Source of the DNA: Gracilinema caldarium DSM 7334
Lineage (GTDB): Bacteria; Spirochaetota; Spirochaetia; Treponematales; Breznakiellaceae
Direction: 5' to 3'
DNA: 64,000 bases
Assembly: GCF_000219725.1 (NCBI RefSeq)
Contig: NC_015732.1
Location: 2,170,001 to 2,234,000 of the forward strand
Shown here: in pieces, positions 1 through 64,000 of the stretch
Position numbering within the stretch: the stretch's first letter is position 1
Layout: each line of letters starts with the position of its first letter
The notes under the pieces: generated by a model
Seen by the model: only the letters and a program-made list of their open reading frames with translations
Told to the model about the DNA's origin: nothing
Databases searched by the model: none
Translations under genes and position numbers: made by a program

Positions 1-790
1 GGATCTTTTCGAGAATCTGGGGGCTTGCAGTGGCGGTAAAGGCTGTAAGAAGGGGTGCCTTGAGATCCGCCAGTATCTCCCCAAGTTCAAGATAGGCAGG
101 CCGAAAACTCTCCCCCCACTGGCTCACACAGTGGGCTTCATCAATAACAATGTGAGCAATCTGGGCATCTTTAAGCATCCGCCTGACCGGAGCAATTTTC
201 AGAACCTCCGGGTTTGCAATGATAAAGGTATTTGCAGGGCGTTGCAGGATCCTTGCAATCTCTGCCCGTTCTGCCTCTGTCTGGTTCCCCCGAAGCAGGA
301 CCACCGGTGTCCCCTGACTGCGAAGGCGCCGTTCCTGATCCGCCATGAGTGCCAGAATGGGAAAAATAACGAGGGTAGGCCAGGCAAGGATCCGGGCGGG
401 CAGCTGGAAACAGAGGGATTTCCCTGCACCGGTGGGCAGAATCACGATTTGCCGCCCATAACCTGACCAGGTTTCCTGGTCAGTATCAGCCGGCGTACCA
501 GCAACCAGCGTCTCATCAGCCGACGCACCATCAATCTGAATTTCGTGGCCCCCTTCCTCGAGATCCACCAGGTGGGTTTGTTCCACTGCGTTCCGGCCAA
601 TAAAAGGGATCCCCGCAGTACGGGCCGCCTCAAGGATATTGGCAATCACGAGGCGCTGGTAGGGAAAGAGATAGCTGAGTCCCGTTTCCGCCAGGCCCTG
701 GTCAATCAGTGCTTCGATTGAATAATCGACTTGGCTCATCATCTGCTCGGTGATCGACTGCTCTCCGGCATCTTTTTGTTTGATGCCCAT
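1..790 (-). CDS. recQ: RecQ-family ATP-dependent DNA helicase, N-terminal part (cut by window edge)
   Basis: The minus-strand frame is open from an ATG at 788-790 to the window edge (about 263 codons). A purine-rich GGGGGAAAGC lies just upstream of the ATG and supports this start. It carries a Walker A motif LPTGAGKS followed by LCFQLPA, then FPILALMADQ (motif Ia region), and a DEAH box in VIDEAHCVSQWGESFRPAY, which is diagnostic for RecQ 3'-5' DNA helicases acting in recombination and fork repair. About 45 residues, rich in acidic and small amino acids, lie between the conserved N-terminal YQRLVIANIL segment and Walker A, where typical RecQ proteins have only a few residues. The gene is divergent from the downstream RNA helicase. 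Helicase domain 2 and the RQC and HRDC regions are outside the window. Confidence 0.93.
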   Translation of the reverse strand, partial: MGIKQKDAGEQSITEQMMSQVDYSIEALIDQGLAETGLSYLFPYQRLVIANILEAARTAGIPFIGRNAVEQTHLVDLEEGGHEIQIDGASADETLVAGTPADTDQETWSGYGRQIVILPTGAGKSLCFQLPARILAWPTLVIFPILALMADQERRLRSQGTPVVLLRGNQTEAERAEIARILQRPANTFIIANPEVLKIAPVRRMLKDAQIAHIVIDEAHCVSQWGESFRPAYLELGEILADLKAPLLTAFTATASPQILEKI

Positions 791-912
791 TATGCTTTCC
801 CCCTTGTTTTTTTGGTTTTCTGCACGCACTTCTGTATGCCATACTGCTTGGCCGTTACCTCAGCCCACTAGACATGAATAGGTTGCATATAGTACTATGG
901 GTTATCATATTT

Positions 913-942
913 TTGCGTTAAATCCCGCAGTAAGCGTTAATA
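913..942 (+). promoter_or_regulatory. possible promoter of the DEAD-box gene
   Basis: TTGCGT (913-918) is followed after 18 bases by TTAATA (937-942), about 70 bases before the DEAD-box ATG. The -35-like hexamer matches those before lacI, adk and deoR in this window. The rest of 791-1012 shows nothing else I can name. Confidence 0.3.
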
Positions 943-1012
943 GTCCTGTAATCCATCTACTTGTCTATTGGCCTACCCAGCGCTCCGTCGGGAATTTGCG
1001 CCAAGGACGTAC

Positions 1013-2833
1013 ATGACAACGACAAATACTCTCACCTTTGACGATTTCGGTTTATCCGAACGGGTGCTCTCTGCTGTAAAGGCAAAGGGTTTCATCGCTC
1101 CCAGCTCCATCCAGGCACTGGCTCTGCCCCGGCTTTTGGCCGATGAAGGGCACCTTATTGCCAAGGCCAGGACCGGCACCGGCAAGACCGCCGCCTTCGG
1201 TATCCCCCTGGTGGAACGGCTTACAACTCCATCCCAAAAACCCAAGGCCCTTATTCTTACCCCGACCCGGGAACTTGCCCTGCAGGTCGCCCAGGAAATT
1301 AAGTCCCTTGCTGGTGGGCCCTTCCCACGGATTGCCGCTGTCTATGGCGGTGCTTCCATCGGTCCCCAGCTCCGGGATCTAAACCATGGCGTGGAAATCG
1401 TCGTCGGCACCCCGGGCCGTGTTATGGACCATCTGGACCGGGGTTCTCTGGATCTTTCCGAGGTAGACTGGTTTATTCTTGATGAAGCGGACGAAATGCT
1501 CGATATGGGCTTTTTTGAGGATGTGGAAGCGATCCTTTCCAAGACAAAAAGCGACCGCCGGGTTGCCCTTTTTTCCGCTACCATGCCTGATGCGATACTG
1601 GCTCTGGTCAAACGCCATATCGGTGAGTTTGATATCGTAGAGGATAAGGCTTCTCTGGAAGAAAAACCCGCTGTCGACCAGTATTACCTTCTCCTCCGCA
1701 AAGAAGACCGGCTCGAAGCTCTGCGGCGCATTATCGATGGGGCGGACGATTTTTACGGTCTTGTCTTTTGCGCTACCAAGGCTGAAACCGATGAACTGGC
1801 CCGCCGGCTCGTGGAAAATGGCTATGGCGCCGAAGCCATTCACGGGGACCTGTCCCAGGAAGGCCGCGAACGGACTCTGCGCCGTTTCCGCTCCCGGATG
1901 ACCACAATTCTCGTGGCCACCGACGTTGCCGCCCGGGGTATCGATGTGGAACGGCTCACCCATGTGATCAACTGGGACCTCCCGAATGACCGGGAAACCT
2001 ATGTGCACCGTATCGGCCGAACCGGCCGGGCTGGCCGCCGGGGCATTGCCATCAGCTTTGTGCTTCCCGCCGCCCGGGGCCGCATTACCCAGCTTTCCCG
2101 CAGTATGGAAAAAGTATTGGGTTCGCCGATTCAGAAAATGCCCATCCCCTCGGTGCCCGCGGTCATGACCGCCAGCCAGAAACGGGTCATCCAGAAAATT
2201 ATAGCCGCCGTACAGGGGCTGGGTGACCAGATGGGATCCGAGCAGGGCGAAGGCTTTCAGATTGATGCACTGCCGACCGGCTCATCGGCTTCCCTTTTCC
2301 CAGCCAATGATCCCCGCTCGCTTGTTGCGGATGAACTGATACAAACCCTCGGTGAGCGACGGGCTATAGAAGCCCTCGTTGCCGCTGCCTATGGCAATGA
2401 ACTGGATCCTTCCCGATATGGACCGATTGTCGAACTTCAAGACCGTCCGGTTCGGGGCACTGACCGGGGCTCCGATCGGGGCCGCAGTTCAGGCCGCTTC
2501 AGCGACCGCTTCGGCGGCGATACCCGCAATTCTTTCCGTGAACGGGATGGTCGCAATGGTGCTTTCCGTTCCAGCGAAGGGCCCCACCGGCGGGCGGCCG
2601 GAGACCGGGTCTATATTGGCGTTGGCCGCCGGCATGGGGTATCCGCCCGGGATGTAGCAGGTCTGCTGATGCGGGCAGGGGGTGTCCCCGGGCGGCTCGT
2701 CGATGCAATCGAAGTGAGGGATTACTGCGCCTATGCCACCCTCCCCGCAGAGGCCGCCCGCCGGGCCTATGACTTTGCCAAGCGGGACCCGGAACATCCG
2801 ACTATTAAGCCCGCCGGTAGCCGTAACTCATAG
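1013..2833 (+). CDS. deaD: DEAD-box ATP-dependent RNA helicase (DeaD/CsdA type)
   Basis: 606 aa RNA helicase for RNA unwinding in ribosome assembly or mRNA turnover. Visible motifs in order: Q-motif region (FDDFGLSERVLSAVKAKGF), Walker A ARTGTGKT, PTRELALQ, GTPGR, DEAD in LDEADEMLDMGFF, SAT, then domain 2 with VATDVAARGIDV and HRIGRTGRAGR. After residue about 475 comes an Arg/Gly/Ser-rich linker (repeated RGSDRG-like units), and the last about 75 residues (from GDRVYIGVGRRHGVSARDV) match the DbpA-type RNA-binding domain. The ATG at 1013 is chosen because AAGGA (1003-1007) sits 5 bases upstream; the frame is also open back to a TTG at 968, which has no such site. A strong hairpin follows the gene. 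Confidence 0.95.
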   Translation: MTTTNTLTFDDFGLSERVLSAVKAKGFIAPSSIQALALPRLLADEGHLIAKARTGTGKTAAFGIPLVERLTTPSQKPKALILTPTRELALQVAQEIKSLAGGPFPRIAAVYGGASIGPQLRDLNHGVEIVVGTPGRVMDHLDRGSLDLSEVDWFILDEADEMLDMGFFEDVEAILSKTKSDRRVALFSATMPDAILALVKRHIGEFDIVEDKASLEEKPAVDQYYLLLRKEDRLEALRRIIDGADDFYGLVFCATKAETDELARRLVENGYGAEAIHGDLSQEGRERTLRRFRSRMTTILVATDVAARGIDVERLTHVINWDLPNDRETYVHRIGRTGRAGRRGIAISFVLPAARGRITQLSRSMEKVLGSPIQKMPIPSVPAVMTASQKRVIQKIIAAVQGLGDQMGSEQGEGFQIDALPTGSSASLFPANDPRSLVADELIQTLGERRAIEALVAAAYGNELDPSRYGPIVELQDRPVRGTDRGSDRGRSSGRFSDRFGGDTRNSFRERDGRNGAFRSSEGPHRRAAGDRVYIGVGRRHGVSARDVAGLLMRAGGVPGRLVDAIEVRDYCAYATLPAEAARRAYDFAKRDPEHPTIKPAGSRNS

Positions 2834-2892
2834 ATACGCAATGTAGCGGCGCCGCACCGGCTGCCACTGCAACCACTCATATGCAAACCAAT

Positions 2893-2929
2893 GGTCCCCT
2901 GTATAATATAGCAGGGGACCTTGCATTTT
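2893..2929. terminator. bidirectional rho-independent terminator
   Basis: Perfect 9-bp stem GGTCCCCTG (2893-2901) / CAGGGGACC (2912-2920) followed by TTGCATTTT. An outer ATGCAA/TTGCAT pair can extend it. It lies between the convergent DEAD-box and LUD genes and can serve both. Confidence 0.85.
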
Positions 2930-3581
2930 AGAAGCCGAGGGAAGCACCTACTACGATGACAGTAAAATCTGAAAGGGATGGCCGCCGCCGCAGAACCTGG
3001 TAGGCCCGGCAAATGCGGGTTTCCAGGGCACAATCCTGGCAGAGCCCGGTCTTTACACAGGGATTGGGCTTATCCAGGCGCTTATTGTTCATCGGCGAAG
3101 CAATGGTTTCCATTCTTTCCTGGGCTTCCTGCAAATTCCGGACAATTTTATTGGTTCCCACTACCACCACGGTTTTCTTAGGACCAAAGGTGAGGGCCGC
3201 CACCCGGTTACCATTGCCATCAACATTAACAAGATAACCTTCCAGGGTAACTGCATTCGAACTGGATATAAACACATCGCAGGTAAGCTGGCTGCGAAGA
3301 ATTTCCAGTTTTTTTTCGGCTGTCAGGCCCGGTGCATTGTGGTCCAAAAGGATGGCCCCAAGTTCCTGAGCTTTCTCGGGAATGCCCATCGCTTTAATCG
3401 TCGTGGAGCCGCCAAAGCCGATGGTTTTTCCCTTTTCGATATACGACATTACCCGTTGAGCTGCTTCCTCTACATTTGAAACATAGACCGCATCGAAACC
3501 GTTTTTTAGCAAGGCCTTAACAGCGGCAGCACCGATAGTTTCATCTCGCCAGGCTGCTACACCCGCGGTAACCTGTGACAT
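2928..3581 (-). CDS. LUD-domain protein (DUF162, LutC/YkgG-like)
   Basis: 217 aa single-domain LUD protein. The family signature is visible: GKTIGFGGSTTIKAMGI near residues 52-68, LTCDVFISSSNAVTLEGYLVNVDGNGNRVA, and the C-terminal VVVVGTNKIV. A Cys-containing tail (PCVKTGLCQDCALETRICRAY) has four cysteines and could hold a metal or cluster. LutC-type members take part in lactate utilisation next to LutA and LutB, but no such partners are present here, so the substrate is unknown. ATG at 3581 follows GTAGGAGG by 5 bases. It is divergent from the dihydroorotate-dehydrogenase-like gene. Confidence 0.85.
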   Translation of the reverse strand: MSQVTAGVAAWRDETIGAAAVKALLKNGFDAVYVSNVEEAAQRVMSYIEKGKTIGFGGSTTIKAMGIPEKAQELGAILLDHNAPGLTAEKKLEILRSQLTCDVFISSSNAVTLEGYLVNVDGNGNRVAALTFGPKKTVVVVGTNKIVRNLQEAQERMETIASPMNNKRLDKPNPCVKTGLCQDCALETRICRAYQVLRRRPSLSDFTVIVVGASLGF

Positions 3582-3662
3582 ATGAACCTCCTACAATAGG
3601 TTGTTGCAAAATCCAAGAGGGACTTTTCCAGCCCTTTTGTATTGTCGCATGGAGTCGGCTTC

Positions 3663-3691
3663 TTGCCAATACATAGAACTCGTCCTATACT
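3663..3691 (+). promoter_or_regulatory. sigma70-type promoter
   Basis: TTGCCA (3663-3668), 17-base spacer, TATACT (3686-3691), upstream of the dihydroorotate-dehydrogenase-like gene. A GC-rich 6-bp hairpin CCGCCC/GGGCGG (3709-3723) with a 3-base loop lies in the resulting 5' leader. Confidence 0.7.
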
Positions 3692-3754
3692 GTGTACTGA
3701 AGAATTTCCCGCCCTGTGGGCGGTTTCGGCATCTTGAGCAACAGGAGGCAACTG

Positions 3755-4735
3755 ATGGCACAACTTTCATCAACCTATGTGGGACTTCCGATACGGAATC
3801 CTTTGGTAGTAGCAGCAAGCAATATAACCGCCCATAAAGATTCTATTAAAAAGGCTGTGGATGCCGGTGCGGGGGCGGTTGTTCTAAAATCTCTTTTTGA
3901 AGAACAGATTCTTAAAGACCTTGCGACGATTCCTGCCGAACAACTGGAAGCAAATCCCGAAGCCCAGGCTATGATGAATGCCTTTGCCTCGGGATGGGGC
4001 AGTGGTGAATATATTAGATTGATTCAGGATGCAGTGGCTGTTGCTGGCTCGGTTCCGATAATCGCGAGCATTAATTGTATTCACGATGAGATTTGGCTCG
4101 ATTTTGCCGAACAGATTGAAGGGGCCGGTGCAAAGGCGATAGAATTAAATATTGCACCCTTCCCCCAGTCACCGAAAACCACATCGAAAGAAATAGAAGA
4201 CCTGGTGGTGAGCATCGTTCGCAATGTATCAGTCCGGACCTCATTACCTATTTCGGTCAAACTGAGTCCCTATTTTACTAATCCCTTTGCGATTGTTGAA
4301 CGTCTTGCCGGTGCGGGGGCGAAGGCGGTGATTCTCTTTAACCGGCTCTATCGATTCGATTTTGATCTTAAGAATAGGACGGTAATCTCCGGTCCTGCAA
4401 AAAGCAGCCCCCAGGAATACCACGAAAGCCTCCGCTGGGTGTCTAATCTGTACGGTGTGGTGGGGTGTGAATTAGTAGGCGGGACAGGTATTCATTCTGC
4501 GGAAACGGCCCTTAAGTTCCTCGCTGCGGGGGCTCAGACGGTGCAGCTCTGTTCGGTGCTCAATGCAGGAGGTTGGTCGGTGCTTAGCAAAATAGGAGAT
4601 GAAATGGCTGCCATGCTGGATACTCTGGGATATGATTCGGTAGATGCCTTCCGTGGCACCCTGTCCCGCCGGTCTAATCCGGGGAATGAACAGTATGAGC
4701 GGCTCCAGTATATTAAAGCTATCGATCCCCGGTAA
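3755..4735 (+). CDS. dihydroorotate dehydrogenase-like flavoprotein
   Basis: 326 aa TIM-barrel FMN protein related to class 1 dihydroorotate dehydrogenases and to PreA. Visible: the N-terminal YVGLPIRNPLVVAASNIT segment, VVLKSLFEEQI, IELNIAPFPQ, PISVKLSPYFTN, ILFNRLYRFDFDL, GTGIHSAETALKFLAAGAQTVQLCSV (phosphate-binding end of the barrel). It belongs to the 'dihydroorotate dehydrogenase-like' group rather than PyrD proper; no pyr genes are nearby, so its true electron acceptor and substrate are uncertain. The ATG at 3755 is preceded by AGGAGG (3743-3748) at 6 bases; an in-frame upstream extension of 13 codons is rejected because it would run through that ribosome-binding site. Confidence 0.85.
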   Translation: MAQLSSTYVGLPIRNPLVVAASNITAHKDSIKKAVDAGAGAVVLKSLFEEQILKDLATIPAEQLEANPEAQAMMNAFASGWGSGEYIRLIQDAVAVAGSVPIIASINCIHDEIWLDFAEQIEGAGAKAIELNIAPFPQSPKTTSKEIEDLVVSIVRNVSVRTSLPISVKLSPYFTNPFAIVERLAGAGAKAVILFNRLYRFDFDLKNRTVISGPAKSSPQEYHESLRWVSNLYGVVGCELVGGTGIHSAETALKFLAAGAQTVQLCSVLNAGGWSVLSKIGDEMAAMLDTLGYDSVDAFRGTLSRRSNPGNEQYERLQYIKAIDPR

Positions 4736-4738
4736 TCC

Positions 4739-6118
4739 ATGGCAGAGCAGAAACGACCGGCGGATCAGCGGCGGCTTGCGGCATACTTGAAAAATAAGAT
4801 GTCTCCCCTGACTGAGACTGACCCAACCAAGGCTGGAGATACAGGTACAAAAAACACCAGGGCGAAGGTTGTAAAACCCGAGGTAAAAGCTGCCGATTCC
4901 AGGCCTGCATACAAACTAGACCAGGAAAAGCCCGATAGCAAGCAACAAATTCCGGGGCAATCTGGCATCATACAGGTAGCCCTGGAAGGGACTCTTTCAG
5001 AGCAGCGCGCTTCTCCCTTTACAGCTCAGGATAGACCTGGCTTGGTTAAAACAGTTAGCACCGGAAAAAGCCAGGCTAGCGGAGCTGAAACTACTGTTCC
5101 CGGGTCAGGCAAGGAATCGAAGTACCGCAAGGTTGCCAAACTACTCATTGTGATCGGCCAGAACGAGGCTTCTCAAATTCTTTCCAAGCTGGATCCGGAG
5201 CAGATTGAGGCTATAACCAAAGAAATTGCCCTCATTAAGACAGTATCCAAGGAAGAAGGGGAAGCAATTCTTGCGGAATTCCGGGCCATCTTTTCAGAAG
5301 CCCTGGCATCCACGGGGCATCTTAAAAAAGAACGGGGAGGAATCGATGCAGCCAGGGAACTGCTCCATGCAGCCTTTGGATCAGAACAGGGTGAAAAACT
5401 TTTACGCCAGGCTGTCCCAGAAGCGATAGAAAACCCCTTTCAGTTCCTCGAGGATTTTACGGGGGAACAAATTTCCTTTCTGTTAAAAGACGAAACGACT
5501 CCGGTTTTGGCTCTCGTGCTCTCACGGTTAAGTCCCCAGAAAGCAGCGGAGTACATCAAACTGCTTCCGGGATCTCGGCGGCTCGAGCTTGTAAAGCGGC
5601 TTGCAAAAATGAGCAAGACAAGCCCCGAGGTAGTGGAAAAGGTAGCAGAAGTGTTGCGGGAAAAGGCTCACAAAATTGGAAGAACCGAAACCACCGAGAT
5701 TGATGGCAAATCGGCCCTGGCGGCCATCCTCCGCTATACAGATCCTTCCCTGGGGGATGAAATCCTGGAAAATCTGGAAGCTGTTAGTCCTGATCTGTCC
5801 CGGGAAATTAAGGAGAAAATCTATACCCTGGATGATGTCATCCGCTGTGAGGATCGGGCCCTGCAGGAAAAGCTCAGAACCATGGAAGACCGAGATATTG
5901 CCCTGCTCTTAAAAGGCCAGAAGCCCGAGTTTATTGATAAAATTAAAAGCAACCTTTCTGCCAACCGGCGGGCCATTATCGAAGAAGAACGAGAACTTCT
6001 GGGTCCGGTGCCCCGTAAAGATACCGAGGCGGTAGTGCAGGATTTCCTTTCCTGGTTCCGCCAAGGGAGAGAAACAGGCACCATACGGCTCACCGATGAC
6101 CAGGACGTTTTTATATAG
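4739..6118 (+). CDS. FliG-family flagellar motor switch-related protein (FliG1-like)
   Basis: 459 aa, about 110-130 residues longer than ordinary FliG. The extra length is an N-terminal, Lys/Pro/Gln-rich, probably disordered segment (residues about 1-135). From KYRKVAKLLIVIGQNEASQILSKL onward the FliG_N, FliG_M and FliG_C domains can be followed; the C-terminal torque helix region includes DDVIRCEDRALQEKLRTMEDRDIALLLKGQKPEF, then NLSANRRAIIEEERELLGPVPRKDTEAVVQ. Spirochaetes carry two FliG paralogues, of which FliG1 is the divergent one with a specialised role at one cell pole in Borrelia; I infer that this is the FliG1 type. It starts 3 bases after the preceding stop, and no other flagellar gene is nearby. 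The assignment to FliG is firm; the paralogue type is an inference. Confidence 0.85.
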   Translation: MAEQKRPADQRRLAAYLKNKMSPLTETDPTKAGDTGTKNTRAKVVKPEVKAADSRPAYKLDQEKPDSKQQIPGQSGIIQVALEGTLSEQRASPFTAQDRPGLVKTVSTGKSQASGAETTVPGSGKESKYRKVAKLLIVIGQNEASQILSKLDPEQIEAITKEIALIKTVSKEEGEAILAEFRAIFSEALASTGHLKKERGGIDAARELLHAAFGSEQGEKLLRQAVPEAIENPFQFLEDFTGEQISFLLKDETTPVLALVLSRLSPQKAAEYIKLLPGSRRLELVKRLAKMSKTSPEVVEKVAEVLREKAHKIGRTETTEIDGKSALAAILRYTDPSLGDEILENLEAVSPDLSREIKEKIYTLDDVIRCEDRALQEKLRTMEDRDIALLLKGQKPEFIDKIKSNLSANRRAIIEEERELLGPVPRKDTEAVVQDFLSWFRQGRETGTIRLTDDQDVFI

Positions 6119-6169
6119 TATAGTAAGCCCATGTAAAAACAGATCGATATTAATTACAAGGAGTCATGT

Positions 6170-9163
6170 TTGATAGAATCTCAATTTCACGTGGGAGACC
6201 ACATTGCGGGTTTTGAAATTATAGATTGCATAGAATTAACCGAATTGCAGGCTGTTGGCATTTGGGCCCGGCACAGAGAGACTGGAGCCGAAGTCTTTCA
6301 TATCTATAATGATGATGAGGAAAATCTCTTTGCCTTTACCTTCCCGACTATTCCCGCTGATTCTAGCGGGGTGGCCCACATACTGGAGCATTCAGTATTA
6401 TGCGGATCCCAAAAATATCCCCTCAAGGACACCTTTATCGTATTGGCCCAGGGAAGCCTCCAGACCTTTCTCAATGCCCTGACCTTCCCTGACAAAACCG
6501 TGTACCCCGCGGCAACCACCAACCGGCAGGATTATTTTAATTTGATGTCAGTGTATGGAGATGCCGTATTTCATCCCCTCCTTGATGAATGGATTTTCCA
6601 GCAGGAGGGGCACCGGTTGGAGCTTCAGAAGGATGAGCGCACCGGTGCTTTGCGGCTCGAACGGACCGGTGTGGTGTACAATGAGATGAAGGGAAACTAT
6701 TCTTCGGTGGATCCTATTGCCGCCGATTGGGCCTTCCGGTCCGTGCTTCCCGATACACCCTATGCCTTTGACTCAGGGGGCGACCCACGGGAAATACCCC
6801 GGCTGAGCTGGGAGGATCTTAAGGCATTTCACCGGGAACATTACAACCCTGCAAACTGCAAGATTGTACTCTGCGGTAATATTCCTACCGAGGAACAACT
6901 CACTTTCCTTTCAGAGCAGATTTTCGCGAACCTTGAGCCGGGCCGGCCCGTAGCGGCTATCCCCCAGGCCCAGAGGTGGACCCAGAGCAGAGAGCTTTCC
7001 GTGCCCTATCCAGCCACTGATGCAAGTCAGAAGTCGACGGTCCTCCTCTCCTGGGTCTTGGGGGATAGTACCAATGGAGAGGACGCCCTGGCCCTGGCCG
7101 CACTCACGGAGATACTCCTTGGTCATGATGGTTCGCCCCTCCATAAAGCCCTAGTGGAATCGGGCGTGGGTGAATCGATTGCCCCCGCTACGGGCCTGGA
7201 GGGTGAATTACGACAGCTCGTGTTTACCGCGGGGCTCCGGGAAGTGGACCAACAAAATAAAAAGGCTGTAGAACGGCTTATCCTGTCTACACTGCAAAAT
7301 CTGGTGGACCAGGGCATACCTCCTGAAGAAATTGAAGGAGCCCTCTTCGGTATGCGTTTCAGCAATCAGGAAATCCGCCGGGCAGGAGGTCCCTTTTCCC
7401 TTGTCTGGATGCGCCGGGTGCTCCGATCCTGGATTCATGGCAAAGTCCCCTGGAATACCCTTCTGTTTGAAAAGAACTTTCGGGCCATTACGGAGCATCT
7501 TGAGGAAAACCCACGGTATTTCGAAAATCTCATAGAACGGTATCTCCTGCAGAATCCCCACCGCTGTCTTGTCTCTGTGGACCCCCAGGTCGGTCTTTCG
7601 GAAGCCCTGGAGGCGGAGACCAGAGCCGAACTGGACCGTCTTTTGGCAAACCTTTCTGACTCAGAAAAAACAGCCCTGTTGGAACAGAATCGGCGCCTTA
7701 AGGCAATTCAAGAGTCACCTGATACTCCGGAAGCTCTGGCCAAGCTGCCCCATATTTCCCGTAAAGACCTGATCCCTGACGCTGAATCTGTCCCCCGCGT
7801 CCTGCATGACCTGGGTGGTATCCCCCTGCTGAGTCATGAACTGTTTACCAATGGTATTGTCTATATTGATATAGCCCTCCCAGTCGATGTACTTACGGAA
7901 GAGCAATATCGCTGGCTTCCTCTTTTAGCACGTACTATTCCATCACTAGGTCTGCCTGACATCCCCTACGATGTGCTTTCAAGCAGAATGGCCCGGCATG
8001 TGGGTAGTTTTTATGGGCTCCTGCATACCTCATCCTCGGCGCCAGGAACTTCAGACACCATTGCTACTCCTAGCGGTGTGTATCACCTCCGGGGCAGGGA
8101 CTGGCTAATTTTTAGGATGAAAACCCTGCAGGAAAAACTTAACCATGCCCTGGATCTGATAGTACCCCTTATACAGAGAGCAGACTTTACCGATCTCAGA
8201 CGGCTCAAAGATCTGGTAACCGAATATAAAAATGATATGGATGCTTCAGTAGCCCCAAGCGGACATCAATATGCAATCTCCTATATATCCCGCAGTTTTA
8301 GCCGGTCCCGTTATATTGATGATCTCTGGAATGGAATTCCACAACTTGAGTTTACTCATAGTTTGTCTGAAATGCCAATCGATATGGTGGCCCAGAGACT
8401 TTTTGAGGTGAGAAATGAGCTTTTGGCAAAGAGCGGTATATTGGTAAATGTAACTGCCCAGAAAGAGGGTGTTGAAGCGGCCTTGACCGCTCTTAAAAAC
8501 CAGTGTAGCGTCTTTACCGGGCCAAAGCCTGTTAGAAACAACCTTACACAAATGGCATGGCAGCATGGGGAATCAAAGGCAGTGTACCAGTCGGGAGCCC
8601 TGCAGGTAGGTTTTGCTGCCCTGGCTTTACCCGCGAGCCCCTTTGCCAGTGCCGCCCAGGCTGCTGAAATTGTTCTTTCTCATTGGCTTTCTACGGGTAT
8701 GCTCTGGGAGGATATCCGTATGAAGGGAGGGGCCTACGGGGCCTTTGCCTATCCTGACGGACTTGAACCGGTCTTTATTATGGCCACGTATCGGGATCCT
8801 AACCCGGCAAGGTCTTTGGAAGCCTTGCCCGGAGCCCTGCGAAAGACCCTTGCTATGTTACCGGACGGCCACGAGCTCGAGAAAGCCCTCATCGGAGCCT
8901 TTGCAAAGGAAACACGCCCCCGGACTAACCCAGATAAGGGCTTTGCAGATTTTATGCGGTATCTTACCGGCATAGAAGACTGGATGCGGAAACAAAAGCT
9001 CGAAATGATCGTTACCATGGATCAGGCCCGGTTGCGCCAGGCCGCGGAGACCCTGGCAGCTTCTCTGGACCAGGCTTGCTATGCGGTGATTGCCGGAAAC
9101 GGGCAGGCTACGCTCAGTGCGAAAAAGCTTCAGATACCTCTGCAGAACCTGCCCGGTGCGTAA
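6170..9163 (+). CDS. M16C-family zinc metallopeptidase (PreP/falcilysin type)
   Basis: 997 aa, the usual length of M16C peptidases, which degrade unfolded peptides in a closed chamber made of two homologous halves. The inverted zinc motif HxxEH is present as HILEHSVLCGS near residue 74, with the downstream glutamate expected in the GVVYNEMKGNYS segment. AHREHYNPANCKIVLCGN-like sequence marks the end of the first domain. No signal peptide is visible, so it is probably cytoplasmic. The start is a TTG at 6170: AAGGAG (6158-6163) lies 6 bases upstream, while the nearby ATG at 6166 is out of frame. A hairpin with a pyrimidine tail follows. Confidence 0.9.
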   Translation: MIESQFHVGDHIAGFEIIDCIELTELQAVGIWARHRETGAEVFHIYNDDEENLFAFTFPTIPADSSGVAHILEHSVLCGSQKYPLKDTFIVLAQGSLQTFLNALTFPDKTVYPAATTNRQDYFNLMSVYGDAVFHPLLDEWIFQQEGHRLELQKDERTGALRLERTGVVYNEMKGNYSSVDPIAADWAFRSVLPDTPYAFDSGGDPREIPRLSWEDLKAFHREHYNPANCKIVLCGNIPTEEQLTFLSEQIFANLEPGRPVAAIPQAQRWTQSRELSVPYPATDASQKSTVLLSWVLGDSTNGEDALALAALTEILLGHDGSPLHKALVESGVGESIAPATGLEGELRQLVFTAGLREVDQQNKKAVERLILSTLQNLVDQGIPPEEIEGALFGMRFSNQEIRRAGGPFSLVWMRRVLRSWIHGKVPWNTLLFEKNFRAITEHLEENPRYFENLIERYLLQNPHRCLVSVDPQVGLSEALEAETRAELDRLLANLSDSEKTALLEQNRRLKAIQESPDTPEALAKLPHISRKDLIPDAESVPRVLHDLGGIPLLSHELFTNGIVYIDIALPVDVLTEEQYRWLPLLARTIPSLGLPDIPYDVLSSRMARHVGSFYGLLHTSSSAPGTSDTIATPSGVYHLRGRDWLIFRMKTLQEKLNHALDLIVPLIQRADFTDLRRLKDLVTEYKNDMDASVAPSGHQYAISYISRSFSRSRYIDDLWNGIPQLEFTHSLSEMPIDMVAQRLFEVRNELLAKSGILVNVTAQKEGVEAALTALKNQCSVFTGPKPVRNNLTQMAWQHGESKAVYQSGALQVGFAALALPASPFASAAQAAEIVLSHWLSTGMLWEDIRMKGGAYGAFAYPDGLEPVFIMATYRDPNPARSLEALPGALRKTLAMLPDGHELEKALIGAFAKETRPRTNPDKGFADFMRYLTGIEDWMRKQKLEMIVTMDQARLRQAAETLAASLDQACYAVIAGNGQATLSAKKLQIPLQNLPGA

Positions 9164-9181
9164 AGTCTCTCCTACCTATTT

Positions 9182-9412
9182 TTAGACGACCCGCCCGCCA
9201 TTAGGCGGGTTCTTCTTCATATATTCGTGTTCTTCCCGGACCTCTGCAATCAGGTCCTTAAGCTTCCATTCCATATTGGTCGGGGTCGATGAAGAAAAAG
9301 CTATCGACAGGGGATCAACCCCCGCTTCTTTAGCCGCAGCCTTGGCAGCACGCATAATGGAAATCATCTGTTCATGGGTAAAACCATGCATCACGATAAC
9401 CGGATTGTTCAT
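9182..9412 (-). CDS. DUF3783 family small protein
   Basis: 76 aa. It begins with VIVMHGFTHEQMISIMRAAKAA and ends with MEWKLKDLIAEVREEHEYMKK, the pattern of DUF3783 proteins, which have no known function. The 3' end of the gene (NPPNGGRVV) overlaps a terminator-like hairpin. It points away from the M16 peptidase and lies 100 bases from recG, so it is probably transcribed with or after recG, or alone. Confidence 0.7.
   Translation of the reverse strand: MNNPVIVMHGFTHEQMISIMRAAKAAAKEAGVDPLSIAFSSSTPTNMEWKLKDLIAEVREEHEYMKKNPPNGGRVV
9194..9217 (+). terminator. terminator of the M16C gene, inside the 3' end of the DUF3783 gene
   Basis: Stem CCCGCC (9194-9199) / GGCGGG (9204-9209), loop ATTA, followed by TTCTTCTTC. 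The same bases encode the C-terminus of the opposite-strand DUF3783 protein, so one sequence does two jobs. Confidence 0.55.
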
Positions 9413-9512
9413 TAATATACTCCCTTTATAACCAGAAGGTTGGTAATATTATGGATATAACCCAAAGCTAATACTAAATCTAGCAGATAACAACTTGGTC
9501 TTCTTATCATAT

Positions 9513-11627
9513 TTAAAGTGCAACTTGAGTGAAGGGGGATGCCCGTTCTAATACCTGCCTAATGACGATGTGTCCCGGTTCTAATAATCCCGGGTCCTGC
9601 TTAAGAATCGTAAAGGCATCCCCACGGGCTGTTTCTAAGAGTGAAGCATCCAAAATCGGGTCAGCCAGTCCCAGACTCAGATAACCGGATTGTTCAATAC
9701 CGGCTATCTGGCCGGGGCCCCGCAGCTTGAGGTCCTCTTCGGCTATACGGAAGCCGTCGTTATGCTCAAGCATGACTTTGAGCCGCTGTTTTCCGTCTTC
9801 GGTGAGCCTGTCTGAGTAAACGAGAAAACAGTAGGCCTGAGCGGGGCCCCGGCCAACCCGGCCTCGAAGCTGATGCAATGCAGAGAGTCCGAACCGTTCA
9901 GCATGTTCCACCACCATACAGGTTGCATTAGGGACATCAACTCCTACTTCTACCACACTGGTTGCAACGAGAATTTGAATTTGCCCTGTACGAAATGCAT
10001 TCATCGTCAGGCGTTTTTGCTCTTCATCAAGCCGGGAATGAACCAGTGCAACGTTATATTCTGGAAAAACCTCTTGAGATAAACGTTTGGCCATAGCCTC
10101 TGCATTTTTCAGATTGTTCTGGTCTGACCGGTCCGAATCCCCTTCTATAAGAGGATATACAAAATATGCCTGATGCCCTGCCTGTAGTTCTTTGCGAACG
10201 AAATCGTACACTTTTTGTTCATTCGATTGTCGAGCCAAATGGGTTTTTACCGGTTTTCGTCCAGGAGGAAGATCCGAAATGACTGATACATCCAGATCGC
10301 CAAAGACAGTAAGAGCAAGGGTTCGGGGGATGGGGGTAGCACTCATCATAAGGAGGTCCGGATTATCCCCCTTGGCCAGAATCGCACTGCGCTGAAGGAC
10401 TCCAAAGCGATGCTGTTCATCAATAATAACGAGCCTGAGTTTATGATACTGTAAGCCGGCAGAAAAGAGGGCATGGGTACCAATGACAAGATGTATGTTA
10501 CCGGCGGCCAATGCCTTAAGGAGGGCGCTTCGACCTGCGGCTTTTACATTTCCCGTTAAAAAAGCTACCGATACACCCAGGGGTTCAAGAATTTTCGCAG
10601 CATTTTCTGCATGCTGTCGAGCCAAAAGTTCGGTTGGAGCAAGCAGCGCCGTTTGTCCGCCCTCTTCAAGGGCTCTGAGGGCAGCCATAAAAGAGACCAG
10701 GGTTTTCCCGGAACCGACGTCTCCCTGTAGAAGCCGAGCCATGGAATGGGGACCTGACATATCTCTATTAATTTCTGTAATAGCATTGATTTGCCCTTTG
10801 GTGAGTTCAAAGGGAAGCCGTTCTGCCAGACGTTTCTGCAGGGGGCTGAGTTTGTCTTCCAATTCTTGGCTTTGGGCCTGCGTTTGGCCTTGGGCTGGAG
10901 CCGGAGTCCGCCTGAGGGTATTCTGCCGTTCCAGGGCCCTACGGCCAATAAGAACTTCGAGATAAAAAAGCTCTTCGTATTTTATGCGTCGTTGAGCGGC
11001 TTCGAGTTCATCTTTATTCTTAGGAAAATGAATGGCCCCCAGGGCCTTTGTTTTGTCCAATAAAGCTTGTTGCTGTAGCACTGATCCAGGGAGTTCATCT
11101 TCGAGACTTTTTCCGTATAATTGAAGAGCTTGATAGACAAGACGTCTGAGTATTTTTTGGGAAAGCCCGGCGGTAAGTGGATAGATTGGTAAGAAGAGAA
11201 ATTCAGCAGTCTTTTGAACCCTGTCTGCATGCTCAAATTCAAAACTCGATGATTGGAGGCTTCCAAAGCGGTATGAAAACTGCCCCCAGACTAGATAGCT
11301 TTTGCCTACCTCAAGCTGTTTTTCTAAAAAGGGGCGGTTAAAACAGATGAGTTCAGCCCGGGCCGTGTCATCTTCTATATGGACTTTGAGTGTTTTTTTG
11401 GGATAGCCAAACCATTCATGGGCTAAGACTGTGACTACCGTATAAACCTGTTTTGCCTTGTTCCATTGAGAAAGGGGTATAATACGGCTCCGATCCTCCC
11501 AGTCTCTGGGGTAATAGCTTAATAGGGAAGCGATATCTCTGATACCGAGTCTAGCAAGCGCCTGACAGGTCTGACTGCCAGCCCCTTTCAGATGATGAAT
11601 GGGAGTATGTATCTCCTTGAGGAACAC
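9513..11627 (-). CDS. recG: ATP-dependent DNA helicase RecG
   Basis: 704 aa, a normal RecG length. N-terminal wedge domain (LGIRDIASLLSYYPRDWEDRS near residue 28, and the OB-fold region KVHIEDDTARAELICFNRPFLEKQL), helicase domain 1 with Walker A LQGDVGSGKT and the DEQH box in IIDEQHRFGVLQRS, SAT, helicase domain 2 with VEVGVDVPNATCMVVEHAERFGLSALHQLRGRVGRG, and a C-terminal LRGPGQIAGIEQSG segment. RecG remodels stalled replication forks and Holliday junctions. The start is a GTG at 11627, preceded by TAAGGAG at about 5 bases. It lies 25 bases downstream of the yggT-like gene, so the two probably share a transcript. Confidence 0.97.
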   Translation of the reverse strand: MFLKEIHTPIHHLKGAGSQTCQALARLGIRDIASLLSYYPRDWEDRSRIIPLSQWNKAKQVYTVVTVLAHEWFGYPKKTLKVHIEDDTARAELICFNRPFLEKQLEVGKSYLVWGQFSYRFGSLQSSSFEFEHADRVQKTAEFLFLPIYPLTAGLSQKILRRLVYQALQLYGKSLEDELPGSVLQQQALLDKTKALGAIHFPKNKDELEAAQRRIKYEELFYLEVLIGRRALERQNTLRRTPAPAQGQTQAQSQELEDKLSPLQKRLAERLPFELTKGQINAITEINRDMSGPHSMARLLQGDVGSGKTLVSFMAALRALEEGGQTALLAPTELLARQHAENAAKILEPLGVSVAFLTGNVKAAGRSALLKALAAGNIHLVIGTHALFSAGLQYHKLRLVIIDEQHRFGVLQRSAILAKGDNPDLLMMSATPIPRTLALTVFGDLDVSVISDLPPGRKPVKTHLARQSNEQKVYDFVRKELQAGHQAYFVYPLIEGDSDRSDQNNLKNAEAMAKRLSQEVFPEYNVALVHSRLDEEQKRLTMNAFRTGQIQILVATSVVEVGVDVPNATCMVVEHAERFGLSALHQLRGRVGRGPAQAYCFLVYSDRLTEDGKQRLKVMLEHNDGFRIAEEDLKLRGPGQIAGIEQSGYLSLGLADPILDASLLETARGDAFTILKQDPGLLEPGHIVIRQVLERASPFTQVAL

Positions 11628-11652
11628 TGGTACTCCTTAGCAGATATACCTA

Positions 11653-12243
11653 TTAAATAGGAAGACGAATAAGCAGATTGGAAAGGAGATTAACCAGGAT
11701 TCCACCAACGATGCGGAGTATAAGCAGAACAACTACCGTGGTGAGCAGTCCTGTGGTATAGGTAACGAGCCGGTCCCTGAATATGATCCTATTTATCCGG
11801 TACAGTACTGGTTTAGATAAGGTATCGATAGCACGCCAGATGGGATGGACGTTGTTACTTCCCAGAATATAAGCAACAAAACGCACAGCTAAGATAACTA
11901 TAAAAAAACTCAATACAAAGGCAACAGCAGACCACAGACTAGTCACAAGCATCGAAAGGATAATACCTAGTGTGATTCGACCATACACTGCGATGGTAAG
12001 GAAAATATTGTTTACCAGGGCCAGTACCGCCAGGGCAGCTACAGGGGAAAAATCCAGTACCTCAGTTCGTAGTTGAGGGAAACGGCGGAACCAGTGTAGA
12101 TAAGGATCGGTAATACGGCTTAACAGCTCGGTAGATCGATTGAACGAAAGGGGACTATTAAACCAGGTCAACATGATTCTGATAAAGAGCAGAACCATGT
12201 ATACCGTGGTGCATGAAGCTAATATACGCATGAGTATGCCCAT
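11653..12243 (-). CDS. YggT-family membrane protein
   Basis: 196 aa with two YggT repeats: about four hydrophobic segments (residues 5-25, 60-85, 95-120, 165-190), each repeat carrying the pattern of a helix followed by DPYLHWFRR or DTLSKPVLYRINR. YggT proteins are small inner-membrane proteins of unclear function. I chose ATG at 12243, which follows AAGGAGG by 5 bases; an in-frame ATG at 12267 lies upstream of that site. It is divergent from the REC-REC-GGDEF gene and upstream of recG. Confidence 0.85.
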   Translation of the reverse strand: MGILMRILASCTTVYMVLLFIRIMLTWFNSPLSFNRSTELLSRITDPYLHWFRRFPQLRTEVLDFSPVAALAVLALVNNIFLTIAVYGRITLGIILSMLVTSLWSAVAFVLSFFIVILAVRFVAYILGSNNVHPIWRAIDTLSKPVLYRINRIIFRDRLVTYTTGLLTTVVVLLILRIVGGILVNLLSNLLIRLPI

Positions 12244-12322
12244 AGGTTCCTCCTTAACCGTAAGCATACTAAAAGCTTAGTCATTAGTCGAGGCCCTTCT
12301 TTTCACCTCATACAAAATGCGT

Positions 12323-12328
12323 TATAGT
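12323..12328 (+). promoter_or_regulatory. -10 box of the REC-REC-GGDEF gene
   Basis: TATAGT at 12323-12328, 23 bases before the ATG. The -35 region (TTTTCA around 12300) is weak. GAGGG at 12341-12345 serves as the ribosome-binding site. Confidence 0.4.
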
Positions 12329-12351
12329 ATTAGGTAAGACGAGGGTTAAAA

Positions 12352-13599
12352 ATGTTGCAAATTTTACATATTGATAGAAGTGAATTGTTCAGGAAAATTA
12401 TGCAGGAAATCGTTCTTCGCTGTGGTCATTCGGTCCATAGTGTTGCAACGAAACATGATGCCCTATCCTTTATTGCAAAACATAATATTGATTTAATTAT
12501 AACAGCCTTGGAATTTAATGATGGGGATGCAGAATCATTTATATTAGATCTTCCACAAGCAACAAAACAGGACATACCAGTGGTTGTAGTTACTTCGAGC
12601 GACTCCTTGGAATTACGGGAACGGCTTTTTAGCCTTGGAGTCGTTGATTATATTTTAAAAACAGACGTAAATGAAGATTATTTTAAACATTTTTTTGCAA
12701 CCCTTTCAGCAGAAGATGAACTGTCTCGTTTTATGCGGGACATGAAAATAGCGATTCTTGATGATTCTCCTATAATTTTAAAGGTTATTCATCGTATACT
12801 CGATATGAATGGGTTCCGCTTTGTTGATTTTTATATTAAACCGGGAGATTTATTACATACTACTAGTATATATGATTTGTACCTAATTGATATAGTATTG
12901 CCTGAATTGACAGGTGATAAAGTAATAGCTGAACTTCGTTCACGCCAACCCAATGCGATTATTATCAGTATGTCCCAGTTTACTGGTGAAAAGTCCATCT
13001 CAACCGTATTACTGGCCGGTGCAGATGATTATATTCATAAACCCTTCGATGCAGCATCCTTGCTTTCCCGCATTAAGATAAATGTACGGTCCTTCCAATA
13101 CAAAAAGCGTCTAGAGCTTATGGCCGTAACCGATGGACTAACAGGTTTATATAACCATCGCTTTATTTTTGAACGCCTCGAAGAAGAACATGCCAAAGTG
13201 TCCCGCTATGGACGACCGTTGTCGGTCATCATGCTAGATATAGATAATTTTAAGCATGTTAACGACACCTTTGGTCACCGAACTGGAGACGTGGTTATCC
13301 AGTCGGTTGCCCATGCAATTATGGCGAATATCCGAAAATCCGATGTGGCCGGTCGGTATGGAGGCGAAGAATTTCTCATACTTCTGCCTGAAACTGGCCT
13401 CTCAGCTGCCAAGGTAGTAGCAGAAAAGATTCGAAGTACCGTCGCACAACTGCGATTCGAAACGAAAGACTTAGGCATTACAATTTCAGCTGGAGTTGTT
13501 CAAGCACAAAAAGATGAAAGCTATGAAACTCTAGTAAACAAGGCTGACACAAACCTTTATAACGCTAAAAGGGGCGGTAAAAATCAGGTCGAAGGCTAA
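12352..13599 (+). CDS. REC-REC-GGDEF response regulator / diguanylate cyclase
   Basis: 415 aa cytoplasmic signalling protein. Residues about 2-118 form a receiver domain in which the phospho-acceptor position is replaced: the motif reads DLIITALEFNDGDA, with Ala where Asp is expected. Residues about 128-245 form a second receiver that keeps LYLIDIVLPELTG with an intact Asp and a KPF lysine. Residues about 255-415 are a GGDEF domain with LDIDNFKHVNDTFGH and an active-site RYGGEEF; an RxxD inhibitory site (RKSD) lies five residues before GGEEF. It should make cyclic di-GMP from GTP under product inhibition, controlled by phosphorylation of the second receiver. No histidine kinase is adjacent. 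Confidence 0.93.
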   Translation: MLQILHIDRSELFRKIMQEIVLRCGHSVHSVATKHDALSFIAKHNIDLIITALEFNDGDAESFILDLPQATKQDIPVVVVTSSDSLELRERLFSLGVVDYILKTDVNEDYFKHFFATLSAEDELSRFMRDMKIAILDDSPIILKVIHRILDMNGFRFVDFYIKPGDLLHTTSIYDLYLIDIVLPELTGDKVIAELRSRQPNAIIISMSQFTGEKSISTVLLAGADDYIHKPFDAASLLSRIKINVRSFQYKKRLELMAVTDGLTGLYNHRFIFERLEEEHAKVSRYGRPLSVIMLDIDNFKHVNDTFGHRTGDVVIQSVAHAIMANIRKSDVAGRYGGEEFLILLPETGLSAAKVVAEKIRSTVAQLRFETKDLGITISAGVVQAQKDESYETLVNKADTNLYNAKRGGKNQVEG

Positions 13600-13605
13600 A
13601 CCTGC

Positions 13606-16600
13606 CTATTCCCGCCAGACCTCTGCCACACCTGGCAGCATGCCAATGGACTCCAGGGCCCATTGGTCCGCACTGCTGGTGATCTGGGTTGCAGTTCGTA
13701 CCACCGATTCGCCCCCCGGTACGGGGATATGAATAAAAACCGCACAGGACCCTGAATGTTCAAAGAGATGGTCCCGCAGGGGGTAGAGATTCTCTTCCTG
13801 CTGGGCCGCATCGGCCCTGAGCCGGATATGAACTTCCCGGTACGATTTTTCTGTCAGATTCTGGATATCGAGCATTTCACTTACGATAAAGCTGATCTTT
13901 TCGCCCCGGGAACGGTCTACCTTGCCTTTAAGGGCTACAATTTCATCAATATGAAGTTTATCCTTATATTTTTCCCAGACATCGGAAAAGAGGGTTAGAT
14001 CTATCTGTCCGTTAAAATCAGCCAGGGAGGAAAATCCCATCCATTTGCCGTTTTTTGCCTGGAAGGGCCGCAGGGATTTAATCTGTCCGACAATTACATA
14101 TTCCTTATCGGGACTCGACCGTTCCGGGTGGGCCAGGTCCAGGGTTACCGACCGTTCCCAGGTCTGCCGGTAATCATCCATGGGGTGGCCGGAAAAATAA
14201 AAGCCGATCAGTTCCTTTTCTATTGCGAGCTGTTCCTGCTTGTCCCAATCCGGTGCACTCTCAAATTCAAAGTCAGGATATTCCTTTTCTCCCGACTCTT
14301 CGAAAAGACTTGACTGGCCGAATTTTTTATCATCCTTTTTGTTTTGGGCATATTCTACCGCTCGTTCCAGGTTGGCTAGAAGCATAGGGCGGCTCTGCCC
14401 AAACCTGTCGAAGGCTCCTGTTTTAATCAGCAGTTCAATAACCTTTTTCCCGACCGTTTTTATATCCACCCGGTCAAGAAAGTCCATGAAATCTTTATAG
14501 GGGCCGGCGATACTGCGCTGGTTCACAATTTCATCGGCGGCGGCATCACCAAGTCCCTTAATCCCCAATAGGCCGTAAATGATTTTGCCTTCTACTACCG
14601 TAAAATATTTATCTGAACGGTTGATGTCCGGCGGCTCTATGGTGAGGCCCATCCGGCGGCTTTCATCAATATATTCGGGGAGCTTGTCTGTACTGGTAAT
14701 TTCGTTGGTCAGGTTGGCGGCCATAAATTCGGCGGGGAAATTGGCTTTGAGGTAGGCCGTTCGATAGGCAACAACCGAATAGGCCGCGGCATGACTTTTG
14801 TTAAAGCCGTACCCTGCAAAGGGAACGAGTATTTCAAAGATGCGGTCCGCATCGGCTTCGGAAAACCCCTTCTTTTTTGCCCCTTCGATAAAGCGAGCCT
14901 TTTCTTTCACCATGACTTCAGGCTTTTTTTTTCCCATGGCCCGCCGGAGCAGATCCGCCTGTCCCAGGCTGTAACCGCCGATGATCTGGGCGACCTGCAT
15001 AACCTGTTCCTGGTAGACAATGACCCCATAGGTTTCCTTAAGGATCGATTCCAGGCATGGGTCCGGATACTCAATGGGCCGACGGCCCCATTTGGAATCG
15101 ACAAACTGGGGTATATATGCCATGGGGCCCGGCCGGTAGAGGGCGTTCAGGGCGATGAGGTCCTCAATCTTATTGGGCTTTGCCTGTTTCAGGATGCTCT
15201 GCATGCCAGATGATTCAAACTGGAATACACAGGTGCTCTGGCCTTCTCCCAAGAGCTTATAGGTGGCAGGATCGGTTTCGCTGACCGAGTTTGCATCAAA
15301 ATTGGCATATTCCCCGCCCCGTTTGCGGATCAGGTTTTCGGTGTTTTTAATGAGGGTGAGGGTTTTTAGCCCCAGAAAGTCCATTTTAACGAGGCCGCAT
15401 TCCTCAATCTGGTCCATGGTAAACTGGGTTGCTACCGTACCGGTTTTGGCGTCCCGATAGAGGGGTACATAGTCGGTAAGTTCAGTTTTTCCGATAACGA
15501 TACCCGCCGCATGGAGGGACGAATGGCGGTTTTTATTTTCGAGTCTCTTGGCTATGGCAAAGAGTTCCTGGTATCGCGGGTCCTCTGCAAGTTTTGCAAG
15601 CTCCGGTTCCTGTTCAAAGGCCTTGGCCAGGGTCATCTTCGGGTCTTCGGGGATGAGCTTTGCAATCCGGTTGGATTCCTCCAGGGGGATGTCCAGTGCT
15701 CGGGCCACATCTTTTATGACTGCTTTGGCTTTAAGGGTTCCAAAGGTGATGATTTGTCCTACCCGTTCGCGGCCATACTTTTGGGTAACATAATCGATAA
15801 CCTCTCCCCGCCGTTCGAAGCAGAAGTCCACATCAAAGTCAGGCATGGACACCCGTTCGGGGTTGAGGAACCGTTCAAAAAGCAGATTGTATTTCAGGGG
15901 ATCGATGTCGGTAATCCGCATTGCATAGGCAACGATGGACCCTGCACCGGAACCCCTTCCCGGACCGACCGGAATATCGTGTTCTTTGGCCCAGTTGATA
16001 AAGTCTGCTACGATTAGGAAGTAGCCGACAAAATCCATTTTAATTATGATATCCAGTTCGTAGTCGGCCCGTTTTTTAATTTCTTCGGTAATTTCCGGAT
16101 ATCGTTTTTTAAGACCCTCATAGGTGAGGTGCCTGATATAATCGGCGCCATTGGTAAAGGGCGGGGGAAGCTCAAAGTCGGGAAGCATGGGTCCCGGAAG
16201 TGGAATGGAAGTGTGGCACCGCTCGGCGATTCTTACGGTATTCAGAATGGCTTCGGGGTATTCCGGGAACAGGGCTGCCATCTCATCACCGCTTTTCAGA
16301 TAGAACTCGCTGGTTTCAAAGCGCATCCGGGATAGCTCGTTCCGCTTTTTATTGGTGGAGATACAGAGGAGTATATCCTGGGCGACCGCATCTTCCTTAT
16401 CCAGGTAGTGAATATCATTGGTAACCACGAGCGGAATACCGGTCCGCTTGGAAAGTTCCACCAGGAGCGGATTAACCTTTTTTTGTTCCGGAAGTCCATG
16501 GTCCTGCAGTTCAAGGTAAAAGTTGTCATCCCCTAGGATATCCCTCAGACGGCGGGCTCGATTCAGGGCTTCCTCGGCTTTTCCTTCTAGGAGGAGACTC

Positions 16601-17034
16601 GGGATTTCACCGCCCAGACAGGCAGAGAGGCCGATGAGCCCCTCATGGTAGCGGACCAGGAGTTCCTCATCAATCCGGGGTTTATAATAGAATCCTTCTG
16701 TATAGGAAAGGGATGAGAGTTTCATCAGATTTCGGTACCCTGTTTCATCGGTAGCCAAGAGTACCAGGTGGTAATATTTGTTGCCCGTTTCAGAGCCCTT
16801 TTTATCAAACCGGGACCCTGGAGTCATATAGAATTCACTGCCGATAATGGGGTTAATCTCAGCGGCTTTGCATTCCTTGAAAAATTTGAGCACCCCGAAC
16901 ATGTTGCCATGATCGGTCAGCGCCAGATGCTTCATGCCTAGGGCTTTTGCCTTGGTAATAAGGCTTTTTACCGACGCCGCTCCGTCGAGGAGAGAGTAGT
17001 CTGAGTGGACATGGAGATGCACAAAATCGGTCAT
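13606..17034 (-). CDS. dnaE: DNA polymerase III alpha subunit
   Basis: 1142 aa, the DnaE1 size class. The N-terminal PHP domain keeps FVHLHVHSDYSLLDG and LALTDHGNMFG; the palm has the catalytic PDFDVDF motif with GPGRGSGAGSIVAYA before it; helix-hairpin-helix motifs (GLLGIKGLGDAAADEI) and an OB domain (VIVGQIKSLRPF) follow. It is the replicative polymerase of the replisome. It is convergent with the GGDEF gene, 6 bases apart. There is no clear Shine-Dalgarno sequence, and a -10 box lies only 9 bases upstream, so the mRNA leader is probably 2-3 bases long. Confidence 0.97.
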   Translation of the reverse strand: MTDFVHLHVHSDYSLLDGAASVKSLITKAKALGMKHLALTDHGNMFGVLKFFKECKAAEINPIIGSEFYMTPGSRFDKKGSETGNKYYHLVLLATDETGYRNLMKLSSLSYTEGFYYKPRIDEELLVRYHEGLIGLSACLGGEIPSLLLEGKAEEALNRARRLRDILGDDNFYLELQDHGLPEQKKVNPLLVELSKRTGIPLVVTNDIHYLDKEDAVAQDILLCISTNKKRNELSRMRFETSEFYLKSGDEMAALFPEYPEAILNTVRIAERCHTSIPLPGPMLPDFELPPPFTNGADYIRHLTYEGLKKRYPEITEEIKKRADYELDIIIKMDFVGYFLIVADFINWAKEHDIPVGPGRGSGAGSIVAYAMRITDIDPLKYNLLFERFLNPERVSMPDFDVDFCFERRGEVIDYVTQKYGRERVGQIITFGTLKAKAVIKDVARALDIPLEESNRIAKLIPEDPKMTLAKAFEQEPELAKLAEDPRYQELFAIAKRLENKNRHSSLHAAGIVIGKTELTDYVPLYRDAKTGTVATQFTMDQIEECGLVKMDFLGLKTLTLIKNTENLIRKRGGEYANFDANSVSETDPATYKLLGEGQSTCVFQFESSGMQSILKQAKPNKIEDLIALNALYRPGPMAYIPQFVDSKWGRRPIEYPDPCLESILKETYGVIVYQEQVMQVAQIIGGYSLGQADLLRRAMGKKKPEVMVKEKARFIEGAKKKGFSEADADRIFEILVPFAGYGFNKSHAAAYSVVAYRTAYLKANFPAEFMAANLTNEITSTDKLPEYIDESRRMGLTIEPPDINRSDKYFTVVEGKIIYGLLGIKGLGDAAADEIVNQRSIAGPYKDFMDFLDRVDIKTVGKKVIELLIKTGAFDRFGQSRPMLLANLERAVEYAQNKKDDKKFGQSSLFEESGEKEYPDFEFESAPDWDKQEQLAIEKELIGFYFSGHPMDDYRQTWERSVTLDLAHPERSSPDKEYVIVGQIKSLRPFQAKNGKWMGFSSLADFNGQIDLTLFSDVWEKYKDKLHIDEIVALKGKVDRSRGEKISFIVSEMLDIQNLTEKSYREVHIRLRADAAQQEENLYPLRDHLFEHSGSCAVFIHIPVPGGESVVRTATQITSSADQWALESIGMLPGVAEVWRE

Positions 17035-17043
17035 AGATAGCCT

Positions 17044-17072
17044 ATTGTAACGGTGAATGGAGGCCCGCTCAA
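17044..17072 (-). promoter_or_regulatory. dnaE promoter
   Basis: On the minus strand TTGAGC (17067-17072) is followed after 17 bases by TACAAT (17044-17049). The dnaE ATG lies 9 bases further on. Confidence 0.65.
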
Positions 17073-17101
17073 GGGGTTTGTATTGGGAAGCATCAATACT
17101 C

Positions 17102-17142
17102 GCTAGCAGTTTGCCGGACCTGTCCGACGGCTCTTAGCTAGC
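17102..17142. repeat. long imperfect inverted repeat with GCTAGC ends
   Basis: GCTAGC (17102-17107) pairs with GCTAGC (17137-17142); inside, GCCG (17113-17116) pairs with CGGC (17128-17131) around a GGACCTGTCC-type core. No T-run follows, so it does not look like a terminator. It lies between the divergent dnaE and lacI promoters. Confidence 0.5.
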
Positions 17143-17207
17143 TGGGGGATACATAATGAGCTCTGTTGTTTCCAGGGGATTTGATTATAAATGTTAAAAC
17201 TATTAAT

Positions 17208-17221
17208 CGAAATCGATTGCG
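17208..17221. promoter_or_regulatory. LacI-family operator candidate
   Basis: CGAAATCGATTGCG is a near-perfect 14-bp palindrome (one symmetric mismatch pair) with the central CG and flanking AA/TT typical of LacI/GalR-family operators. It overlaps the -35 element of the promoter of the adjacent lacI-type gene, which suggests autorepression. Confidence 0.65.
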
Positions 17222-17245
17222 TTTTGAAAAATCTAAATATATACT
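17217..17245 (+). promoter_or_regulatory. promoter of the LacI-family gene
   Basis: TTGCGT (17217-17222), 17-base spacer, TATACT (17240-17245). A second overlapping TATACT is at 17245-17250. Confidence 0.65.
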
Positions 17246-17261
17246 ATACTATAGCATAATT

Positions 17262-18278
17262 ATGGTTACTATTTACGATATTGCTAGGATTACCGGTTAC
17301 TCAGCCCCTACGGTCTCCAAAGCACTCAATAACCAGAGTGATATTGGCCAAAAAACCAAGGAAAAAATAATAAATGTTGCAAAAGAACTAGGGTATATAC
17401 CCAATTCAAGTGCTAAGGGTTTGGTTACCCGGAAATCATGGCTTATTGGACTTATTTACGAAGAAGATGAGTTAGGTGTTGGTATCGAACACCCTTTGTT
17501 TGCAAGCATCATCAATGCTTTTAAGCAGGAAATGGAAGCCGTTGGTTATGAACTCATTTTTATTGCCCGGAACCTGGGTGGCCGGAAAATGAGTCTGCTG
17601 GAACATTGCCGGTACCGCCATGTAGATGGGGTTCTTATCGTCAACGCCGATGCAAGTGATACGGAAATTCTTGAAGTTACCAAAAGTGATATACCTTGTA
17701 TATCATCAAATATTGTATTTCCTGATATATGTACCGTAACTTCAGAGAATATACGTCCCGCTGTAGAAGCGGTACAGTATTTATATGCTTTAGGCCACCG
17801 GTCAATCGCACATATTGCTGGACCTCAAAATAGTGTGGCTGCCGCTGGCTATGAACGGCTCGAAGGGTATAAAGCGGGACTTGTTTCACGACAATTACCC
17901 ATAAAAAGCGAGTTTATTGTAGTTTCAGACTTCTGGAACAGTGAGTCGGGCTATAAAGCCATGATAGAGTTATGGAAAAACAAAGAAAAACCAACAGCCA
18001 TATTTTGTGCGAGCGACATCATGTCTATGGGTGTTATGAATGCCTGCAGGGATTTAGGCTTACGTATTCCTAAGGATATTTCCATTATTAGTTTTGATGA
18101 TAACCTCTGGGCCAGTTTTTCTCATCCACCCTTAACAACCTTCCGCCAGGATCGGCAGGCAATTGGCAAAAAGGCCGCCGAGATAATGAAAAGGTTTTTA
18201 AATGGTGAAAAGGTACCCCCCCGGGTACTGGTGCCAGTTACCCTTATTGAACGAGAAAGCTGCGCACCAATTACTTGA
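17262..18278 (+). CDS. LacI-family transcriptional regulator
   Basis: 338 aa. The N-terminal helix-turn-helix reads TIYDIARITGYSAPTVSKALN, followed by the hinge region GYIPNSSAKGLVTRK, and a periplasmic-binding-protein-like effector domain (residues about 60-338) ending in PPLTTFRQDRQAIGKKAAEIM and a C-terminal RESCAP segment. It should be a ligand-responsive repressor of sugar genes, but no transport or sugar operon is adjacent, so the ligand is unknown. The ATG at 17262 gives the canonical N-terminus; the open frame upstream (to 17166) would run through the promoter and operator. No Shine-Dalgarno sequence is visible. Codon use is more AT-rich than in dnaE. Confidence 0.92.
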   Translation: MVTIYDIARITGYSAPTVSKALNNQSDIGQKTKEKIINVAKELGYIPNSSAKGLVTRKSWLIGLIYEEDELGVGIEHPLFASIINAFKQEMEAVGYELIFIARNLGGRKMSLLEHCRYRHVDGVLIVNADASDTEILEVTKSDIPCISSNIVFPDICTVTSENIRPAVEAVQYLYALGHRSIAHIAGPQNSVAAAGYERLEGYKAGLVSRQLPIKSEFIVVSDFWNSESGYKAMIELWKNKEKPTAIFCASDIMSMGVMNACRDLGLRIPKDISIISFDDNLWASFSHPPLTTFRQDRQAIGKKAAEIMKRFLNGEKVPPRVLVPVTLIERESCAPIT

Positions 18279-18303
18279 CCAATTCTGCATTTTCTTGCAT
18301 ACT
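18275..18303 (+). promoter_or_regulatory. promoter of the leader peptide / aminotransferase unit
   Basis: TTGACC (18275-18280), 17-base spacer, CATACT (18298-18303). The -35 overlaps the stop codon of the LacI-family gene. The leader-peptide ATG starts 6 bases after the -10, about where transcription should begin. Confidence 0.6.
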
Positions 18304-18309
18304 ATTTGC

Positions 18310-18384
18310 ATGTTTATACGTTATTGTATAACCAATTCTATCAGTCTCGCAGCAGCAGCCGCTATCCCGGAGGGTCGCGGTTAG
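18310..18384 (+). CDS. alanine-rich leader peptide of an attenuator
   Basis: A 24-residue open frame, ATG at 18310, TAG at 18382-18384. Codons 14-18 (18349-18363) are five consecutive alanine codons (GCA GCA GCA GCC GCT), followed by Ile-Pro-Glu-Gly-Arg-Gly and the stop. There is no Shine-Dalgarno sequence; the start would be leaderless, as for several genes in this window. A run of codons for one amino acid just before mutually exclusive RNA hairpins and a terminator is the known architecture of amino-acid attenuators such as those of the trp, leu and ilv operons. It precedes an aminotransferase gene, which fits a control signal based on charged tRNA-Ala. Confidence 0.7.
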   Translation: MFIRYCITNSISLAAAAAIPEGRG

Positions 18385-18442
18385 CTGATATTACATACTA
18401 TCAGGGCCGTGATCCTCCATAACGGGGATTGCGGCTTTTTTT
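18359..18442 (+). promoter_or_regulatory. transcription attenuator upstream of the aminotransferase
   Basis: Four RNA segments can be traced. Protector hairpin: CCGC (18359-18362) with GCGG (18377-18380) plus CCC/GGG. Antiterminator: GGAGGGTCGCGG (18369-18380) pairs over all 12 bases, with two G-U wobbles, with CCGTGATCCTCC (18407-18418), extended inside by CTGATA (18385-18390) / TATCAG (18399-18404). Terminator: GCCGTGATCC (18406-18415) pairs with GGATTGCGGC (18426-18435), followed by seven T (18436-18442). Antiterminator and terminator share 18407-18415, so only one can form. The antiterminator 5' strand lies in the last codons of the leader peptide, so a ribosome reaching the stop would block it, whereas one stalled at the Ala codons would leave it free. 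Confidence 0.75.
18406..18442 (+). terminator. intrinsic terminator of the attenuator
   Basis: 10-bp stem with two G-T wobbles, 10-base loop, then TTTTTTT. It also would stop transcription arriving from the LacI-family gene. Confidence 0.8.
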
Positions 18443-18484
18443 ATGTCCTAGCACCTGGACAGATAAAAGTACAATCCCTGACTT

Positions 18485-18515
18485 GCAGGTGAACCGCTCG
18501 AAGCGATTCACCTGC
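18485..18515 (+). repeat. strong hairpin in the aminotransferase leader
   Basis: GCAGGTGAA (18485-18493) pairs with TTCACCTGC (18507-18515), and inside it CGCT (18495-18498) with AGCG (18502-18505) around a 3-base loop, leaving a single C-A mismatch. No T-run follows. A second hairpin GGGCTT/AAGCCC (18542-18556) sits directly against the AAAGGAG ribosome-binding site (18557-18563). Confidence 0.7.
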
Positions 18516-18568
18516 TATTATTGCAACGAGGTTTTCCGGCCGGGCTTAGGAAGCCCAAAGGAGCTTGT

Positions 18569-19912
18569 ATGAGAAGGGATATGGTACATCCGGGGGCGAA
18601 TCAGTTACGGTACGAGATTCGTGAAATTGTCGGCTTTGCCAGGGAACTGGGCCGGTGGAATATTCCCATTACATGGGAAAACATCGGTGATCCGGTTAAA
18701 AAGGGCGAATCCATTGAGCCCTGGATTAAGGAACTCGTCCGGAACCGGGTCATGGATGATCGTTCCTACGCCTACTCAGATACAGAAGGGATCTGGGAAA
18801 CGAGGGAATTCCTCGCAAACCTGGTAAACCAGCGGGCAGAACAGAATCCTCTCGAGGCCTTAGCAAGTCCTTGTGCTCCGGTATGTGCAGAGGACATCAT
18901 CTTTTTTAATGGTCTCGGCGATGCGGTTGCCAAGGTGTTTGGTTTTCTGCGCCGGGAAGCTCGGGTCCTGGGGCCGTCGCCAGCCTACTCCACCCTCTCT
19001 TCTGCTGAGGCAGCTCATTCTGGCTATGACCACCTGACGTACCGCCTCGATCCAGAACAAAACTGGATGCCCGATATGGAGGACGTGGAGTTAAAAGTAA
19101 AATATAACGATGCCATTGCGGGGCTTTTGCTCATCAACCCTGATAATCCTACCGGAGCAGTGTATCCCATCGAGGTGCTTAAGGAATTTGTCCGGATTGC
19201 AAAGACCTATGGTCTTTTTATCATTGCCGATGAAACCTATGCAAATATAGTCTTTCCGGGCAATAAAACAGCCGCCCTCTCCCAGGTAATTGATGATGTT
19301 CCTGGGCTGGCCTTACGATCCATCTCAAAAGAAATTCCCTGGCCCGGGGCTCGTTCCGGATGGATTGAGGTATATAACCGTCATGTGGACCCCCAATTTA
19401 GCCGGTATATCCAGAGTTTACTTGATGCAAAACGGCTTGAGGTATGCTCCACTACCTTGCCCCAGCTCTGCATCCCTGACATTATGGGTGATCCCCGTTA
19501 TCCGGCCCATCTGGAGCGGCGGAGCCGAATGTTTCAACAGCGGGCCGAAGAGGCCGCAGCGGCCTTTGCAAGCCGGAAGGGCGTCAGGCTTATTCAGCCC
19601 CGGGGCGCCCTTTATGCTACTGCTCTTTTTGACCGGGATGTCTTTTTTGATGACCAGAAAGAGGAGCGGCGTTTAACCGTACAGGATAAGGGCCTTGAGG
19701 ACTTTATTGCCAAAAAAACTGAATCGGTGGCACCGGATAAACGCTTTGTCTATTGGCTTCTTGCTGCAACCGGCATCTGTGTGGTTCCCTTATCGGGGTT
19801 TGTAAGTCAACAGCCGGGCTTCCGCTTTACCCTCTTGGAGCAAGATGATGCCAAACGAAGCTGGATTTACCGCACCCTTGCAATGGTTGCAGAACAATAC
19901 CTGGGATCCTGA
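18569..19912 (+). CDS. PLP-dependent class I/II aminotransferase, probably alanine-related
   Basis: 447 aa fold-type I aminotransferase. Visible: NPDNPTGAVYPIEVLKEF (cofactor-loop Asn), IIADETYANIVF (Asp that binds the PLP pyridine nitrogen), SISKEIPWPGARSGW (Schiff-base Lys and downstream phosphate-binding Arg), and a C-terminal FRFTLLEQD with the substrate-carboxylate Arg. It transfers an amino group between an amino acid and a 2-oxoacid in the cytoplasm. Sequence alone does not fix the substrate; the alanine-codon attenuator upstream points to alanine synthesis. ATG at 18569 follows AAAGGAG by 5 bases; an in-frame TTG at 18521 would lie in the leader hairpins and is rejected. Confidence 0.88.
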   Translation: MRRDMVHPGANQLRYEIREIVGFARELGRWNIPITWENIGDPVKKGESIEPWIKELVRNRVMDDRSYAYSDTEGIWETREFLANLVNQRAEQNPLEALASPCAPVCAEDIIFFNGLGDAVAKVFGFLRREARVLGPSPAYSTLSSAEAAHSGYDHLTYRLDPEQNWMPDMEDVELKVKYNDAIAGLLLINPDNPTGAVYPIEVLKEFVRIAKTYGLFIIADETYANIVFPGNKTAALSQVIDDVPGLALRSISKEIPWPGARSGWIEVYNRHVDPQFSRYIQSLLDAKRLEVCSTTLPQLCIPDIMGDPRYPAHLERRSRMFQQRAEEAAAAFASRKGVRLIQPRGALYATALFDRDVFFDDQKEERRLTVQDKGLEDFIAKKTESVAPDKRFVYWLLAATGICVVPLSGFVSQQPGFRFTLLEQDDAKRSWIYRTLAMVAEQYLGS

Positions 19913-19930
19913 GCGAAAGAACCGGGTTTC

Positions 19931-20845
19931 CTATGGCTTATCAAGTACCCTGATACCGAGACAGGTTGCTACTGCCCGTTCCCGGTTCAGGATTCCCTCG
20001 TGTAGAGGGTGATTCAGAACTTCCAGCTTTCCAGCCTGGTTACGAAGTACGAGGCTGGTGGAGCCGCCTCCATCCAGGATAAGGCCATCCCAGGCTCCCA
20101 GGGCAGAAAGGATCTGGCCGGTTTCATCTTCAGTTGCACCAATACTATCCTTGCGACGACCATCAATGGCGAGAAGATACAGTTTTTTTCCATCCTGGCT
20201 CACACCGACTGCACTTCGAGGATGACGGATGGCTTTGCCAGTAATTGGGGTGCCATTGTTGAGTACCAGAAAAAAGCCACCTAGTGCAAAACGGACTGTT
20301 TTCAGGATTTCATAATCAATAGTACCCTCAGGGGAACGCAGGCTCTCTTGATGCACTATGTGGGCACTTTGATCTCTGCTGATAAAAAGTGCCCAATAAC
20401 GAGAAACTGGATCTGCGATGATAAACCCCTCTTGTATGGCAATACCAACAACCTGTCTTGGTTCACCTTCCCTGTCTGATACTTTATCAAAGGGATTTCC
20501 ATTTATTGCTGCAACGCAGTCATATTGATGGGCAAAACTCGATACCTTGATAGCTGGCACCACCCCATAAGATAGAGGGTCTGGACCTACCACAATCTGG
20601 ATAGCCGGATTATCCAGACTTACCTCGATAGCCCAAAAAAGAAGAGGCGGGTTGCTGATTTGGCCTGAGGTGTATCGAAGTGGCCCCTGATTCTGCCAAA
20701 TTAAGTAGGGCACATCGAGATGCCAACTCCGGTTATAACCGGCTTGCAAGACGGGACTACTATTTAAGGTACTACAGGAAAGAAGGAGTACCAACCATGA
20801 TGAAACAAGTACCCATGATTTCATCAATCTGTAAACAAACTTCAT
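19931..20845 (-). CDS. phosphodiester glycosidase (NAGPA-domain) lipoprotein
   Basis: 304 aa. The N-terminus is a lipoprotein signal ending in VLLLSCSTLNSS, so the mature protein should be lipid-anchored. Residues about 80-300 match the NAGPA domain (phosphodiester glycosidase, formerly DUF2233): CVAAINGNPFD, HPRSAVGVSQDGKKLYLLAIDGRR, LILDGGGSTSLVLR. Bacterial members are thought to act on glycoconjugates or envelope polymers. It is convergent with the aminotransferase. An alternative ATG at 20824 gives a more compact signal peptide. No convincing Shine-Dalgarno sequence is seen for the first ATG. Confidence 0.85.
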   Translation of the reverse strand: MKFVYRLMKSWVLVSSWLVLLLSCSTLNSSPVLQAGYNRSWHLDVPYLIWQNQGPLRYTSGQISNPPLLFWAIEVSLDNPAIQIVVGPDPLSYGVVPAIKVSSFAHQYDCVAAINGNPFDKVSDREGEPRQVVGIAIQEGFIIADPVSRYWALFISRDQSAHIVHQESLRSPEGTIDYEILKTVRFALGGFFLVLNNGTPITGKAIRHPRSAVGVSQDGKKLYLLAIDGRRKDSIGATEDETGQILSALGAWDGLILDGGGSTSLVLRNQAGKLEVLNHPLHEGILNRERAVATCLGIRVLDKP

Positions 20846-20885
20846 AATATGAGCCTAGTAAATCATTAAATGGATGGCAAGCAAT

Positions 20886-20918
20886 AAAAAAGCCGCCCTG
20901 ATGGCGGCTCTTTTTTTT
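20886..20918 (-). terminator. rpsU / operon terminator
   Basis: Stem AGCCGCC (20891-20897) / GGCGGCT (20903-20909) flanked by A-rich and T8 tracts, so it is usable on both strands. On the minus strand it directly follows the rpsU stop. Confidence 0.9.
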
Positions 20919-21120
20919 AGTATTCAGACTTACCCTTGCGGTTTTTTTTCATCAGCTTGCGCTGAATAGCCTTCTTTTTCCGGTTGAGGATGGTGGAAGG
21001 TTTTTCATAGTATTCCCGTTTCTTATATTCCCGAATGATACCCTCTTTTTCAACCATACGTTTAAACCGTTTGATCGCCTTTTCCAGCATCTCGTTGTCA
21101 TCCACGACAATATGGGCCAC
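20917..21120 (-). CDS. rpsU: 30S ribosomal protein bS21
   Basis: 67 aa. It contains [32 protein letters not shown] and a strongly basic C-terminus, the full pattern of bS21, which helps mRNA anti-Shine-Dalgarno pairing on the small subunit. The start is a GTG with GGGAGGTGAG upstream, one of the best ribosome-binding sites in the window. It is the last gene of the minus-strand string beginning at argA, 53 bases after the M23 gene. Confidence 0.96.
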
Positions 21121-21173
21121 TGTAACTCACCTCCCTTCCGCCGTCCGGTCAGTATAAAAACCTTCTCACAACT

Positions 21174-22391
21174 TTAATTTTGAGAAGGCTCTGTCGAAAA
21201 AATGTTTAACTTTTCAAGTATTTTACGTAAAATGCGTTCCTTGTCAAGCGGTGCAAGGCTTACCATTAAATCCGGATCGGCAAATTCTCCCTGAATACGG
21301 AACTCCCAGTGCAGGTGAGGTCCTGTGGAAAGGCCTGTAGATCCGGACTTTCCCAGTTCGGTGCCACTATCGACCTGGATACCCTCGGTTACTGAAAGGG
21401 AATCCATATGATAATAGAGGGAATAAACCCCCGGAGCATGCTGGAGCACTACCGTATTGCCTGTAACAATCCGAAAGCGGGCCATCAGCACCAGGCCCGG
21501 AGCAGTAGCTCGTACCACCGTACCCCGGGGAACACCAAAATCGATACCACCATGAATGCTTCGTTCGGAACTGCCATTGGTGTACTGGTATACCCGACGG
21601 TCTCCAAAAAAACTAGTACGACGATTCGAATCGACAGGGGCGGCAAAGCCTCCCATGGTATACAGTCCGGAGCTGCTTGTGGTAAGCAGTTTCCAGAGTT
21701 CAGCCGATTCAGCTGCTTTTTGGGGATCCGGTTTGGTTTTTATGTCCGTATTTTCCTGTCCTAGGCTTATGGTTTCGGTAGTAAAGGTTCTGGGATCGAC
21801 GGGGAGGCTTTGCCGCCCCGGCAGGGCGACGGTCATAAAGGCTGCGCTGATTGTTCCGGTGCCGGAAGCTGGACTGGAAGCTACTCGCCCAATGCCCACT
21901 GTTTTTTCCCGCTGTATTTCAAGATTGACCGATGTTTCATCATAGGTATTGGGTATAACCAGGGTTGCCATGACAATGGTATAGATTTTATCTGCCTGGT
22001 GAACTTCATCAACATAAAAAAAGGGAGCCGATTGTATAGTTTTATTCTTCCTGTTGCTAAGAATAGCCTGAAGCGGAACGAGTTCGCCAGCCCTCAGGGA
22101 TCTGAGATTCGGCGAGCCCCCATGCGGCGATTCTGCCGTCGGCAGGTTATCCGTTGGCGAGCTATCAGGCGGGCTAGTAAGGTTTTCGGCGCTTTGAACA
22201 GGTGCGGGAATAGCCACTATGACCGAGACTGGGGACCCAGGAATCAGATGATCCGGAAACACCAAAACCTGAGCTTCCTGGGTCTGAAAAGTTCCAGAAC
22301 CAAGCAGGAGTCCCAAGAGGATTATCGTGATAAAAACTATAAAAGCCTTTGAGAAGCCCCTTTTATTTACAATGCCTGTTCTTCTTCCCAT
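21174..22391 (-). CDS. M23-family (LytM-type) envelope metallopeptidase
   Basis: 405 aa with one N-terminal membrane segment (residues 14-34) and a long low-complexity periplasmic region rich in Pro/Ser/Thr. The C-terminal M23 domain (residues about 275-375) has the zinc ligands in SIHGGIDFGVPRGT and GPHLHWEFR, so it looks catalytically complete; these enzymes cut peptidoglycan cross-bridges. The ATG at 22391 lies 25 bases inside the 3' end of recJ, so the two are translationally coupled. Confidence 0.92.
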   Translation of the reverse strand: MGRRTGIVNKRGFSKAFIVFITIILLGLLLGSGTFQTQEAQVLVFPDHLIPGSPVSVIVAIPAPVQSAENLTSPPDSSPTDNLPTAESPHGGSPNLRSLRAGELVPLQAILSNRKNKTIQSAPFFYVDEVHQADKIYTIVMATLVIPNTYDETSVNLEIQREKTVGIGRVASSPASGTGTISAAFMTVALPGRQSLPVDPRTFTTETISLGQENTDIKTKPDPQKAAESAELWKLLTTSSSGLYTMGGFAAPVDSNRRTSFFGDRRVYQYTNGSSERSIHGGIDFGVPRGTVVRATAPGLVLMARFRIVTGNTVVLQHAPGVYSLYYHMDSLSVTEGIQVDSGTELGKSGSTGLSTGPHLHWEFRIQGEFADPDLMVSLAPLDKERILRKILEKLNIFSTEPSQN

Positions 22392-24520
22392 GTACCAGTC
22401 CGTTTTATGTCCCGTATGATAAGCTGAGGGGTCTCATTCCCGTTAAAATAATTCCGGTTTACCCGAAACACCATATCGACCATATCATTCAGGTCAAATT
22501 CCCGTTTTACCTTCTCTGCGGCCTGCCAGTAAACCGCGGGCCACTTATAGGTGCCCGTATCTATGGTAAGTTTAACGTGTTTTGCTTCATTTTTACCCAT
22601 GAGGGAAATATCAATGATTTTTACCTTTTTTGCCATAAAGGTAAGGGGATTGTTATCTTCCCCATAGGGTTCAAAAAGATCTACCAGCTTGAGGAGATCA
22701 GCAGTCATATATTTCAAGGGCAGTTCAGCATCAATTTGTATAAGCTCTTCGTCCTCTGAATCCCCCAGTTCCATGGCAGCGGCTATCAGCTTCAGCCGTT
22801 CCAGAAAGGCTTCCCAGTTAGATTTGTGCATACTGAAGCCCGCCGCAAAATCGTGCCCCCCCCAATCCAGAAAGAGGTCCGAACATTGTTCCAGAAGGGA
22901 TCGCAGGTCGTAGCCCCGGCTTGAGCGGAGAGAACCGGTGACCGTATTTTCGCCGTTAAAGGCTACTACCAGGGAGGGAACCTTAAAACGGTTCACCATT
23001 TTACTGGCCATGATGCCTGTTACCCCCCGGTGAATTTCCGGGCCGAAGGCAATGGCCAGGTTGTTCGAATAGGCCTCCAGGCTTGCCTGGGCCATAGGCT
23101 CTACAATGTTCCATATATCGGTGCCCAGTTTTTTCCGGCTTTCGTTCATCTCGAGCACTTCGTTGGCCAGGGCTTCCCGTGTAACCGGGTCATCTTCGAG
23201 GAGGAGACGGACTGCCCGGTCGGGTTTACCCATCCGGCCTGCTGCATTAATCACCGGGCATAACTGCCAGGCCAGGTCGGTTGCATTAAGGTGCCTGCCT
23301 GCAAGGCCCTGTTTAAAGAGCAGATCCGAGACTCCGCTCCGGGCCTTGGTTTCCATGGCCGCAAGGCCTGACCGTACGATGATGCGGTTTTCGTCCCGCA
23401 GGGGCATCAGGTCCGCAATGGTTCCCAGGGCGGCAAGCTGGAGGTCCTGTTGGTCCTCTTCGCCGTACCAGGCTTCCTTTTTTTGTACAAAGGATACAAA
23501 AAGGTTGATGAATACATCAAGTTCGGTGGCGCTTTTCTCGGCGTATTTGGCAATCCTGGAAAGTTCCTTGATGCGGAGGAGACTTTTGCCGGCCACTGCG
23601 GGAAGCACCTTGCCGATTTCCGGGGCGATGTCCAGCATGTACACTTCGATGGCGGTGCCGAACATTTTTGCAAAGGCCTTTTTCTGCAGAGCCCCGTCCC
23701 ATGTAAAAATCTGCTGATCCTTGAGAAAGGGGAGCAGCCGGGTCTGTTCAAGATGTACCATGCCGGGAATAATCGTCTCGGTGAGCCGGCCTACCTCGAC
23801 CAGGTTTCTGAGCTGAACCGCTTCGACCACAAACGCATCATTGGTAGGTCGCGTCGTGAGGAGGCAGATGTTCTGCCCGAAGAGTTCGCTCTTTTGGGCG
23901 AACCGGAGGGCTGACACGAGCTTATAGGTTACCCCACAGCCGCAGAGGTCCCGGAAGGGGTAGGGGGAGTTTTTGAGTTTAGGATTGATGATCACATAGG
24001 CCTCAGGCAGGACTTCCTGTGGGTTATGATGGTCCACCACAATGACATCGATGCCCAGGTCCAGGGCAGCGCGAATTTCTTCTATATTTGAGATGCCGCA
24101 GTCTACGGTAATAATAAGGGTGCCGTAATCGGCGGCAAATTGCTGTACCGCTTCGACTGAAAGCCCATAGGCATCATCCCCCTGGGGTACCTGCCAGCGC
24201 ACATCGATGCCGAGTTGTTTCAGGTGCCGTACCAGGAGGCTCGTACTGGTGATACCGTCCACGTCCCGGTCGCCAAACACAAGAACCCGTTCTCCCTCTT
24301 CCTTTGCGGCGAGGATCCGCTCCACCGCATCTTCCATACCAGAGAGCAGAAAGGGATTTCTGAGATGGCGAACATCGGATTCTAAAAAATAACGGACAGC
24401 TTCCCCAGAGGTAATATCCCGGCGAACCAGTATGGATGCAGTGAGGAGATCACAGCCATATCGGTTTGCAATATCCTTAACCTGGTCTGCGGAGATTTCT
24501 TTCTTTTCCCAATTCATCAA
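22367..24520 (-). CDS. recJ: single-stranded-DNA-specific exonuclease RecJ
   Basis: 717 aa. DHH-family motifs are present: FGDRDVDGITSTSLLVRHL (motif I), TVDCGI, VVDHHNPQ (the DHH motif), and the DHHA1 region WGGHDFAAGFSM. RecJ degrades 5'-3' single-stranded DNA in recombination and mismatch repair. At 717 aa it is longer than the 577-aa E. coli protein; the extra residues are mostly an insertion between the DHH and DHHA1 parts (around residues 210-380). The start overlaps the pdp stop by 4 bases (ATGA). Confidence 0.95.
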   Translation of the reverse strand: MMNWEKKEISADQVKDIANRYGCDLLTASILVRRDITSGEAVRYFLESDVRHLRNPFLLSGMEDAVERILAAKEEGERVLVFGDRDVDGITSTSLLVRHLKQLGIDVRWQVPQGDDAYGLSVEAVQQFAADYGTLIITVDCGISNIEEIRAALDLGIDVIVVDHHNPQEVLPEAYVIINPKLKNSPYPFRDLCGCGVTYKLVSALRFAQKSELFGQNICLLTTRPTNDAFVVEAVQLRNLVEVGRLTETIIPGMVHLEQTRLLPFLKDQQIFTWDGALQKKAFAKMFGTAIEVYMLDIAPEIGKVLPAVAGKSLLRIKELSRIAKYAEKSATELDVFINLFVSFVQKKEAWYGEEDQQDLQLAALGTIADLMPLRDENRIIVRSGLAAMETKARSGVSDLLFKQGLAGRHLNATDLAWQLCPVINAAGRMGKPDRAVRLLLEDDPVTREALANEVLEMNESRKKLGTDIWNIVEPMAQASLEAYSNNLAIAFGPEIHRGVTGIMASKMVNRFKVPSLVVAFNGENTVTGSLRSSRGYDLRSLLEQCSDLFLDWGGHDFAAGFSMHKSNWEAFLERLKLIAAAMELGDSEDEELIQIDAELPLKYMTADLLKLVDLFEPYGEDNNPLTFMAKKVKIIDISLMGKNEAKHVKLTIDTGTYKWPAVYWQAAEKVKREFDLNDMVDMVFRVNRNYFNGNETPQLIIRDIKRTGTWEEEQAL

Positions 24521-25824
24521 GAGGCAATTTCCTTGCGTATCAATGTTCGCAGGGCAGGCTTCGAATCTTGGATCTGCAGGGCCCCTTCAATCAGGGGTTT
24601 TGCATCCTTAAGGCTTTGATCCGATTTGCCCCAGACAGTCATTACTATATCACCAGACTGGACTAAATCGCCATACCGTTTATGGAATTGAATACCCGCT
24701 GTGGGGCTCACTACATCTTCGGTCCTGTTCCGGCCCACACCCAGGTGTACCCCGGCGAGTCCAATCTGATAGGCATCGATATGGCTGATATAACCGGAAC
24801 GGGGCGCACGGATTTCCATGGAGAAGGGAGAACGATACCTGCCCCGAAGTTCCAAAAGCTGGTCAGGGTTGCCTCCCTGACTACGGACGTTGTTAAGGAA
24901 AAGCTCGCGTGGTTTGCCGCTGGCCAGGGCTGCTTCACACATAGCCCGTCCTTCTTGAGCGGTCTTAGCCTTGCCGCCCAAAACAACCATCCGGGCCGCT
25001 AATTCCAGGGTAACTTCCATGAGGTCTTTGGGTCCCTTTCCTTCAAGACAATCCAGGGATTCTTCTACTTCCAGGAAATTGCCCATCATGTTACCCAGGG
25101 GTTCATTCATGTCGGTGAGCAGGGCAATAATCCGTTTCCCCATGGCAGCCCCGGTGTTGACGAGGGATCGGGCAAGTTTTTCCCCATCCTCAGGGTCTTT
25201 CATGAATGCCCCGGAACCATATTTAACATCGAACACCAGGCCTTCGGCACCTTCGGCGACTTTTTTGGAAAGAATGCTGGCAGTAATGAGGGGAATGGAT
25301 TCTACCGTGGCAGTTACGTCCCGGAGGGCATAGAGCAGCCGGTCTGCAGGCGCTATTTCTTTGGTCTGGCCGGTCATGGCAAAACCATCTTTCTGGATAA
25401 TTTCACGGAATTCTTCTACCGTAAGATTGGTTCGATACCCGGGTATAGATTCAAGTTTATCCAGAGTACCCCCAGTGTGACCCAGGGCTCGACCGGACAT
25501 CATGGGATCCTTAATACCGAGACTTGCTACAAGGGGAGCCAATATCAGACTTGTTTTATCGCCGACGCCGCCTGTTGAATGCTTATCTACAAAGGGGCCG
25601 GAAATGCCCGAAAGGTCGATTACGTTACCAGATTTCAGCATCACCTCGGTGAGCACGCCCGTCTCTGCGGGGGTCATCCCCTGAAAGTAGACTGCCATAG
25701 CCCAGGCGGAAACCTGGTAATCCGGAATGGTGCCTGCCACATAGCCGCCAATTAAAAATTCTATTTCTTCTCTAGACAGTTCCTCGCCGGAACGTTTTTT
25801 CATGATAATGTCTACAGCTCTCAT
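24517..25824 (-). CDS. pdp: pyrimidine-nucleoside / thymidine phosphorylase
   Basis: 435 aa. MRAVDIIMKKRSGEELSREEI and the family signature SGRALGHTGGTLDKLE are present, as are the phosphate-binding KHSTGGVGDKTS and the C-terminal SGYISHIDAYQIG / GDLVQSGDIVMTVW barrel-sandwich domain. It splits pyrimidine nucleosides into base and (deoxy)ribose 1-phosphate. The ATG at 25824 follows AAGGAGG (12 bases away) and gives the standard N-terminus; an upstream in-frame start at 25887 would overlap recO. It sits between recO and recJ in the string. Confidence 0.94.
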   Translation of the reverse strand: MRAVDIIMKKRSGEELSREEIEFLIGGYVAGTIPDYQVSAWAMAVYFQGMTPAETGVLTEVMLKSGNVIDLSGISGPFVDKHSTGGVGDKTSLILAPLVASLGIKDPMMSGRALGHTGGTLDKLESIPGYRTNLTVEEFREIIQKDGFAMTGQTKEIAPADRLLYALRDVTATVESIPLITASILSKKVAEGAEGLVFDVKYGSGAFMKDPEDGEKLARSLVNTGAAMGKRIIALLTDMNEPLGNMMGNFLEVEESLDCLEGKGPKDLMEVTLELAARMVVLGGKAKTAQEGRAMCEAALASGKPRELFLNNVRSQGGNPDQLLELRGRYRSPFSMEIRAPRSGYISHIDAYQIGLAGVHLGVGRNRTEDVVSPTAGIQFHKRYGDLVQSGDIVMTVWGKSDQSLKDAKPLIEGALQIQDSKPALRTLIRKEIAS

Positions 25825-25852
25825 AGATACTAGAGTCCTCCTTCTGACTGTC

Positions 25853-26611
25853 TTACAAGATTTCCCAATAGCGAACGGGAGTTCCAAGGGTCTGTTGCAG
25901 GAGTGCTGTACCTAAATGTTGTACTTGTGTCTGGGTAGCCTCATCCACACGGTAACGCTCTACCTGACTGGCTGGAAGTTCCAATATTCTGGAAATCCAC
26001 CGACGCCCACCCCCGTTTATCGGGAAAAGCCCTGTCTGTATTGTTTTCTTCACCGGTTCTGCACAGAAATCGCATAGCACCTGTTGTTCCGAAGAAGAGT
26101 ACCATACTACTTCATCCGCTCGGACTGTGCAAGCACAACGTTCACACTGGTCTAATTCAGGAAGGATGCCCATCAGGTTTAACCAATTCCATACAAAATA
26201 AGTAATAAGTATAGGAATACTAGCTTCGGTTATCCTATTCAACACTTCGATACTCTCAGTGGTTAGTTCAAAGGCTTCTTTCCAGGTGCCACCTCCTCCC
26301 TGGCTTGCAATAACAATTTCCAACATGGTTGAACCTGCCATAAGTTTTGCATAGGATTCCCGAAGGGTGGGCCGCCAGAATTGTACATCAAAATCAGTTA
26401 TTTTTTTAGTGTTCCTAACCGGATCCTCGTAGATCCAGAGCTTACCCTGATGAAAGGGGGATACATAGGATCGAAGTTTACTTTTCGGACCTCCAAAAAG
26501 TGTGGCCCGCAGTATACCCTCTTCCAGAGTAAAAAAGATCGCTTCTCGGTTCTGTTCACCGCTTTGCCGCACCTGGAGTACAAGGGCTGTATAGGTTCTG
26601 CTTCTGCTCAT
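25853..26611 (-). CDS. recO: DNA repair protein RecO
   Basis: 252 aa, usual RecO length. N-terminal OB fold (TALVLQVRQSGEQNREAIFFT, RATLFGGPKSKLRSYVSPF) and a helical C-terminal domain with a four-Cys zinc site, CERC and CDFC. RecO loads RecA with RecR. Its ATG overlaps the argA stop (4 bases), so it is co-translated with argA. Confidence 0.92.
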   Translation of the reverse strand: MSRSRTYTALVLQVRQSGEQNREAIFFTLEEGILRATLFGGPKSKLRSYVSPFHQGKLWIYEDPVRNTKKITDFDVQFWRPTLRESYAKLMAGSTMLEIVIASQGGGGTWKEAFELTTESIEVLNRITEASIPILITYFVWNWLNLMGILPELDQCERCACTVRADEVVWYSSSEQQVLCDFCAEPVKKTIQTGLFPINGGGRRWISRILELPASQVERYRVDEATQTQVQHLGTALLQQTLGTPVRYWEIL

Positions 26612-27930
26612 AAATCCAGGGCAAAAACTTTGCTTCTCCGTTCCTGATTATATACCTTTCGTTTTTTTTCCGGAAGTTCTCCTACAGGAATTTCACGGAA
26701 CCCTAAATATTCAAACCAATCATGGGTTCGGGTTGTGAGTACAAAAACCCTACGGAAAGACCGTTTCCGGGCCCGGTCTATCAGGTACCCAACTATTCGG
26801 CGACCTAGCCCAAGATCTGTATAGTGGGGATCCGTTGCCAATGCGGCAATTTCCCCCTGGGCTTCTCCCCAATCGTGAAGGGCCCCGCAGGCATGAACCG
26901 AGCCGTCTACTTCATACACCACATAATCATCCTTTCTTTCCAGAATCTGTTCAGCATTCCTTTGTAAGAGAATACCCTTTTCCATAAGGGGGCCCATGAG
27001 CCGAAGTACCTCAGCCACATCCGAAGCTTGCAGGGGCCGGATAGATTCATATTCATCGGCATACACCATGGTACCCACGCCCAGGTTAGAAAAGAGTTCC
27101 CTCAGGACCGCCCCTTCTTCCCGGCTGTTAACAATATGCACCCGTTCTACTCCAAGGCGTGAGGCTCGGATTGCCAGGGCTAGTTCTTTTAAGGCCGGTT
27201 CATCTGCTTTTTTTTCATTGAGCTTTATAATTTCTTCTGCTTCCTGAGGGGTGAGTCTTGCAATTCGGTTTGATGAACCAGAAACGACCGATTCGGGAAT
27301 ACTACAAGTTTCTGTAGATATTCCAGGCCTGTTGGATACAATAAAAAACTTAACCGCTCCCAAGGCCTGACAAGCAGCAAGGGCAATTTCATCGCTGGGT
27401 AAATTATAGGGCTTTCCTGCAGGACTCCATCCGATACAAGGCAAGATTGGCACCATACCTAGATCCATCAATTTTTTAAGACTTTCTATCTGTATTTTAT
27501 CTACCATACCAGAATGTGCAAAATCTCTGCCATTAACAACTCCAATCCCTCGAGCCCGGACAAAATTGCCAATCACTGCATCAACTCGGCTTGCAGACAG
27601 TTCGGTCATATAGCGGGTGGCAACCTCAAAGGCTGCCATTTTTACAAAAGGTATTGCGTCTTCAGTAGTGATTCGAACTGAACCTTCATAGACAGATTCA
27701 ATATCATATTCTTTTAGAACCGCATCAATCCATTCCTTAGCACCAGGCACAATGACAATGCGGATCCCCGTCTGTGCCAGCAGGGCCAGGTCTTTCATGA
27801 GATATTTAAACTGTTGGTCCTCGGTAACAGGGAAATCAATCTTGAACACCATGGTAGTACCATCAAAGCGGCTCTGATAATAAAAAGCTTCCCGTATCAG
27901 GTCCACCTGGCTCCGGTTGTCTGTTTCCAT
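26608..27930 (-). CDS. argA: N-acetylglutamate synthase (amino-acid N-acetyltransferase)
   Basis: 440 aa, the length and two-domain layout of E. coli ArgA: an amino-acid-kinase-like domain (residues about 20-285; IVIVPGAKEWIDAVL, GVVNGRDFAHSGMVDKI) fused to a GNAT acetyltransferase domain (residues about 295-440; ALATDPHYTDLGLGRRIVGYLI, the acetyl-CoA loop). It makes the first intermediate of arginine synthesis. No other arg gene is nearby. It heads the argA-recO-pdp-recJ-M23-rpsU string. The ATG has no Shine-Dalgarno sequence and lies 6 bases after a TACAAT box, so the mRNA may be leaderless. Confidence 0.92.
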   Translation of the reverse strand: METDNRSQVDLIREAFYYQSRFDGTTMVFKIDFPVTEDQQFKYLMKDLALLAQTGIRIVIVPGAKEWIDAVLKEYDIESVYEGSVRITTEDAIPFVKMAAFEVATRYMTELSASRVDAVIGNFVRARGIGVVNGRDFAHSGMVDKIQIESLKKLMDLGMVPILPCIGWSPAGKPYNLPSDEIALAACQALGAVKFFIVSNRPGISTETCSIPESVVSGSSNRIARLTPQEAEEIIKLNEKKADEPALKELALAIRASRLGVERVHIVNSREEGAVLRELFSNLGVGTMVYADEYESIRPLQASDVAEVLRLMGPLMEKGILLQRNAEQILERKDDYVVYEVDGSVHACGALHDWGEAQGEIAALATDPHYTDLGLGRRIVGYLIDRARKRSFRRVFVLTTRTHDWFEYLGFREIPVGELPEKKRKVYNQERRSKVFALDL

Positions 27931-27936
27931 AATAGT

Positions 27937-27942
27937 ATTGTA
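27937..27942 (-). promoter_or_regulatory. -10 box of the argA operon
   Basis: TACAAT on the minus strand, with TTTTCA/TTTCAT 17-18 bases upstream. ATG follows after 6 bases. Confidence 0.5.
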
Positions 27943-28123
27943 CGGCGAATCCAGGGAAAATGAAAAGCCTAAAGCAGGTTATTTTACCGGTAATCCATTT
28001 TAATTAATGTTTAAATACTAAAACAATGATATATATAAAACCTTTGAAAATCTCTCTTGCCAACACCCCTTTATATGGTGTATGTATTACTACAATAAAC
28101 GCTACCAGTAGAGGAAGTAGAAT

Positions 28124-31100
28124 ATGAAAATTGATCGTCTCTTTACCACAGCAGAATCGGGCCCCTATGAGGGCATAACCTGGGAAAAACGAAAAAGTGA
28201 AATCCGAAACCCCGATGGCCGCCTCATTTTTTCCGAAGAGACGGTCATAGTTCCCTCTTTTTGGAGCCAAATTGCCACCGATATCATTGCCCAGAAATAT
28301 TTCAGGAAAGCCGGGGTTCCCGCTGACAAAGCCCTGGAATGGAAACACTGGGTCCCCAAAAAGAAAGAGAAAAGCTCCCAGAGGACAGATCCAGGGGACA
28401 GCATCCCCCTAGATGGATCCGAACACGATGCCCGGCAGGTCTTTCACCGGCTGGCCTACACCTGGATGGATTGGGGCCGCCAGTCTCATTACTTTGACAG
28501 TGATGAGGATGCCAAGGCCTTTTATGACGAACTCTGTTACATGCTGGCCCACCAGATGGCAGCCCCCAACAGCCCCCAGTGGTTTAACACGGGACTCTAT
28601 GCGGTCTACGGCATCGACGGACCGGCTCAGGGGCACTATTACTTCGATCCCACCGAAGGGAAACTGAAAAAGTCCGATTCGGCCTACAAACGGCCCCAGC
28701 CCCACGCCTGTTTTATCCTTTCCATAGAAGATGACCTCGTAAACGAAGGGGGCATTATGGACCTCATCACCCGGGAAGCCCGGCTCTTTAAGTACGGCTC
28801 CGGAACGGGATCCAATTTTTCCAAAATCCGCGGCGCCAATGAACGGCTCTCCGGCGGCGGGGTATCTTCGGGGCTCCTTTCATTTCTGAAAATCGGCGAC
28901 CGGTCCGCCTCGGCCATAAAGTCCGGTGGCACCACCCGGCGGGCGGCCAAGATGGTCACCCTGGATGCGGACCATCCGGACGTGGAAAAATACATCGACT
29001 GGAAGGCCGAAGAAGAACACAAGGTAGCCGCTATGGCAACCGGTTCGGTCATCATAAAAAAACACCTGGATGGGGTAAAAAAGGCAGTTCAGAGCTTCCG
29101 GGGGCCCGATGAAGACCGCTTTAACGCCCTCAAAAATCATGAACTGGCTGCAGCCCTCCGCGCTGCCCTCCGGGACCAGATTCCTCCAACCTACCTGTAC
29201 CAGCTCCTCCGGCGCCTCGAACAGGGGGACGATACGGTCAATCCTGCGGTTTTTTCCACCGCCTGGGATGATGAGGCCTACAACACCGTATCGGGTCAGT
29301 CCTCCAACAACAGCCTCCGGGTTACGGATGCCTTCATGCAGGCGGTCCTGGATGATGCGGACTGGCAGCTCACCGGCCGGACCGATAAAACCATGGTTAA
29401 GACCGTTAAGGCCCGCAAGATCTGGGACCAGGTTGCCCGTTCTGCATGGCAATGTGCCGACCCGGGGCTCCAGTTCCATACCACGATTAACGACTGGCAC
29501 ACCTGTCCCGCGGGAGGAGAAATCCGCGCATCCAACCCCTGTTCGGAATACATGTTCCTCGATGATACGGCCTGCAACCTGGCATCCATCAACCTGCTGA
29601 CCCTCTATAATCCGGAAACAGGAACCTTTCATATTGATGGATATCTCCACGCGATCCGGATCTGGACCATGGTGCTCGAAATTTCTGTAGTTATGGCCCA
29701 GTTTCCCTCACCCCAGATTGCCAAACTTTCTTATGAATACCGGACCCTAGGCCTCGGTTATGCCAACCTGGGAAGCCTCCTCATGGTGATGGGCCTGGCC
29801 TACGACTCCAGGGAAGGCCGGGCGGTGGCGGGAGCCCTGTCAGCCATGCTTTCCGGCGAAGCCTATAAACAGTCCGCCCTGATGGCCAAGGAATTTGGCA
29901 CCTTCCTCCGCTATCCGGAAAACCGGGAAGCCATGCTCCGGGTCATCCGGAATCACCGCCGGGCGGCATATAATGCAAAACCGGAAGAATATGAAGGTCT
30001 CCATACAATTCCCGTCGGTATCGATGCCGAATCCTGCCCTGCAGATCTCCTCGCCGCGGCACGGAAATGCTGGGACGAAGCCCTGGAACTGGGAAATCAG
30101 TTCGGTTACCGGAATGCCCAGGTTACCGCGATCGCGCCGACGGGAACCATCGGGCTCCTCATGGACTGCGACACCACCGGCATTGAGCCGGACTTTGCCC
30201 TGGTTAAATTCAAAAAACTTGCCGGCGGCGGTTACTTTAAGATCATCAACCAGTCGGTCCCTCCTGCCCTGAAAGCTCTGGGCTACGCCCCGGCAGAAAT
30301 CGAAGAAGTAGTCGCCTATGCCCTGGGACACAAGACCCTGAAGGATGCACCGGGGGTGTCCCTGGAAACCCTGAAAGCCAGGGGCTTTACCGATGAGGTC
30401 CTTGCCAAGGTAGAAGAGGCGGTAAAAACTGCCTTCTCCCTGGAATCGATTTTCAGCCCCTGGATTATCGGCAGGGACTTTGTGGAACAGACCCTCAAAA
30501 TTCCTGAGGCTACCTGGGCCCTCCCGGGTTTCAGTCTCCTCAAGCACCTGGGATTCACCGCTGAAGAAATTGATGCGGCAGAAACCTTTGCCTGCGGAAC
30601 CATGGGGGTCGAAGGATCCCCTACCCTCAAACCAGAACACCTCAAGGTCTTTGATACCGCTACCCCTTCGGGTAAAAACGGCAAACGGTCCATTTCCTGG
30701 ACTGCCCATATCGAGATGATGGCTGCAACCCAGCCCTTTATTTCAGGCGCAATTTCCAAGACCATCAACATGCCGAACAGTGCCACCTATGAAGACGTTA
30801 AGGGGGCCTACATGCTCTCCTGGCGCCGGGCAATCAAGGCCGTCGCGCTCTACCGGGACGGGTCCAAGCTGTCCCAGCCCCTTTCATCCTTTGCACCGGG
30901 CACTGACCCCCTGGCAGATACCCTCCTGGCCCTGCAGAAGGACCTGGACAGTGGTGCAGACACCGCAGGTCCCGCCCGCGCCGGCACTGCAAAAGCCGAC
31001 ATGGCCGGTGCCATCCTGAGCCCCGAAGGCAAGCGCTTAACCAACAAGTGGGACCTGCGGGGCGTACGGAAACCCCTGCCGAACCGCCGCACCGGGTATA

Positions 31101-31831
31101 CCCAGAAAGCGAAAATCGGGGGCCACTCCATCTTTATCCGGACCGGTGAATATGAAGATGGCAGCCTTGGTGAAATATTCCTGGATATGCACAAGGAAGG
31201 GGCCGCCTTCCGAAGCTTAATGAACAGCTTTGCCATCGCCGTCTCCCTGGGCCTCCAGTACGGTGTACCCCTTGAAGAATATGTAGATGCCTTTACCTTC
31301 AGCCGCTTCGAACCTAACGGCATGGTCCAGGGCCATGACTATGTAAAGATGGCCACCAGTGTGATCGACTATATTTTCCGGGATCTGGCCATCAGCTACC
31401 TGCGCCGCACCGACCTGGCACAGGTAAAACCGGAGGACCTCCTGGCTACCGGCACCAAGAGCGATAACGGGAATGGCCATACCATGGTCAGCGCAGGATT
31501 CAGACCCCACCGGCCAGCCACTGTACCAGTAGAGGCAGAAGAGGGCGAACAGGCACAGCCTGAGGCGGCTATACGCGACAGAAAGAATGGAACCGGGGCA
31601 ACTGCCTCGACGGGGTTTCAAAACACCGAAACCGCAGGATCAGCGGGCCTTGTGGATGTACAGAAATCCTCCAAGGCGAAACTAGAGGCAGAGCAGGCCA
31701 TCAAAATCGCCCAAGCCCGGGTTAAGGGCTACGAAGGGGATCCCTGCCCCGTCTGCGGCTACTTCACCCTGGTCCGCAACGGCACCTGTCTCAAATGCGA
31801 CACCTGCGGTAGTACCACCGGCTGCAGTTGA
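28124..31831 (+). CDS. nrdJ: vitamin B12-dependent (class II) ribonucleoside reductase
   Basis: 1235 aa, large class II type with a C-terminal zinc tail. Visible: the active-site Cys in [31 protein letters not shown], the [21 protein letters not shown] catalytic loop (Asn, Cys, Glu), [32 protein letters not shown], and at the end [22 protein letters not shown] with paired cysteines that should reduce the active-site disulfide. It makes deoxyribonucleotides with adenosylcobalamin. The SD is GAGGAAG before the ATG. The 193-base upstream region shows no recognisable cobalamin riboswitch or NrdR box. GC content is clearly the highest in the window. Confidence 0.97.
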
Positions 31832-31849
31832 TAACACACCCGTAGAACT

Positions 31850-31888
31850 GTCCCGTAGCTCGAGAATGGTACGGGACTGCTTTTATTT
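31850..31888 (+). terminator. nrdJ terminator
   Basis: Stem GTCCCGTA (31850-31857) / TACGGGAC (31870-31877), followed by TGCTTTTATTTT. Confidence 0.8.
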
Positions 31889-31895
31889 TAAGGCT

Positions 31896-32036
31896 TTATA
31901 CCAGCCGAACTTCGTCTCCATATGCAGTCAGCTTTGCATCATGGGTTAGAAACAGCAATGCTTCTGCCCTGGCCTGGGAGATGAGGATGCGGTCAAAGGG
32001 ATCGGCGTGTATCATTGGTATGACAGAGCAGTAAGC
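31896..32036 (-). pseudogene. remnant of a PIN-domain toxin (VapC-like) C-terminus
   Basis: A minus-strand frame of 46 codons ending in TAA at 31896-31898 reads HADPFDRILISQARAEALLF followed by a THDAKLTAYG segment. This is the C-terminal half of PIN-domain toxins, with the conserved DPFDR and the T-x-D-x-x-x-x-x-Y-G end. The frame is closed by a stop just upstream (32043-32045) and no start or N-terminal half follows, and no antitoxin is seen, so it is a decayed toxin-antitoxin relic. Confidence 0.7.
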
Positions 32037-32128
32037 TGTCCTTTACATCGTTTTTTCATATACACCCGCCAAGACTCATTGCTAGTTTCACCAAATTTGA
32101 GACAAGCTCTTTTTAGAGATGCCGTTAA

Positions 32129-34192
32129 TTAAAATTTGGGGATTTTTGGTATTTCTTTAATTTGATCCTTTACTTGATCTTTTATTTTATCGGCTGCCTG
32201 ATTTTTCATTTTATTACTATAACTATCGAGTTCTTTTTTCTTTGCAGTAAGCGTATCTTCTAAAGCCTTTACATCTTTAATTTTTTCAAGAGAATCTATA
32301 TTAAGCAGCTTGTACGCTTCAGAAACTTCCTTGTTTTTCTTCAGTTCCGGTTCCAATTTATTATAGAAAGCTTGAGTAAGCTGAACTTCAGCTTCTTGAG
32401 TCATTTCATTAAATATTTTTGAAAATGCATTTGCCAGCACAGTATCGAGATTAGAACCTATATTCATCGAAATAGTACGATTTTGATGAATAACATATTC
32501 AACATGCAATGAAATTACCGGTGTTTCATGAAAAGCTTTGACAAGCCCTTTGGCAACAATATGATTAGGATCTGCTGTTTCAATATGGGCAGAATGAGTA
32601 CTCACGTCTGCAGAACCAATAACACTACCTTCTTGTTTAACTGCAAAAGTATTCTTTACAGCATAAGTACCTGTAATAGATTTTAAACCTATAGAATCTA
32701 ATCCCTCATCAATCGTAAAGGGATAGCCCTGCATCTCTATTGTAGCGCTCAAACTATTTTCGCTGTTCGTTCTTCCATCAATATAACCATTAATTAAAAA
32801 TGACTTGGAATCATGGGTTTGATTAAATAACATGGTGACTGGCTTTCCCCATACATCAGGATCATTAGAAATATCTTTTATCCATCCTATATTTGATACC
32901 TTTGTTTTACTGTCCTTTGTAGAAAATCCTATATTTTCAATTAACAATCTTGGATAATTCTTGGTTGGGAAATAAACCGAATAACCTTTCCTTTGCGGTT
33001 CAACTTTTTTAACTTTTTTTTCATCCTTATTAGTCTTTATATTTTTAGATAGTTCAAGCCCCTTCATTGCATATACATACAATTTCCCCAGTTTTTCTTC
33101 TAAATAAGCTGATACTATTTGGCCAACAATTCCTGTTGTTTTTCCATTAGAGAAATTAAGAAATGATTTAAGATAGTCAATATCCTTGGTAATACTATCC
33201 TTTGCTTCTTTTGATTTTAGCTCAATATTTTTATATTCAGCAGTAATATCCTTATTAATCTGTGAAGTTTTTACTTGTAAATCCTGTACCATGGGATAGA
33301 GGGCATTAACTTTATTATAAGCCTCCTGGGCTTCGTTGAAGCTTTTTATCGAAGCAACATTAATCTTTTTAACTTCATCAATGTTATTTTTCACAACTTC
33401 GATATCATTTTTGCTTTCTTGTAAAGTAGTTTCCCATTTTAATTTTGATTTTTCAATTTCGGTATTTAAATCATTATATAATTGCAAGCTTTTAAGATTT
33501 GCAGTCTGTTCTTCAATAATCCGCTCTACCGGTATATTTGAAAAATCCAATAAATTCTGCACTAATTTGTTATCTTTAGGTTGCTTTGGGATGCTCGAGT
33601 CGGTTCTCTTTTTTAAACGGCCATCAGTCTTACGATCTGTGCCCCACTGAATATTTTGGCACTCAATGTTTTGAATAATAATTTTTCCTCTGAACAACTC
33701 GGAGGTTAATAAACGTACTTCTGTTTTTCCAAATTCTACAAGATTCTTAAATGGCTCAGTATCACTTGCTATCACCAGCCTGTTTAAGCTGATATGGGCT
33801 TTAACCAATCCCACCTGAACACCTTGGGCTTCCACCTTTGCATTAAAAATACTTTCAAGCCCCCTTTCTATCATGGTTTTTGCTAAAGAGTTTTTAAAAA
33901 AAAGGGAAAACACCACTACAGTACCTAAAAGGAACAACAATATTCCTATTCGTACTGGATCAATCACCCCTTTGTTTTTTTTAACTGCATCTGCAATTTT
34001 TTTAAGGCGATTCGCATCGGCTTGAGAAATAGTATCTTTAAGTTGATAATAACCGTTCTCATTTTTAAAGAATAATTGGTTAATAAAATCAACATCCGCT
34101 TTAATATATATTTTCTTAAGAACCTTATGTTGAAAAACCTTCTCCTTAAGAGGTTTTTTAAAAAGAGAAGGAATTTTTATCTTCTGAGCCAT
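32129..34192 (-). CDS. TIGR03545 family protein
   Basis: 687 aa. One membrane segment (residues about 102-122, GILLFLLGTVVVFSLFF) follows a basic N-terminal region that may be a small domain; the rest is predicted to be outside the cytoplasm, with a coiled-coil-rich central part (residues about 215-345) and a Lys/Asp-rich C-terminus. This matches TIGR03545 proteins, which have no known function and are typically found beside a TIGR03546 gene, as here (23 bases downstream of it). The SD is AAGGAG, 7 bases before the ATG. The gene is much more AT-rich than nrdJ, which suggests transfer. Confidence 0.8.
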   Translation of the reverse strand: MAQKIKIPSLFKKPLKEKVFQHKVLKKIYIKADVDFINQLFFKNENGYYQLKDTISQADANRLKKIADAVKKNKGVIDPVRIGILLFLLGTVVVFSLFFKNSLAKTMIERGLESIFNAKVEAQGVQVGLVKAHISLNRLVIASDTEPFKNLVEFGKTEVRLLTSELFRGKIIIQNIECQNIQWGTDRKTDGRLKKRTDSSIPKQPKDNKLVQNLLDFSNIPVERIIEEQTANLKSLQLYNDLNTEIEKSKLKWETTLQESKNDIEVVKNNIDEVKKINVASIKSFNEAQEAYNKVNALYPMVQDLQVKTSQINKDITAEYKNIELKSKEAKDSITKDIDYLKSFLNFSNGKTTGIVGQIVSAYLEEKLGKLYVYAMKGLELSKNIKTNKDEKKVKKVEPQRKGYSVYFPTKNYPRLLIENIGFSTKDSKTKVSNIGWIKDISNDPDVWGKPVTMLFNQTHDSKSFLINGYIDGRTNSENSLSATIEMQGYPFTIDEGLDSIGLKSITGTYAVKNTFAVKQEGSVIGSADVSTHSAHIETADPNHIVAKGLVKAFHETPVISLHVEYVIHQNRTISMNIGSNLDTVLANAFSKIFNEMTQEAEVQLTQAFYNKLEPELKKNKEVSEAYKLLNIDSLEKIKDVKALEDTLTAKKKELDSYSNKMKNQAADKIKDQVKDQIKEIPKIPKF

Positions 34193-34215
34193 GTATCACT
34201 CCTTGCAGATATCCG

Positions 34216-34752
34216 TTAAAGGGCTGAAGAAATATCCTTAGTTTTTTTTGCAAGATTATAGAAAGTAGAAATGAGCGGGCTTTTCATAAAAGCCTTATAA
34301 ATTTTGCTGTTTTGAATCATGACCATGAAAGTATCCCTATACTTCTTAACTAGAAAGGTGAATACTAAAAATAACGGGATCCATAAAAACAACCCCACAA
34401 GAAACGCGCCGCATACAATCGTATTATTAAAACGAGTTAAAAATAGAAAGGGAACATTATATAGCTTGGTAAAAAAAGCATAGAAACTTTTATGAGTAAG
34501 GACAGCGTAACCCAGGGTATGCAAAACGGGGTCACATATAAAAGCTAAGGGCTTACATAGGGCTATAACTATAAACATTATGCCCAAATTTGTTCGCAGA
34601 AAAAATACTAAGCAAAAAATAAGAAGCCATAAGAGATTTTGTGATGGCAACAGAGCTAACCAAACACCAAAGGCAACACCGGATGCAATCTCCTTCGGGT
34701 TTTGATTCGAATTTAATGCTTTAAAAAGCTTAATGATCCATTTTATAAACAT
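34216..34752 (-). CDS. TIGR03546 family membrane protein (DUF2062-like)
   Basis: 178 aa with about three hydrophobic segments (residues 25-50, 53-80, 110-135). N-terminal LNSNQNPKEIASGVAFGVWLALLP is the DUF2062-type segment, in which the motif NPxxIAxGxAxGxxxxxxP is conserved. It is the partner of the adjacent TIGR03545 gene; the two probably work together in the envelope. A G-run (GGGGGGGG) precedes the ATG and may act as ribosome-binding site. AT-rich like its partner. Confidence 0.8.
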   Translation of the reverse strand: MFIKWIIKLFKALNSNQNPKEIASGVAFGVWLALLPSQNLLWLLIFCLVFFLRTNLGIMFIVIALCKPLAFICDPVLHTLGYAVLTHKSFYAFFTKLYNVPFLFLTRFNNTIVCGAFLVGLFLWIPLFLVFTFLVKKYRDTFMVMIQNSKIYKAFMKSPLISTFYNLAKKTKDISSAL

Positions 34753-34882
34753 TGTCCCCCCCCTGAATAACCAGGATGTTTATGTTAGTCCTAGTTTAAT
34801 TTTCCCATCCCATGATGTCAATCAAGGGCACATCTAAATACTCGGTTATATTTTGAGAGACCCCTGGCTATGAGATATTACC

Positions 34883-34912
34883 TTGCCCTGATCCCTGCTT
34901 TTTTCATATATT
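34883..34912 (+). promoter_or_regulatory. promoter of the ZIP transporter gene
   Basis: TTGCCC (34883-34888), 18-base spacer, TATATT (34907-34912), then 7 bases to the ATG. Confidence 0.6.
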
Positions 34913-34919
34913 TAAGTAT

Positions 34920-35729
34920 ATGGAATGGTTAGCTTCTTTAAGTGCCGTACCACAAGCTCTGGTAGCCACGCTCTTTACCTATGGGGTAACTGCGCTTGGA
35001 GCCGGTACGGTATTCTTTTTTAAATCGATTAACAGAAAAGTGTTGGATGCCATGCTCGGTTTTGCCGGAGGTGTCATGATTGCGGCCAGTTTCTGGTCCC
35101 TGCTTGCTCCTTCGATAGAACTTTCTGAGTCTATGGGTGGCATCCCATGGATACCCGCAGTGTTGGGTTTTCTTCTGGGGGGCCTCTTTCTCCGGGTTGT
35201 CGACCGGCTGCTCCCCCACCTGCATATCGAATATGACCGGAGTGAAGCAGAGGGTATAAAAACCAATTGGCAACGGTCTATTCTCCTAGTCCTCGCCATT
35301 ACCCTCCATAATATACCTGAAGGACTGGCAGTCGGTGTGGGTTTTGGGGCTGTCGCCGCCGGGATTCCCTCTGCAGGCCTGGCCGGTGCAGTAGCCCTTG
35401 CCATCGGCATCGGACTACAGAACTTTCCTGAAGGCGCTGCAGTTTCCATCCCCCTTCGCCGGGATGGGCTTACCCGACGTAAGGCTTTCTGGTATGGACA
35501 GCTATCAGGTATTGTAGAGCCCTTTGCCGGCGTAGCCGGGGCAGCCCTGGTAACGGTTATGCATCCCATTCTGCCTTACGCCCTCGCCTTTGCCGCAGGA
35601 GCGATGATTTATGTAGTAGCCGAGGAAGTAATTCCCGAATCCCGCCGGGAAGGAAATGAGCACATCGCGACCCTGGGCCTCATGCTTGGGTTTGCGGTGA
35701 TGATGACCCTAGACGTCGCCTTAGGTTAA
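34920..35729 (+). CDS. ZIP-family metal transporter (ZupT-like)
   Basis: 269 aa with about eight membrane segments. The two metal-binding helices are clear: [14 protein letters not shown] (residues about 130-143) and [16 protein letters not shown] (residues about 164-179). In the second the usual His is Gln, as in many bacterial GufA/ZupT members. It should import divalent metals such as zinc or iron. A variable His-poor loop (residues about 95-118, [12 protein letters not shown]) lies before helix IV. No Shine-Dalgarno sequence is seen. A terminator follows. Confidence 0.92.
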
Positions 35730-35754
35730 TGAGGTTCTCACTACCCACCTTTCC

Positions 35755-35790
35755 AAGCCGCACCTTACTATGTAAGCTGCGGCTTTTTTT
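35755..35790 (+). terminator. terminator of the ZIP transporter gene
   Basis: AAGCCGCA (35755-35762) pairs with TGCGGCTT (35778-35785), extended by CTTAC/GTAAG inside, followed by T7. Confidence 0.9.
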
Positions 35791-35799
35791 CTGCAACCC

Positions 35800-35828
35800 T
35801 TGCGTTATCGATATATTTAGTGCAATAT
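35800..35828 (+). promoter_or_regulatory. adk promoter
   Basis: TTGCGT (35800-35805), 17-base spacer, CAATAT (35823-35828). Confidence 0.55.
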
Positions 35829-35850
35829 GGGTGCAAATAGGAGCAAACCC

Positions 35851-36480
35851 ATGAAGCTAGTTTTTCTCGGACCTCCCGGAGCAGGCAAGGGAACCCTGGC
35901 CGCAAAGGCGGTGGAGTTCCTGCAAATTCCCCACATATCAACCGGGGCCATTTTCAGAGCCGCCATAGCCAATAAAACCGCCCTTGGCCTTAAGGTTAAG
36001 GAAATCATCGATGCGGGTAAGCTGGTGGATGATGAAACCACCATCGCCCTCGTCAGGGAACGGCTCGCCCAAGCCGATGCCCAAAAGGGATACATCCTGG
36101 ATGGATTCCCCCGGACCATTGCTCAGGCAGAAGCCCTGGAAGGCTTTTCCAAGGTAGACCGGGTGGTAAATTTCGACATTCCCGACTCAGCGGTGATTGA
36201 ACGGCTTTCGGGACGCCGGGTCTGCAAGAACTGCGGTGCTAATTATCATATTCTCTTTAACAAACCCAAAAAGGAAGGAATCTGCGACCTGTGCGGCGGC
36301 GAGCTGTATACCCGGGACGACGATAAGGCAGAAGCAATCCAGAAACGGCTCGAGGTCTACCGGGCCCAGACCGCGCCCCTCATCGACTACTACCGGAAGA
36401 AGGGTCTTTTAGTTGATGTAGATGCCCGGCCTGCGGTGGACCAGGTTATCGCCAATTTCCGCCAGGCCTTACAGGTTTAA
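35851..36480 (+). CDS. adk: adenylate kinase
   Basis: 209 aa. It starts MKLVFLGPPGAGKGTLAAKA (P-loop), has GAIFRAAIANKT and LDGFPRTIAQAEAL (AMP binding), and a zinc-type LID with CKNC and CDLC and RDDDK. It interconverts ATP, ADP and AMP. The ATG at 35851 gives the canonical N-terminus and follows AGGAGC; an ATG eight codons upstream overlaps the -10 box and is unlikely. It is convergent with the dus gene, 13 bases apart. Confidence 0.97.
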   Translation: MKLVFLGPPGAGKGTLAAKAVEFLQIPHISTGAIFRAAIANKTALGLKVKEIIDAGKLVDDETTIALVRERLAQADAQKGYILDGFPRTIAQAEALEGFSKVDRVVNFDIPDSAVIERLSGRRVCKNCGANYHILFNKPKKEGICDLCGGELYTRDDDKAEAIQKRLEVYRAQTAPLIDYYRKKGLLVDVDARPAVDQVIANFRQALQV

Positions 36481-36493
36481 AACAGCCGCGCCA

Positions 36494-37495
36494 TCACAAA
36501 ACTGTCAGATTTGTACCTGTCAGATTTTGACCAGAGAAAGCCGGGATGTACCGATCCCGGCCGTCCTGGGCAAAGTAATCCTCCAGCACACCAATCATGC
36601 CGCGACGATCCCGTTCCCGCCCTAGAAGGGTCCGTACATGGTGAGCCCAGGTAAGATTGTCGCAGAAATACAGGAAAAACTTCTTTGCCCGGCTTTCAAA
36701 ATACTCCGGGGGCTGGTACTGTTCTAAAAGCCCAAGGAAACGGTCCGCCACAGCCAGAAGATCGATGGCAGGTAGGGGCTCCCGCAGACCTTCCAGCGAT
36801 CGGGCTTGGGCAAAAATCCAGGGGGCCTTTACCGCAGCTCTGCCTACCATTACAGCGTCACAGCCGCCTTTCGCGCGGTGGACCAGCTGAGATGCGTCTT
36901 CTATATCCCCATTGCCAGCCACAGGAATAGTCAGGGCCTTCTTCACTACATCCACGGCGGTCCACCGCGCGCGGCGCTTGAGCTTTTCCTTGCTGGTCCG
37001 CGGATGGAGGGTAATGAGGTCCACACCTTCCCGTTCAAGCCCCTGGCAGAAGCTCACCAGGCGGTCCAGATTATCGTCGGAACCAAGCCGCAATTTTACA
37101 CTGAACCGGTGGTGGCGAATTGCATGTCTGAGGCGGCCTACTAGGGAAAAGGCTTCGTCGGGATGGTCCATCCACCAGACACCGGCTCCGATGCGGACAA
37201 TTTCCGGTGCGGAACAGCCCATATTGAGGTCAATTCCCCGGCATTCCCGGACATCCAGAAGTTCAGCGGCTTTCGTAAGGGTGTCCGCATCGGAGCCCAC
37301 CAGCTGATACACCAGTTTATCCGGCACTGGGCCGTTATCAAGATAATAGATTTCTAATGGATTGGCTGCCAAAAGGGATGGGGCACTGAGCATTTCAGAA
37401 AAATATTCATCGCAGCCACCAAATTCATCAATAAGCTGACGCAGAGCCCGGTGACTTAGGGCTGCCATGGGAGCAAGTAAATAGGGAACCCTCAT
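36494..37495 (-). CDS. dus: tRNA-dihydrouridine synthase
   Basis: 333 aa FMN TIM-barrel enzyme of the Dus family: LLAPMAALSHRALRQLIDEFGG, the catalytic Cys in GIDLNMGCSAPEIVRIGAG, TLHPRTSKEKLKRRARW, IPVAGNGDIEDASQLV, GCDAVMVGRAAVKAPW. It reduces uridines in tRNA. The subclass (DusA, B or C) cannot be read from here. The ATG has no Shine-Dalgarno sequence and is 6 bases after a TACAGT box. Confidence 0.92.
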   Translation of the reverse strand: MRVPYLLAPMAALSHRALRQLIDEFGGCDEYFSEMLSAPSLLAANPLEIYYLDNGPVPDKLVYQLVGSDADTLTKAAELLDVRECRGIDLNMGCSAPEIVRIGAGVWWMDHPDEAFSLVGRLRHAIRHHRFSVKLRLGSDDNLDRLVSFCQGLEREGVDLITLHPRTSKEKLKRRARWTAVDVVKKALTIPVAGNGDIEDASQLVHRAKGGCDAVMVGRAAVKAPWIFAQARSLEGLREPLPAIDLLAVADRFLGLLEQYQPPEYFESRAKKFFLYFCDNLTWAHHVRTLLGRERDRRGMIGVLEDYFAQDGRDRYIPAFSGQNLTGTNLTVL

Positions 37496-37501
37496 GGGCA
37501 G

Positions 37502-37507
37502 ACTGTA
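37502..37507 (-). promoter_or_regulatory. -10 box of dus
   Basis: TACAGT on the minus strand, with a weak TTTAAT 17 bases upstream. ATG follows after 6 bases. Confidence 0.4.
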
Positions 37508-37575
37508 GCATAAACATAGTAGATATTAAAGACTGTTTATATGACAAAAAAAGGTTAAAAAAGCTTTTTCAACCC

Positions 37576-37604
37576 TTGCGTTTTTATATATTTCATAATA
37601 TATT
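37576..37604 (+). promoter_or_regulatory. promoter of the DeoR-led operon
   Basis: TTGCGT (37576-37581), 17-base spacer, TATATT (37599-37604). The five bases before it, AACCC, are the same as at the adk promoter. Confidence 0.6.
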
Positions 37605-37627
37605 TGAAAAGATTTCATAATCTTTTC
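37591..37627. promoter_or_regulatory. candidate DeoR-family operator
   Basis: Direct repeat TTTCATAAT at 37591-37599 and 37613-37621 (22 bp apart, two helical turns), interleaved with a perfect inverted repeat GAAAAGAT (37606-37613) / ATCTTTTC (37620-37627). It covers the -10 box and the transcription start. Confidence 0.55.
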
Positions 37628-37643
37628 GAAAAAGGATAGAAAT

Positions 37644-38399
37644 ATGAATGAAAGTTTAAATGAAAGAGAACGATTAATTCTCGATAAACTCTCACAACTG
37701 GGCTCAATATCGGTTACTGATTTGGCAACAGAGTTACAGTTATCGGAAGTAACAATCAGATCGGATTTGAAAGGCCTCGAAGAAAAGGGATGGCTTCAGC
37801 GAACTCGAGGTGGAGCGGCTCCAGCATATCATCGAGATATTCTTGAACGACAACGGCTTCATACAGAAGAAAAACAGGCAATCGCCAGGGCTGCGGCCGA
37901 GCTGGTTCAAGATGGTGATGTGATTATGATCGAGGCAGGAACTACCACAGCACTCATCGCCCGTTATCTGGTAGGTAAACGGGATGTGCATATTGTTACC
38001 AACTCTACGCTCGTTTTTTCTTATGCCCGTATGAATCCAGCTTTACAAATCACTATGACAGGCGGTGAATTTCGGCGCCCTACGGAATCATTAGTAGGAC
38101 CAATAACGCTAGAAACAATCAGCCGGCTGAATGTGCGTCTTGCTTTTGTCGGAACCGATGGTTTTAGCCTGCATCGTGGAATGACAACGCACCTTGTAGA
38201 AGGTGGAGAGATTGTAAAAGCCATGAAAGCCCATGCAGAACAGACCATTTTGGTTGCCGACTCGAGCAAGTACGGAAAAGTTGGTTTTGTTAGTGTGCTT
38301 CCCTTGCAGGAAGTAGCGCTTATTATAACGGATCGCAACCTCAGTTCCCAGGCGATTACGGAATTGCAGGAAGCTTCTATATCGGTGCAAGTAACATAA
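37644..38399 (+). CDS. DeoR/GlpR-family transcriptional repressor
   Basis: 251 aa. The N-terminal winged helix reads RERLILDKLSQLGSISVTDLATELQLSEVTIRSDLKGLEEKGWLQR with the RTRGGA turn; the C-terminal DeoR sensor domain has EAGTTTALIARYL, TNSTLV and a C-terminal DSSKYGKVGF motif. DeoR proteins sense phosphorylated sugars. It is the first gene of the E2-E3-E1-PHP-SDR-FGGY-SorE string (9 bases before E2), so it likely controls that operon and itself. No strong Shine-Dalgarno sequence except AAAGGATAG. Confidence 0.93.
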   Translation: MNESLNERERLILDKLSQLGSISVTDLATELQLSEVTIRSDLKGLEEKGWLQRTRGGAAPAYHRDILERQRLHTEEKQAIARAAAELVQDGDVIMIEAGTTTALIARYLVGKRDVHIVTNSTLVFSYARMNPALQITMTGGEFRRPTESLVGPITLETISRLNVRLAFVGTDGFSLHRGMTTHLVEGGEIVKAMKAHAEQTILVADSSKYGKVGFVSVLPLQEVALIITDRNLSSQAITELQEASISVQVT

Positions 38400-38408
38400 G
38401 GAGGAATA

Positions 38409-39803
38409 ATGGCCCATATCGTTATTATGCCACGACAAGGTAATACGGTTGAATCCTGTATCATTGTCGGTTGGAATAAGAAAGAAGGAGATGAAGTATT
38501 GGAAGATACTCCCCTCTGTGATGTAGAAACGGATAAGGCAACCTTCGAAGTTGTAGCTGGTGCGAAGGGGACGCTCTTAAAAACCTTACATGAAGCAGGG
38601 GATGATGTACCGGTTCTGCAACCTATTGCTATTATAGGAGAAGCCGGCGAGGATTGGCAAACAATACTGGCAAATGCTCAAGGTATCACAGAAAAAACTA
38701 TCGCTGACCAGGAAACACTCAACACAGAACAGCCCATTGACGGCTCCATGCCAGTATCTCCCCGAGCACGGAACCTGGCGGCCCGGGCAGCCCTGGACCT
38801 TACAGGAGTTTCAGGTACAGGACCTGGCGGCAGAATAATTGAACGGGATGTGCAGTCAATTCTGGAATATCGGCAACCCTTAACCGCCGCTGCCCGGGCC
38901 GCCGTAGCAGAAGGTGGTACAGCAGACTTATTGCCAACAGAAGGATCTGGAATCGGATCTAGAATTCGAACCGCAGATTTGAAAACAGGCCTCGCAGAGG
39001 GGGGAATGCATGATCAAAATAGTACAGAAAAGACACAAGAGCCTCAGGCCATGGGGGCAGTAATTCGAGGAGGGGCTGCCTCTGCTATCACCGAGGAACC
39101 CATCAAAGGCATACGAAAGCTCATTGCAGACCGGATGCTCGAGTCTCTATCGAGTACTGCCCAATTTACGCTCAACAGCCACGCCCGTGTAGATCGAATG
39201 CTCGATTTGCGGCAGCGTTTTAAAACCTCTCAACCGGATTTAGGACTTTCTGGTATTACCCTTAACGATCTAGTGTTGTTTATGGTATCCCGAATCTTAC
39301 CTCTCTATCCTTTTATGAATGCTCATAAAAACGATGACACCCTCATCACCTACAAACAGGTTCATCTTGGCATGGCGGTAGATACCCCCCGGGGTCTTAT
39401 GGTCCCGGTGATTCGTAATGCGGATCAACTCAGCCTGGTTCAAATTTCAGCAGAAGCAAAGCGGCTTGCGTCAGCCTGCCAACAGGGGACTATCACCCCC
39501 GATGAATTGTCTGGATCGACCTTCACAGTAACAAACCTAGGCAATTTGGGCATTGAAAGCTTTACTCCGGTCATCAATATACCGGAAGTTGCAATTCTTG
39601 GCGTATGTGGAGTGGAGCTTAAACCACTTGCACAAGCGGGGACCCTTAATGGGGCTCTCGAACCAAGCGAAATACAGTTTGTACCCCATATCGGATTAAG
39701 TCTTACGATTAATCACCAGGTAGTTGACGGAGCTCCAGCAGCCCGATTCCTTAAAGCCCTCTGTGATGGCATCAGTCAGGTTGATCTCTGGCTCGCCCGA
39801 TGA
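38409..39803 (+). CDS. 2-oxoacid dehydrogenase E2 (dihydrolipoyl acyltransferase)
   Basis: 464 aa. Lipoyl domain at residues 1-78 with the lipoyl Lys in CDVETDKATFEV; a peripheral-subunit-binding domain at about 117-150 (VSPRARNLAARAALDLTGVS); a second, shorter, similar segment at about 158-195 (PLTAAARAAVAEG); and a catalytic domain from about 230 with the active His in LTINHQVVDGAPAARFL. It carries the acyl group from E1 to CoA. A duplicated binding domain would be unusual. The ATG has AAGGAGG 5 bases upstream. Which substrate the complex uses is discussed under findings. Confidence 0.93.
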   Translation: MAHIVIMPRQGNTVESCIIVGWNKKEGDEVLEDTPLCDVETDKATFEVVAGAKGTLLKTLHEAGDDVPVLQPIAIIGEAGEDWQTILANAQGITEKTIADQETLNTEQPIDGSMPVSPRARNLAARAALDLTGVSGTGPGGRIIERDVQSILEYRQPLTAAARAAVAEGGTADLLPTEGSGIGSRIRTADLKTGLAEGGMHDQNSTEKTQEPQAMGAVIRGGAASAITEEPIKGIRKLIADRMLESLSSTAQFTLNSHARVDRMLDLRQRFKTSQPDLGLSGITLNDLVLFMVSRILPLYPFMNAHKNDDTLITYKQVHLGMAVDTPRGLMVPVIRNADQLSLVQISAEAKRLASACQQGTITPDELSGSTFTVTNLGNLGIESFTPVINIPEVAILGVCGVELKPLAQAGTLNGALEPSEIQFVPHIGLSLTINHQVVDGAPAARFLKALCDGISQVDLWLAR

Positions 39804-39816
39804 AGGAGATATAGCC

Positions 39817-41226
39817 ATGTATGATGTAGTAATTATCGGTGGCGGTCCTGCGGGTTATCTCTCCGCTGAACGGTTAGGCCATGGTGGGAAAAAGGTCCTT
39901 TTAATCGAAAAGTCCTTTCTCGGTGGTACTTGCCTGAATGTGGGGTGCATCCCCACAAAGACCCTTTTAAACTCCGCAAAACTCTATGTTCATGCACTGG
40001 AAGCAGATCGATTTGGTATTCACTGTGAGAGAACTACCTATGATTGGCAAGCTATTCAAGCATGGAAAACTGAAGTGGTGAGTAAGCTCCGTGCAGGTAT
40101 TGCGGGGATGATGAATAACTACAAGGTCACTGTTATGGAAGGAACCGGTGAACTGGTTTCAGCCCCAAAGGGTGATGCAGGGGCACGAGTTCGCATTACT
40201 CTGCAAGATGGTACGGTTCAGGAAACAACTGGACGGACAGTGCTTATTTCCACAGGTTCCGTACCTGTACTGCCACCAATACCGGGGGTACAAAACAATC
40301 CACACATTCTTGATTCTACCGGGCTTTTAGAAACGACAAAGGTTCCCACATCCCTCACTATTATCGGCGGTGGGGTTATTGGTGTCGAGTTTGCGTCCCT
40401 CTTTGCTGCTTTGGGAAGTAAGGTGACAGTAATTGAGATGATGGATGAGATTGTACCTTTTATGGATCGGGAACAGGCGCCGATTTTGCGGCGGGCTATG
40501 AAAGGGGTGGACTTCCATCTGGGATGCCGGGTGGAAAAAATAGAAGGAAGTCGGGTCTGGTATAAGAATCTGGACGGCAGAGAAGACCAGATTGAGTCTG
40601 AGTTAATCCTCATGGCTGTGGGCCGGCGGCCACAACTTTCAGGTTGGGGGGCCGAGCGAGTATGTCTAGATATACGTCGTCAGGGGATCCTTGTGGATGA
40701 CCGTATGCGTACTAATGTACCAGGAGTTTGGGCTGCCGGAGATGTAACGGGGAAAAGTCTATTAGCCCATACAGCATATCGGATGGGCGAAGTTGCGGTC
40801 TCGGACATTCTGACCTATCTCGACCGTCTTGAGGGTAAGAATGAGACACCACGGAATAATCGCATGCGTTATGATGCCATTCCCTGGGCAATCTATGGCA
40901 TACCCGAAGCGGCCGGCGTTGGAATTACCGAACAAGAGGCAGTGGAAAGAGGATTTTCGATAACAAAGGCAAGTCTGCCCATGCGAATATCCGGCCGTTT
41001 TTCCGCTGAGAACAGCTTTGCTGCACCGGGAGCTTGCAAGGTTATTGCTGATGCAACCACTGGAAGGATCCTTGGAGTACATGCAGTAGGGGCTTATGCC
41101 TCTGAGTTTATTTGGGGTGCAGCGGCTCTCATTGAACAGGAACTGCGGATAAAGGATGTTCAAGAACTTATTTTTCCCCATCCTACGGTCAGTGAAATAA
41201 TCCGTGAAGTTGTGTGGACGATGTAA
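39817..41226 (+). CDS. lpdA: dihydrolipoyl dehydrogenase (E3)
   Basis: 469 aa flavoprotein: FAD-binding MYDVVIIGGGPAGYLSAERL, redox disulfide GGTCLNVGCIPTK, NAD-binding IIGGGVIGVEFASLFAALGSKV, GVWAAGDVTGKSLLAHTA, and the C-terminal HPTVSEII with the catalytic His-Glu pair. It reoxidises the lipoamide of E2 with NAD+. ATG at 39817 follows AAGGAG (39803-39808) by 8 bases; the frame is open upstream inside E2 but that start is rejected. It is dedicated to this operon. Confidence 0.95.
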   Translation: MYDVVIIGGGPAGYLSAERLGHGGKKVLLIEKSFLGGTCLNVGCIPTKTLLNSAKLYVHALEADRFGIHCERTTYDWQAIQAWKTEVVSKLRAGIAGMMNNYKVTVMEGTGELVSAPKGDAGARVRITLQDGTVQETTGRTVLISTGSVPVLPPIPGVQNNPHILDSTGLLETTKVPTSLTIIGGGVIGVEFASLFAALGSKVTVIEMMDEIVPFMDREQAPILRRAMKGVDFHLGCRVEKIEGSRVWYKNLDGREDQIESELILMAVGRRPQLSGWGAERVCLDIRRQGILVDDRMRTNVPGVWAAGDVTGKSLLAHTAYRMGEVAVSDILTYLDRLEGKNETPRNNRMRYDAIPWAIYGIPEAAGVGITEQEAVERGFSITKASLPMRISGRFSAENSFAAPGACKVIADATTGRILGVHAVGAYASEFIWGAAALIEQELRIKDVQELIFPHPTVSEIIREVVWTM

Positions 41227-41268
41227 GCCTAATCAGATAAGCGCAATACTATATAAGGAGTAAGCACT

Positions 41269-43725
41269 ATGCCAAAATCATTATTGATTAACCCTGGGGA
41301 GGTACGGAAAGCCCAGGTTATCAAAATTAAGGATATTCCGGTTAATCAGTATAGATCGGATATTCAAAAAGAAGTGGCAACCTATGGAAAGAAACGGCTA
41401 CTCAGGGTTTGGTATGACATGGTAACCATTCGCGAATTTGAGAGCATGCTCAATTCGTTTAAGACCATGGGATCTTGGAACGGTATAGAATATAACCATA
41501 AAGGGCCAGCTCATCTTTCCATCGGACAAGAAGCCGCTGCGGTTGGCCAGTGCATCAACCTGACAATTGATGACTTCATATTTGGCAGCCACCGTAGTCA
41601 TGGAGAAATACTTGCCAAATGCTATTCTGCTATCTGGCAATTGGATGAGGTTTCACTTGAACATATTATGAAAGATTTTTTAAATGGTGACACCCTGTCG
41701 ATCGCAGAAAAGGTCCCCTATAGGAACATAAAAGACCTGGCGGAAAATTTTGTACTCTACGGAACGCTGGCAGAAATTTTCGCCCGCAAAGCCGGATTTA
41801 ACCGTGGTTTGGGTGGATCTATGCACGCCTTCTTTACCCCCTTTGGATCCATGCCGAACAATGCCATTGTAGGCGGCTCAGCGGATATTGCCACAGGAGC
41901 GGCCCTCTATAAGCGGATAAACAGAAAGCCGGGTATTGTGATCGCCAATATCGGAGATGCCTCCATGGGTTGTGGTCCCGTATGGGAAGCGATGATGCTT
42001 GCTTCTATGGATCAGTATCGGAACCTCTGGCCTGAAGATGTGGGCGGTGCTCCGCCAATTCTTTTTAATTTCTTTAATAATTTCTACGGTATGGGTGGAC
42101 AAACCATGGGGGAGACCATGGGGTACCAAGTCTTAGCACGAGTAGGAGCGGGAGTGAATCCTGAGAACATGCACAGTGAGCGGGTCGATGGGTATAACCC
42201 CCTTGCGGTAGCTGAGGCTATTGCCCGGAAAAAAGAATTACTCCTCGCAGGAAAAGGCCCGGTTTTGCTCGATACCCTCACCTATCGTATATCTGGCCAC
42301 TCACCTTCCGATGCTTCCAGCTATCGGACCCAGGAAGAAATTAAACTCTGGCAAGAAGCCGATGCAATAGAAGCCTATGGAAATTATCTTATAACGAACG
42401 GGCTCTGTACCAAGGAAGAACTGGAGACCCAGCGGGAAACTATCCAGGAGAAACTGCTCGAAGTGGTAAAACTAGCGACCAACGATACTATATCAGAACG
42501 GGTTTCAGGTCAATTTATCGAATCTGTCATGTATTCTCACAGTAGGGTTGATAAAATGGAGGATCGGTCGGCAGAGCTCCTCCAAAATCTTAATGAAAAT
42601 CCACGGGTCAAAGCCCTGCAGGGGAAATATCGTTATGGCTTTGACAGCGAGGGTAAACCTGTACCCAAGAACAAGGCCTTTCAATACCGTGATGCCCTTT
42701 TTGAAGCCCTGGCATATCGTTGTACCATAGATCCCACCATGGCAGCCTGGGGCGAAGAAAACCGAGACTGGGGCGGAGCCTTTGCGGTATATCGGGGACT
42801 TACCGAACTACTTCCTTATCACAGGCTCTTTAACAGTCCTATTTCGGAAGGAGCTATAGTCGGCGCCGGTGTAGGCTATGCCCTTTCGGGAGGCCGGGCG
42901 GTGGTTGAACTTATGTACTGCGATTTTATGGGCCGAGCGGGAGATGAAATTTTTAACCAGGCAGCAAAATGGCAGGCTATGTCAGCGGGACTTTTAAAAA
43001 TGCCCTTAGTTATCCGTGTTTCGGTTGGCAATAAATATGGAGCCCAGCACAGCCAGGACTGGTCTGCCCTAGTGGCTCACATTCCAGGGCTAAAAATCAT
43101 GTTCCCCGCCACACCCTATGACGCCAAGGGCATGATGAATCTTGCACTACGGGGCACTGATCCAGTCATTTTCTTCGAAAGCCAACTGCTATATGATGTT
43201 AGCGAACAGTTTGAAAAGAATGGTGTACCCCAAGCTTACTATGAGATTCCCGAAGGCGAGCCCGCCATTCGCAAACAGGGGAAAGATATAACCATCGCAA
43301 CCCTTGGGGCAACCTTATATAAAGCTCTTGAAGCAGCCCGGATATTGCAAGAACGATGGGGTCTGGAAGCAGAAATTATAGATTTGCGATTTATCAATCC
43401 TCTAAATTATGAAGTTATCATTGAATCGGTGAAAAAAACTGGAAAGCTTGTGTTAGCCAGCGATGCGGTAGAACGAGGGTCTTTTCTGCACACCGTGGCT
43501 AGCAATGTACAGACCCTCGCGTTTGATTATCTTGATGGACCGGTGGCGGTGGTTGGCAGCCGGAACTGGATTACTCCGGCAGCAGAAATGGAACATCTTT
43601 ACTTCCCTCAAAAAGAATGGATTATCGATACCATCCACGAACGGCTTCTGCCCTTAAAGGGGCATGTACCAACCACAGTACAAAGTATCGGTGAGATTCT
43701 GCGCCGGAACCGACTTGGGGTGTAA
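41269..43725 (+). CDS. fused E1 alpha-beta subunit of a thiamine-diphosphate 2-oxoacid/acetoin dehydrogenase
   Basis: 818 aa in one chain: an E1-alpha half (residues about 45-400) with [37 protein letters not shown], the ThDP motif [13 protein letters not shown] ending in [10 protein letters not shown], and an E1-beta half (residues about 465-810) with [65 protein letters not shown] and a transketolase C-terminal domain. In most bacteria these are two genes. The alpha half has about 45 extra residues after SHGEILAKC (from [18 protein letters not shown]). It decarboxylates or cleaves a keto substrate and passes the acyl unit to E2. No 2-oxoacid-specific residues can be assigned by eye. Confidence 0.9.
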
Positions 43726-43728
43726 GCA

Positions 43729-45105
43729 GTGATGAAAGAACGCATCAACGATCCGGCCTGTGGGTCCATGGAACGGCTACAAGCGTTGCGGCACTATATT
43801 CAGAAGGTATTCTTAGAACAGGGAGAACAATGGGTGCCGCAAACAAACGGTGAAGTAAACAATCACATTCATACGATATATAGCTTTAGCCCCTATACAC
43901 CTGCCATGGCAGCGCTTAAGGCATGGGAATCGGGGCTCGAAGCAGCCGGTTCAGTGGATCATGACTCTCTGGGAGCAGCGGAAGAAATGCTCACGGCCTG
44001 TGAAATCCTTGGTATAGGAGGCTGTGTTGGCTTTGAAGTCCGGGTCAATTTTAAGTACGGCCCTGATGGAAATCCCGGCCCTTTTGCAGAGCGGAAAATA
44101 AACAATCCCGATTCTCAAGGTCTTGTGTACATGACTGTTCAGGGTATTCCGCGACAAGCCTACGGTAAGGTTCGGAACTTTTTACAGCCCCTTCAGGAAG
44201 TCCGGAATAAACGGAACCGAGCCATGGTAGAACGGATCAATACAAAGCTCAGCCACGTGGGCCTAAAAAACCTTTCTTTTGAAAAACACATACTCCCCCT
44301 CTCTCAAGCCCATACAGGAGGAAGTGTTACCGAACGGCATTTGATGGCTGCTGTAGCCCGCTTGCTCATTGAGGAATTCGAAGCAGGACCAGCCCTTGTG
44401 GGAGCCTTGGGTTCTCAATTTGGAATTAAGCCATCACCTAAACTCACGATGTTACTTGGCGACAGAACCAATCCCCACTATCTTTTCGACCTTATTGGTT
44501 TATTAAAAACAGACTTTCTGCCCGATGTGTTTATCCAACCCGATGACTCAGAATGTATACCCGCAAAACAGGTTGTAGATTTTGCTCGATCCATTGGTGG
44601 GATTCCTGCTTATGCATATCTGGGTGATGTAAAAGATTCGCCTACGGGAGATAAAAAGGCTGAACACTTTGAAGATGCCTATTTGGATGAACTTTTTCAG
44701 GAATTACAACGATTAGGCTACCAGGCAGTAACCTATATGCCACCACGAAACACGAAAGAACAACTTCAAAGAGTGCAGAATCTCTGTAAACAATATAATT
44801 TTATGGAAATTTCTGGAGTAGATATAAACAGTTCCCGTCAGTCTTTTACCTGTCCTGAGGTCCTTCTACCTGCGTTCCACCACTTGGTAGATAGCACCTG
44901 GGCGCTCATAGCCCATGAACGACTGGCATCCATCAATATTCACTATGGCCTTTTTCATCCAGAAAATCCATTAGCGGGACTCTCACTCGCAAAACGGATC
45001 GCCGCCTATGCCAAGATTGGTCAAAGCTTTGATCGCCAGCATCCAGAGGAGAGTGCCCGCCGCATTATTCAAGAAAAGCAACTGGAGGTCTATCGCTATG
45101 AATAG
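43729..45105 (+). CDS. PHP-domain protein of unknown function
   Basis: 458 aa. The N-terminal metal-site signature of PHP phosphoesterases is present: VNNHIHTIYSFSPYTPAM (HxH), AAGSVDHDSLGAAEEM (DHD) and GCVGFEVRVNF (Glu). The segment IGGIPAYAYLGDV near residue 288 is where PHP proteins normally have a His (G-P-x-x-A-H-P); here it reads YAYLGD, so one metal ligand may be changed. Late HERLASINIHYG could supply others. It is the fifth gene of the operon (3 bases after E1) and its stop overlaps the SDR start. A hydrolase on a phosphorylated intermediate is possible but unproven. Confidence 0.7.
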   Translation: MMKERINDPACGSMERLQALRHYIQKVFLEQGEQWVPQTNGEVNNHIHTIYSFSPYTPAMAALKAWESGLEAAGSVDHDSLGAAEEMLTACEILGIGGCVGFEVRVNFKYGPDGNPGPFAERKINNPDSQGLVYMTVQGIPRQAYGKVRNFLQPLQEVRNKRNRAMVERINTKLSHVGLKNLSFEKHILPLSQAHTGGSVTERHLMAAVARLLIEEFEAGPALVGALGSQFGIKPSPKLTMLLGDRTNPHYLFDLIGLLKTDFLPDVFIQPDDSECIPAKQVVDFARSIGGIPAYAYLGDVKDSPTGDKKAEHFEDAYLDELFQELQRLGYQAVTYMPPRNTKEQLQRVQNLCKQYNFMEISGVDINSSRQSFTCPEVLLPAFHHLVDSTWALIAHERLASINIHYGLFHPENPLAGLSLAKRIAAYAKIGQSFDRQHPEESARRIIQEKQLEVYRYE

Positions 45106-46351
45106 ATTGATGCAAATTATTGCGCCCATACTAAGAGGTCTCTATCTGCATGCGACAGGACAAAGTGTGGTGGTTTTACCCGGAAATACACTGGTAGAAA
45201 CAGAATGTCATATTGATGTGCGGCCAGCTATGCAGGGTGAAGATATACATGAAGAGATGGCAGCAAAAATCGCCTCAGAAACATGTAAATCCTGGATTTT
45301 TGAACACAGTCCTTCCGGTGTGGATGCACTTCAAACACATGGAATATCACAACAATTGCCTTCATGTATACAGGTACAAACTACTTCGAATATATACACC
45401 TTCTGGGTAGACTGGGACTTGGATCGTTGCAGGGATCGGATACAGCGTCTCGACACACAACCACTTGAGATTTCATCTCAAACAAAGTCCATGTCAAGCT
45501 ATGAACAATTATTCCAGAGTCGTATTCGGATTGCAGAAAGGAAAGTTGCCCTGATAACCGGTGGTGCCCAGGGATTTGGAGAGGAACTTGTTCAAGGGCT
45601 CGTCGGTGCAGGAGCTTTAGTCTTTATTGCAGATTTGAATTATAATGGTGCCCAGACTTTGGCAAATCGACTCAATACCCACTATGGCAGAACCGTAGCC
45701 CTACCAGTTGCCTGTAATGTGGCCGAGGAGACCTCTGTTCAGGAAATGGTTGCCCACATTGTAGAACAAGCTGGTGGCCTCGATATTTGTGTAAGTAACG
45801 CCGGTATTCTGAAAGCGGGGAGTGTTTTAGATCAGGAACTTGCCGCATTTAAGCTGGTGACCGATGTTAATTATACAGCTTTTTTTCTGGTAACTAAATA
45901 TGTGGCTCAGGTAATGCGATGCCAGGCATTAACAGCCCCAGAGTGGTATACAGATATTATTCAGATTAATTCCAAATCCGGTTTAGAAGGTTCAAATAAG
46001 AATGGAGCCTATGCGGGAAGTAAATTTGGCGGCATCGGCCTAGTACAAAGTTTTGCTATGGAACTGGTGGAATATAACATTAAGGTAAATGCCATTTGTC
46101 CCGGTAATTTTTTTGATGGCCCCCTCTGGTCAGATCCACAGAAGGGTCTCTTTGTTCAATATCTTCAGACAGGTAAGGTCCTGGGAGCCAAAACAGTCAC
46201 CGATGTTCGTGCTTTTTATGAGGCCAAAATACCTATGAAACGGGGTTGTACCGGGCCTGATGTACTCCGGGCTCTTTTTTACATTATTGAACAGGTTTAT
46301 GAAACCGGCCAGGCAGTCCCAGTAACTGGCGGCCAGGTCATGCTTCATTAG
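45098..46351 (+). CDS. SDR-family NAD(P)-dependent dehydrogenase with N-terminal extra domain
   Basis: 417 aa, about 160 longer than a classical SDR. Residues about 1-145 match no domain I recognise. From residue about 148 the Rossmann fold is clear: VALITGGAQGFGEELVQGL, an Asp at the end of strand 2 (FIADLNYN) that favours NAD, CVSNAGI, and the active site NSKSGLEGSNKNGAYAGSK (Ser, Tyr-x-x-x-Lys). The family includes sorbitol-6-phosphate 2-dehydrogenases. GGAGG (45084-45088) precedes ATG 45098; it overlaps the PHP stop by 8 bases. Confidence 0.85.
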   Translation: MNRLMQIIAPILRGLYLHATGQSVVVLPGNTLVETECHIDVRPAMQGEDIHEEMAAKIASETCKSWIFEHSPSGVDALQTHGISQQLPSCIQVQTTSNIYTFWVDWDLDRCRDRIQRLDTQPLEISSQTKSMSSYEQLFQSRIRIAERKVALITGGAQGFGEELVQGLVGAGALVFIADLNYNGAQTLANRLNTHYGRTVALPVACNVAEETSVQEMVAHIVEQAGGLDICVSNAGILKAGSVLDQELAAFKLVTDVNYTAFFLVTKYVAQVMRCQALTAPEWYTDIIQINSKSGLEGSNKNGAYAGSKFGGIGLVQSFAMELVEYNIKVNAICPGNFFDGPLWSDPQKGLFVQYLQTGKVLGAKTVTDVRAFYEAKIPMKRGCTGPDVLRALFYIIEQVYETGQAVPVTGGQVMLH

Positions 46352-46361
46352 GAGGTACGTT

Positions 46362-47873
46362 ATGGAGTATGCCATTGCGGTGATTGATATAGGAATGACT
46401 AACAAAAAGGTAGCTATTTACGATGAACAATTGCATCAGCTCGAGGCCCATTACCGTACCTTTGATCCAGTACCGGTAAACAATTGCCAGACCCATGACC
46501 TGGCCGCCATCGAAGATTGGTTCATCACTGAATTACAACATGCTGCCGCCAAATATCCTATCAGAGCAATTGCTATAACGACCCATGGGGCTACCTTTGT
46601 TTGTGTAGGCCCTGATGGTAAACCGTCGGTTCCCTGTGTCTATTATACCCATGAACCGGGAGAAGCCTTTCATCAAGAATTTTATGCCCGATTCGGAATG
46701 CCAGAAGAGCTCCAGGCAAAAACGGGGACTCCCTATTTCAAAGCCCTCATAAATCCAGCAAAGGGTATCTTTTTTGCCCAAAAACAGTTTCCTGAAGCAT
46801 TTCAAAATACAGTTTATATCCTGAACTATCCCCAGTACTGGGGGTATAGGTTTACTGGCGTCGTTGGTGCAGAAAACACCTATGTGGGTTGTCATACTTA
46901 CCTATGGGACTGGACAAAAGCTGCCTGGTCCAGTGTAGCTCAAGGGTTAGGCATCACCAGCCTATTGCCTCGGGAACTTAAGCATTCCTGGGATATACTG
47001 GGAACCATTACCCCAGAGATTGCTCGAAAAACAGGGCTTTCAACAAAAACCATAGTCACCATGGGTATCCATGATTCTAATGCATCCTTGCTTCCCCATT
47101 TTGCAAAAAAAGGACGACAAGGATTTGTTCTTAATTCTACTGGCACCTGGTGTGTTATCATGAATCCGGTCACCAGTTATGGATTTAACGAAGAGGAACT
47201 AGGAAAGGTAGTTTTTTTTAACCAGTCAGCCTTTGGAACTCCGGTAAAAACAGCCATATTTCTTGGTGGCTATGAATTTGAAACCTGGTTAAAAGTACTG
47301 CAGGAATTACATCAACGGCAGGATATACCACCCTACCGACAAAAACTGTATCAGACGTTGCTTGCCCGAAAAGACACCTTTCTACTTCCAGAACTCACTG
47401 CTGGTTCAGGACAATTTCCAGGGTCCCACCCTCGGGTTATTGAAAAGGGAAAAGCCTATCACTACGGGGATATTCTAACCGGTACAGCAATTCCACCCTG
47501 TTTTAGTGATTATGAACGGGGGATAGCAGTGCTCAGGATTTCCCTGGTTATGCAGACTCTGACCGCGCTGGATCGGACAGGCATGTACAAAGGTCAGGAA
47601 ATCTTCACTGAAGGGGGGTTCCGTAAAAATGAAGCTTACAATGTTATGCTTTCAGCAGCTTTACCTGAAAATCCTTTAGCCCTTACTGATATTGCAGAGG
47701 CCACAGCCTTTGGAGCTGCTATGACCGCAAAGATGGCCCTAACCGACAAAAGTCTAGAGGCACTCAAGGACGACTTTACGGTACAGTATCAGGAGGTTCC
47801 CAAGACAGCACTTCCTGAGCTAGCGGATTACCGACAAGCCTGGATTCATCAAATTGAAGGAAACAAAGACTAA
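46362..47873 (+). CDS. FGGY-family carbohydrate kinase
   Basis: 503 aa sugar kinase with the actin-like ATPase fold: VIDIGMTNKKVAIYDEQ (phosphate 1), ITTHGATFVCVGPDG, the middle catalytic Asp in MGIHDSNASLLPHF, FVLNSTGTWCVIM (phosphate 2), and a C-terminal FTEGGFRKNEAYNVMLSAAL segment with EATAFGAAM. Closest in feel to rhamnulokinase/fuculokinase-type members. It phosphorylates a ketose or polyol in the cytoplasm. AGGAGG precedes the ATG. Confidence 0.9.
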   Translation: MEYAIAVIDIGMTNKKVAIYDEQLHQLEAHYRTFDPVPVNNCQTHDLAAIEDWFITELQHAAAKYPIRAIAITTHGATFVCVGPDGKPSVPCVYYTHEPGEAFHQEFYARFGMPEELQAKTGTPYFKALINPAKGIFFAQKQFPEAFQNTVYILNYPQYWGYRFTGVVGAENTYVGCHTYLWDWTKAAWSSVAQGLGITSLLPRELKHSWDILGTITPEIARKTGLSTKTIVTMGIHDSNASLLPHFAKKGRQGFVLNSTGTWCVIMNPVTSYGFNEEELGKVVFFNQSAFGTPVKTAIFLGGYEFETWLKVLQELHQRQDIPPYRQKLYQTLLARKDTFLLPELTAGSGQFPGSHPRVIEKGKAYHYGDILTGTAIPPCFSDYERGIAVLRISLVMQTLTALDRTGMYKGQEIFTEGGFRKNEAYNVMLSAALPENPLALTDIAEATAFGAAMTAKMALTDKSLEALKDDFTVQYQEVPKTALPELADYRQAWIHQIEGNKD

Positions 47874-47939
47874 GACATTAACTACAAGGGACTTAAAAGC
47901 TAAAGTTTTTTGAGGTCCCTACAATCCAAAGGAGGTACT

Positions 47940-49202
47940 ATGAAAACGAAGGCGGTTCGCCTTTACGGCGTTAACGATTTACGGCTGGATGAATTTGAAC
48001 TTCCTGCACTACAGGATGATGAAATTCTCGCCCGGGTTGCGTCTGATTCTATTTGTATGTCTACCCATAAGCTGGCAATGCAAGGTGAAAAACACAAACG
48101 GGTTCGGCATAACCTGACTATAAATCCAATAATTGTGGGACACGAATTTTGCGGCGTTATTGAAAAGGTTGGGAAAAAATGGGCAGGCAAATATAAGGAA
48201 GGATCTCAATTTGCAATTCAACCCGCCTTGAATTATCAGGGGACCCTTTGGGCACCGGGCTATTCCTATGAATATATCGGGGGAGATGCCACGTATATTA
48301 TAATCCCCAATGAGGTTATGGAAATGAATTGTCTTTTGGAATATAAGGCTGATAATTTTTACATGGGCTCCCTCTCAGAACCGGTGTCCTGTATTGTCGG
48401 CGCCTTTCATGCCCAATATCACACTAAACCCGGTTCCTATGTACATGAAATGGGCATAAAAGAAGGGGGAGCCCTTGCGCTTTTAGCAGGTGTCGGTCCT
48501 ATGGGATTAGGAGCGATCGACTATGCAATCCATAACAGCCGAAGACCCTCTCGGGTGGTAGTAACTGATATTGATGAATCCCGACTTGCACGGGCTGCAC
48601 AACTTCTCACAGTGGAAGAAGCAAACAAACAGGGGGTAGAACTCATCTATGTAAATACCAAAGACATAGCAGATCCCGTTGCGTACCTTAAAGAACTTAA
48701 TAAGGGTAAATTCTACGATGATGTTTTTGTATTCGCTCCTGTGAAACCTGTCGTAGAAATGGGAGACCGGCTTTTAGGACAAGATGGATGCTTGAATTTC
48801 TTTGCAGGTCCTACGGACCCAACCTTTTCTGCCATGCTTAATTTCTACAATGTCCACTACGAATCCCATCACCTCGTTGGAACCAGTGGTGGCAACACAG
48901 AGGATATGATTGAATCCCTTAACATGATGGCGGCGGGCATGCTAAATCCGGTTTTTATGATTACCCATGTAGGCGGCTTAAATGCTGTACCAGAGACAGT
49001 CATCAATCTTGATAAAATACCTGGCGGGAAGAAACTCATCTATACCCATAAGAAGCTGGATCTTGTCGCCATCAGCGACTTTGCCGAGCGGGGAAAATCG
49101 GATCCATTTTATGCTGAATTAGCAACAATTTGCGAACGGCACCATAATTTGTGGAGCAAAGAAGCAGAGGATTTCCTGCTCGCCCATGCCCCTGAAGTTT
49201 AG
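47940..49202 (+). CDS. zinc-binding dehydrogenase resembling L-sorbose-1-phosphate reductase
   Basis: 420 aa medium-chain dehydrogenase. GHEFCGVIEKVGKKWAG and SEPVSCIVGAFHA in the catalytic domain, and a Rossmann segment LALLAGVGPMGLGAIDYAIHN with an Asp at the end of strand 2 (VVVTDIDESR). The long N-terminal part without a structural-zinc Cys cluster and the C-terminal VGGLNAVPETVINLDKIPGGKKLIY agree with the SorE-like group (L-sorbose-1-phosphate reductase). ATG at 47940 follows AAAGGAGG. It is the last gene of the operon before the HD protein. Confidence 0.82.
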   Translation: MKTKAVRLYGVNDLRLDEFELPALQDDEILARVASDSICMSTHKLAMQGEKHKRVRHNLTINPIIVGHEFCGVIEKVGKKWAGKYKEGSQFAIQPALNYQGTLWAPGYSYEYIGGDATYIIIPNEVMEMNCLLEYKADNFYMGSLSEPVSCIVGAFHAQYHTKPGSYVHEMGIKEGGALALLAGVGPMGLGAIDYAIHNSRRPSRVVVTDIDESRLARAAQLLTVEEANKQGVELIYVNTKDIADPVAYLKELNKGKFYDDVFVFAPVKPVVEMGDRLLGQDGCLNFFAGPTDPTFSAMLNFYNVHYESHHLVGTSGGNTEDMIESLNMMAAGMLNPVFMITHVGGLNAVPETVINLDKIPGGKKLIYTHKKLDLVAISDFAERGKSDPFYAELATICERHHNLWSKEAEDFLLAHAPEV

Positions 49203-49208
49203 TATATT
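49203..49208 (+). promoter_or_regulatory. -10-like box before the HD gene
   Basis: TATATT, 6 bases before the HD ATG; the -35 is poor. Confidence 0.3.
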
Positions 49209-49214
49209 TACTAT

Positions 49215-50030
49215 ATGAAATCACCAAAAGAATTGGCCATGGATAAAAAGCTCCTGGCCACCGTAGAAGAATTAATCGGCAAAGGTATACCCCTTAAGGC
49301 TACCCAAATACTCCTTGAAGATGATGAAATTCACGCAATGCAGGAGTATGCCAATACAGTCTCTATAAAACGGCTAGGTTACAATGATCACGGCCCGGTC
49401 CACATGCGGACCGTAGCCCTGAATGCAACAATTATGATGGGCCTCTTAAAACAGGCCGGGATCCGAACCAGCCTCGAAGCAGAAGAAGCGGGAACCTTCG
49501 AAGAAAGCCTCGTAGCGGTCCTTCTGGCTTCTTTTCTCCATGATCTGGGAATGACTATTGGCAGGCAGGACCATGAACTCCACAGCTGTTACCTGGCCTA
49601 CCCCATCATCGATAGGATCTTACAGGTGCTCTATCCTCAGGACATACAAAAGCGGGTCGTAACCCGGTCCCTGGCAATCGAAGGTATTGTGGGCCATATG
49701 GCAGGCCGCAAAATCCATTCCTTGGAAGCGGGAATCATTCTCATTGCCGACGGCTGCGACATGGAAAAGGGCCGGGCCCGCATCCCCATGGCCTTAGCCC
49801 ACGAACCGCGGGTAGGAGACATTCACAAGTATTCAGCCAATTCTATTGAAACGGTAAAACTTACCGCAGGGACAGAAAAGCCCATCCGCATCGATGTAAC
49901 CATGTCTGCAGAGGTGGGCTTTTTCCAGGTCGAAGAGGTACTCCTCGGCAAAATTGCTTCCAGCACCGCCAAGGGCTTTGTAGAGCTCTACGCCTCAGTG
50001 GTGGGCGGAGAGCCAAAACGGTATTTGTAA
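49215..50030 (+). CDS. HD-domain phosphohydrolase
   Basis: 271 aa. HD motifs: NDHGPVHMRTVALNATIMM (first His near residue 58), LLASFLHDLGMTIGRQDHELHS (HD near residue 114), IVGHMAG and ADGCDMEKGRARI later. It should hydrolyse a phosphate ester or nucleotide with a dinuclear metal; the substrate is unknown. It starts 12 bases after the SorE-like stop, but without a Shine-Dalgarno sequence; an ATG at 49239 (MDKKLL) is an alternative. Codon use is more GC-rich than in the operon before it. Confidence 0.82.
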   Translation: MKSPKELAMDKKLLATVEELIGKGIPLKATQILLEDDEIHAMQEYANTVSIKRLGYNDHGPVHMRTVALNATIMMGLLKQAGIRTSLEAEEAGTFEESLVAVLLASFLHDLGMTIGRQDHELHSCYLAYPIIDRILQVLYPQDIQKRVVTRSLAIEGIVGHMAGRKIHSLEAGIILIADGCDMEKGRARIPMALAHEPRVGDIHKYSANSIETVKLTAGTEKPIRIDVTMSAEVGFFQVEEVLLGKIASSTAKGFVELYASVVGGEPKRYL

Positions 50031-50037
50031 GAAGGAC

Positions 50038-51024
50038 TTATTCAGCCAGGGCTTTAATAGCCTTATAAGCCTTCAGGTCCGTATACAGCTCACCCAGATA
50101 GGGGTTCCGTTTTGTCTTTATAACCTTATATATCATATAGATAAAGACTGCCACATTGCTCGCCAGCGACAGGGCTCCCCAGAAGGTATAGATTGCAGGG
50201 TTATAAGTTGAAACAACCATTGCTAAGCCCTGATCCTGAAACATGGGAAAAGTCTGTGCAAACATACACCAGATGGCTAAAGTAGCCGCCCGATGCTGTA
50301 ACCATGCACCCTTCCCTAAGGTAAAGGCACAAAGGGTAGCCGCAAGCAGGAGGGCAAAGCCGGCATACCAGGAATGGGTTGGCAGGCAGTTATATACATA
50401 GGTAAAGTTCCAGAGATCATAGGCAATAATCCAGAACCACAGCATATCAGGCCAGAGCATATCCCGGCTCTTATCTTGTTCAGTTTCCTTCCGGATCACA
50501 ATACCAAACCAGCCGGTAATGGTGATGATGTTCAGAATACCCGCGATGCCATTCATAAAATTCCAGGGGCCGCCCAGCACGCCGGTAACTTCCCCTTCGA
50601 TAGGACCTGAATTGGATCCAAAGAAACTCATCCCAACCTGAAAGTCCCGAGTGACTGCTTCGAGGATATTTATGGCCAGAATAAGCGCAGGGAGGGTGAG
50701 CACCCACTTCTTATCCCGAAGCCGCCATACCACGTTCCCTGAGGGATCTTTTTTTTCAACAAATCGGATGAGCCAGAAAATGATACTTCCAGCCGTAGCT
50801 GAATACACCTTTGCCAGGTGAAACCAGTCAGTATAGGTCTGTTCAGGGATGATAAATATCCAAACCAGAGTAAGAAGAATTGGCAGTATAAAAAAGCTAA
50901 AAAAACCAAACCATTTAAAGCGTCTAGAAACTTCATTAAACCCAAAGAGAGCAGCCAGCACTAAGAACCAGATGCCCCAAGCCGAAAATGTAGTTGCCCC
51001 TGCGGCGGTGTTAAAACTCCACAT
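50038..51024 (-). CDS. DUF5692 family membrane protein
   Basis: 328 aa with about nine hydrophobic segments. Motifs such as WNFMNGIAGILNIITITGW, DMLWPDMLWFWIIAYDLWNFTYVYNC and CMFAQTFPMFQDQG agree with my memory of DUF5692, a family with no known function. Convergent with the HD gene (7 bases apart). Conserved Trp/Asp-rich loops near the membrane could bind a small ligand. Confidence 0.65.
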   Translation of the reverse strand: MWSFNTAAGATTFSAWGIWFLVLAALFGFNEVSRRFKWFGFFSFFILPILLTLVWIFIIPEQTYTDWFHLAKVYSATAGSIIFWLIRFVEKKDPSGNVVWRLRDKKWVLTLPALILAINILEAVTRDFQVGMSFFGSNSGPIEGEVTGVLGGPWNFMNGIAGILNIITITGWFGIVIRKETEQDKSRDMLWPDMLWFWIIAYDLWNFTYVYNCLPTHSWYAGFALLLAATLCAFTLGKGAWLQHRAATLAIWCMFAQTFPMFQDQGLAMVVSTYNPAIYTFWGALSLASNVAVFIYMIYKVIKTKRNPYLGELYTDLKAYKAIKALAE

Positions 51025-51145
51025 ATCTCACTCCTGTATTTTTACATCCTTAAGCATTTTTTGTGCCCGGATGGTATGTAAACCTATAATATTTTATAGA
51101 TTAAATTTTCACTGTCAAGTGATGCTTTTCCCTCAAAGCCTATGC

Positions 51146-51151
51146 TATACT
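51146..51151 (+). promoter_or_regulatory. -10 box of the GH18-type lipoprotein gene
   Basis: TATACT, 6 bases before the ATG at 51158. No convincing -35. Confidence 0.45.
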
Positions 51152-51157
51152 GAGGAT

Positions 51158-52339
51158 ATGAAACAATATAAATGTATAAACAGTATATTGATGGGTCTTT
51201 TGGCTGTCATGGTACTTTTGTCCTGCGCATCTTCGCAAACATTGCCCGCTGCTAATCCGCCTCCAACGAACACCCTCGCCCCAGATCCGACTCATGATCC
51301 CACCCCGCCTCTGCAAGCAAGTCAAGTTTCGTCCGCCCCTATAGTGCAACCGGCACCAGCATCCCCACAGGAAGAGTTTCAGACAGTTCAGACAGAGCCG
51401 ATTCCGGTAAAACTCATCCGCGAAGAGCCCCCCATTTCTGGTAAACCTGAACCGGTCACCTTCCGGGAAATTTGGGGCTACGTGCAGGCTGGTGAAGAAT
51501 CGGCCCTGGATCTCGCCTGGCCTGTGTCGGATGTAGCCCTTTTTAGTGCAAGCATCAGCAGTACGGGGAAACTGAAGGGAATACCTAAACGAAGTAAGCT
51601 CTCCGGCTATACCGGCAAGGTACACCTTGTGGTAGCAGAACTGGGGAACTATGCCCTAACCCATTTCTGCCTGAATCCGGCCTATCCGGTGCGATCCAGT
51701 CTTATCACCCAGATTGCAGAGGCCGCACAAAACTTTGACGGTGTCCAGATCGATTTTGAAGCTGTACTCACCGATGACAAGGATAATTTTATCAGTTTTC
51801 TTCGCTCTATTAAAAGCCAAATAGGGAAAAAGACCCTCAGTATTGCCCTGCCAGCACGAACAAAAAAAGTGGCCGAAGCCTATAATTACGAACAAATTGC
51901 CCAGGTGGCTGACCGGATTATCATCATGGCCTATGACGAACATTGGAGCGGCAGTACCCCGGGCTCCGTAGCTTCTCTAACGTGGTGTGAAAAGGTAGCT
52001 GACTACGCCTTAAAAACCATTGGAAATAAAAAGCTTGTCATGGGCATACCCTTTTATGGCCGCGCCTGGGGCGAAATAAACCCATCTCGGGCCTATCGTT
52101 TTTCCAGTCTTTCTAAATTGATGGAAGAAAAGGGCATCCAGGAAACTTCCCGAGTCGATGGCAGTGTTTATTTTGAATATAGCGAATTGATAAAAGTTAA
52201 AGTCTTTTATGAAGACCATCGTTCTGTTCATCAGCGGGCAGAGCTCTATTATACCCAGGGTATTAATAATATCGCTTTTTGGCGCATCGGTCAGGAAGAT
52301 AGGACAATATGGAATTTTCTGCATGTGCAGAGTAAATAA
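51158..52339 (+). CDS. glycosyl hydrolase family 18-type lipoprotein
   Basis: 393 aa. Lipoprotein signal MGLLAVMVLLSCASSQ, then a Pro/Thr-rich linker (residues about 25-85), then a GH18 fold. The catalytic signature DxxxDxE is present in FDGVQIDFEAV, and MAYDEHW, VMGIPFYGRAWG and an INNIAFWRIGQED end (a C-terminal substrate-binding Trp) follow. Similar proteins (YaaH, chitinase-like) cut N-acetylglucosamine polymers or cortex peptidoglycan. It probably sits on the outer or inner membrane surface. A longer in-frame start at 50849 would overlap the DUF5692 gene and lacks a signal peptide, so the ATG at 51158 is preferred. Confidence 0.88.
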   Translation: MKQYKCINSILMGLLAVMVLLSCASSQTLPAANPPPTNTLAPDPTHDPTPPLQASQVSSAPIVQPAPASPQEEFQTVQTEPIPVKLIREEPPISGKPEPVTFREIWGYVQAGEESALDLAWPVSDVALFSASISSTGKLKGIPKRSKLSGYTGKVHLVVAELGNYALTHFCLNPAYPVRSSLITQIAEAAQNFDGVQIDFEAVLTDDKDNFISFLRSIKSQIGKKTLSIALPARTKKVAEAYNYEQIAQVADRIIIMAYDEHWSGSTPGSVASLTWCEKVADYALKTIGNKKLVMGIPFYGRAWGEINPSRAYRFSSLSKLMEEKGIQETSRVDGSVYFEYSELIKVKVFYEDHRSVHQRAELYYTQGINNIAFWRIGQEDRTIWNFLHVQSK

Positions 52340-52402
52340 AGCCCCACATACAACGATTTCAGGGTATGAAGTCCTAGCAATGTATTTCAGGTCCGAATGC
52401 AT

Positions 52403-52408
52403 TATACT
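52403..52408 (+). promoter_or_regulatory. -10 box of the AIM24 gene
   Basis: TATACT at 52403-52408, 32 bases before the ATG; -35 is weak (ATGTAT). Confidence 0.35.
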
Positions 52409-52440
52409 TTACTGTAAATTAATTATTAGGAGACAGATTG

Positions 52441-53121
52441 ATGAAATTTTCTATTGAACAGCGACCTGTATTCAGTGTACTGAGGCTTATTTTCGAGGCT
52501 GGGGAGCAGGTTCGGGCAGAAGCCGGGGCGATGATCAGCATGAGCGGCACCATGGAGCTTAAGGCAAAAACCAGCGGCAAGGGGGTATTCGGAACCCTTG
52601 GGGCTATGATGGGAGGCGAAAGCCTCTTTGCTTCTGAATATACTGCTGGGACCTCGGGAGACGAGTTAATCCTTGCCCCATCCTATCCTGGGGATATTCT
52701 GCACCTGCCCCTGCGGGACGAAACTATTTTTGCTCAAAGCGGTGCATACCTGGCAGGGTCTACCCATCTACAGCTATCTTCCCAGGGATCCCTTAAAGCT
52801 CTTGTTTCGGGTGAAGGGCTTTTCTTGCAAAAAATAAGCGGCTCTGGCGACTTGTGGCTCGCTTCCTATGGGGCTATCATCGAAAAACAACTGAATGCAG
52901 GGGACGAATATGTGGTAGACACGGGCAACATGGTTGCCTTTGATGCAAGCCTTAGCTACACCATTCAAACCGCATCCCGGGGACTTTTTTCTTCCATGGC
53001 TTCCGGTGAAGGCCTCGTCTGCCGTTTCCGAGGCCCAGGCCGCCTCTGGCTCCAGACCAGGAGCATCTCTGCACTAGCCCAGACCCTTAAGCCCTATTTC
53101 CCCAGCAGTTCAAACAGCTAA
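52441..53121 (+). CDS. AIM24 / TIGR00266 family protein
   Basis: 226 aa all-beta protein with repeated glycine-rich segments: AEAGAMISMSGTMELKAKT, FASEYTAGTSGDELILAP, GSGDLWLASYGAII, RFRGPGRLWLQTRS, the hallmarks of TIGR00266/AIM24. The biochemical role is unknown. ATG at 52441 follows AGGAG (52428-52432) by 8 bases; a TTG three bases earlier is possible. The end overlaps the convergent ATPase gene by 12 bases. Confidence 0.85.
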   Translation: MKFSIEQRPVFSVLRLIFEAGEQVRAEAGAMISMSGTMELKAKTSGKGVFGTLGAMMGGESLFASEYTAGTSGDELILAPSYPGDILHLPLRDETIFAQSGAYLAGSTHLQLSSQGSLKALVSGEGLFLQKISGSGDLWLASYGAIIEKQLNAGDEYVVDTGNMVAFDASLSYTIQTASRGLFSSMASGEGLVCRFRGPGRLWLQTRSISALAQTLKPYFPSSSNS

Positions 53122-54318
53122 AAGGAAATCTATAAGGTTGATTGTTTTTATGCCGTTACGTTCTATAGCCTGGAATTCATCCAGGCTAAGAATGTACTTC
53201 GGATAACTATCCTGTATCCGCTCTAGAGGTCTAAACTCACGGTTAATCACTTCTTCATTAGGTAAAAGATAGCATACTTGGAAATAATGTTTTTCATTCT
53301 GCTTTTCCGCAATAAAATCAACCTCCATAGTATCGAATTTACCAATATGGACAGAATATCCCCTTTGTAGCAATTCAAGGTATACAATATTTTCAAGCAA
53401 TCCATTTATATCTCTATCTTTATAGCCTAATAGACCATGGCGTAAACCTATGTCACCGGCGTAATATTTGCTATACAATTCTAAAAATCGAAGTCCTTTA
53501 ATATCGTATCTTTGAGTTTCATATACAAGAAAAGCCTTTTCCAGGTAATGAATATAGTTCAGCACCTTATCCACCGAGGCTGTGAGTTTTTGGGCTTTAA
53601 GATAATCAGAAATTCTTTTTACAGAGGTAATGTTGCCACAGTTATCAAATACATACTTAATCACATGATCCAGCAAAGCAGGATCTTTAATATCATTACG
53701 TTGAATCACATCTTTTAAAACTATAGTACTATATATTCCATGTAAGTAAGTAAACACAGCACTATCGGATAATTCAAAAGCATGAATGCCTGGAAGCCCC
53801 CCATAACGCAGAAACAAAGAAAATTGTTCCTTTACTGTATTATCAGACCTCTGGTGAAATGCACAAAATTCTTTAAATGTTAGCGGATATACCTTAAATT
53901 CTATGTATCTGCCTGAGAGTAATGTGGCAAGATCCGATGCAAGCAAATGTGCATTGGAACCAGTGATTGTTATATCGGCAAAGGATTCAGAAAACAGACT
54001 GGCTATAGCTTTTTCCCAACCAGATATCTCCTGTATTTCATCAATAAATACATATCGTTTTGCATAGTGTTTATCTAAGAAAAAGCCTTTTACAAATTTA
54101 TATAGCTCCATATAAGAGGTTATAAAATCCCACTCAAGCAACTCCTTGTTGATATAGAGAATTGCATCGGAATCTGTACCCTTATCCTGCAACAGCCTTA
54201 TAAGTTGTAGAATAAGCGTACTTTTACCAACCCGCCGCATACCAGTTAATACTTTTATAACTGGCGTATCAAAATAGGGGAAAATAGTGTTTATATAGCT
54301 ACTTCGTTTAATTTCCAT
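53110..54318 (-). CDS. ATP-binding protein (AAA_14 / DUF4143 type)
   Basis: 402 aa. Walker A GMRRVGKSTLILQL near residue 26, Walker B in RYVFIDEIQEISGWEKAI, TGSNAHLLASDLATLLSGRYIEF, and the C-terminal DUF4143 part with DFIAEKQNEKHYFQVCYLL, a PD-(D/E)xK-like segment. Such predicted ATPases are common accessory genes, frequently horizontally transferred; their function is not known. AT-rich compared with its neighbours. Its promoter sits between two related palindromes (54336-54351 and 54371-54396). Confidence 0.85.
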   Translation of the reverse strand: MEIKRSSYINTIFPYFDTPVIKVLTGMRRVGKSTLILQLIRLLQDKGTDSDAILYINKELLEWDFITSYMELYKFVKGFFLDKHYAKRYVFIDEIQEISGWEKAIASLFSESFADITITGSNAHLLASDLATLLSGRYIEFKVYPLTFKEFCAFHQRSDNTVKEQFSLFLRYGGLPGIHAFELSDSAVFTYLHGIYSTIVLKDVIQRNDIKDPALLDHVIKYVFDNCGNITSVKRISDYLKAQKLTASVDKVLNYIHYLEKAFLVYETQRYDIKGLRFLELYSKYYAGDIGLRHGLLGYKDRDINGLLENIVYLELLQRGYSVHIGKFDTMEVDFIAEKQNEKHYFQVCYLLPNEEVINREFRPLERIQDSYPKYILSLDEFQAIERNGIKTINLIDFLLAV

Positions 54319-54335
54319 GTTACACCACTATAAGC

Positions 54336-54351
54336 TTCGTCTGCAGACGAA
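54336..54351. promoter_or_regulatory. perfect 16-bp palindrome at the ATPase transcription start
   Basis: TTCGTCTGCAGACGAA. It lies 17 bases before the ATPase start codon and 3 bases after the -10 box. A related copy, with -GTATAG- in the centre, forms the terminator stem 40 bp away. Confidence 0.65.
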
Positions 54352-54354
54352 ACT

Positions 54355-54383
54355 AGTATAATAAAATTAAAGAGTTTCGTCTA
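54355..54383 (-). promoter_or_regulatory. promoter of the DUF4143 ATPase
   Basis: On the minus strand TAGACG (54378-54383), 17-base spacer, TATACT (54355-54360). The -35 lies inside the terminator palindrome. Confidence 0.55.
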
Positions 54384-54398
54384 TACACGAAACTCTTT
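54369..54398 (-). terminator. terminator of the chemotaxis gene, doubling as a palindrome copy
   Basis: 12-bp stem AAAGAGTTTCGT-type (54369-54380) with its complement at 54387-54398 around CTATAC, T/A-rich on both sides, so it can work in both directions. Confidence 0.8.
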
Positions 54399-54422
54399 TT
54401 ATTATTCCTGGAGCAGGTGTAC

Positions 54423-55969
54423 TTATGTGTCAGCCTGTAGCTTAAAGAAGTCCATTAAGCTTTGCAGGTCCCGGGCCATGTCGGCCAGGGATTCAGAGGT
54501 AGAGGCGATTTCTTCTGCCATGGCGGCATTTTGCTGGACCACCTGATCAAGCTGAGTCATGGCATTGTTTATTTGACCGACTCCTGCGCTCTGTTCTATC
54601 GCAGCCCGGCTAATTTCCTGAATAAGCCGGGCCGTCTTTTGTATGTCCGGCACCAGGGCCTCGAGAATTCTACCTGTTTCTGATGAAACAGAAGCGGTCT
54701 CTTGGGACAGGGCAATTATTTCGGTGGCCGCATTCTTGCTCCGTTCTGCAAGTCTTCTCACTTCTTGGGCCACAACGGCAAAGCCCTTGCCATGTTCACC
54801 AGCCCTGGCGGCTTCTATGGCTGCATTTAATGCTAAAAGGTCTGTTTGTCGGGCAATTTCTTCTATTACCAAAACCTTTTCTGCTATTTTATTCATAACC
54901 AGAATAGCATTCTGAACTGCTTCCTTGCTCTGTATAGCCCGTTCAGCGGCAGACCGTGCAATGAGGTCCGTTTCCTTTGCATGGTCTGCGGTCATCGCAA
55001 TATTTGATGCCATTTGTTCTACTGACGAAGCGACTTCTTCTGCCACCGAAGCCTGTTCCGAAGTGCCTGAGGATAAGTTCTGCGCTGAGTTACTCAAATC
55101 CCGGCTGGCAAATACGATATCATTAGATGCTTGCCGTACCTGGCTGACGATTTTAGAAAGCTCCTCGGTCATATTTTGCAAAGACCGTGCCAAATCGCCA
55201 ATCTCGTCGCTTCTGCCAGCGCTATGTTCATCAATATGATTAAAGAGTTTTCCCTGGGCTATGGTGTTAGCCTGACCTATAATGGTGAGAATTGGTACAG
55301 TTATGCTGTTAATAAGGATAAGAAGAACCACAATAATCACCAAGGATACGAGAATACTTGCAATCCTGAATTGAACCATGGCCATATCCAGATCCCGGAA
55401 TGCTTCTTTATCGGGGATGGCGAAGGTGAAAAGATAACCAAAATTGGTGTATCCGTAATATATGGTGTGGGAACTGCCGTTAATTTCAATCCGCTCTATA
55501 CGGTCAATAGTCCCTGCGGGCAGACTTTGGTTCAGTTTTGTGACCCAGGACAGGAATGCTGGTTTCTGGGCATCGTCTGCAGAATCCTTTCGGTAGGGTT
55601 GGAAGATATATTCCTGATTCTGAGCATACAGATAACGACCCGTTGCGGGGTCTAACAGGAAAAGCTGGGAATGCTCGGTTATTTTTACATCCTTAAGCAA
55701 TGTTTCCAGAAAACCCAGGGTCAGGTCCGCCGTAGCAACCCCAAGAATGCGGTTATTTGTATCCACCATAGGACAGTCCACCGTAATATAGATGGAACTG
55801 GTTCGTTTTTCTGGGGGTATATCGGCTAACGTTTGTCCCTGTAAGAGGTAGAGGTAGGGTTCAGTAATAATATATTCCTTAGGCAGTGGGGTTTTCCGGT
55901 CATGGTTCAGGGGCAGGGCTGAGGTGTACCAGTCTTCGACCACATAATTATAGTTGATGTAGGGCCTAC
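54423..55969 (-). pseudogene. methyl-accepting chemotaxis protein, C-terminal part (split by IS)
   Basis: Continues the gene broken at 57528. It begins in the extracellular sensor domain ([20 protein letters not shown]), has a membrane segment ([19 protein letters not shown]), a HAMP region ([20 protein letters not shown]) and the cytoplasmic signalling domain with the hairpin tip [20 protein letters not shown]. An in-frame GTG at 55943 could start a shortened product, but the first membrane helix is lost. Removing the IS with one 3-bp repeat rejoins both parts in one frame as a 680-aa receptor. Confidence 0.85.
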
Positions 55970-57525
55970 TGAAAATGTCTAAAAATGATATTTCAAAACT
56001 TTTTTACGTTAAAATGGGTTTAATTTAGTATACTAAAACTTTCAAATATGATTTATGAGGTTTAAAACCAAGTAAAAATAAAAAGCGCATAAAAAGATCC
56101 CTCAGGATTTTTTCACAGTTGGTCAGCAATACACATACCATAATTGCTGTTTCACTAGTTTCGCGTAATTTTTCATAGATTGTACCAAGACCAAACTTTC
56201 GTTTCATATATCCAAAGCCACCTTCAATCGCTTGTCGAATGGCTTCGTCAAGTCTTTGAATCTTTCGTAGCTGTCGTACTATCTTTTTATTCTCTAATGT
56301 TTCTTTAATCGGTCTGCCTAAGGGTGGTCCAGACAATCGTATTCCTCGAGCTTCACAATAGGCTCGGTTTGCTCGTGTCCGATATATTTTATCGGCATGC
56401 ACCGATTCCGGATATCGACCACATCGCCTCTTATATTTTTCTATTTGTGTTGGCAAATCTTCTTGTTCGTTATAGGGTTCCCATTGTAATCGATCTATAA
56501 AAATCATCCCGTGTTCGGTCATCGATGCTGATAGTTTTGCTCCGAATTCAAAGGCCGCTTTTGCTTTACCTCGGGCTATTGGTCGTACATGGGGTTGACT
56601 GATACTGACGATTTTTCCCGATATCGAATGGGTCTTTCCCTTATACATCTGTACCTGTTGCCGGTAAACCTCATGTATCACGATAAGATCACGTCGCTGT
56701 TTTGCACTCAACGTTGTACTGGGAACCTTGTTTTGTAATTCATTGATAGTCCGTAAATTACGTCGTATGTATTGGAGTTGGGTCCGAATCGCTCTGCGTA
56801 TTTCTTTTTTTGTTCTTCGTCGCCCTCGTATAAAATTGAGATATTTGATACGGGCCTGTTTTCTATAGGTTCGTGGTTTTATGGTGAGCTCACTCGCTTC
56901 ATATAACGTATCAATTATCTTTTCTGTTTTCCTTCGCGCTTCATCCAATAAAGTGACATCATGGGGATGCCGGATATCCTGGGGGACGCACGTGGCATCT
57001 ATAATGAGTTGCCCTCGATTTCCATGATCATGGTCATCCTTTTGGTTTTCTTTGTTCTGTTTTTTTTCAGATTCTGCTTCTACCTGTTCTTGATACCGTT
57101 TCGCTATCAACTCATTTATCTGTGCTATTGCATCAGGTCCAAGCCGTTTTCGAAAATGAACCATCATGCTTGGATCAAAGGGTTTTTCATCTTTGTAAGA
57201 TTCATATCCTAAAAAATATTGCAGGTAATGGTTCTCTCGTATTGTTTCTACCGTTTCTTCATCTGTTAATTGTAATTTCTCTTTTATCAATAATGATCCC
57301 AAGGCGAGCCGTACGGTCTTGGCTGTTCTTCCAATTCGTTTTGAAAAACATTTTTTATATTCAGCTTCTATCTCTTCCCATGGAATAATTGCGGCTAATC
57401 GTACCCATCGATTATCTTCTCGTAAATGTCCTCCGAAGGGTACATAAAAGTCTTCAAACTCAGGTACCTGTTCCTTTTCCTTATACATCGTTACCCCATA
57501 GTAAAGTGCACGCTTTTTAAGGCCT
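55970..57525 (-). mobile_element. IS5/IS1182-type insertion sequence
   Basis: About 1556 bp inserted in the receptor gene. Limits are inferred by rejoining the receptor frame: TAC (plus strand) at 55967-55969 and at 57526-57528 may be the target duplication. The uninterrupted target would read GTAGGCCCTAC, a near-palindrome. Clear terminal inverted repeats could not be established by eye, so the ends may be off by some bases. It contains one transposase gene. Confidence 0.75.
56025..57488 (-). CDS. IS5/IS1182-type DDE transposase
   Basis: 487 aa. An N-terminal DUF772-like part (LALGSLLIKEKLQLTDEETVETIREN, YFLGYE, DPSMMVHFRKRLG), then a DDE core: first Asp in LIIDATCVPQDIRHPHDV, second Asp in SVHADKIYRTRANRAYC, and Glu in the EGGFGYMKRKFGLGTIYEKL segment. 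A Lys/Asp-rich, His-containing spacer (residues about 138-155) precedes the first Asp. It looks intact and may be active. Its start is 37 bases inside the element. Confidence 0.92.
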   Translation of the reverse strand: MYKEKEQVPEFEDFYVPFGGHLREDNRWVRLAAIIPWEEIEAEYKKCFSKRIGRTAKTVRLALGSLLIKEKLQLTDEETVETIRENHYLQYFLGYESYKDEKPFDPSMMVHFRKRLGPDAIAQINELIAKRYQEQVEAESEKKQNKENQKDDHDHGNRGQLIIDATCVPQDIRHPHDVTLLDEARRKTEKIIDTLYEASELTIKPRTYRKQARIKYLNFIRGRRRTKKEIRRAIRTQLQYIRRNLRTINELQNKVPSTTLSAKQRRDLIVIHEVYRQQVQMYKGKTHSISGKIVSISQPHVRPIARGKAKAAFEFGAKLSASMTEHGMIFIDRLQWEPYNEQEDLPTQIEKYKRRCGRYPESVHADKIYRTRANRAYCEARGIRLSGPPLGRPIKETLENKKIVRQLRKIQRLDEAIRQAIEGGFGYMKRKFGLGTIYEKLRETSETAIMVCVLLTNCEKILRDLFMRFLFLLGFKPHKSYLKVLVY

Positions 57526-58024
57526 TACCCCTTTCTTCCGTGCACTTCTTATTGAGATTATCTCTGTATTTGCTTCTTTTGTAAAGAGTTGTTTGTTTTT
57601 CAGGAAGCCCGATGTACGTCTCATCGAGCTGAAACTTTCCATCGCTGTATGATGCATAGGGTCCAAAAAATTCATATCCGGGGATAACGCCCTTATCATA
57701 AAAGAGCCCTCCGCCCGCCAGGGGTTGGAATCCTAAGGTCGACAGCAAGAGGTTGATGGCCCCTTCGGGGCTCATGCCTTTTTTGTCCCGCAGGGATTCT
57801 CCGACGATGCCGCCGATTTTTCCAAGGGTCCTGGCGGTAGCAAGCTGGCTGTCGGTGTAGCGATTAAAGTCCTGTATATATTTATAGACCGTAAGGCCCA
57901 TCTTTTCATGGATTTGTTTTTTCATTGTATTGGATAGATTCATCTGGTTCACCAGAAGGGTAATGCCAAAACCAAGGACAAGCACCAAGAGGATGCTGAT
58001 GGTAAATTTAGTCTTAATGTTCAT
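57526..58024 (-). pseudogene. methyl-accepting chemotaxis protein, N-terminal part (split by IS)
   Basis: 166 codons from ATG at 58024 (GGGAGG 7 bases upstream). It has the first membrane helix (ISILLVLVLGFGITLLVN), then a dCache-type sensor with GGGLFYDKGVIPGYEFFGPYASYSDGKFQLDETYIGLPEKQ. The frame enters the IS after EERG and soon stops. With the part at 54423-55969 it made one receptor. Confidence 0.85.
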
Positions 58025-58135
58025 GAGCAAGCCTCCCATTGTATAGTCTATGCAATAGCGCTACAAATACAAGAAAAATAGTAGGAGAGATGGTGAAGGC
58101 CACAGTTACAGGGATGACTGTGGGTGATGGGCTGG

Positions 58136-59383
58136 TTATTTTTTTGCTTGGTTTTTTAGTAAGGCTCTGAAAGCTGAAAGCCATTCCGCCCTTAGGGTAG
58201 AAGTTTTTTCAGTTCCTATATTGCAGGGAACCACGGTACTCCTGATAATACTGTCTAAGAACATGCGATGGTCCCTGTTAAGCAGGGGGGCATCGAAGGA
58301 AATAGCAAGAAAGGGTGTTTTTTCGTTTAAAGTCCTCAGAGCTTCCTTTGTTTTCATATAATCAAAAAGGGCTGTATCAGTTTTTAAAATATGGTTGCCA
58401 AAGGGGCTTAGGTTGATAAGCCTAAGGGGAAATAGTGGTTTAGCCCCCTGTATATCGGTTACTAATTTCACTCGCCAGGCAAGAAGTCGGGTTGTATAAT
58501 TTGTCTTTTTATAGCTATAGGGGCCAAATAAAACCATAGTCTCTTTTACAATATCCATCTGATTTTCTAGATCACCCTGTGTATAATATTGCCATTGGGA
58601 AGGCATATACCCAGCATCTTGTAAGTCTGCAAGGGCTGTGAGGAGGACTCTTCCGGGACCACTAGAAAAGAAAGGGGATGTTAGGTCGAAAGTTACTGTA
58701 CTCCCCTGAGCAAAACCTAAAACAGTAGGGTCCTTTGTTTCATAGGCCTGTACAAAAAGCTGGGGCAAGGAATCCCCTTTATCCGCCGAAAGGCCCGAAT
58801 AGAGCACCGTTAGAAAGGCAAAGAAATCATCGTCGTTACCACCGTTTATAAGGATAACAAAGGGGCCAGGGCTATAAATTTTTGCAAGCCAGTCAGCTAG
58901 TGATTTATTGTTGATGGTATGAACCATTGTGTTGGTTATTGCTTGTAAACCAGTTTCCCCCTCGCTCTGGTAGGGAACTAAGAAAACATAAGGGTCCATT
59001 ATATAGATATCTTGTATATCCTTTTGTGGGAATAGACTGTTTCCTGTAATAAGACCTTTACGCTCTACATTGAAGGGCCGAACTTCTATAAAAGACCTAT
59101 CCCGATTGCTGAGCCTGAGATACCAGGGAGCCTGTTCTATAGAACCTTGAACGACCACCTGCTTTTTAAAGCCGGCCCACCAGGGACTGAGCGAACTTGC
59201 AAGCTCTGTGGGAACATGTATAAGGCTGACTGAACGGCCATATACCCAAAGTCCGCCATAGAATACGCCTGCTAAAAGCAACAAGATTCCTAGCACAAGG
59301 GCAGGCAGGCCTGGTTGCTTGCCCCTCTGGTTTGTAGATCGTGGCTCTTTTTTTCTGGTTGACCGTATGGTTTGTTTATTCAA
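58136..59383 (-). CDS. membrane-anchored protein of unknown function
   Basis: 415 aa, not recognised. A basic N-terminus (about 20 residues of Arg/Lys/Gln) is followed by one membrane segment (residues about 27-49, PALVLGILLLLAGVFYGGLWVYG); the rest should be outside the cytoplasm. It contains several segments like a solute-binding fold (DIYIMDPYVFLVPYQSEGETGLQAITNTM; LQDAGYMPSQWQYYTQGDLENQMD), so a divergent extracellular binding-protein-like domain is possible. The start is a TTG at 59383 with AAAGGAA upstream. It sits between the giant surface protein and the receptor gene on the same strand. Confidence 0.65.
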   Translation of the reverse strand: MNKQTIRSTRKKEPRSTNQRGKQPGLPALVLGILLLLAGVFYGGLWVYGRSVSLIHVPTELASSLSPWWAGFKKQVVVQGSIEQAPWYLRLSNRDRSFIEVRPFNVERKGLITGNSLFPQKDIQDIYIMDPYVFLVPYQSEGETGLQAITNTMVHTINNKSLADWLAKIYSPGPFVILINGGNDDDFFAFLTVLYSGLSADKGDSLPQLFVQAYETKDPTVLGFAQGSTVTFDLTSPFFSSGPGRVLLTALADLQDAGYMPSQWQYYTQGDLENQMDIVKETMVLFGPYSYKKTNYTTRLLAWRVKLVTDIQGAKPLFPLRLINLSPFGNHILKTDTALFDYMKTKEALRTLNEKTPFLAISFDAPLLNRDHRMFLDSIIRSTVVPCNIGTEKTSTLRAEWLSAFRALLKNQAKK

Positions 59384-59458
59384 TTTCTATTCCTTTCGGT
59401 GTTTCAGGTGCGCCTCGTGGGAGGCGCTTAAATCTAGTGTGTCTATTGTTGATCTGAA

Positions 59459-62400
59459 TTATTCATTTAATTCTGCTAATGCAGTAAGATATTCCACCCC
59501 CTTTGCACCGGGAATATTGTTGCAATATCCTACAACTGGCAAGCCATTTGTACCAACACCGACATTGAATCTGTTAGTATCACTGTCAATAATCCTGTAT
59601 GGTAGTATTTGAACCTCCCACTTGCCATTAAGCTTGCCTGATGAGTCAACAACACCATCAGTAAGTGTTGCAATATCCGGAGTTCCTTTGTACCAGGCAA
59701 TCTTGGCTGTATTCCCGACACCTTTGTAAGAAATATATGGTGTATTGCTGTTTGTCGGGACGGTAAGCGTTAATTTATCACCGACTGTCAAGTATGAATC
59801 CACGATAACGCGTTTCCTTGTAGTGGGATCGTTGTATGTTGGTATATAGATATACACAACATCACCATTGAAAGAATCCTGATACGCGATATGCACATGA
59901 CTGTCTTTATCGACAACAACCGATACAAAAGCACCGCCGCAATTTGTGTCAAGCGACACCGGTGTTGACCATGTTGTATTGGCGTCATTTGTGGCGTAAA
60001 TGTAATAGAGCGTTGTTCCTGAGTAGTAAATAAGCACAGCACGAGCCGTGCTAGCGCCAGTACTAACACCTACTACCGCGGAGTAGATGCCTAGATTGGT
60101 ACCGGTGCCGATGTATTGTCCCGCGTTGGTATTACCAGCATTATTATTCTGGTTAAATCTACGGTTATTGGTTTCGTTATCAGTGTAAACAGGCCAGGTA
60201 CCATTTTGATTGCTTTGAATAATTTCGGTATTATTAACATAAAGGTTAGTAGCAGTATCGGTTACTTTGGTCGCATTTGCCGGTACTCCGCCGCCGACAC
60301 TGGTCTGGTTGGTTCCCGTTTTAAAGTAACGGAAAATAATCCTGTCATCTATTGAGTCGTAAGTAGAGTAGAACACATGGCTTAAAGAGCTGTTGCCAAC
60401 TAGCTTAACAGTAGGATATTGGTAGCGGTCAAGAACGGCAAGATTTCCGGATTTGTAAAGATTATCTAACCAAACATTGTAATCACGGTAAAAATAGGTG
60501 GTGCCATTCCAAGTTGTGTTTGGCGGATTGTAGTATAGATTAACCATAATACCACCTTTATCACCGATAAAATCGGTTCCCAGCTGAACTACATTGATGT
60601 CATAAAGCGCAGCCCGATTATTGTCAGTATTAAGCGCAAGCGAGGTAAAGGTAAACAAGTCCCAGTTTTCATATATTTTAATTTCGCTTGTTCCGTCCCA
60701 ATACTGCGCAAGACCATAGCCTTCCGAGTTGTTAACATAGGCAAATTGTGGAGTGTTTCCGCTCATTGCCATGGAAGGATATACAGCGTTTTTCGCACGC
60801 GGAGCAGATGCGTTAAGCCTTAGCGGATTGTAGTCCCAGACTGATAAATATACATCATCATTGAGAGAAGTTTGCAGGAGCGGAGTAACCATGGCATTGG
60901 TGGGTAGAGTGTCGTTGTTGATGCTGTTCAAGCTTGGAATTCCGTTTGCTATTATTGTCAGGTATCCGCTTCCTCCTGTGGCAAGTGTTACTGTAAGTTC
61001 CCGGTTCGCGGTAACTATTACAGCGGTCAATCCTGTTCCCTGTTTTGTTGTGTAAGTCGCGTCATAGGCGTCAGGATCTTTGGAAATGCGGATATCACTT
61101 AAGGCTCCAGTAAGAGTAGTCGGCGCGAGATTAAAGCCCTTTACTGTGATTGTTTCATAACTTGCGGTGCCTGTTGTCTTAACCCATACCGGGTATTTAC
61201 CGTCAGCGCTTCTGTTGTAGTCGCTGCCGAGCAAAGTGTTGAGGAGCGTTACTACATCGGTAATATACGGCACCACATCCACTTTCATAATGTTAAAGCC
61301 GCCGGTAAGGCTTGTTGTATCATTAGGGCTGGTCGGGGTTTGTATAGAACTATTGGGAGACCCTGCCTTTGCATCTTCAGCCCGGACCCGGATGCGCACA
61401 TTGCTCCTGGCTACCCCATTTACCGTGCTACTATCCCACTCGAATTTCCAGCTTACAGTATGCCCTGACTCCAGGCTCAGACTCTGACTGGTGGCACTCC
61501 AGGTTCCCAGGGTATTTGTTCTGGCCACGAGCCCATTGTTGCTGCTACTGAATTCTGCAACCTGTTGTTCTTCAGTGCCATCAACCACACCATTTCCATT
61601 TAAATCGATCCATATATAGAGGGCAGAAATCCGCTGGTTGTCAGAGGCTTCACCACTGAACACAATGGTCCCACTTACGTCCGCATCGTTACCAAAGACT
61701 TCGTTGGTCTTGTTAAAGCCTGAGTTCTGATTATCCCAGGGGCTCTGGTCCCAGGGTTCTATATGGCCCTTCCATACAGATCGATCACTGGCATTGTAGT
61801 CCTTTACATCAGTTGCGGACAGTTGGTTCAGTCTCGCCGTTGGGGCCACCTCGTCCACGTTATCGATGGTAAGGCCCACGGTAATGGTACCACTCAGCTC
61901 ATCAGTGGGGTCACCATCATCGCTGGTGGTACTATCATAGACCAGTATAGTAAATGTACGGTCATTTGAACTGCTACTATCAACAAAGCCACTTGTATCT
62001 ATTGTAACCTCACTAGAAGTTAAGTTGCTGTTGTATTCAGTTACGCCATATTTTACGGAGTAGCGTATAGTTCCATTTCCGCCGGTAGAATTTATCTTAA
62101 AGTAAAGTTTATTGCCTCGAGCGGTAAAGTTCGTGGCACCATAACCATTTGAGATGGGGCTGGTCTGTTCGTTCGCATCAAGCACATCCCCGTCTCCATT
62201 CAGATCAGTACCAAGTACGATGGATGTAATAATTGGCTTATGATTGGCCACATAGGCATTGGTCGAACCGCTCACATTATTCCCCGCAAAGTCGTAGGCT
62301 ACATAGTGAACTTCTACCTTGCCATCTGCTACTAAGGTTGAATTGAACTGGGCCGCCCATTGGTAAGATCCTCCGCTAATGGTAAGCCACTCTGCATAGC

Positions 62401-64000
62401 CGTCCTTATCACCAGCAGAACCGCTGTCGTTACCATCTTCCAGGCGGTTATCAATAACAATTCGGTAATCATCGTAAGTAGGATCATTAAGATCAAGGAC
62501 TCCGCTAAAGGGAAGCGTTGCAACTCCGGTTCCTTTAAGACGAAGTACACTCGTACCCTGTTGCAGGTAGACCACTACCTGCTTAATGCCGGAGATCACG
62601 CCTGTATCCTTCACCGTACCTTGGACTTCTGCCTGGCTCCCAATGATTTCTGTGCCAGCCGTATAGGTCAGATTCGTGGGCTGAATATTATCCACATTAA
62701 AACTGAGACTCTGGATACTGTGGAAACCGCTCGTATCGATGGCATCAAAGGCTACAGCCATAATTCCAGATGAATTGGGGAAGAGCCCTGCTTCAGTTGT
62801 ATTAATCGGGACTTCGATCCGGTAGGTCTGGTAGCCCGCCACATAGCCAGGTTCTCCGCTATTCACCAGTACTGCCCGGGGTCCGCCAGCAGGGGCTCCA
62901 ATTAGTTCCTGACTGGAAATTCGGGGACCTTCGTGCTTAAAGATGATACTCTGCAAGCCGCTTTCGTCCCGTACATAACCAGTGATAGTAAAACTTCCAC
63001 CCACGGTACTATTCGTTTCATGGGAGAGGTCAGCGTATTGCGGTACCGTCTTATCAAAGGTGATGGTCCGGATTACTTCGATTCCGGGGATTCCATCGCC
63101 AGGAGTAGTCTTATAGTCCCAGGCCCGTACCTTAAATTTGATGGTCTTCGTTGTTGCGGTGCCCGTTGGGTTGAATTCTCCATAGAGATTGATGGTCTGG
63201 TACCAGCTTGTGGTTCCATTCACCACATACCAGGCAGTAGTGGAACTATCATTTTCATCTACCGAGGGCGGGTTAAAGCCAGAGATACTGGGCCACTTAT
63301 CATCCACGTCGGTAAAGTCCCCATCGTTGTTTATATCAAAGGCAATCTGAACCTTCCAGATGGACTGTCCGTCCTGGGCAATACCAAAGATCCGTTTGTA
63401 ACCACCAACCGTAGCACCATCGTCGGGATCCAAAATAGTTACCTCAGGCCGGTCACGGTTGGGATCAATTTCCAGGGTATAGGAGGATACATAGGCAATA
63501 TTTCCAGTCCCAGACAAACCTGCGGTATCCTCCGCCCGGATATATACTTTCATCCGCCAAATGTTAAGCCATGTTTCACCAGCATCCTGAATACCATCCC
63601 CATCAGTGTCTCCAATATCAACCGCATAGGTGGTATTGGCATAGGCATTGATGTTATTGAAGGTATAGGACCAGCTTACCGTTCCAGTAGCAGGATACCA
63701 GGGGCTACCCTCATAGTTCGTTTCGTTTACAGTCTTACCAATTCCTATTTTAATATTCCGAACTTGAGTCGTAGCATCTTCCGCACTTCCCCGGATGGTT
63801 ACCTTACCGTAGACACTGCTTAATTCCACAGGATCGATGATGGACACCACAGGTCCCGTAGTATCTACCACAACAGTTCGGCTCACCAGTGTTGTCCGAC
63901 CCGCCGCGTCGGTAATACGGGCATATATAGTTCGTGTCCCGTCTGGTATAGTAGTGAAGGTATAAGACCAGGTACCACTGATACTGCCTGAACCATTCGA
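59459..64000 (-). CDS. giant Ig-like surface protein, C-terminal part (cut by window edge)
   Basis: Open without a stop from 64000 to TAA at 59459 (about 1513 codons seen); the true start is beyond the window. It consists of repeated beta-sandwich modules of the bacterial Ig-like kind, each with segments such as DTTGPVVSIIDP, TVDNIQPTNLTY or DNVDEVAPTARL at module starts and a W-S-Y-T-F-like core. Four or more acidic Ca-binding loops occur (DTDGDGIQDAGE, DINNDGDFTDVDD, DLNGDGDVLDANE, DLNGNGVVDGTEE). The last about 500 residues (from YITDVVTLLNTLLGSDYN) are different, with repeated FAYVNNSEGYGLAQYWDG and VVVDKDSHVHIAYQD-like segments reminiscent of beta-propeller repeats. Probably a secreted or surface adhesion or polysaccharide-binding protein. 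Confidence 0.85.
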   Translation of the reverse strand, partial: SNGSGSISGTWSYTFTTIPDGTRTIYARITDAAGRTTLVSRTVVVDTTGPVVSIIDPVELSSVYGKVTIRGSAEDATTQVRNIKIGIGKTVNETNYEGSPWYPATGTVSWSYTFNNINAYANTTYAVDIGDTDGDGIQDAGETWLNIWRMKVYIRAEDTAGLSGTGNIAYVSSYTLEIDPNRDRPEVTILDPDDGATVGGYKRIFGIAQDGQSIWKVQIAFDINNDGDFTDVDDKWPSISGFNPPSVDENDSSTTAWYVVNGTTSWYQTINLYGEFNPTGTATTKTIKFKVRAWDYKTTPGDGIPGIEVIRTITFDKTVPQYADLSHETNSTVGGSFTITGYVRDESGLQSIIFKHEGPRISSQELIGAPAGGPRAVLVNSGEPGYVAGYQTYRIEVPINTTEAGLFPNSSGIMAVAFDAIDTSGFHSIQSLSFNVDNIQPTNLTYTAGTEIIGSQAEVQGTVKDTGVISGIKQVVVYLQQGTSVLRLKGTGVATLPFSGVLDLNDPTYDDYRIVIDNRLEDGNDSGSAGDKDGYAEWLTISGGSYQWAAQFNSTLVADGKVEVHYVAYDFAGNNVSGSTNAYVANHKPIITSIVLGTDLNGDGDVLDANEQTSPISNGYGATNFTARGNKLYFKINSTGGNGTIRYSVKYGVTEYNSNLTSSEVTIDTSGFVDSSSSNDRTFTILVYDSTTSDDGDPTDELSGTITVGLTIDNVDEVAPTARLNQLSATDVKDYNASDRSVWKGHIEPWDQSPWDNQNSGFNKTNEVFGNDADVSGTIVFSGEASDNQRISALYIWIDLNGNGVVDGTEEQQVAEFSSSNNGLVARTNTLGTWSATSQSLSLESGHTVSWKFEWDSSTVNGVARSNVRIRVRAEDAKAGSPNSSIQTPTSPNDTTSLTGGFNIMKVDVVPYITDVVTLLNTLLGSDYNRSADGKYPVWVKTTGTASYETITVKGFNLAPTTLTGALSDIRISKDPDAYDATYTTKQGTGLTAVIVTANRELTVTLATGGSGYLTIIANGIPSLNSINNDTLPTNAMVTPLLQTSLNDDVYLSVWDYNPLRLNASAPRAKNAVYPSMAMSGNTPQFAYVNNSEGYGLAQYWDGTSEIKIYENWDLFTFTSLALNTDNNRAALYDINVVQLGTDFIGDKGGIMVNLYYNPPNTTWNGTTYFYRDYNVWLDNLYKSGNLAVLDRYQYPTVKLVGNSSLSHVFYSTYDSIDDRIIFRYFKTGTNQTSVGGGVPANATKVTDTATNLYVNNTEIIQSNQNGTWPVYTDNETNNRRFNQNNNAGNTNAGQYIGTGTNLGIYSAVVGVSTGASTARAVLIYYSGTTLYYIYATNDANTTWSTPVSLDTNCGGAFVSVVVDKDSHVHIAYQDSFNGDVVYIYIPTYNDPTTRKRVIVDSYLTVGDKLTLTVPTNSNTPYISYKGVGNTAKIAWYKGTPDIATLTDGVVDSSGKLNGKWEVQILPYRIIDSDTNRFNVGVGTNGLPVVGYCNNIPGAKGVEYLTALAELNE

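Follow-up and report, generated by a model that had tools for sequence, protein, structure and literature searches.

A tandem array of 11-bp direct repeats as the probable autoregulatory operator of a DeoR-led catabolic operon in Gracilinema caldarium

The promoter of a DeoR-led operon in the spirochaete Gracilinema caldarium DSM 7334 carries interleaved direct and inverted repeats, which raises the question of which sequence unit the adjacent regulator would recognise as its operator. The locus lies in a stretch of 64,000 nucleotides (contig NC_015732.1, positions 2,170,001 to 2,234,000, forward strand), which was analysed as a whole, is referred to as the window and provides the coordinates used below unless stated otherwise. 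The features at issue are the following.

37576..37581, + strand: -35 box TTGCGT, at 17-bp spacing to the -10 box
37599..37604, + strand: -10 box TATATT, from the promoter fit, called by consensus
37606..37627, no strand: 9-bp inverted repeat, read as a by-product of array units 1 to 3 (see below) in this genome and not conserved
37644..38399, + strand: deoR, a DeoR-family regulator and the proposed binder of the array, with HTH_DeoR and DeoRC above the Pfam cut-offs
38409..50030, + strand: presumed controlled block, encoding E2, E3, a fused E1, a PHP-like protein, an SDR, an FGGY kinase, a zinc dehydrogenase and a last protein (HD motif by eye)

The spacing of the promoter boxes would place the transcription start at about 37611. 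According to the original prediction, TTTCATAAT repeated at 22-bp spacing and an inverted repeat with the arms GAAAAGAT and ATCTTTTC make up the operator. Both repeats are present: the TTTCATAAT copies occupy 37591-37599 and 37613-37621, i.e. at a spacing of 22 bp, and the inverted repeat is perfect, although its arms had been given one base too short, since they measure 9 bp each (GAAAAGATT-TCAT-AATCTTTTC, 37606-37627); it has bases in common with the second TTTCATAAT copy. Dinucleotide shuffles (n=2000) of the intergenic region 37496-37643 yielded a direct repeat of at least 10 bases at a spacing of 9-40 in 35 cases, an inverted repeat of at least the observed length in 49, and both jointly in none. 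Together the two repeats exceed chance, each of them singly being only an event of about 2 percent.

Conservation upstream of orthologous operons, set beforehand as the refuting test, goes against these literal repeats and in favour of an 11-bp array that underlies them. In none of the other 87 upstreams do the final 130 bases contain TTTCATAAT, and inverted repeats whose arms measure at least 8 bp are equally rare in relatives and in shuffles (2 of 67 relatives, 1.15 expected), so that neither the pair nor the palindrome holds up as the conserved unit. Arms of at least 7 bp are about twice as common as expected (9 of 67, against 4.05), an excess that would be produced by the self-complementary core TTCGAA.

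The upstreams compared here derive from two sources. An orthologue survey covered 58 genomes including that of G. caldarium, 18 of which have a close DeoR orthologue (55-90 percent identical in the 17 others), and a scan of named genome contigs provided the best 80 of 173 loci, with titles that are spirochaete except for three 'bacterium'. The window, these 80 loci and 11 survey loci form 92 rows, from which 88 upstreams were obtained on removal of two rows with fewer than 120 bases upstream and two duplicates, and 68 non-redundant upstreams (window included) on removal of 19 with at least 75 percent identity to a kept row and one with Ns. An 11-column unit fitted to three tandem copies was derived from 65 of the 68, the window and two same-genus upstreams being withheld, and this matrix is behind the 14.2-bit score of the window, the list of arrays for the genome-wide model, the register to the -10 box, the searches at distant DeoR and RhaS loci, the reverse arrays, the -35 half-site and the run counts. 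The search for the best array of each of the 68 loci and the bit scores of single units are cross-validated.

As far as sequence conservation tells, what is conserved is a series of directional 11-bp repeats in tandem, approximately WWTCGAAAGN, and not the TTTCATAAT pair or the palindrome. Word counts over the 68 upstreams, made without any prior motif, put CGAAAG on top (61 against 4.1 expected) and CTTGCA second (28 against 1.6), with TCGAAA at 47 against 7.5. Pairs of [CT]GAA[AG] lie exactly 11 bp apart 54 times, compared with 0.51 expected and a maximum of 4 in 200 shuffles, 22 bp apart 25 times (0.45 expected) and 33 bp apart 8 times (0.42 expected), and never 10, 21 or 32 bp apart; lesser excesses appear at 5 bp (9) and 6 bp (6), with about 0.5 expected, and at a few other spacings. 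The fitted unit, approximately [GAT]WW[TA]CGAAAGN, is directional, its right half GAAAG being far stronger than the left.

Runs of at least three in-phase units occur in 54 of the 68 deoR upstreams and, among 1020 control tiles of the same length taken downstream of deoR, in only 1, a conservation that supports the original view of this promoter as a candidate operator for the whole block. In 58 of the 68 loci, no three-unit array anywhere in the locus, on either strand, scores higher than the one upstream of deoR. Arrays among the 68 upstreams usually comprise three or four units, and up to six; direct repeats with a period of 10-11 bp, as expected for DeoR-family operators, are found among these upstreams as well as in the window. 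None of the upstreams of 12 more distant DeoR genes reaches 10 bits. As a separate observation, two loci (L022 and L024) show TTCGAAAGGTAACGAAAG, in which the half-site occurs twice at a spacing of 10 bp; the DeoR gene that follows is only 38-40 percent identical.

At the promoter of the window, six in-phase units run from 37590 to 37655, spanning the promoter spacer, the presumed start and the ribosome-binding site and reaching into codon 4.

37590..37600, + strand: array unit 0, ATTTCATAATA, 2.7 bits, in phase, containing the first TTTCATAAT
37601..37611, + strand: array unit 1, TATTTGAAAAG, 4.8 bits, with the register to the -10 box seen in most relatives
37612..37622, + strand: array unit 2, ATTTCATAATC, 2.6 bits, in phase, containing the second TTTCATAAT
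37623..37633, + strand: array unit 3, TTTTCGAAAAA, 6.8 bits, in phase, only its first 5 bases within the range of the original prediction
37634..37644, + strand: array unit 4, GGATAGAAATA, 3.1 bits, in phase, overlapping the presumed Shine-Dalgarno sequence
37645..37655, + strand: array unit 5, TGAATGAAAGT, 6.0 bits, in phase, overlapping the start codon and codons 2-4

The 22-bp direct repeat TTTCATAAT is thus part of array units 0 and 2, and the inverted repeat exists because units 1 to 3 chance to spell GAAAAGATT and AATCTTTTC in this genome. The range first singled out overlooked the unit at 37601 and stopped at 37627, past which the in-phase units at 37623, 37634 and 37645 extend. The six-unit run is the longest among the 68 upstreams and the only run of at least three units (at least 2.5 bits each) on either strand of the 64 kb. 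With the matrix trained without the window the array scores 14.2 bits, equalled in none of 300 shuffles, and in cross-validation it comes second in the 64 kb, outranked only by a frame of the same array that overlaps it.

The units of the window are degenerate and each of them scores low alone; there is one exact copy of TCGAAA (unit 3), and the other units vary. In a matrix-free lag test over 37586-37655, lag 11 is marginal (95 of 2000 shuffles), and lag 22 (0 of 2000) and lag 12 (3 of 2000) are both stronger. Since lag 11 is marginal and the genome-wide model described below misses the + strand array, the 11-bp reading of the window depends on the relatives, particularly those of the same genus. 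The three same-genus relatives, with DeoR proteins 86-91 percent identical, show mostly CGAAA or TGAAA units at the same positions, one of them (L033) with five in phase. The position of unit 5 is in phase in L033 (8.6 bits) and L034 (8.1 bits) and not in L032 (-6.9 bits). The bases of unit 4 may be due to the ribosome-binding site, and those of unit 5 to the protein sequence MNES.

Concerning the promoter, the C of an array unit coincides, modulo 11, with the base directly following the called -10 box (offset 0) in 41 of the 59 array-bearing upstreams, the register being different in the other 18. Overlap with the promoter or leader, as expected of a DeoR operator, is therefore observed for promoters called by consensus, with hand-set weights and a small bonus for a 17-bp spacer. 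The -35 box also has a character of its own. A C follows the TTG in 42 of 52 orthologous matches to TTG-N20-TANNNT, as against 42 of 182 matches in 0.69 Mb of background read on both strands, which is mostly coding, so that most of the 182 are not real promoters. No match to TTGACA-N17-TANNNT is found in the 68 upstreams, a few of which (e.g. L105, L108 and L111) have TTGACA with other spacers. Several arrays contain the variant [TC]GCAAG, whose reverse complement is CTTGC[AG], and the -35 box of the window coincides with a candidate half-site of this kind.

37574..37584, - strand: candidate reverse half-site AAAACGCAAGG on the -35 box, 9.1 bits with the unit matrix

This reverse unit outscores every forward unit there. 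Read in this way, 40 of the 52 orthologous -35 boxes reach at least 3 bits, compared with 4 of 34 matches in the window, a control that includes the operon's own promoter (3 of 33 without it). We infer that the -35 box doubles as a reverse half-site.

The forward array stays below 10 bits in nine of the 68 upstreams (cross-validated). Five of the nine (L017, L103, L106, L081 and L104) carry a reverse array of 10 to 25 bits, with 0 of 300 shuffles in each case; judged by eye, these arrays cover or adjoin the -35 box and extend upstream, except for that of L103, which spans -35 to -10. The reverse array of L097 is weak (5.1 bits, 2 of 300 shuffles), that of L102 is not significant (27 of 300), L076 has no array (40 of 300) and L110 a weak forward one. 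In the DeoR tree L017, L104 and L106 belong to one supported clade together with L097 and L102 (100/99), and L081 and L103 are placed elsewhere. Reverse-strand scores of 15 to 17 bits are also reached by some upstreams of the forward type (L035, L038, L052 and L098), a result to which the self-complementarity of the core TTCGAA perhaps contributes, and strand alone is therefore sometimes ambiguous. We regard as quite possible, though short of probable, a two-sided and flippable operator, in which the -35 box, with CTTGC[AG] largely replacing TTGACA, would serve as a reverse half-site anchor from which the array grows in one of two ways, with forward units downstream, the arrangement of the window and most relatives, or with reverse units upstream, that of a Treponema clade. 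If this were true, one repressor would keep one operon while its operator changes strand and promoter side.

Whole genomes were searched with a model (R1) for which 52 arrays of at least 18 bits were listed and 51 used, leaving out L072; three rows (L006, L015 and L019) and the three same-genus rows had been set aside beforehand. At E 0.1 it finds matches in 14 of the 58 genomes, and in 11 of the 14 the best match is the array before the deoR operon, in line with a local regulator; five of these 11 genomes (G001, G002, G003, G017 and G019) are absent from the model. Of the 18 genomes that have a close orthologue, 7, G. caldarium included, gave no R1 match at the deoR site at the same threshold. 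Seven matches, in five genomes, lay elsewhere, and the three of these that were inspected (L112, L134 and L135) showed no promoter.

In the G. caldarium genome the + strand array of the window was not recovered, the deoR operator appearing only as a weak - strand match (E 6.5) with six places scoring better; the search is weak here because the array of this genome scores low. It returned seven places at E up to 10, among the 150 of 1299 candidates that were scored, one being the deoR operator. Five of the six others are inside open reading frames and none was accepted as an operator: among them, genome position 1359154 (E 0.02) is within the 3' end of a - strand frame, 37780 (genome position; E 0.38) is by eye 20 bases inside an ABC sugar-transport ATPase gene, and the sixth place, 822268 (E 1.0), lies where a gene may begin. 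The palindrome with up to three mismatches has one place in this genome, the known one. The expectation that further sites would reveal the missing transporter was not borne out, since the absence of a convincing second site in this genome leaves no lead to it.

A transporter does appear beside the operon in another lineage. At locus L140 of genome G017, the genes that immediately follow the operon, on its strand, encode by eye a two-component system (kinase and response regulator) and a sugar ABC transporter. Its binding protein is classed as RhaS by NCBIfam (457.5 bits, cut-off 342.25), and this RhaS-type transporter is a candidate transporter for that lineage; the G. caldarium genome has no relative of the binding protein at E 1e-60. 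Among 15 RhaS loci, no array reaches 12 bits, the best noted being one of 11.1.

The first gene of the operon encodes a member of the DeoR family, with 48.9 bits for PF08220 (cut-off 21) and 172.3 bits for PF00455 (cut-off 31.8). Among solved structures, a profile search at E 1e-4 matched two proteins, a deoxyribose operon repressor, for the sensor domain only, and LrpA, for the helix-turn-helix. The E2 gene is next after deoR in all 17 loci with downstream DNA, the window included. Among the 17 relatives that have a close orthologue, gene order was compared in 14: eight show the whole series DeoR-E2-E3-E1-PHP-SDR-FGGY-ADH in collinear order, two are without the kinase, one is truncated at a contig end and three keep only DeoR-E2-E3-E1 in order. 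The last gene of the block was found only in the two same-genus regions that are long enough.

Several genes of the block are worth describing in their own right. At 41269-43725 the E1 alpha and beta domains are fused into one protein of 818 residues, beside E2 and E3 in a sugar-type operon. The SDR at 45098-46351 has about 145 N-terminal residues outside any family match. The product of 43729-45105 has no Pfam match and a weak NCBIfam match to nucleoside bisphosphate phosphatase, and that of 49215-50030 has no Pfam match and, by eye, an HD motif. Elsewhere in the window (54423-58039, - strand), a methyl-accepting chemotaxis protein gene is apparently split, by eye, by a transposase-like open reading frame at 56025-57488 into an N-terminal part (57491-58039) and a C-terminal part (54423-55943).

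For a conserved array that stands before the operon and mostly keeps one register to the -10 box, the reading that we favour strongly is that the region is the autoregulatory operator of the DeoR-family repressor encoded by the first gene, which would be bound to the 11-bp array. The DeoR protein would occupy the tandem direct repeats from the -10 box over the start towards the ribosome-binding site, and as 11 bp is about one helical turn per unit, all units would lie on one face of the DNA. Since the array covers the -10 box, the presumed start and the leader in 11-bp steps, DeoR subunits bound side by side would exclude RNA polymerase from the promoter, and this exclusion would silence the repressor and the catabolic genes together. 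The inducer that releases the repressor may then be an intermediate of the pathway, a sugar or sugar phosphate recognised by the DeoRC domain. It is likely an ordinary genetic switch, though a longer one than the literal repeats suggested.

What competes with autoregulation through the 11-bp array is, to begin with, a species-specific operator in which the repressor reads the TTTCATAAT pair, the palindrome or both as such. The joint rarity of the two repeats in shuffles and the strength of lag 22, the strongest periodicity in the window, speak for it; we consider it improbable given that TTTCATAAT is missing from all 87 other upstreams, that arms of at least 8 bp are not in excess in the 67 relatives (those of at least 7 bp numbering 9 against 4.05), and that CGAAA or TGAAA units occupy most of the corresponding positions in the three same-genus relatives. 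The palindrome could instead act as RNA, i.e. as a leader hairpin serving as attenuator or translational switch, and the 22-nt RNA does fold at -6.9 kcal/mol, with none of 200 shuffles as stable. However, a start near 37611 would remove most of the left arm, the leader from that start is not unusually stable (z -1.14), the arms are not conserved, no terminator-like site was seen in 37300-37900, and Rfam gave only two matches, both on the - strand and far under their gathering scores (26.7 of 60 and 17.9 of 65). An RNA leader element was accordingly rejected by folding and Rfam, there being no known family and, given the presumed start, no conserved hairpin in the transcript; we hold this role to be very unlikely.

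The array might also be bound by a regulator other than the adjacent DeoR, for example a global one, as the unit is short and A+T rich. This would fit poorly with an array that accompanies deoR orthologues and is the best genome-wide match in 11 genomes, with the scores at distant DeoR upstreams (0 of 12 at 10 bits or more) and RhaS loci (0 of 15 at 12 bits or more, one at 11.1), and with a half-site that is the same as that of RhaR, a tested DeoR-family repressor (PMC3870299), and we rate it as unlikely. Chance in A+T-rich promoter DNA, combined with Shine-Dalgarno and codon constraints, is in keeping with single repeats that are only 2 percent events and with a lag 11 that is marginal alone, but it is scarcely credible in view of the run counts (54 of 68 upstreams, 1 of 1020 tiles) and of the exact 11-bp spacing (54 against 0.51).

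Autoregulation by DeoR through the 11-bp array would give an uncharacterised DeoR regulon, present in many genomes with Treponema or Spirochaetaceae in their titles, a precise operator defined by unit, spacing and register, and would correct which repeat to mutate or search for. The natural series of arrays, with three to six units in forward or reversed orientation, would moreover be useful for the study of how DeoR proteins read direct repeats. Our literature search found no description of this spirochaete operator. Its architecture, tandem direct repeats read by a DeoR-family regulator, is already known from RhaR (see below). IolR of Bacillus subtilis, a member of the family, uses 11-mer direct repeats, with a consensus that presumably differs from the array unit described here.

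AxgR of Caldicellulosiruptor has a predicted DeoR-family site with tandem-repeat structure, and the DeoR-family sites of that genus, which overlap promoter elements or fall within leaders, are interpreted as sites of repression (PMC8579813); the tandem structure and the leader or promoter position are shared with the present array, the regulators being different and likened by description, not by sequence. The nearest parallel is RhaR of Chloroflexus aurantiacus, for which PMC3870299 describes four tandem TCGAAA sites upstream of rhaR in the rha operon, and a gel shift of a 38-bp fragment with these four sites, binding being abolished by L-rhamnulose. The tandem TCGAAA half-site, the DeoR-family regulator and the position before its own operon are common to both. 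There, however, the operon is one for L-rhamnose, whereas here it encodes E1, E2 and E3, a PHP-like protein, an SDR, an FGGY kinase and a zinc dehydrogenase. As no isomerase or aldolase of L-rhamnose catabolism was recognised among the nine operon proteins, two of them without Pfam match, the regulator is like RhaR in its operator and is not classed as RhaR. The units of the window are also more degenerate than those of Chloroflexus, and those in phase reach the start codon. Finally, the motifs of DeoR-family RhaR regulators in four taxonomic groups, as given in PMC3870299, consist of two imperfect direct repeats with a period of 10-11 bp, while the present arrays usually have three or four units, and up to six, mostly in one register to the -10 box.
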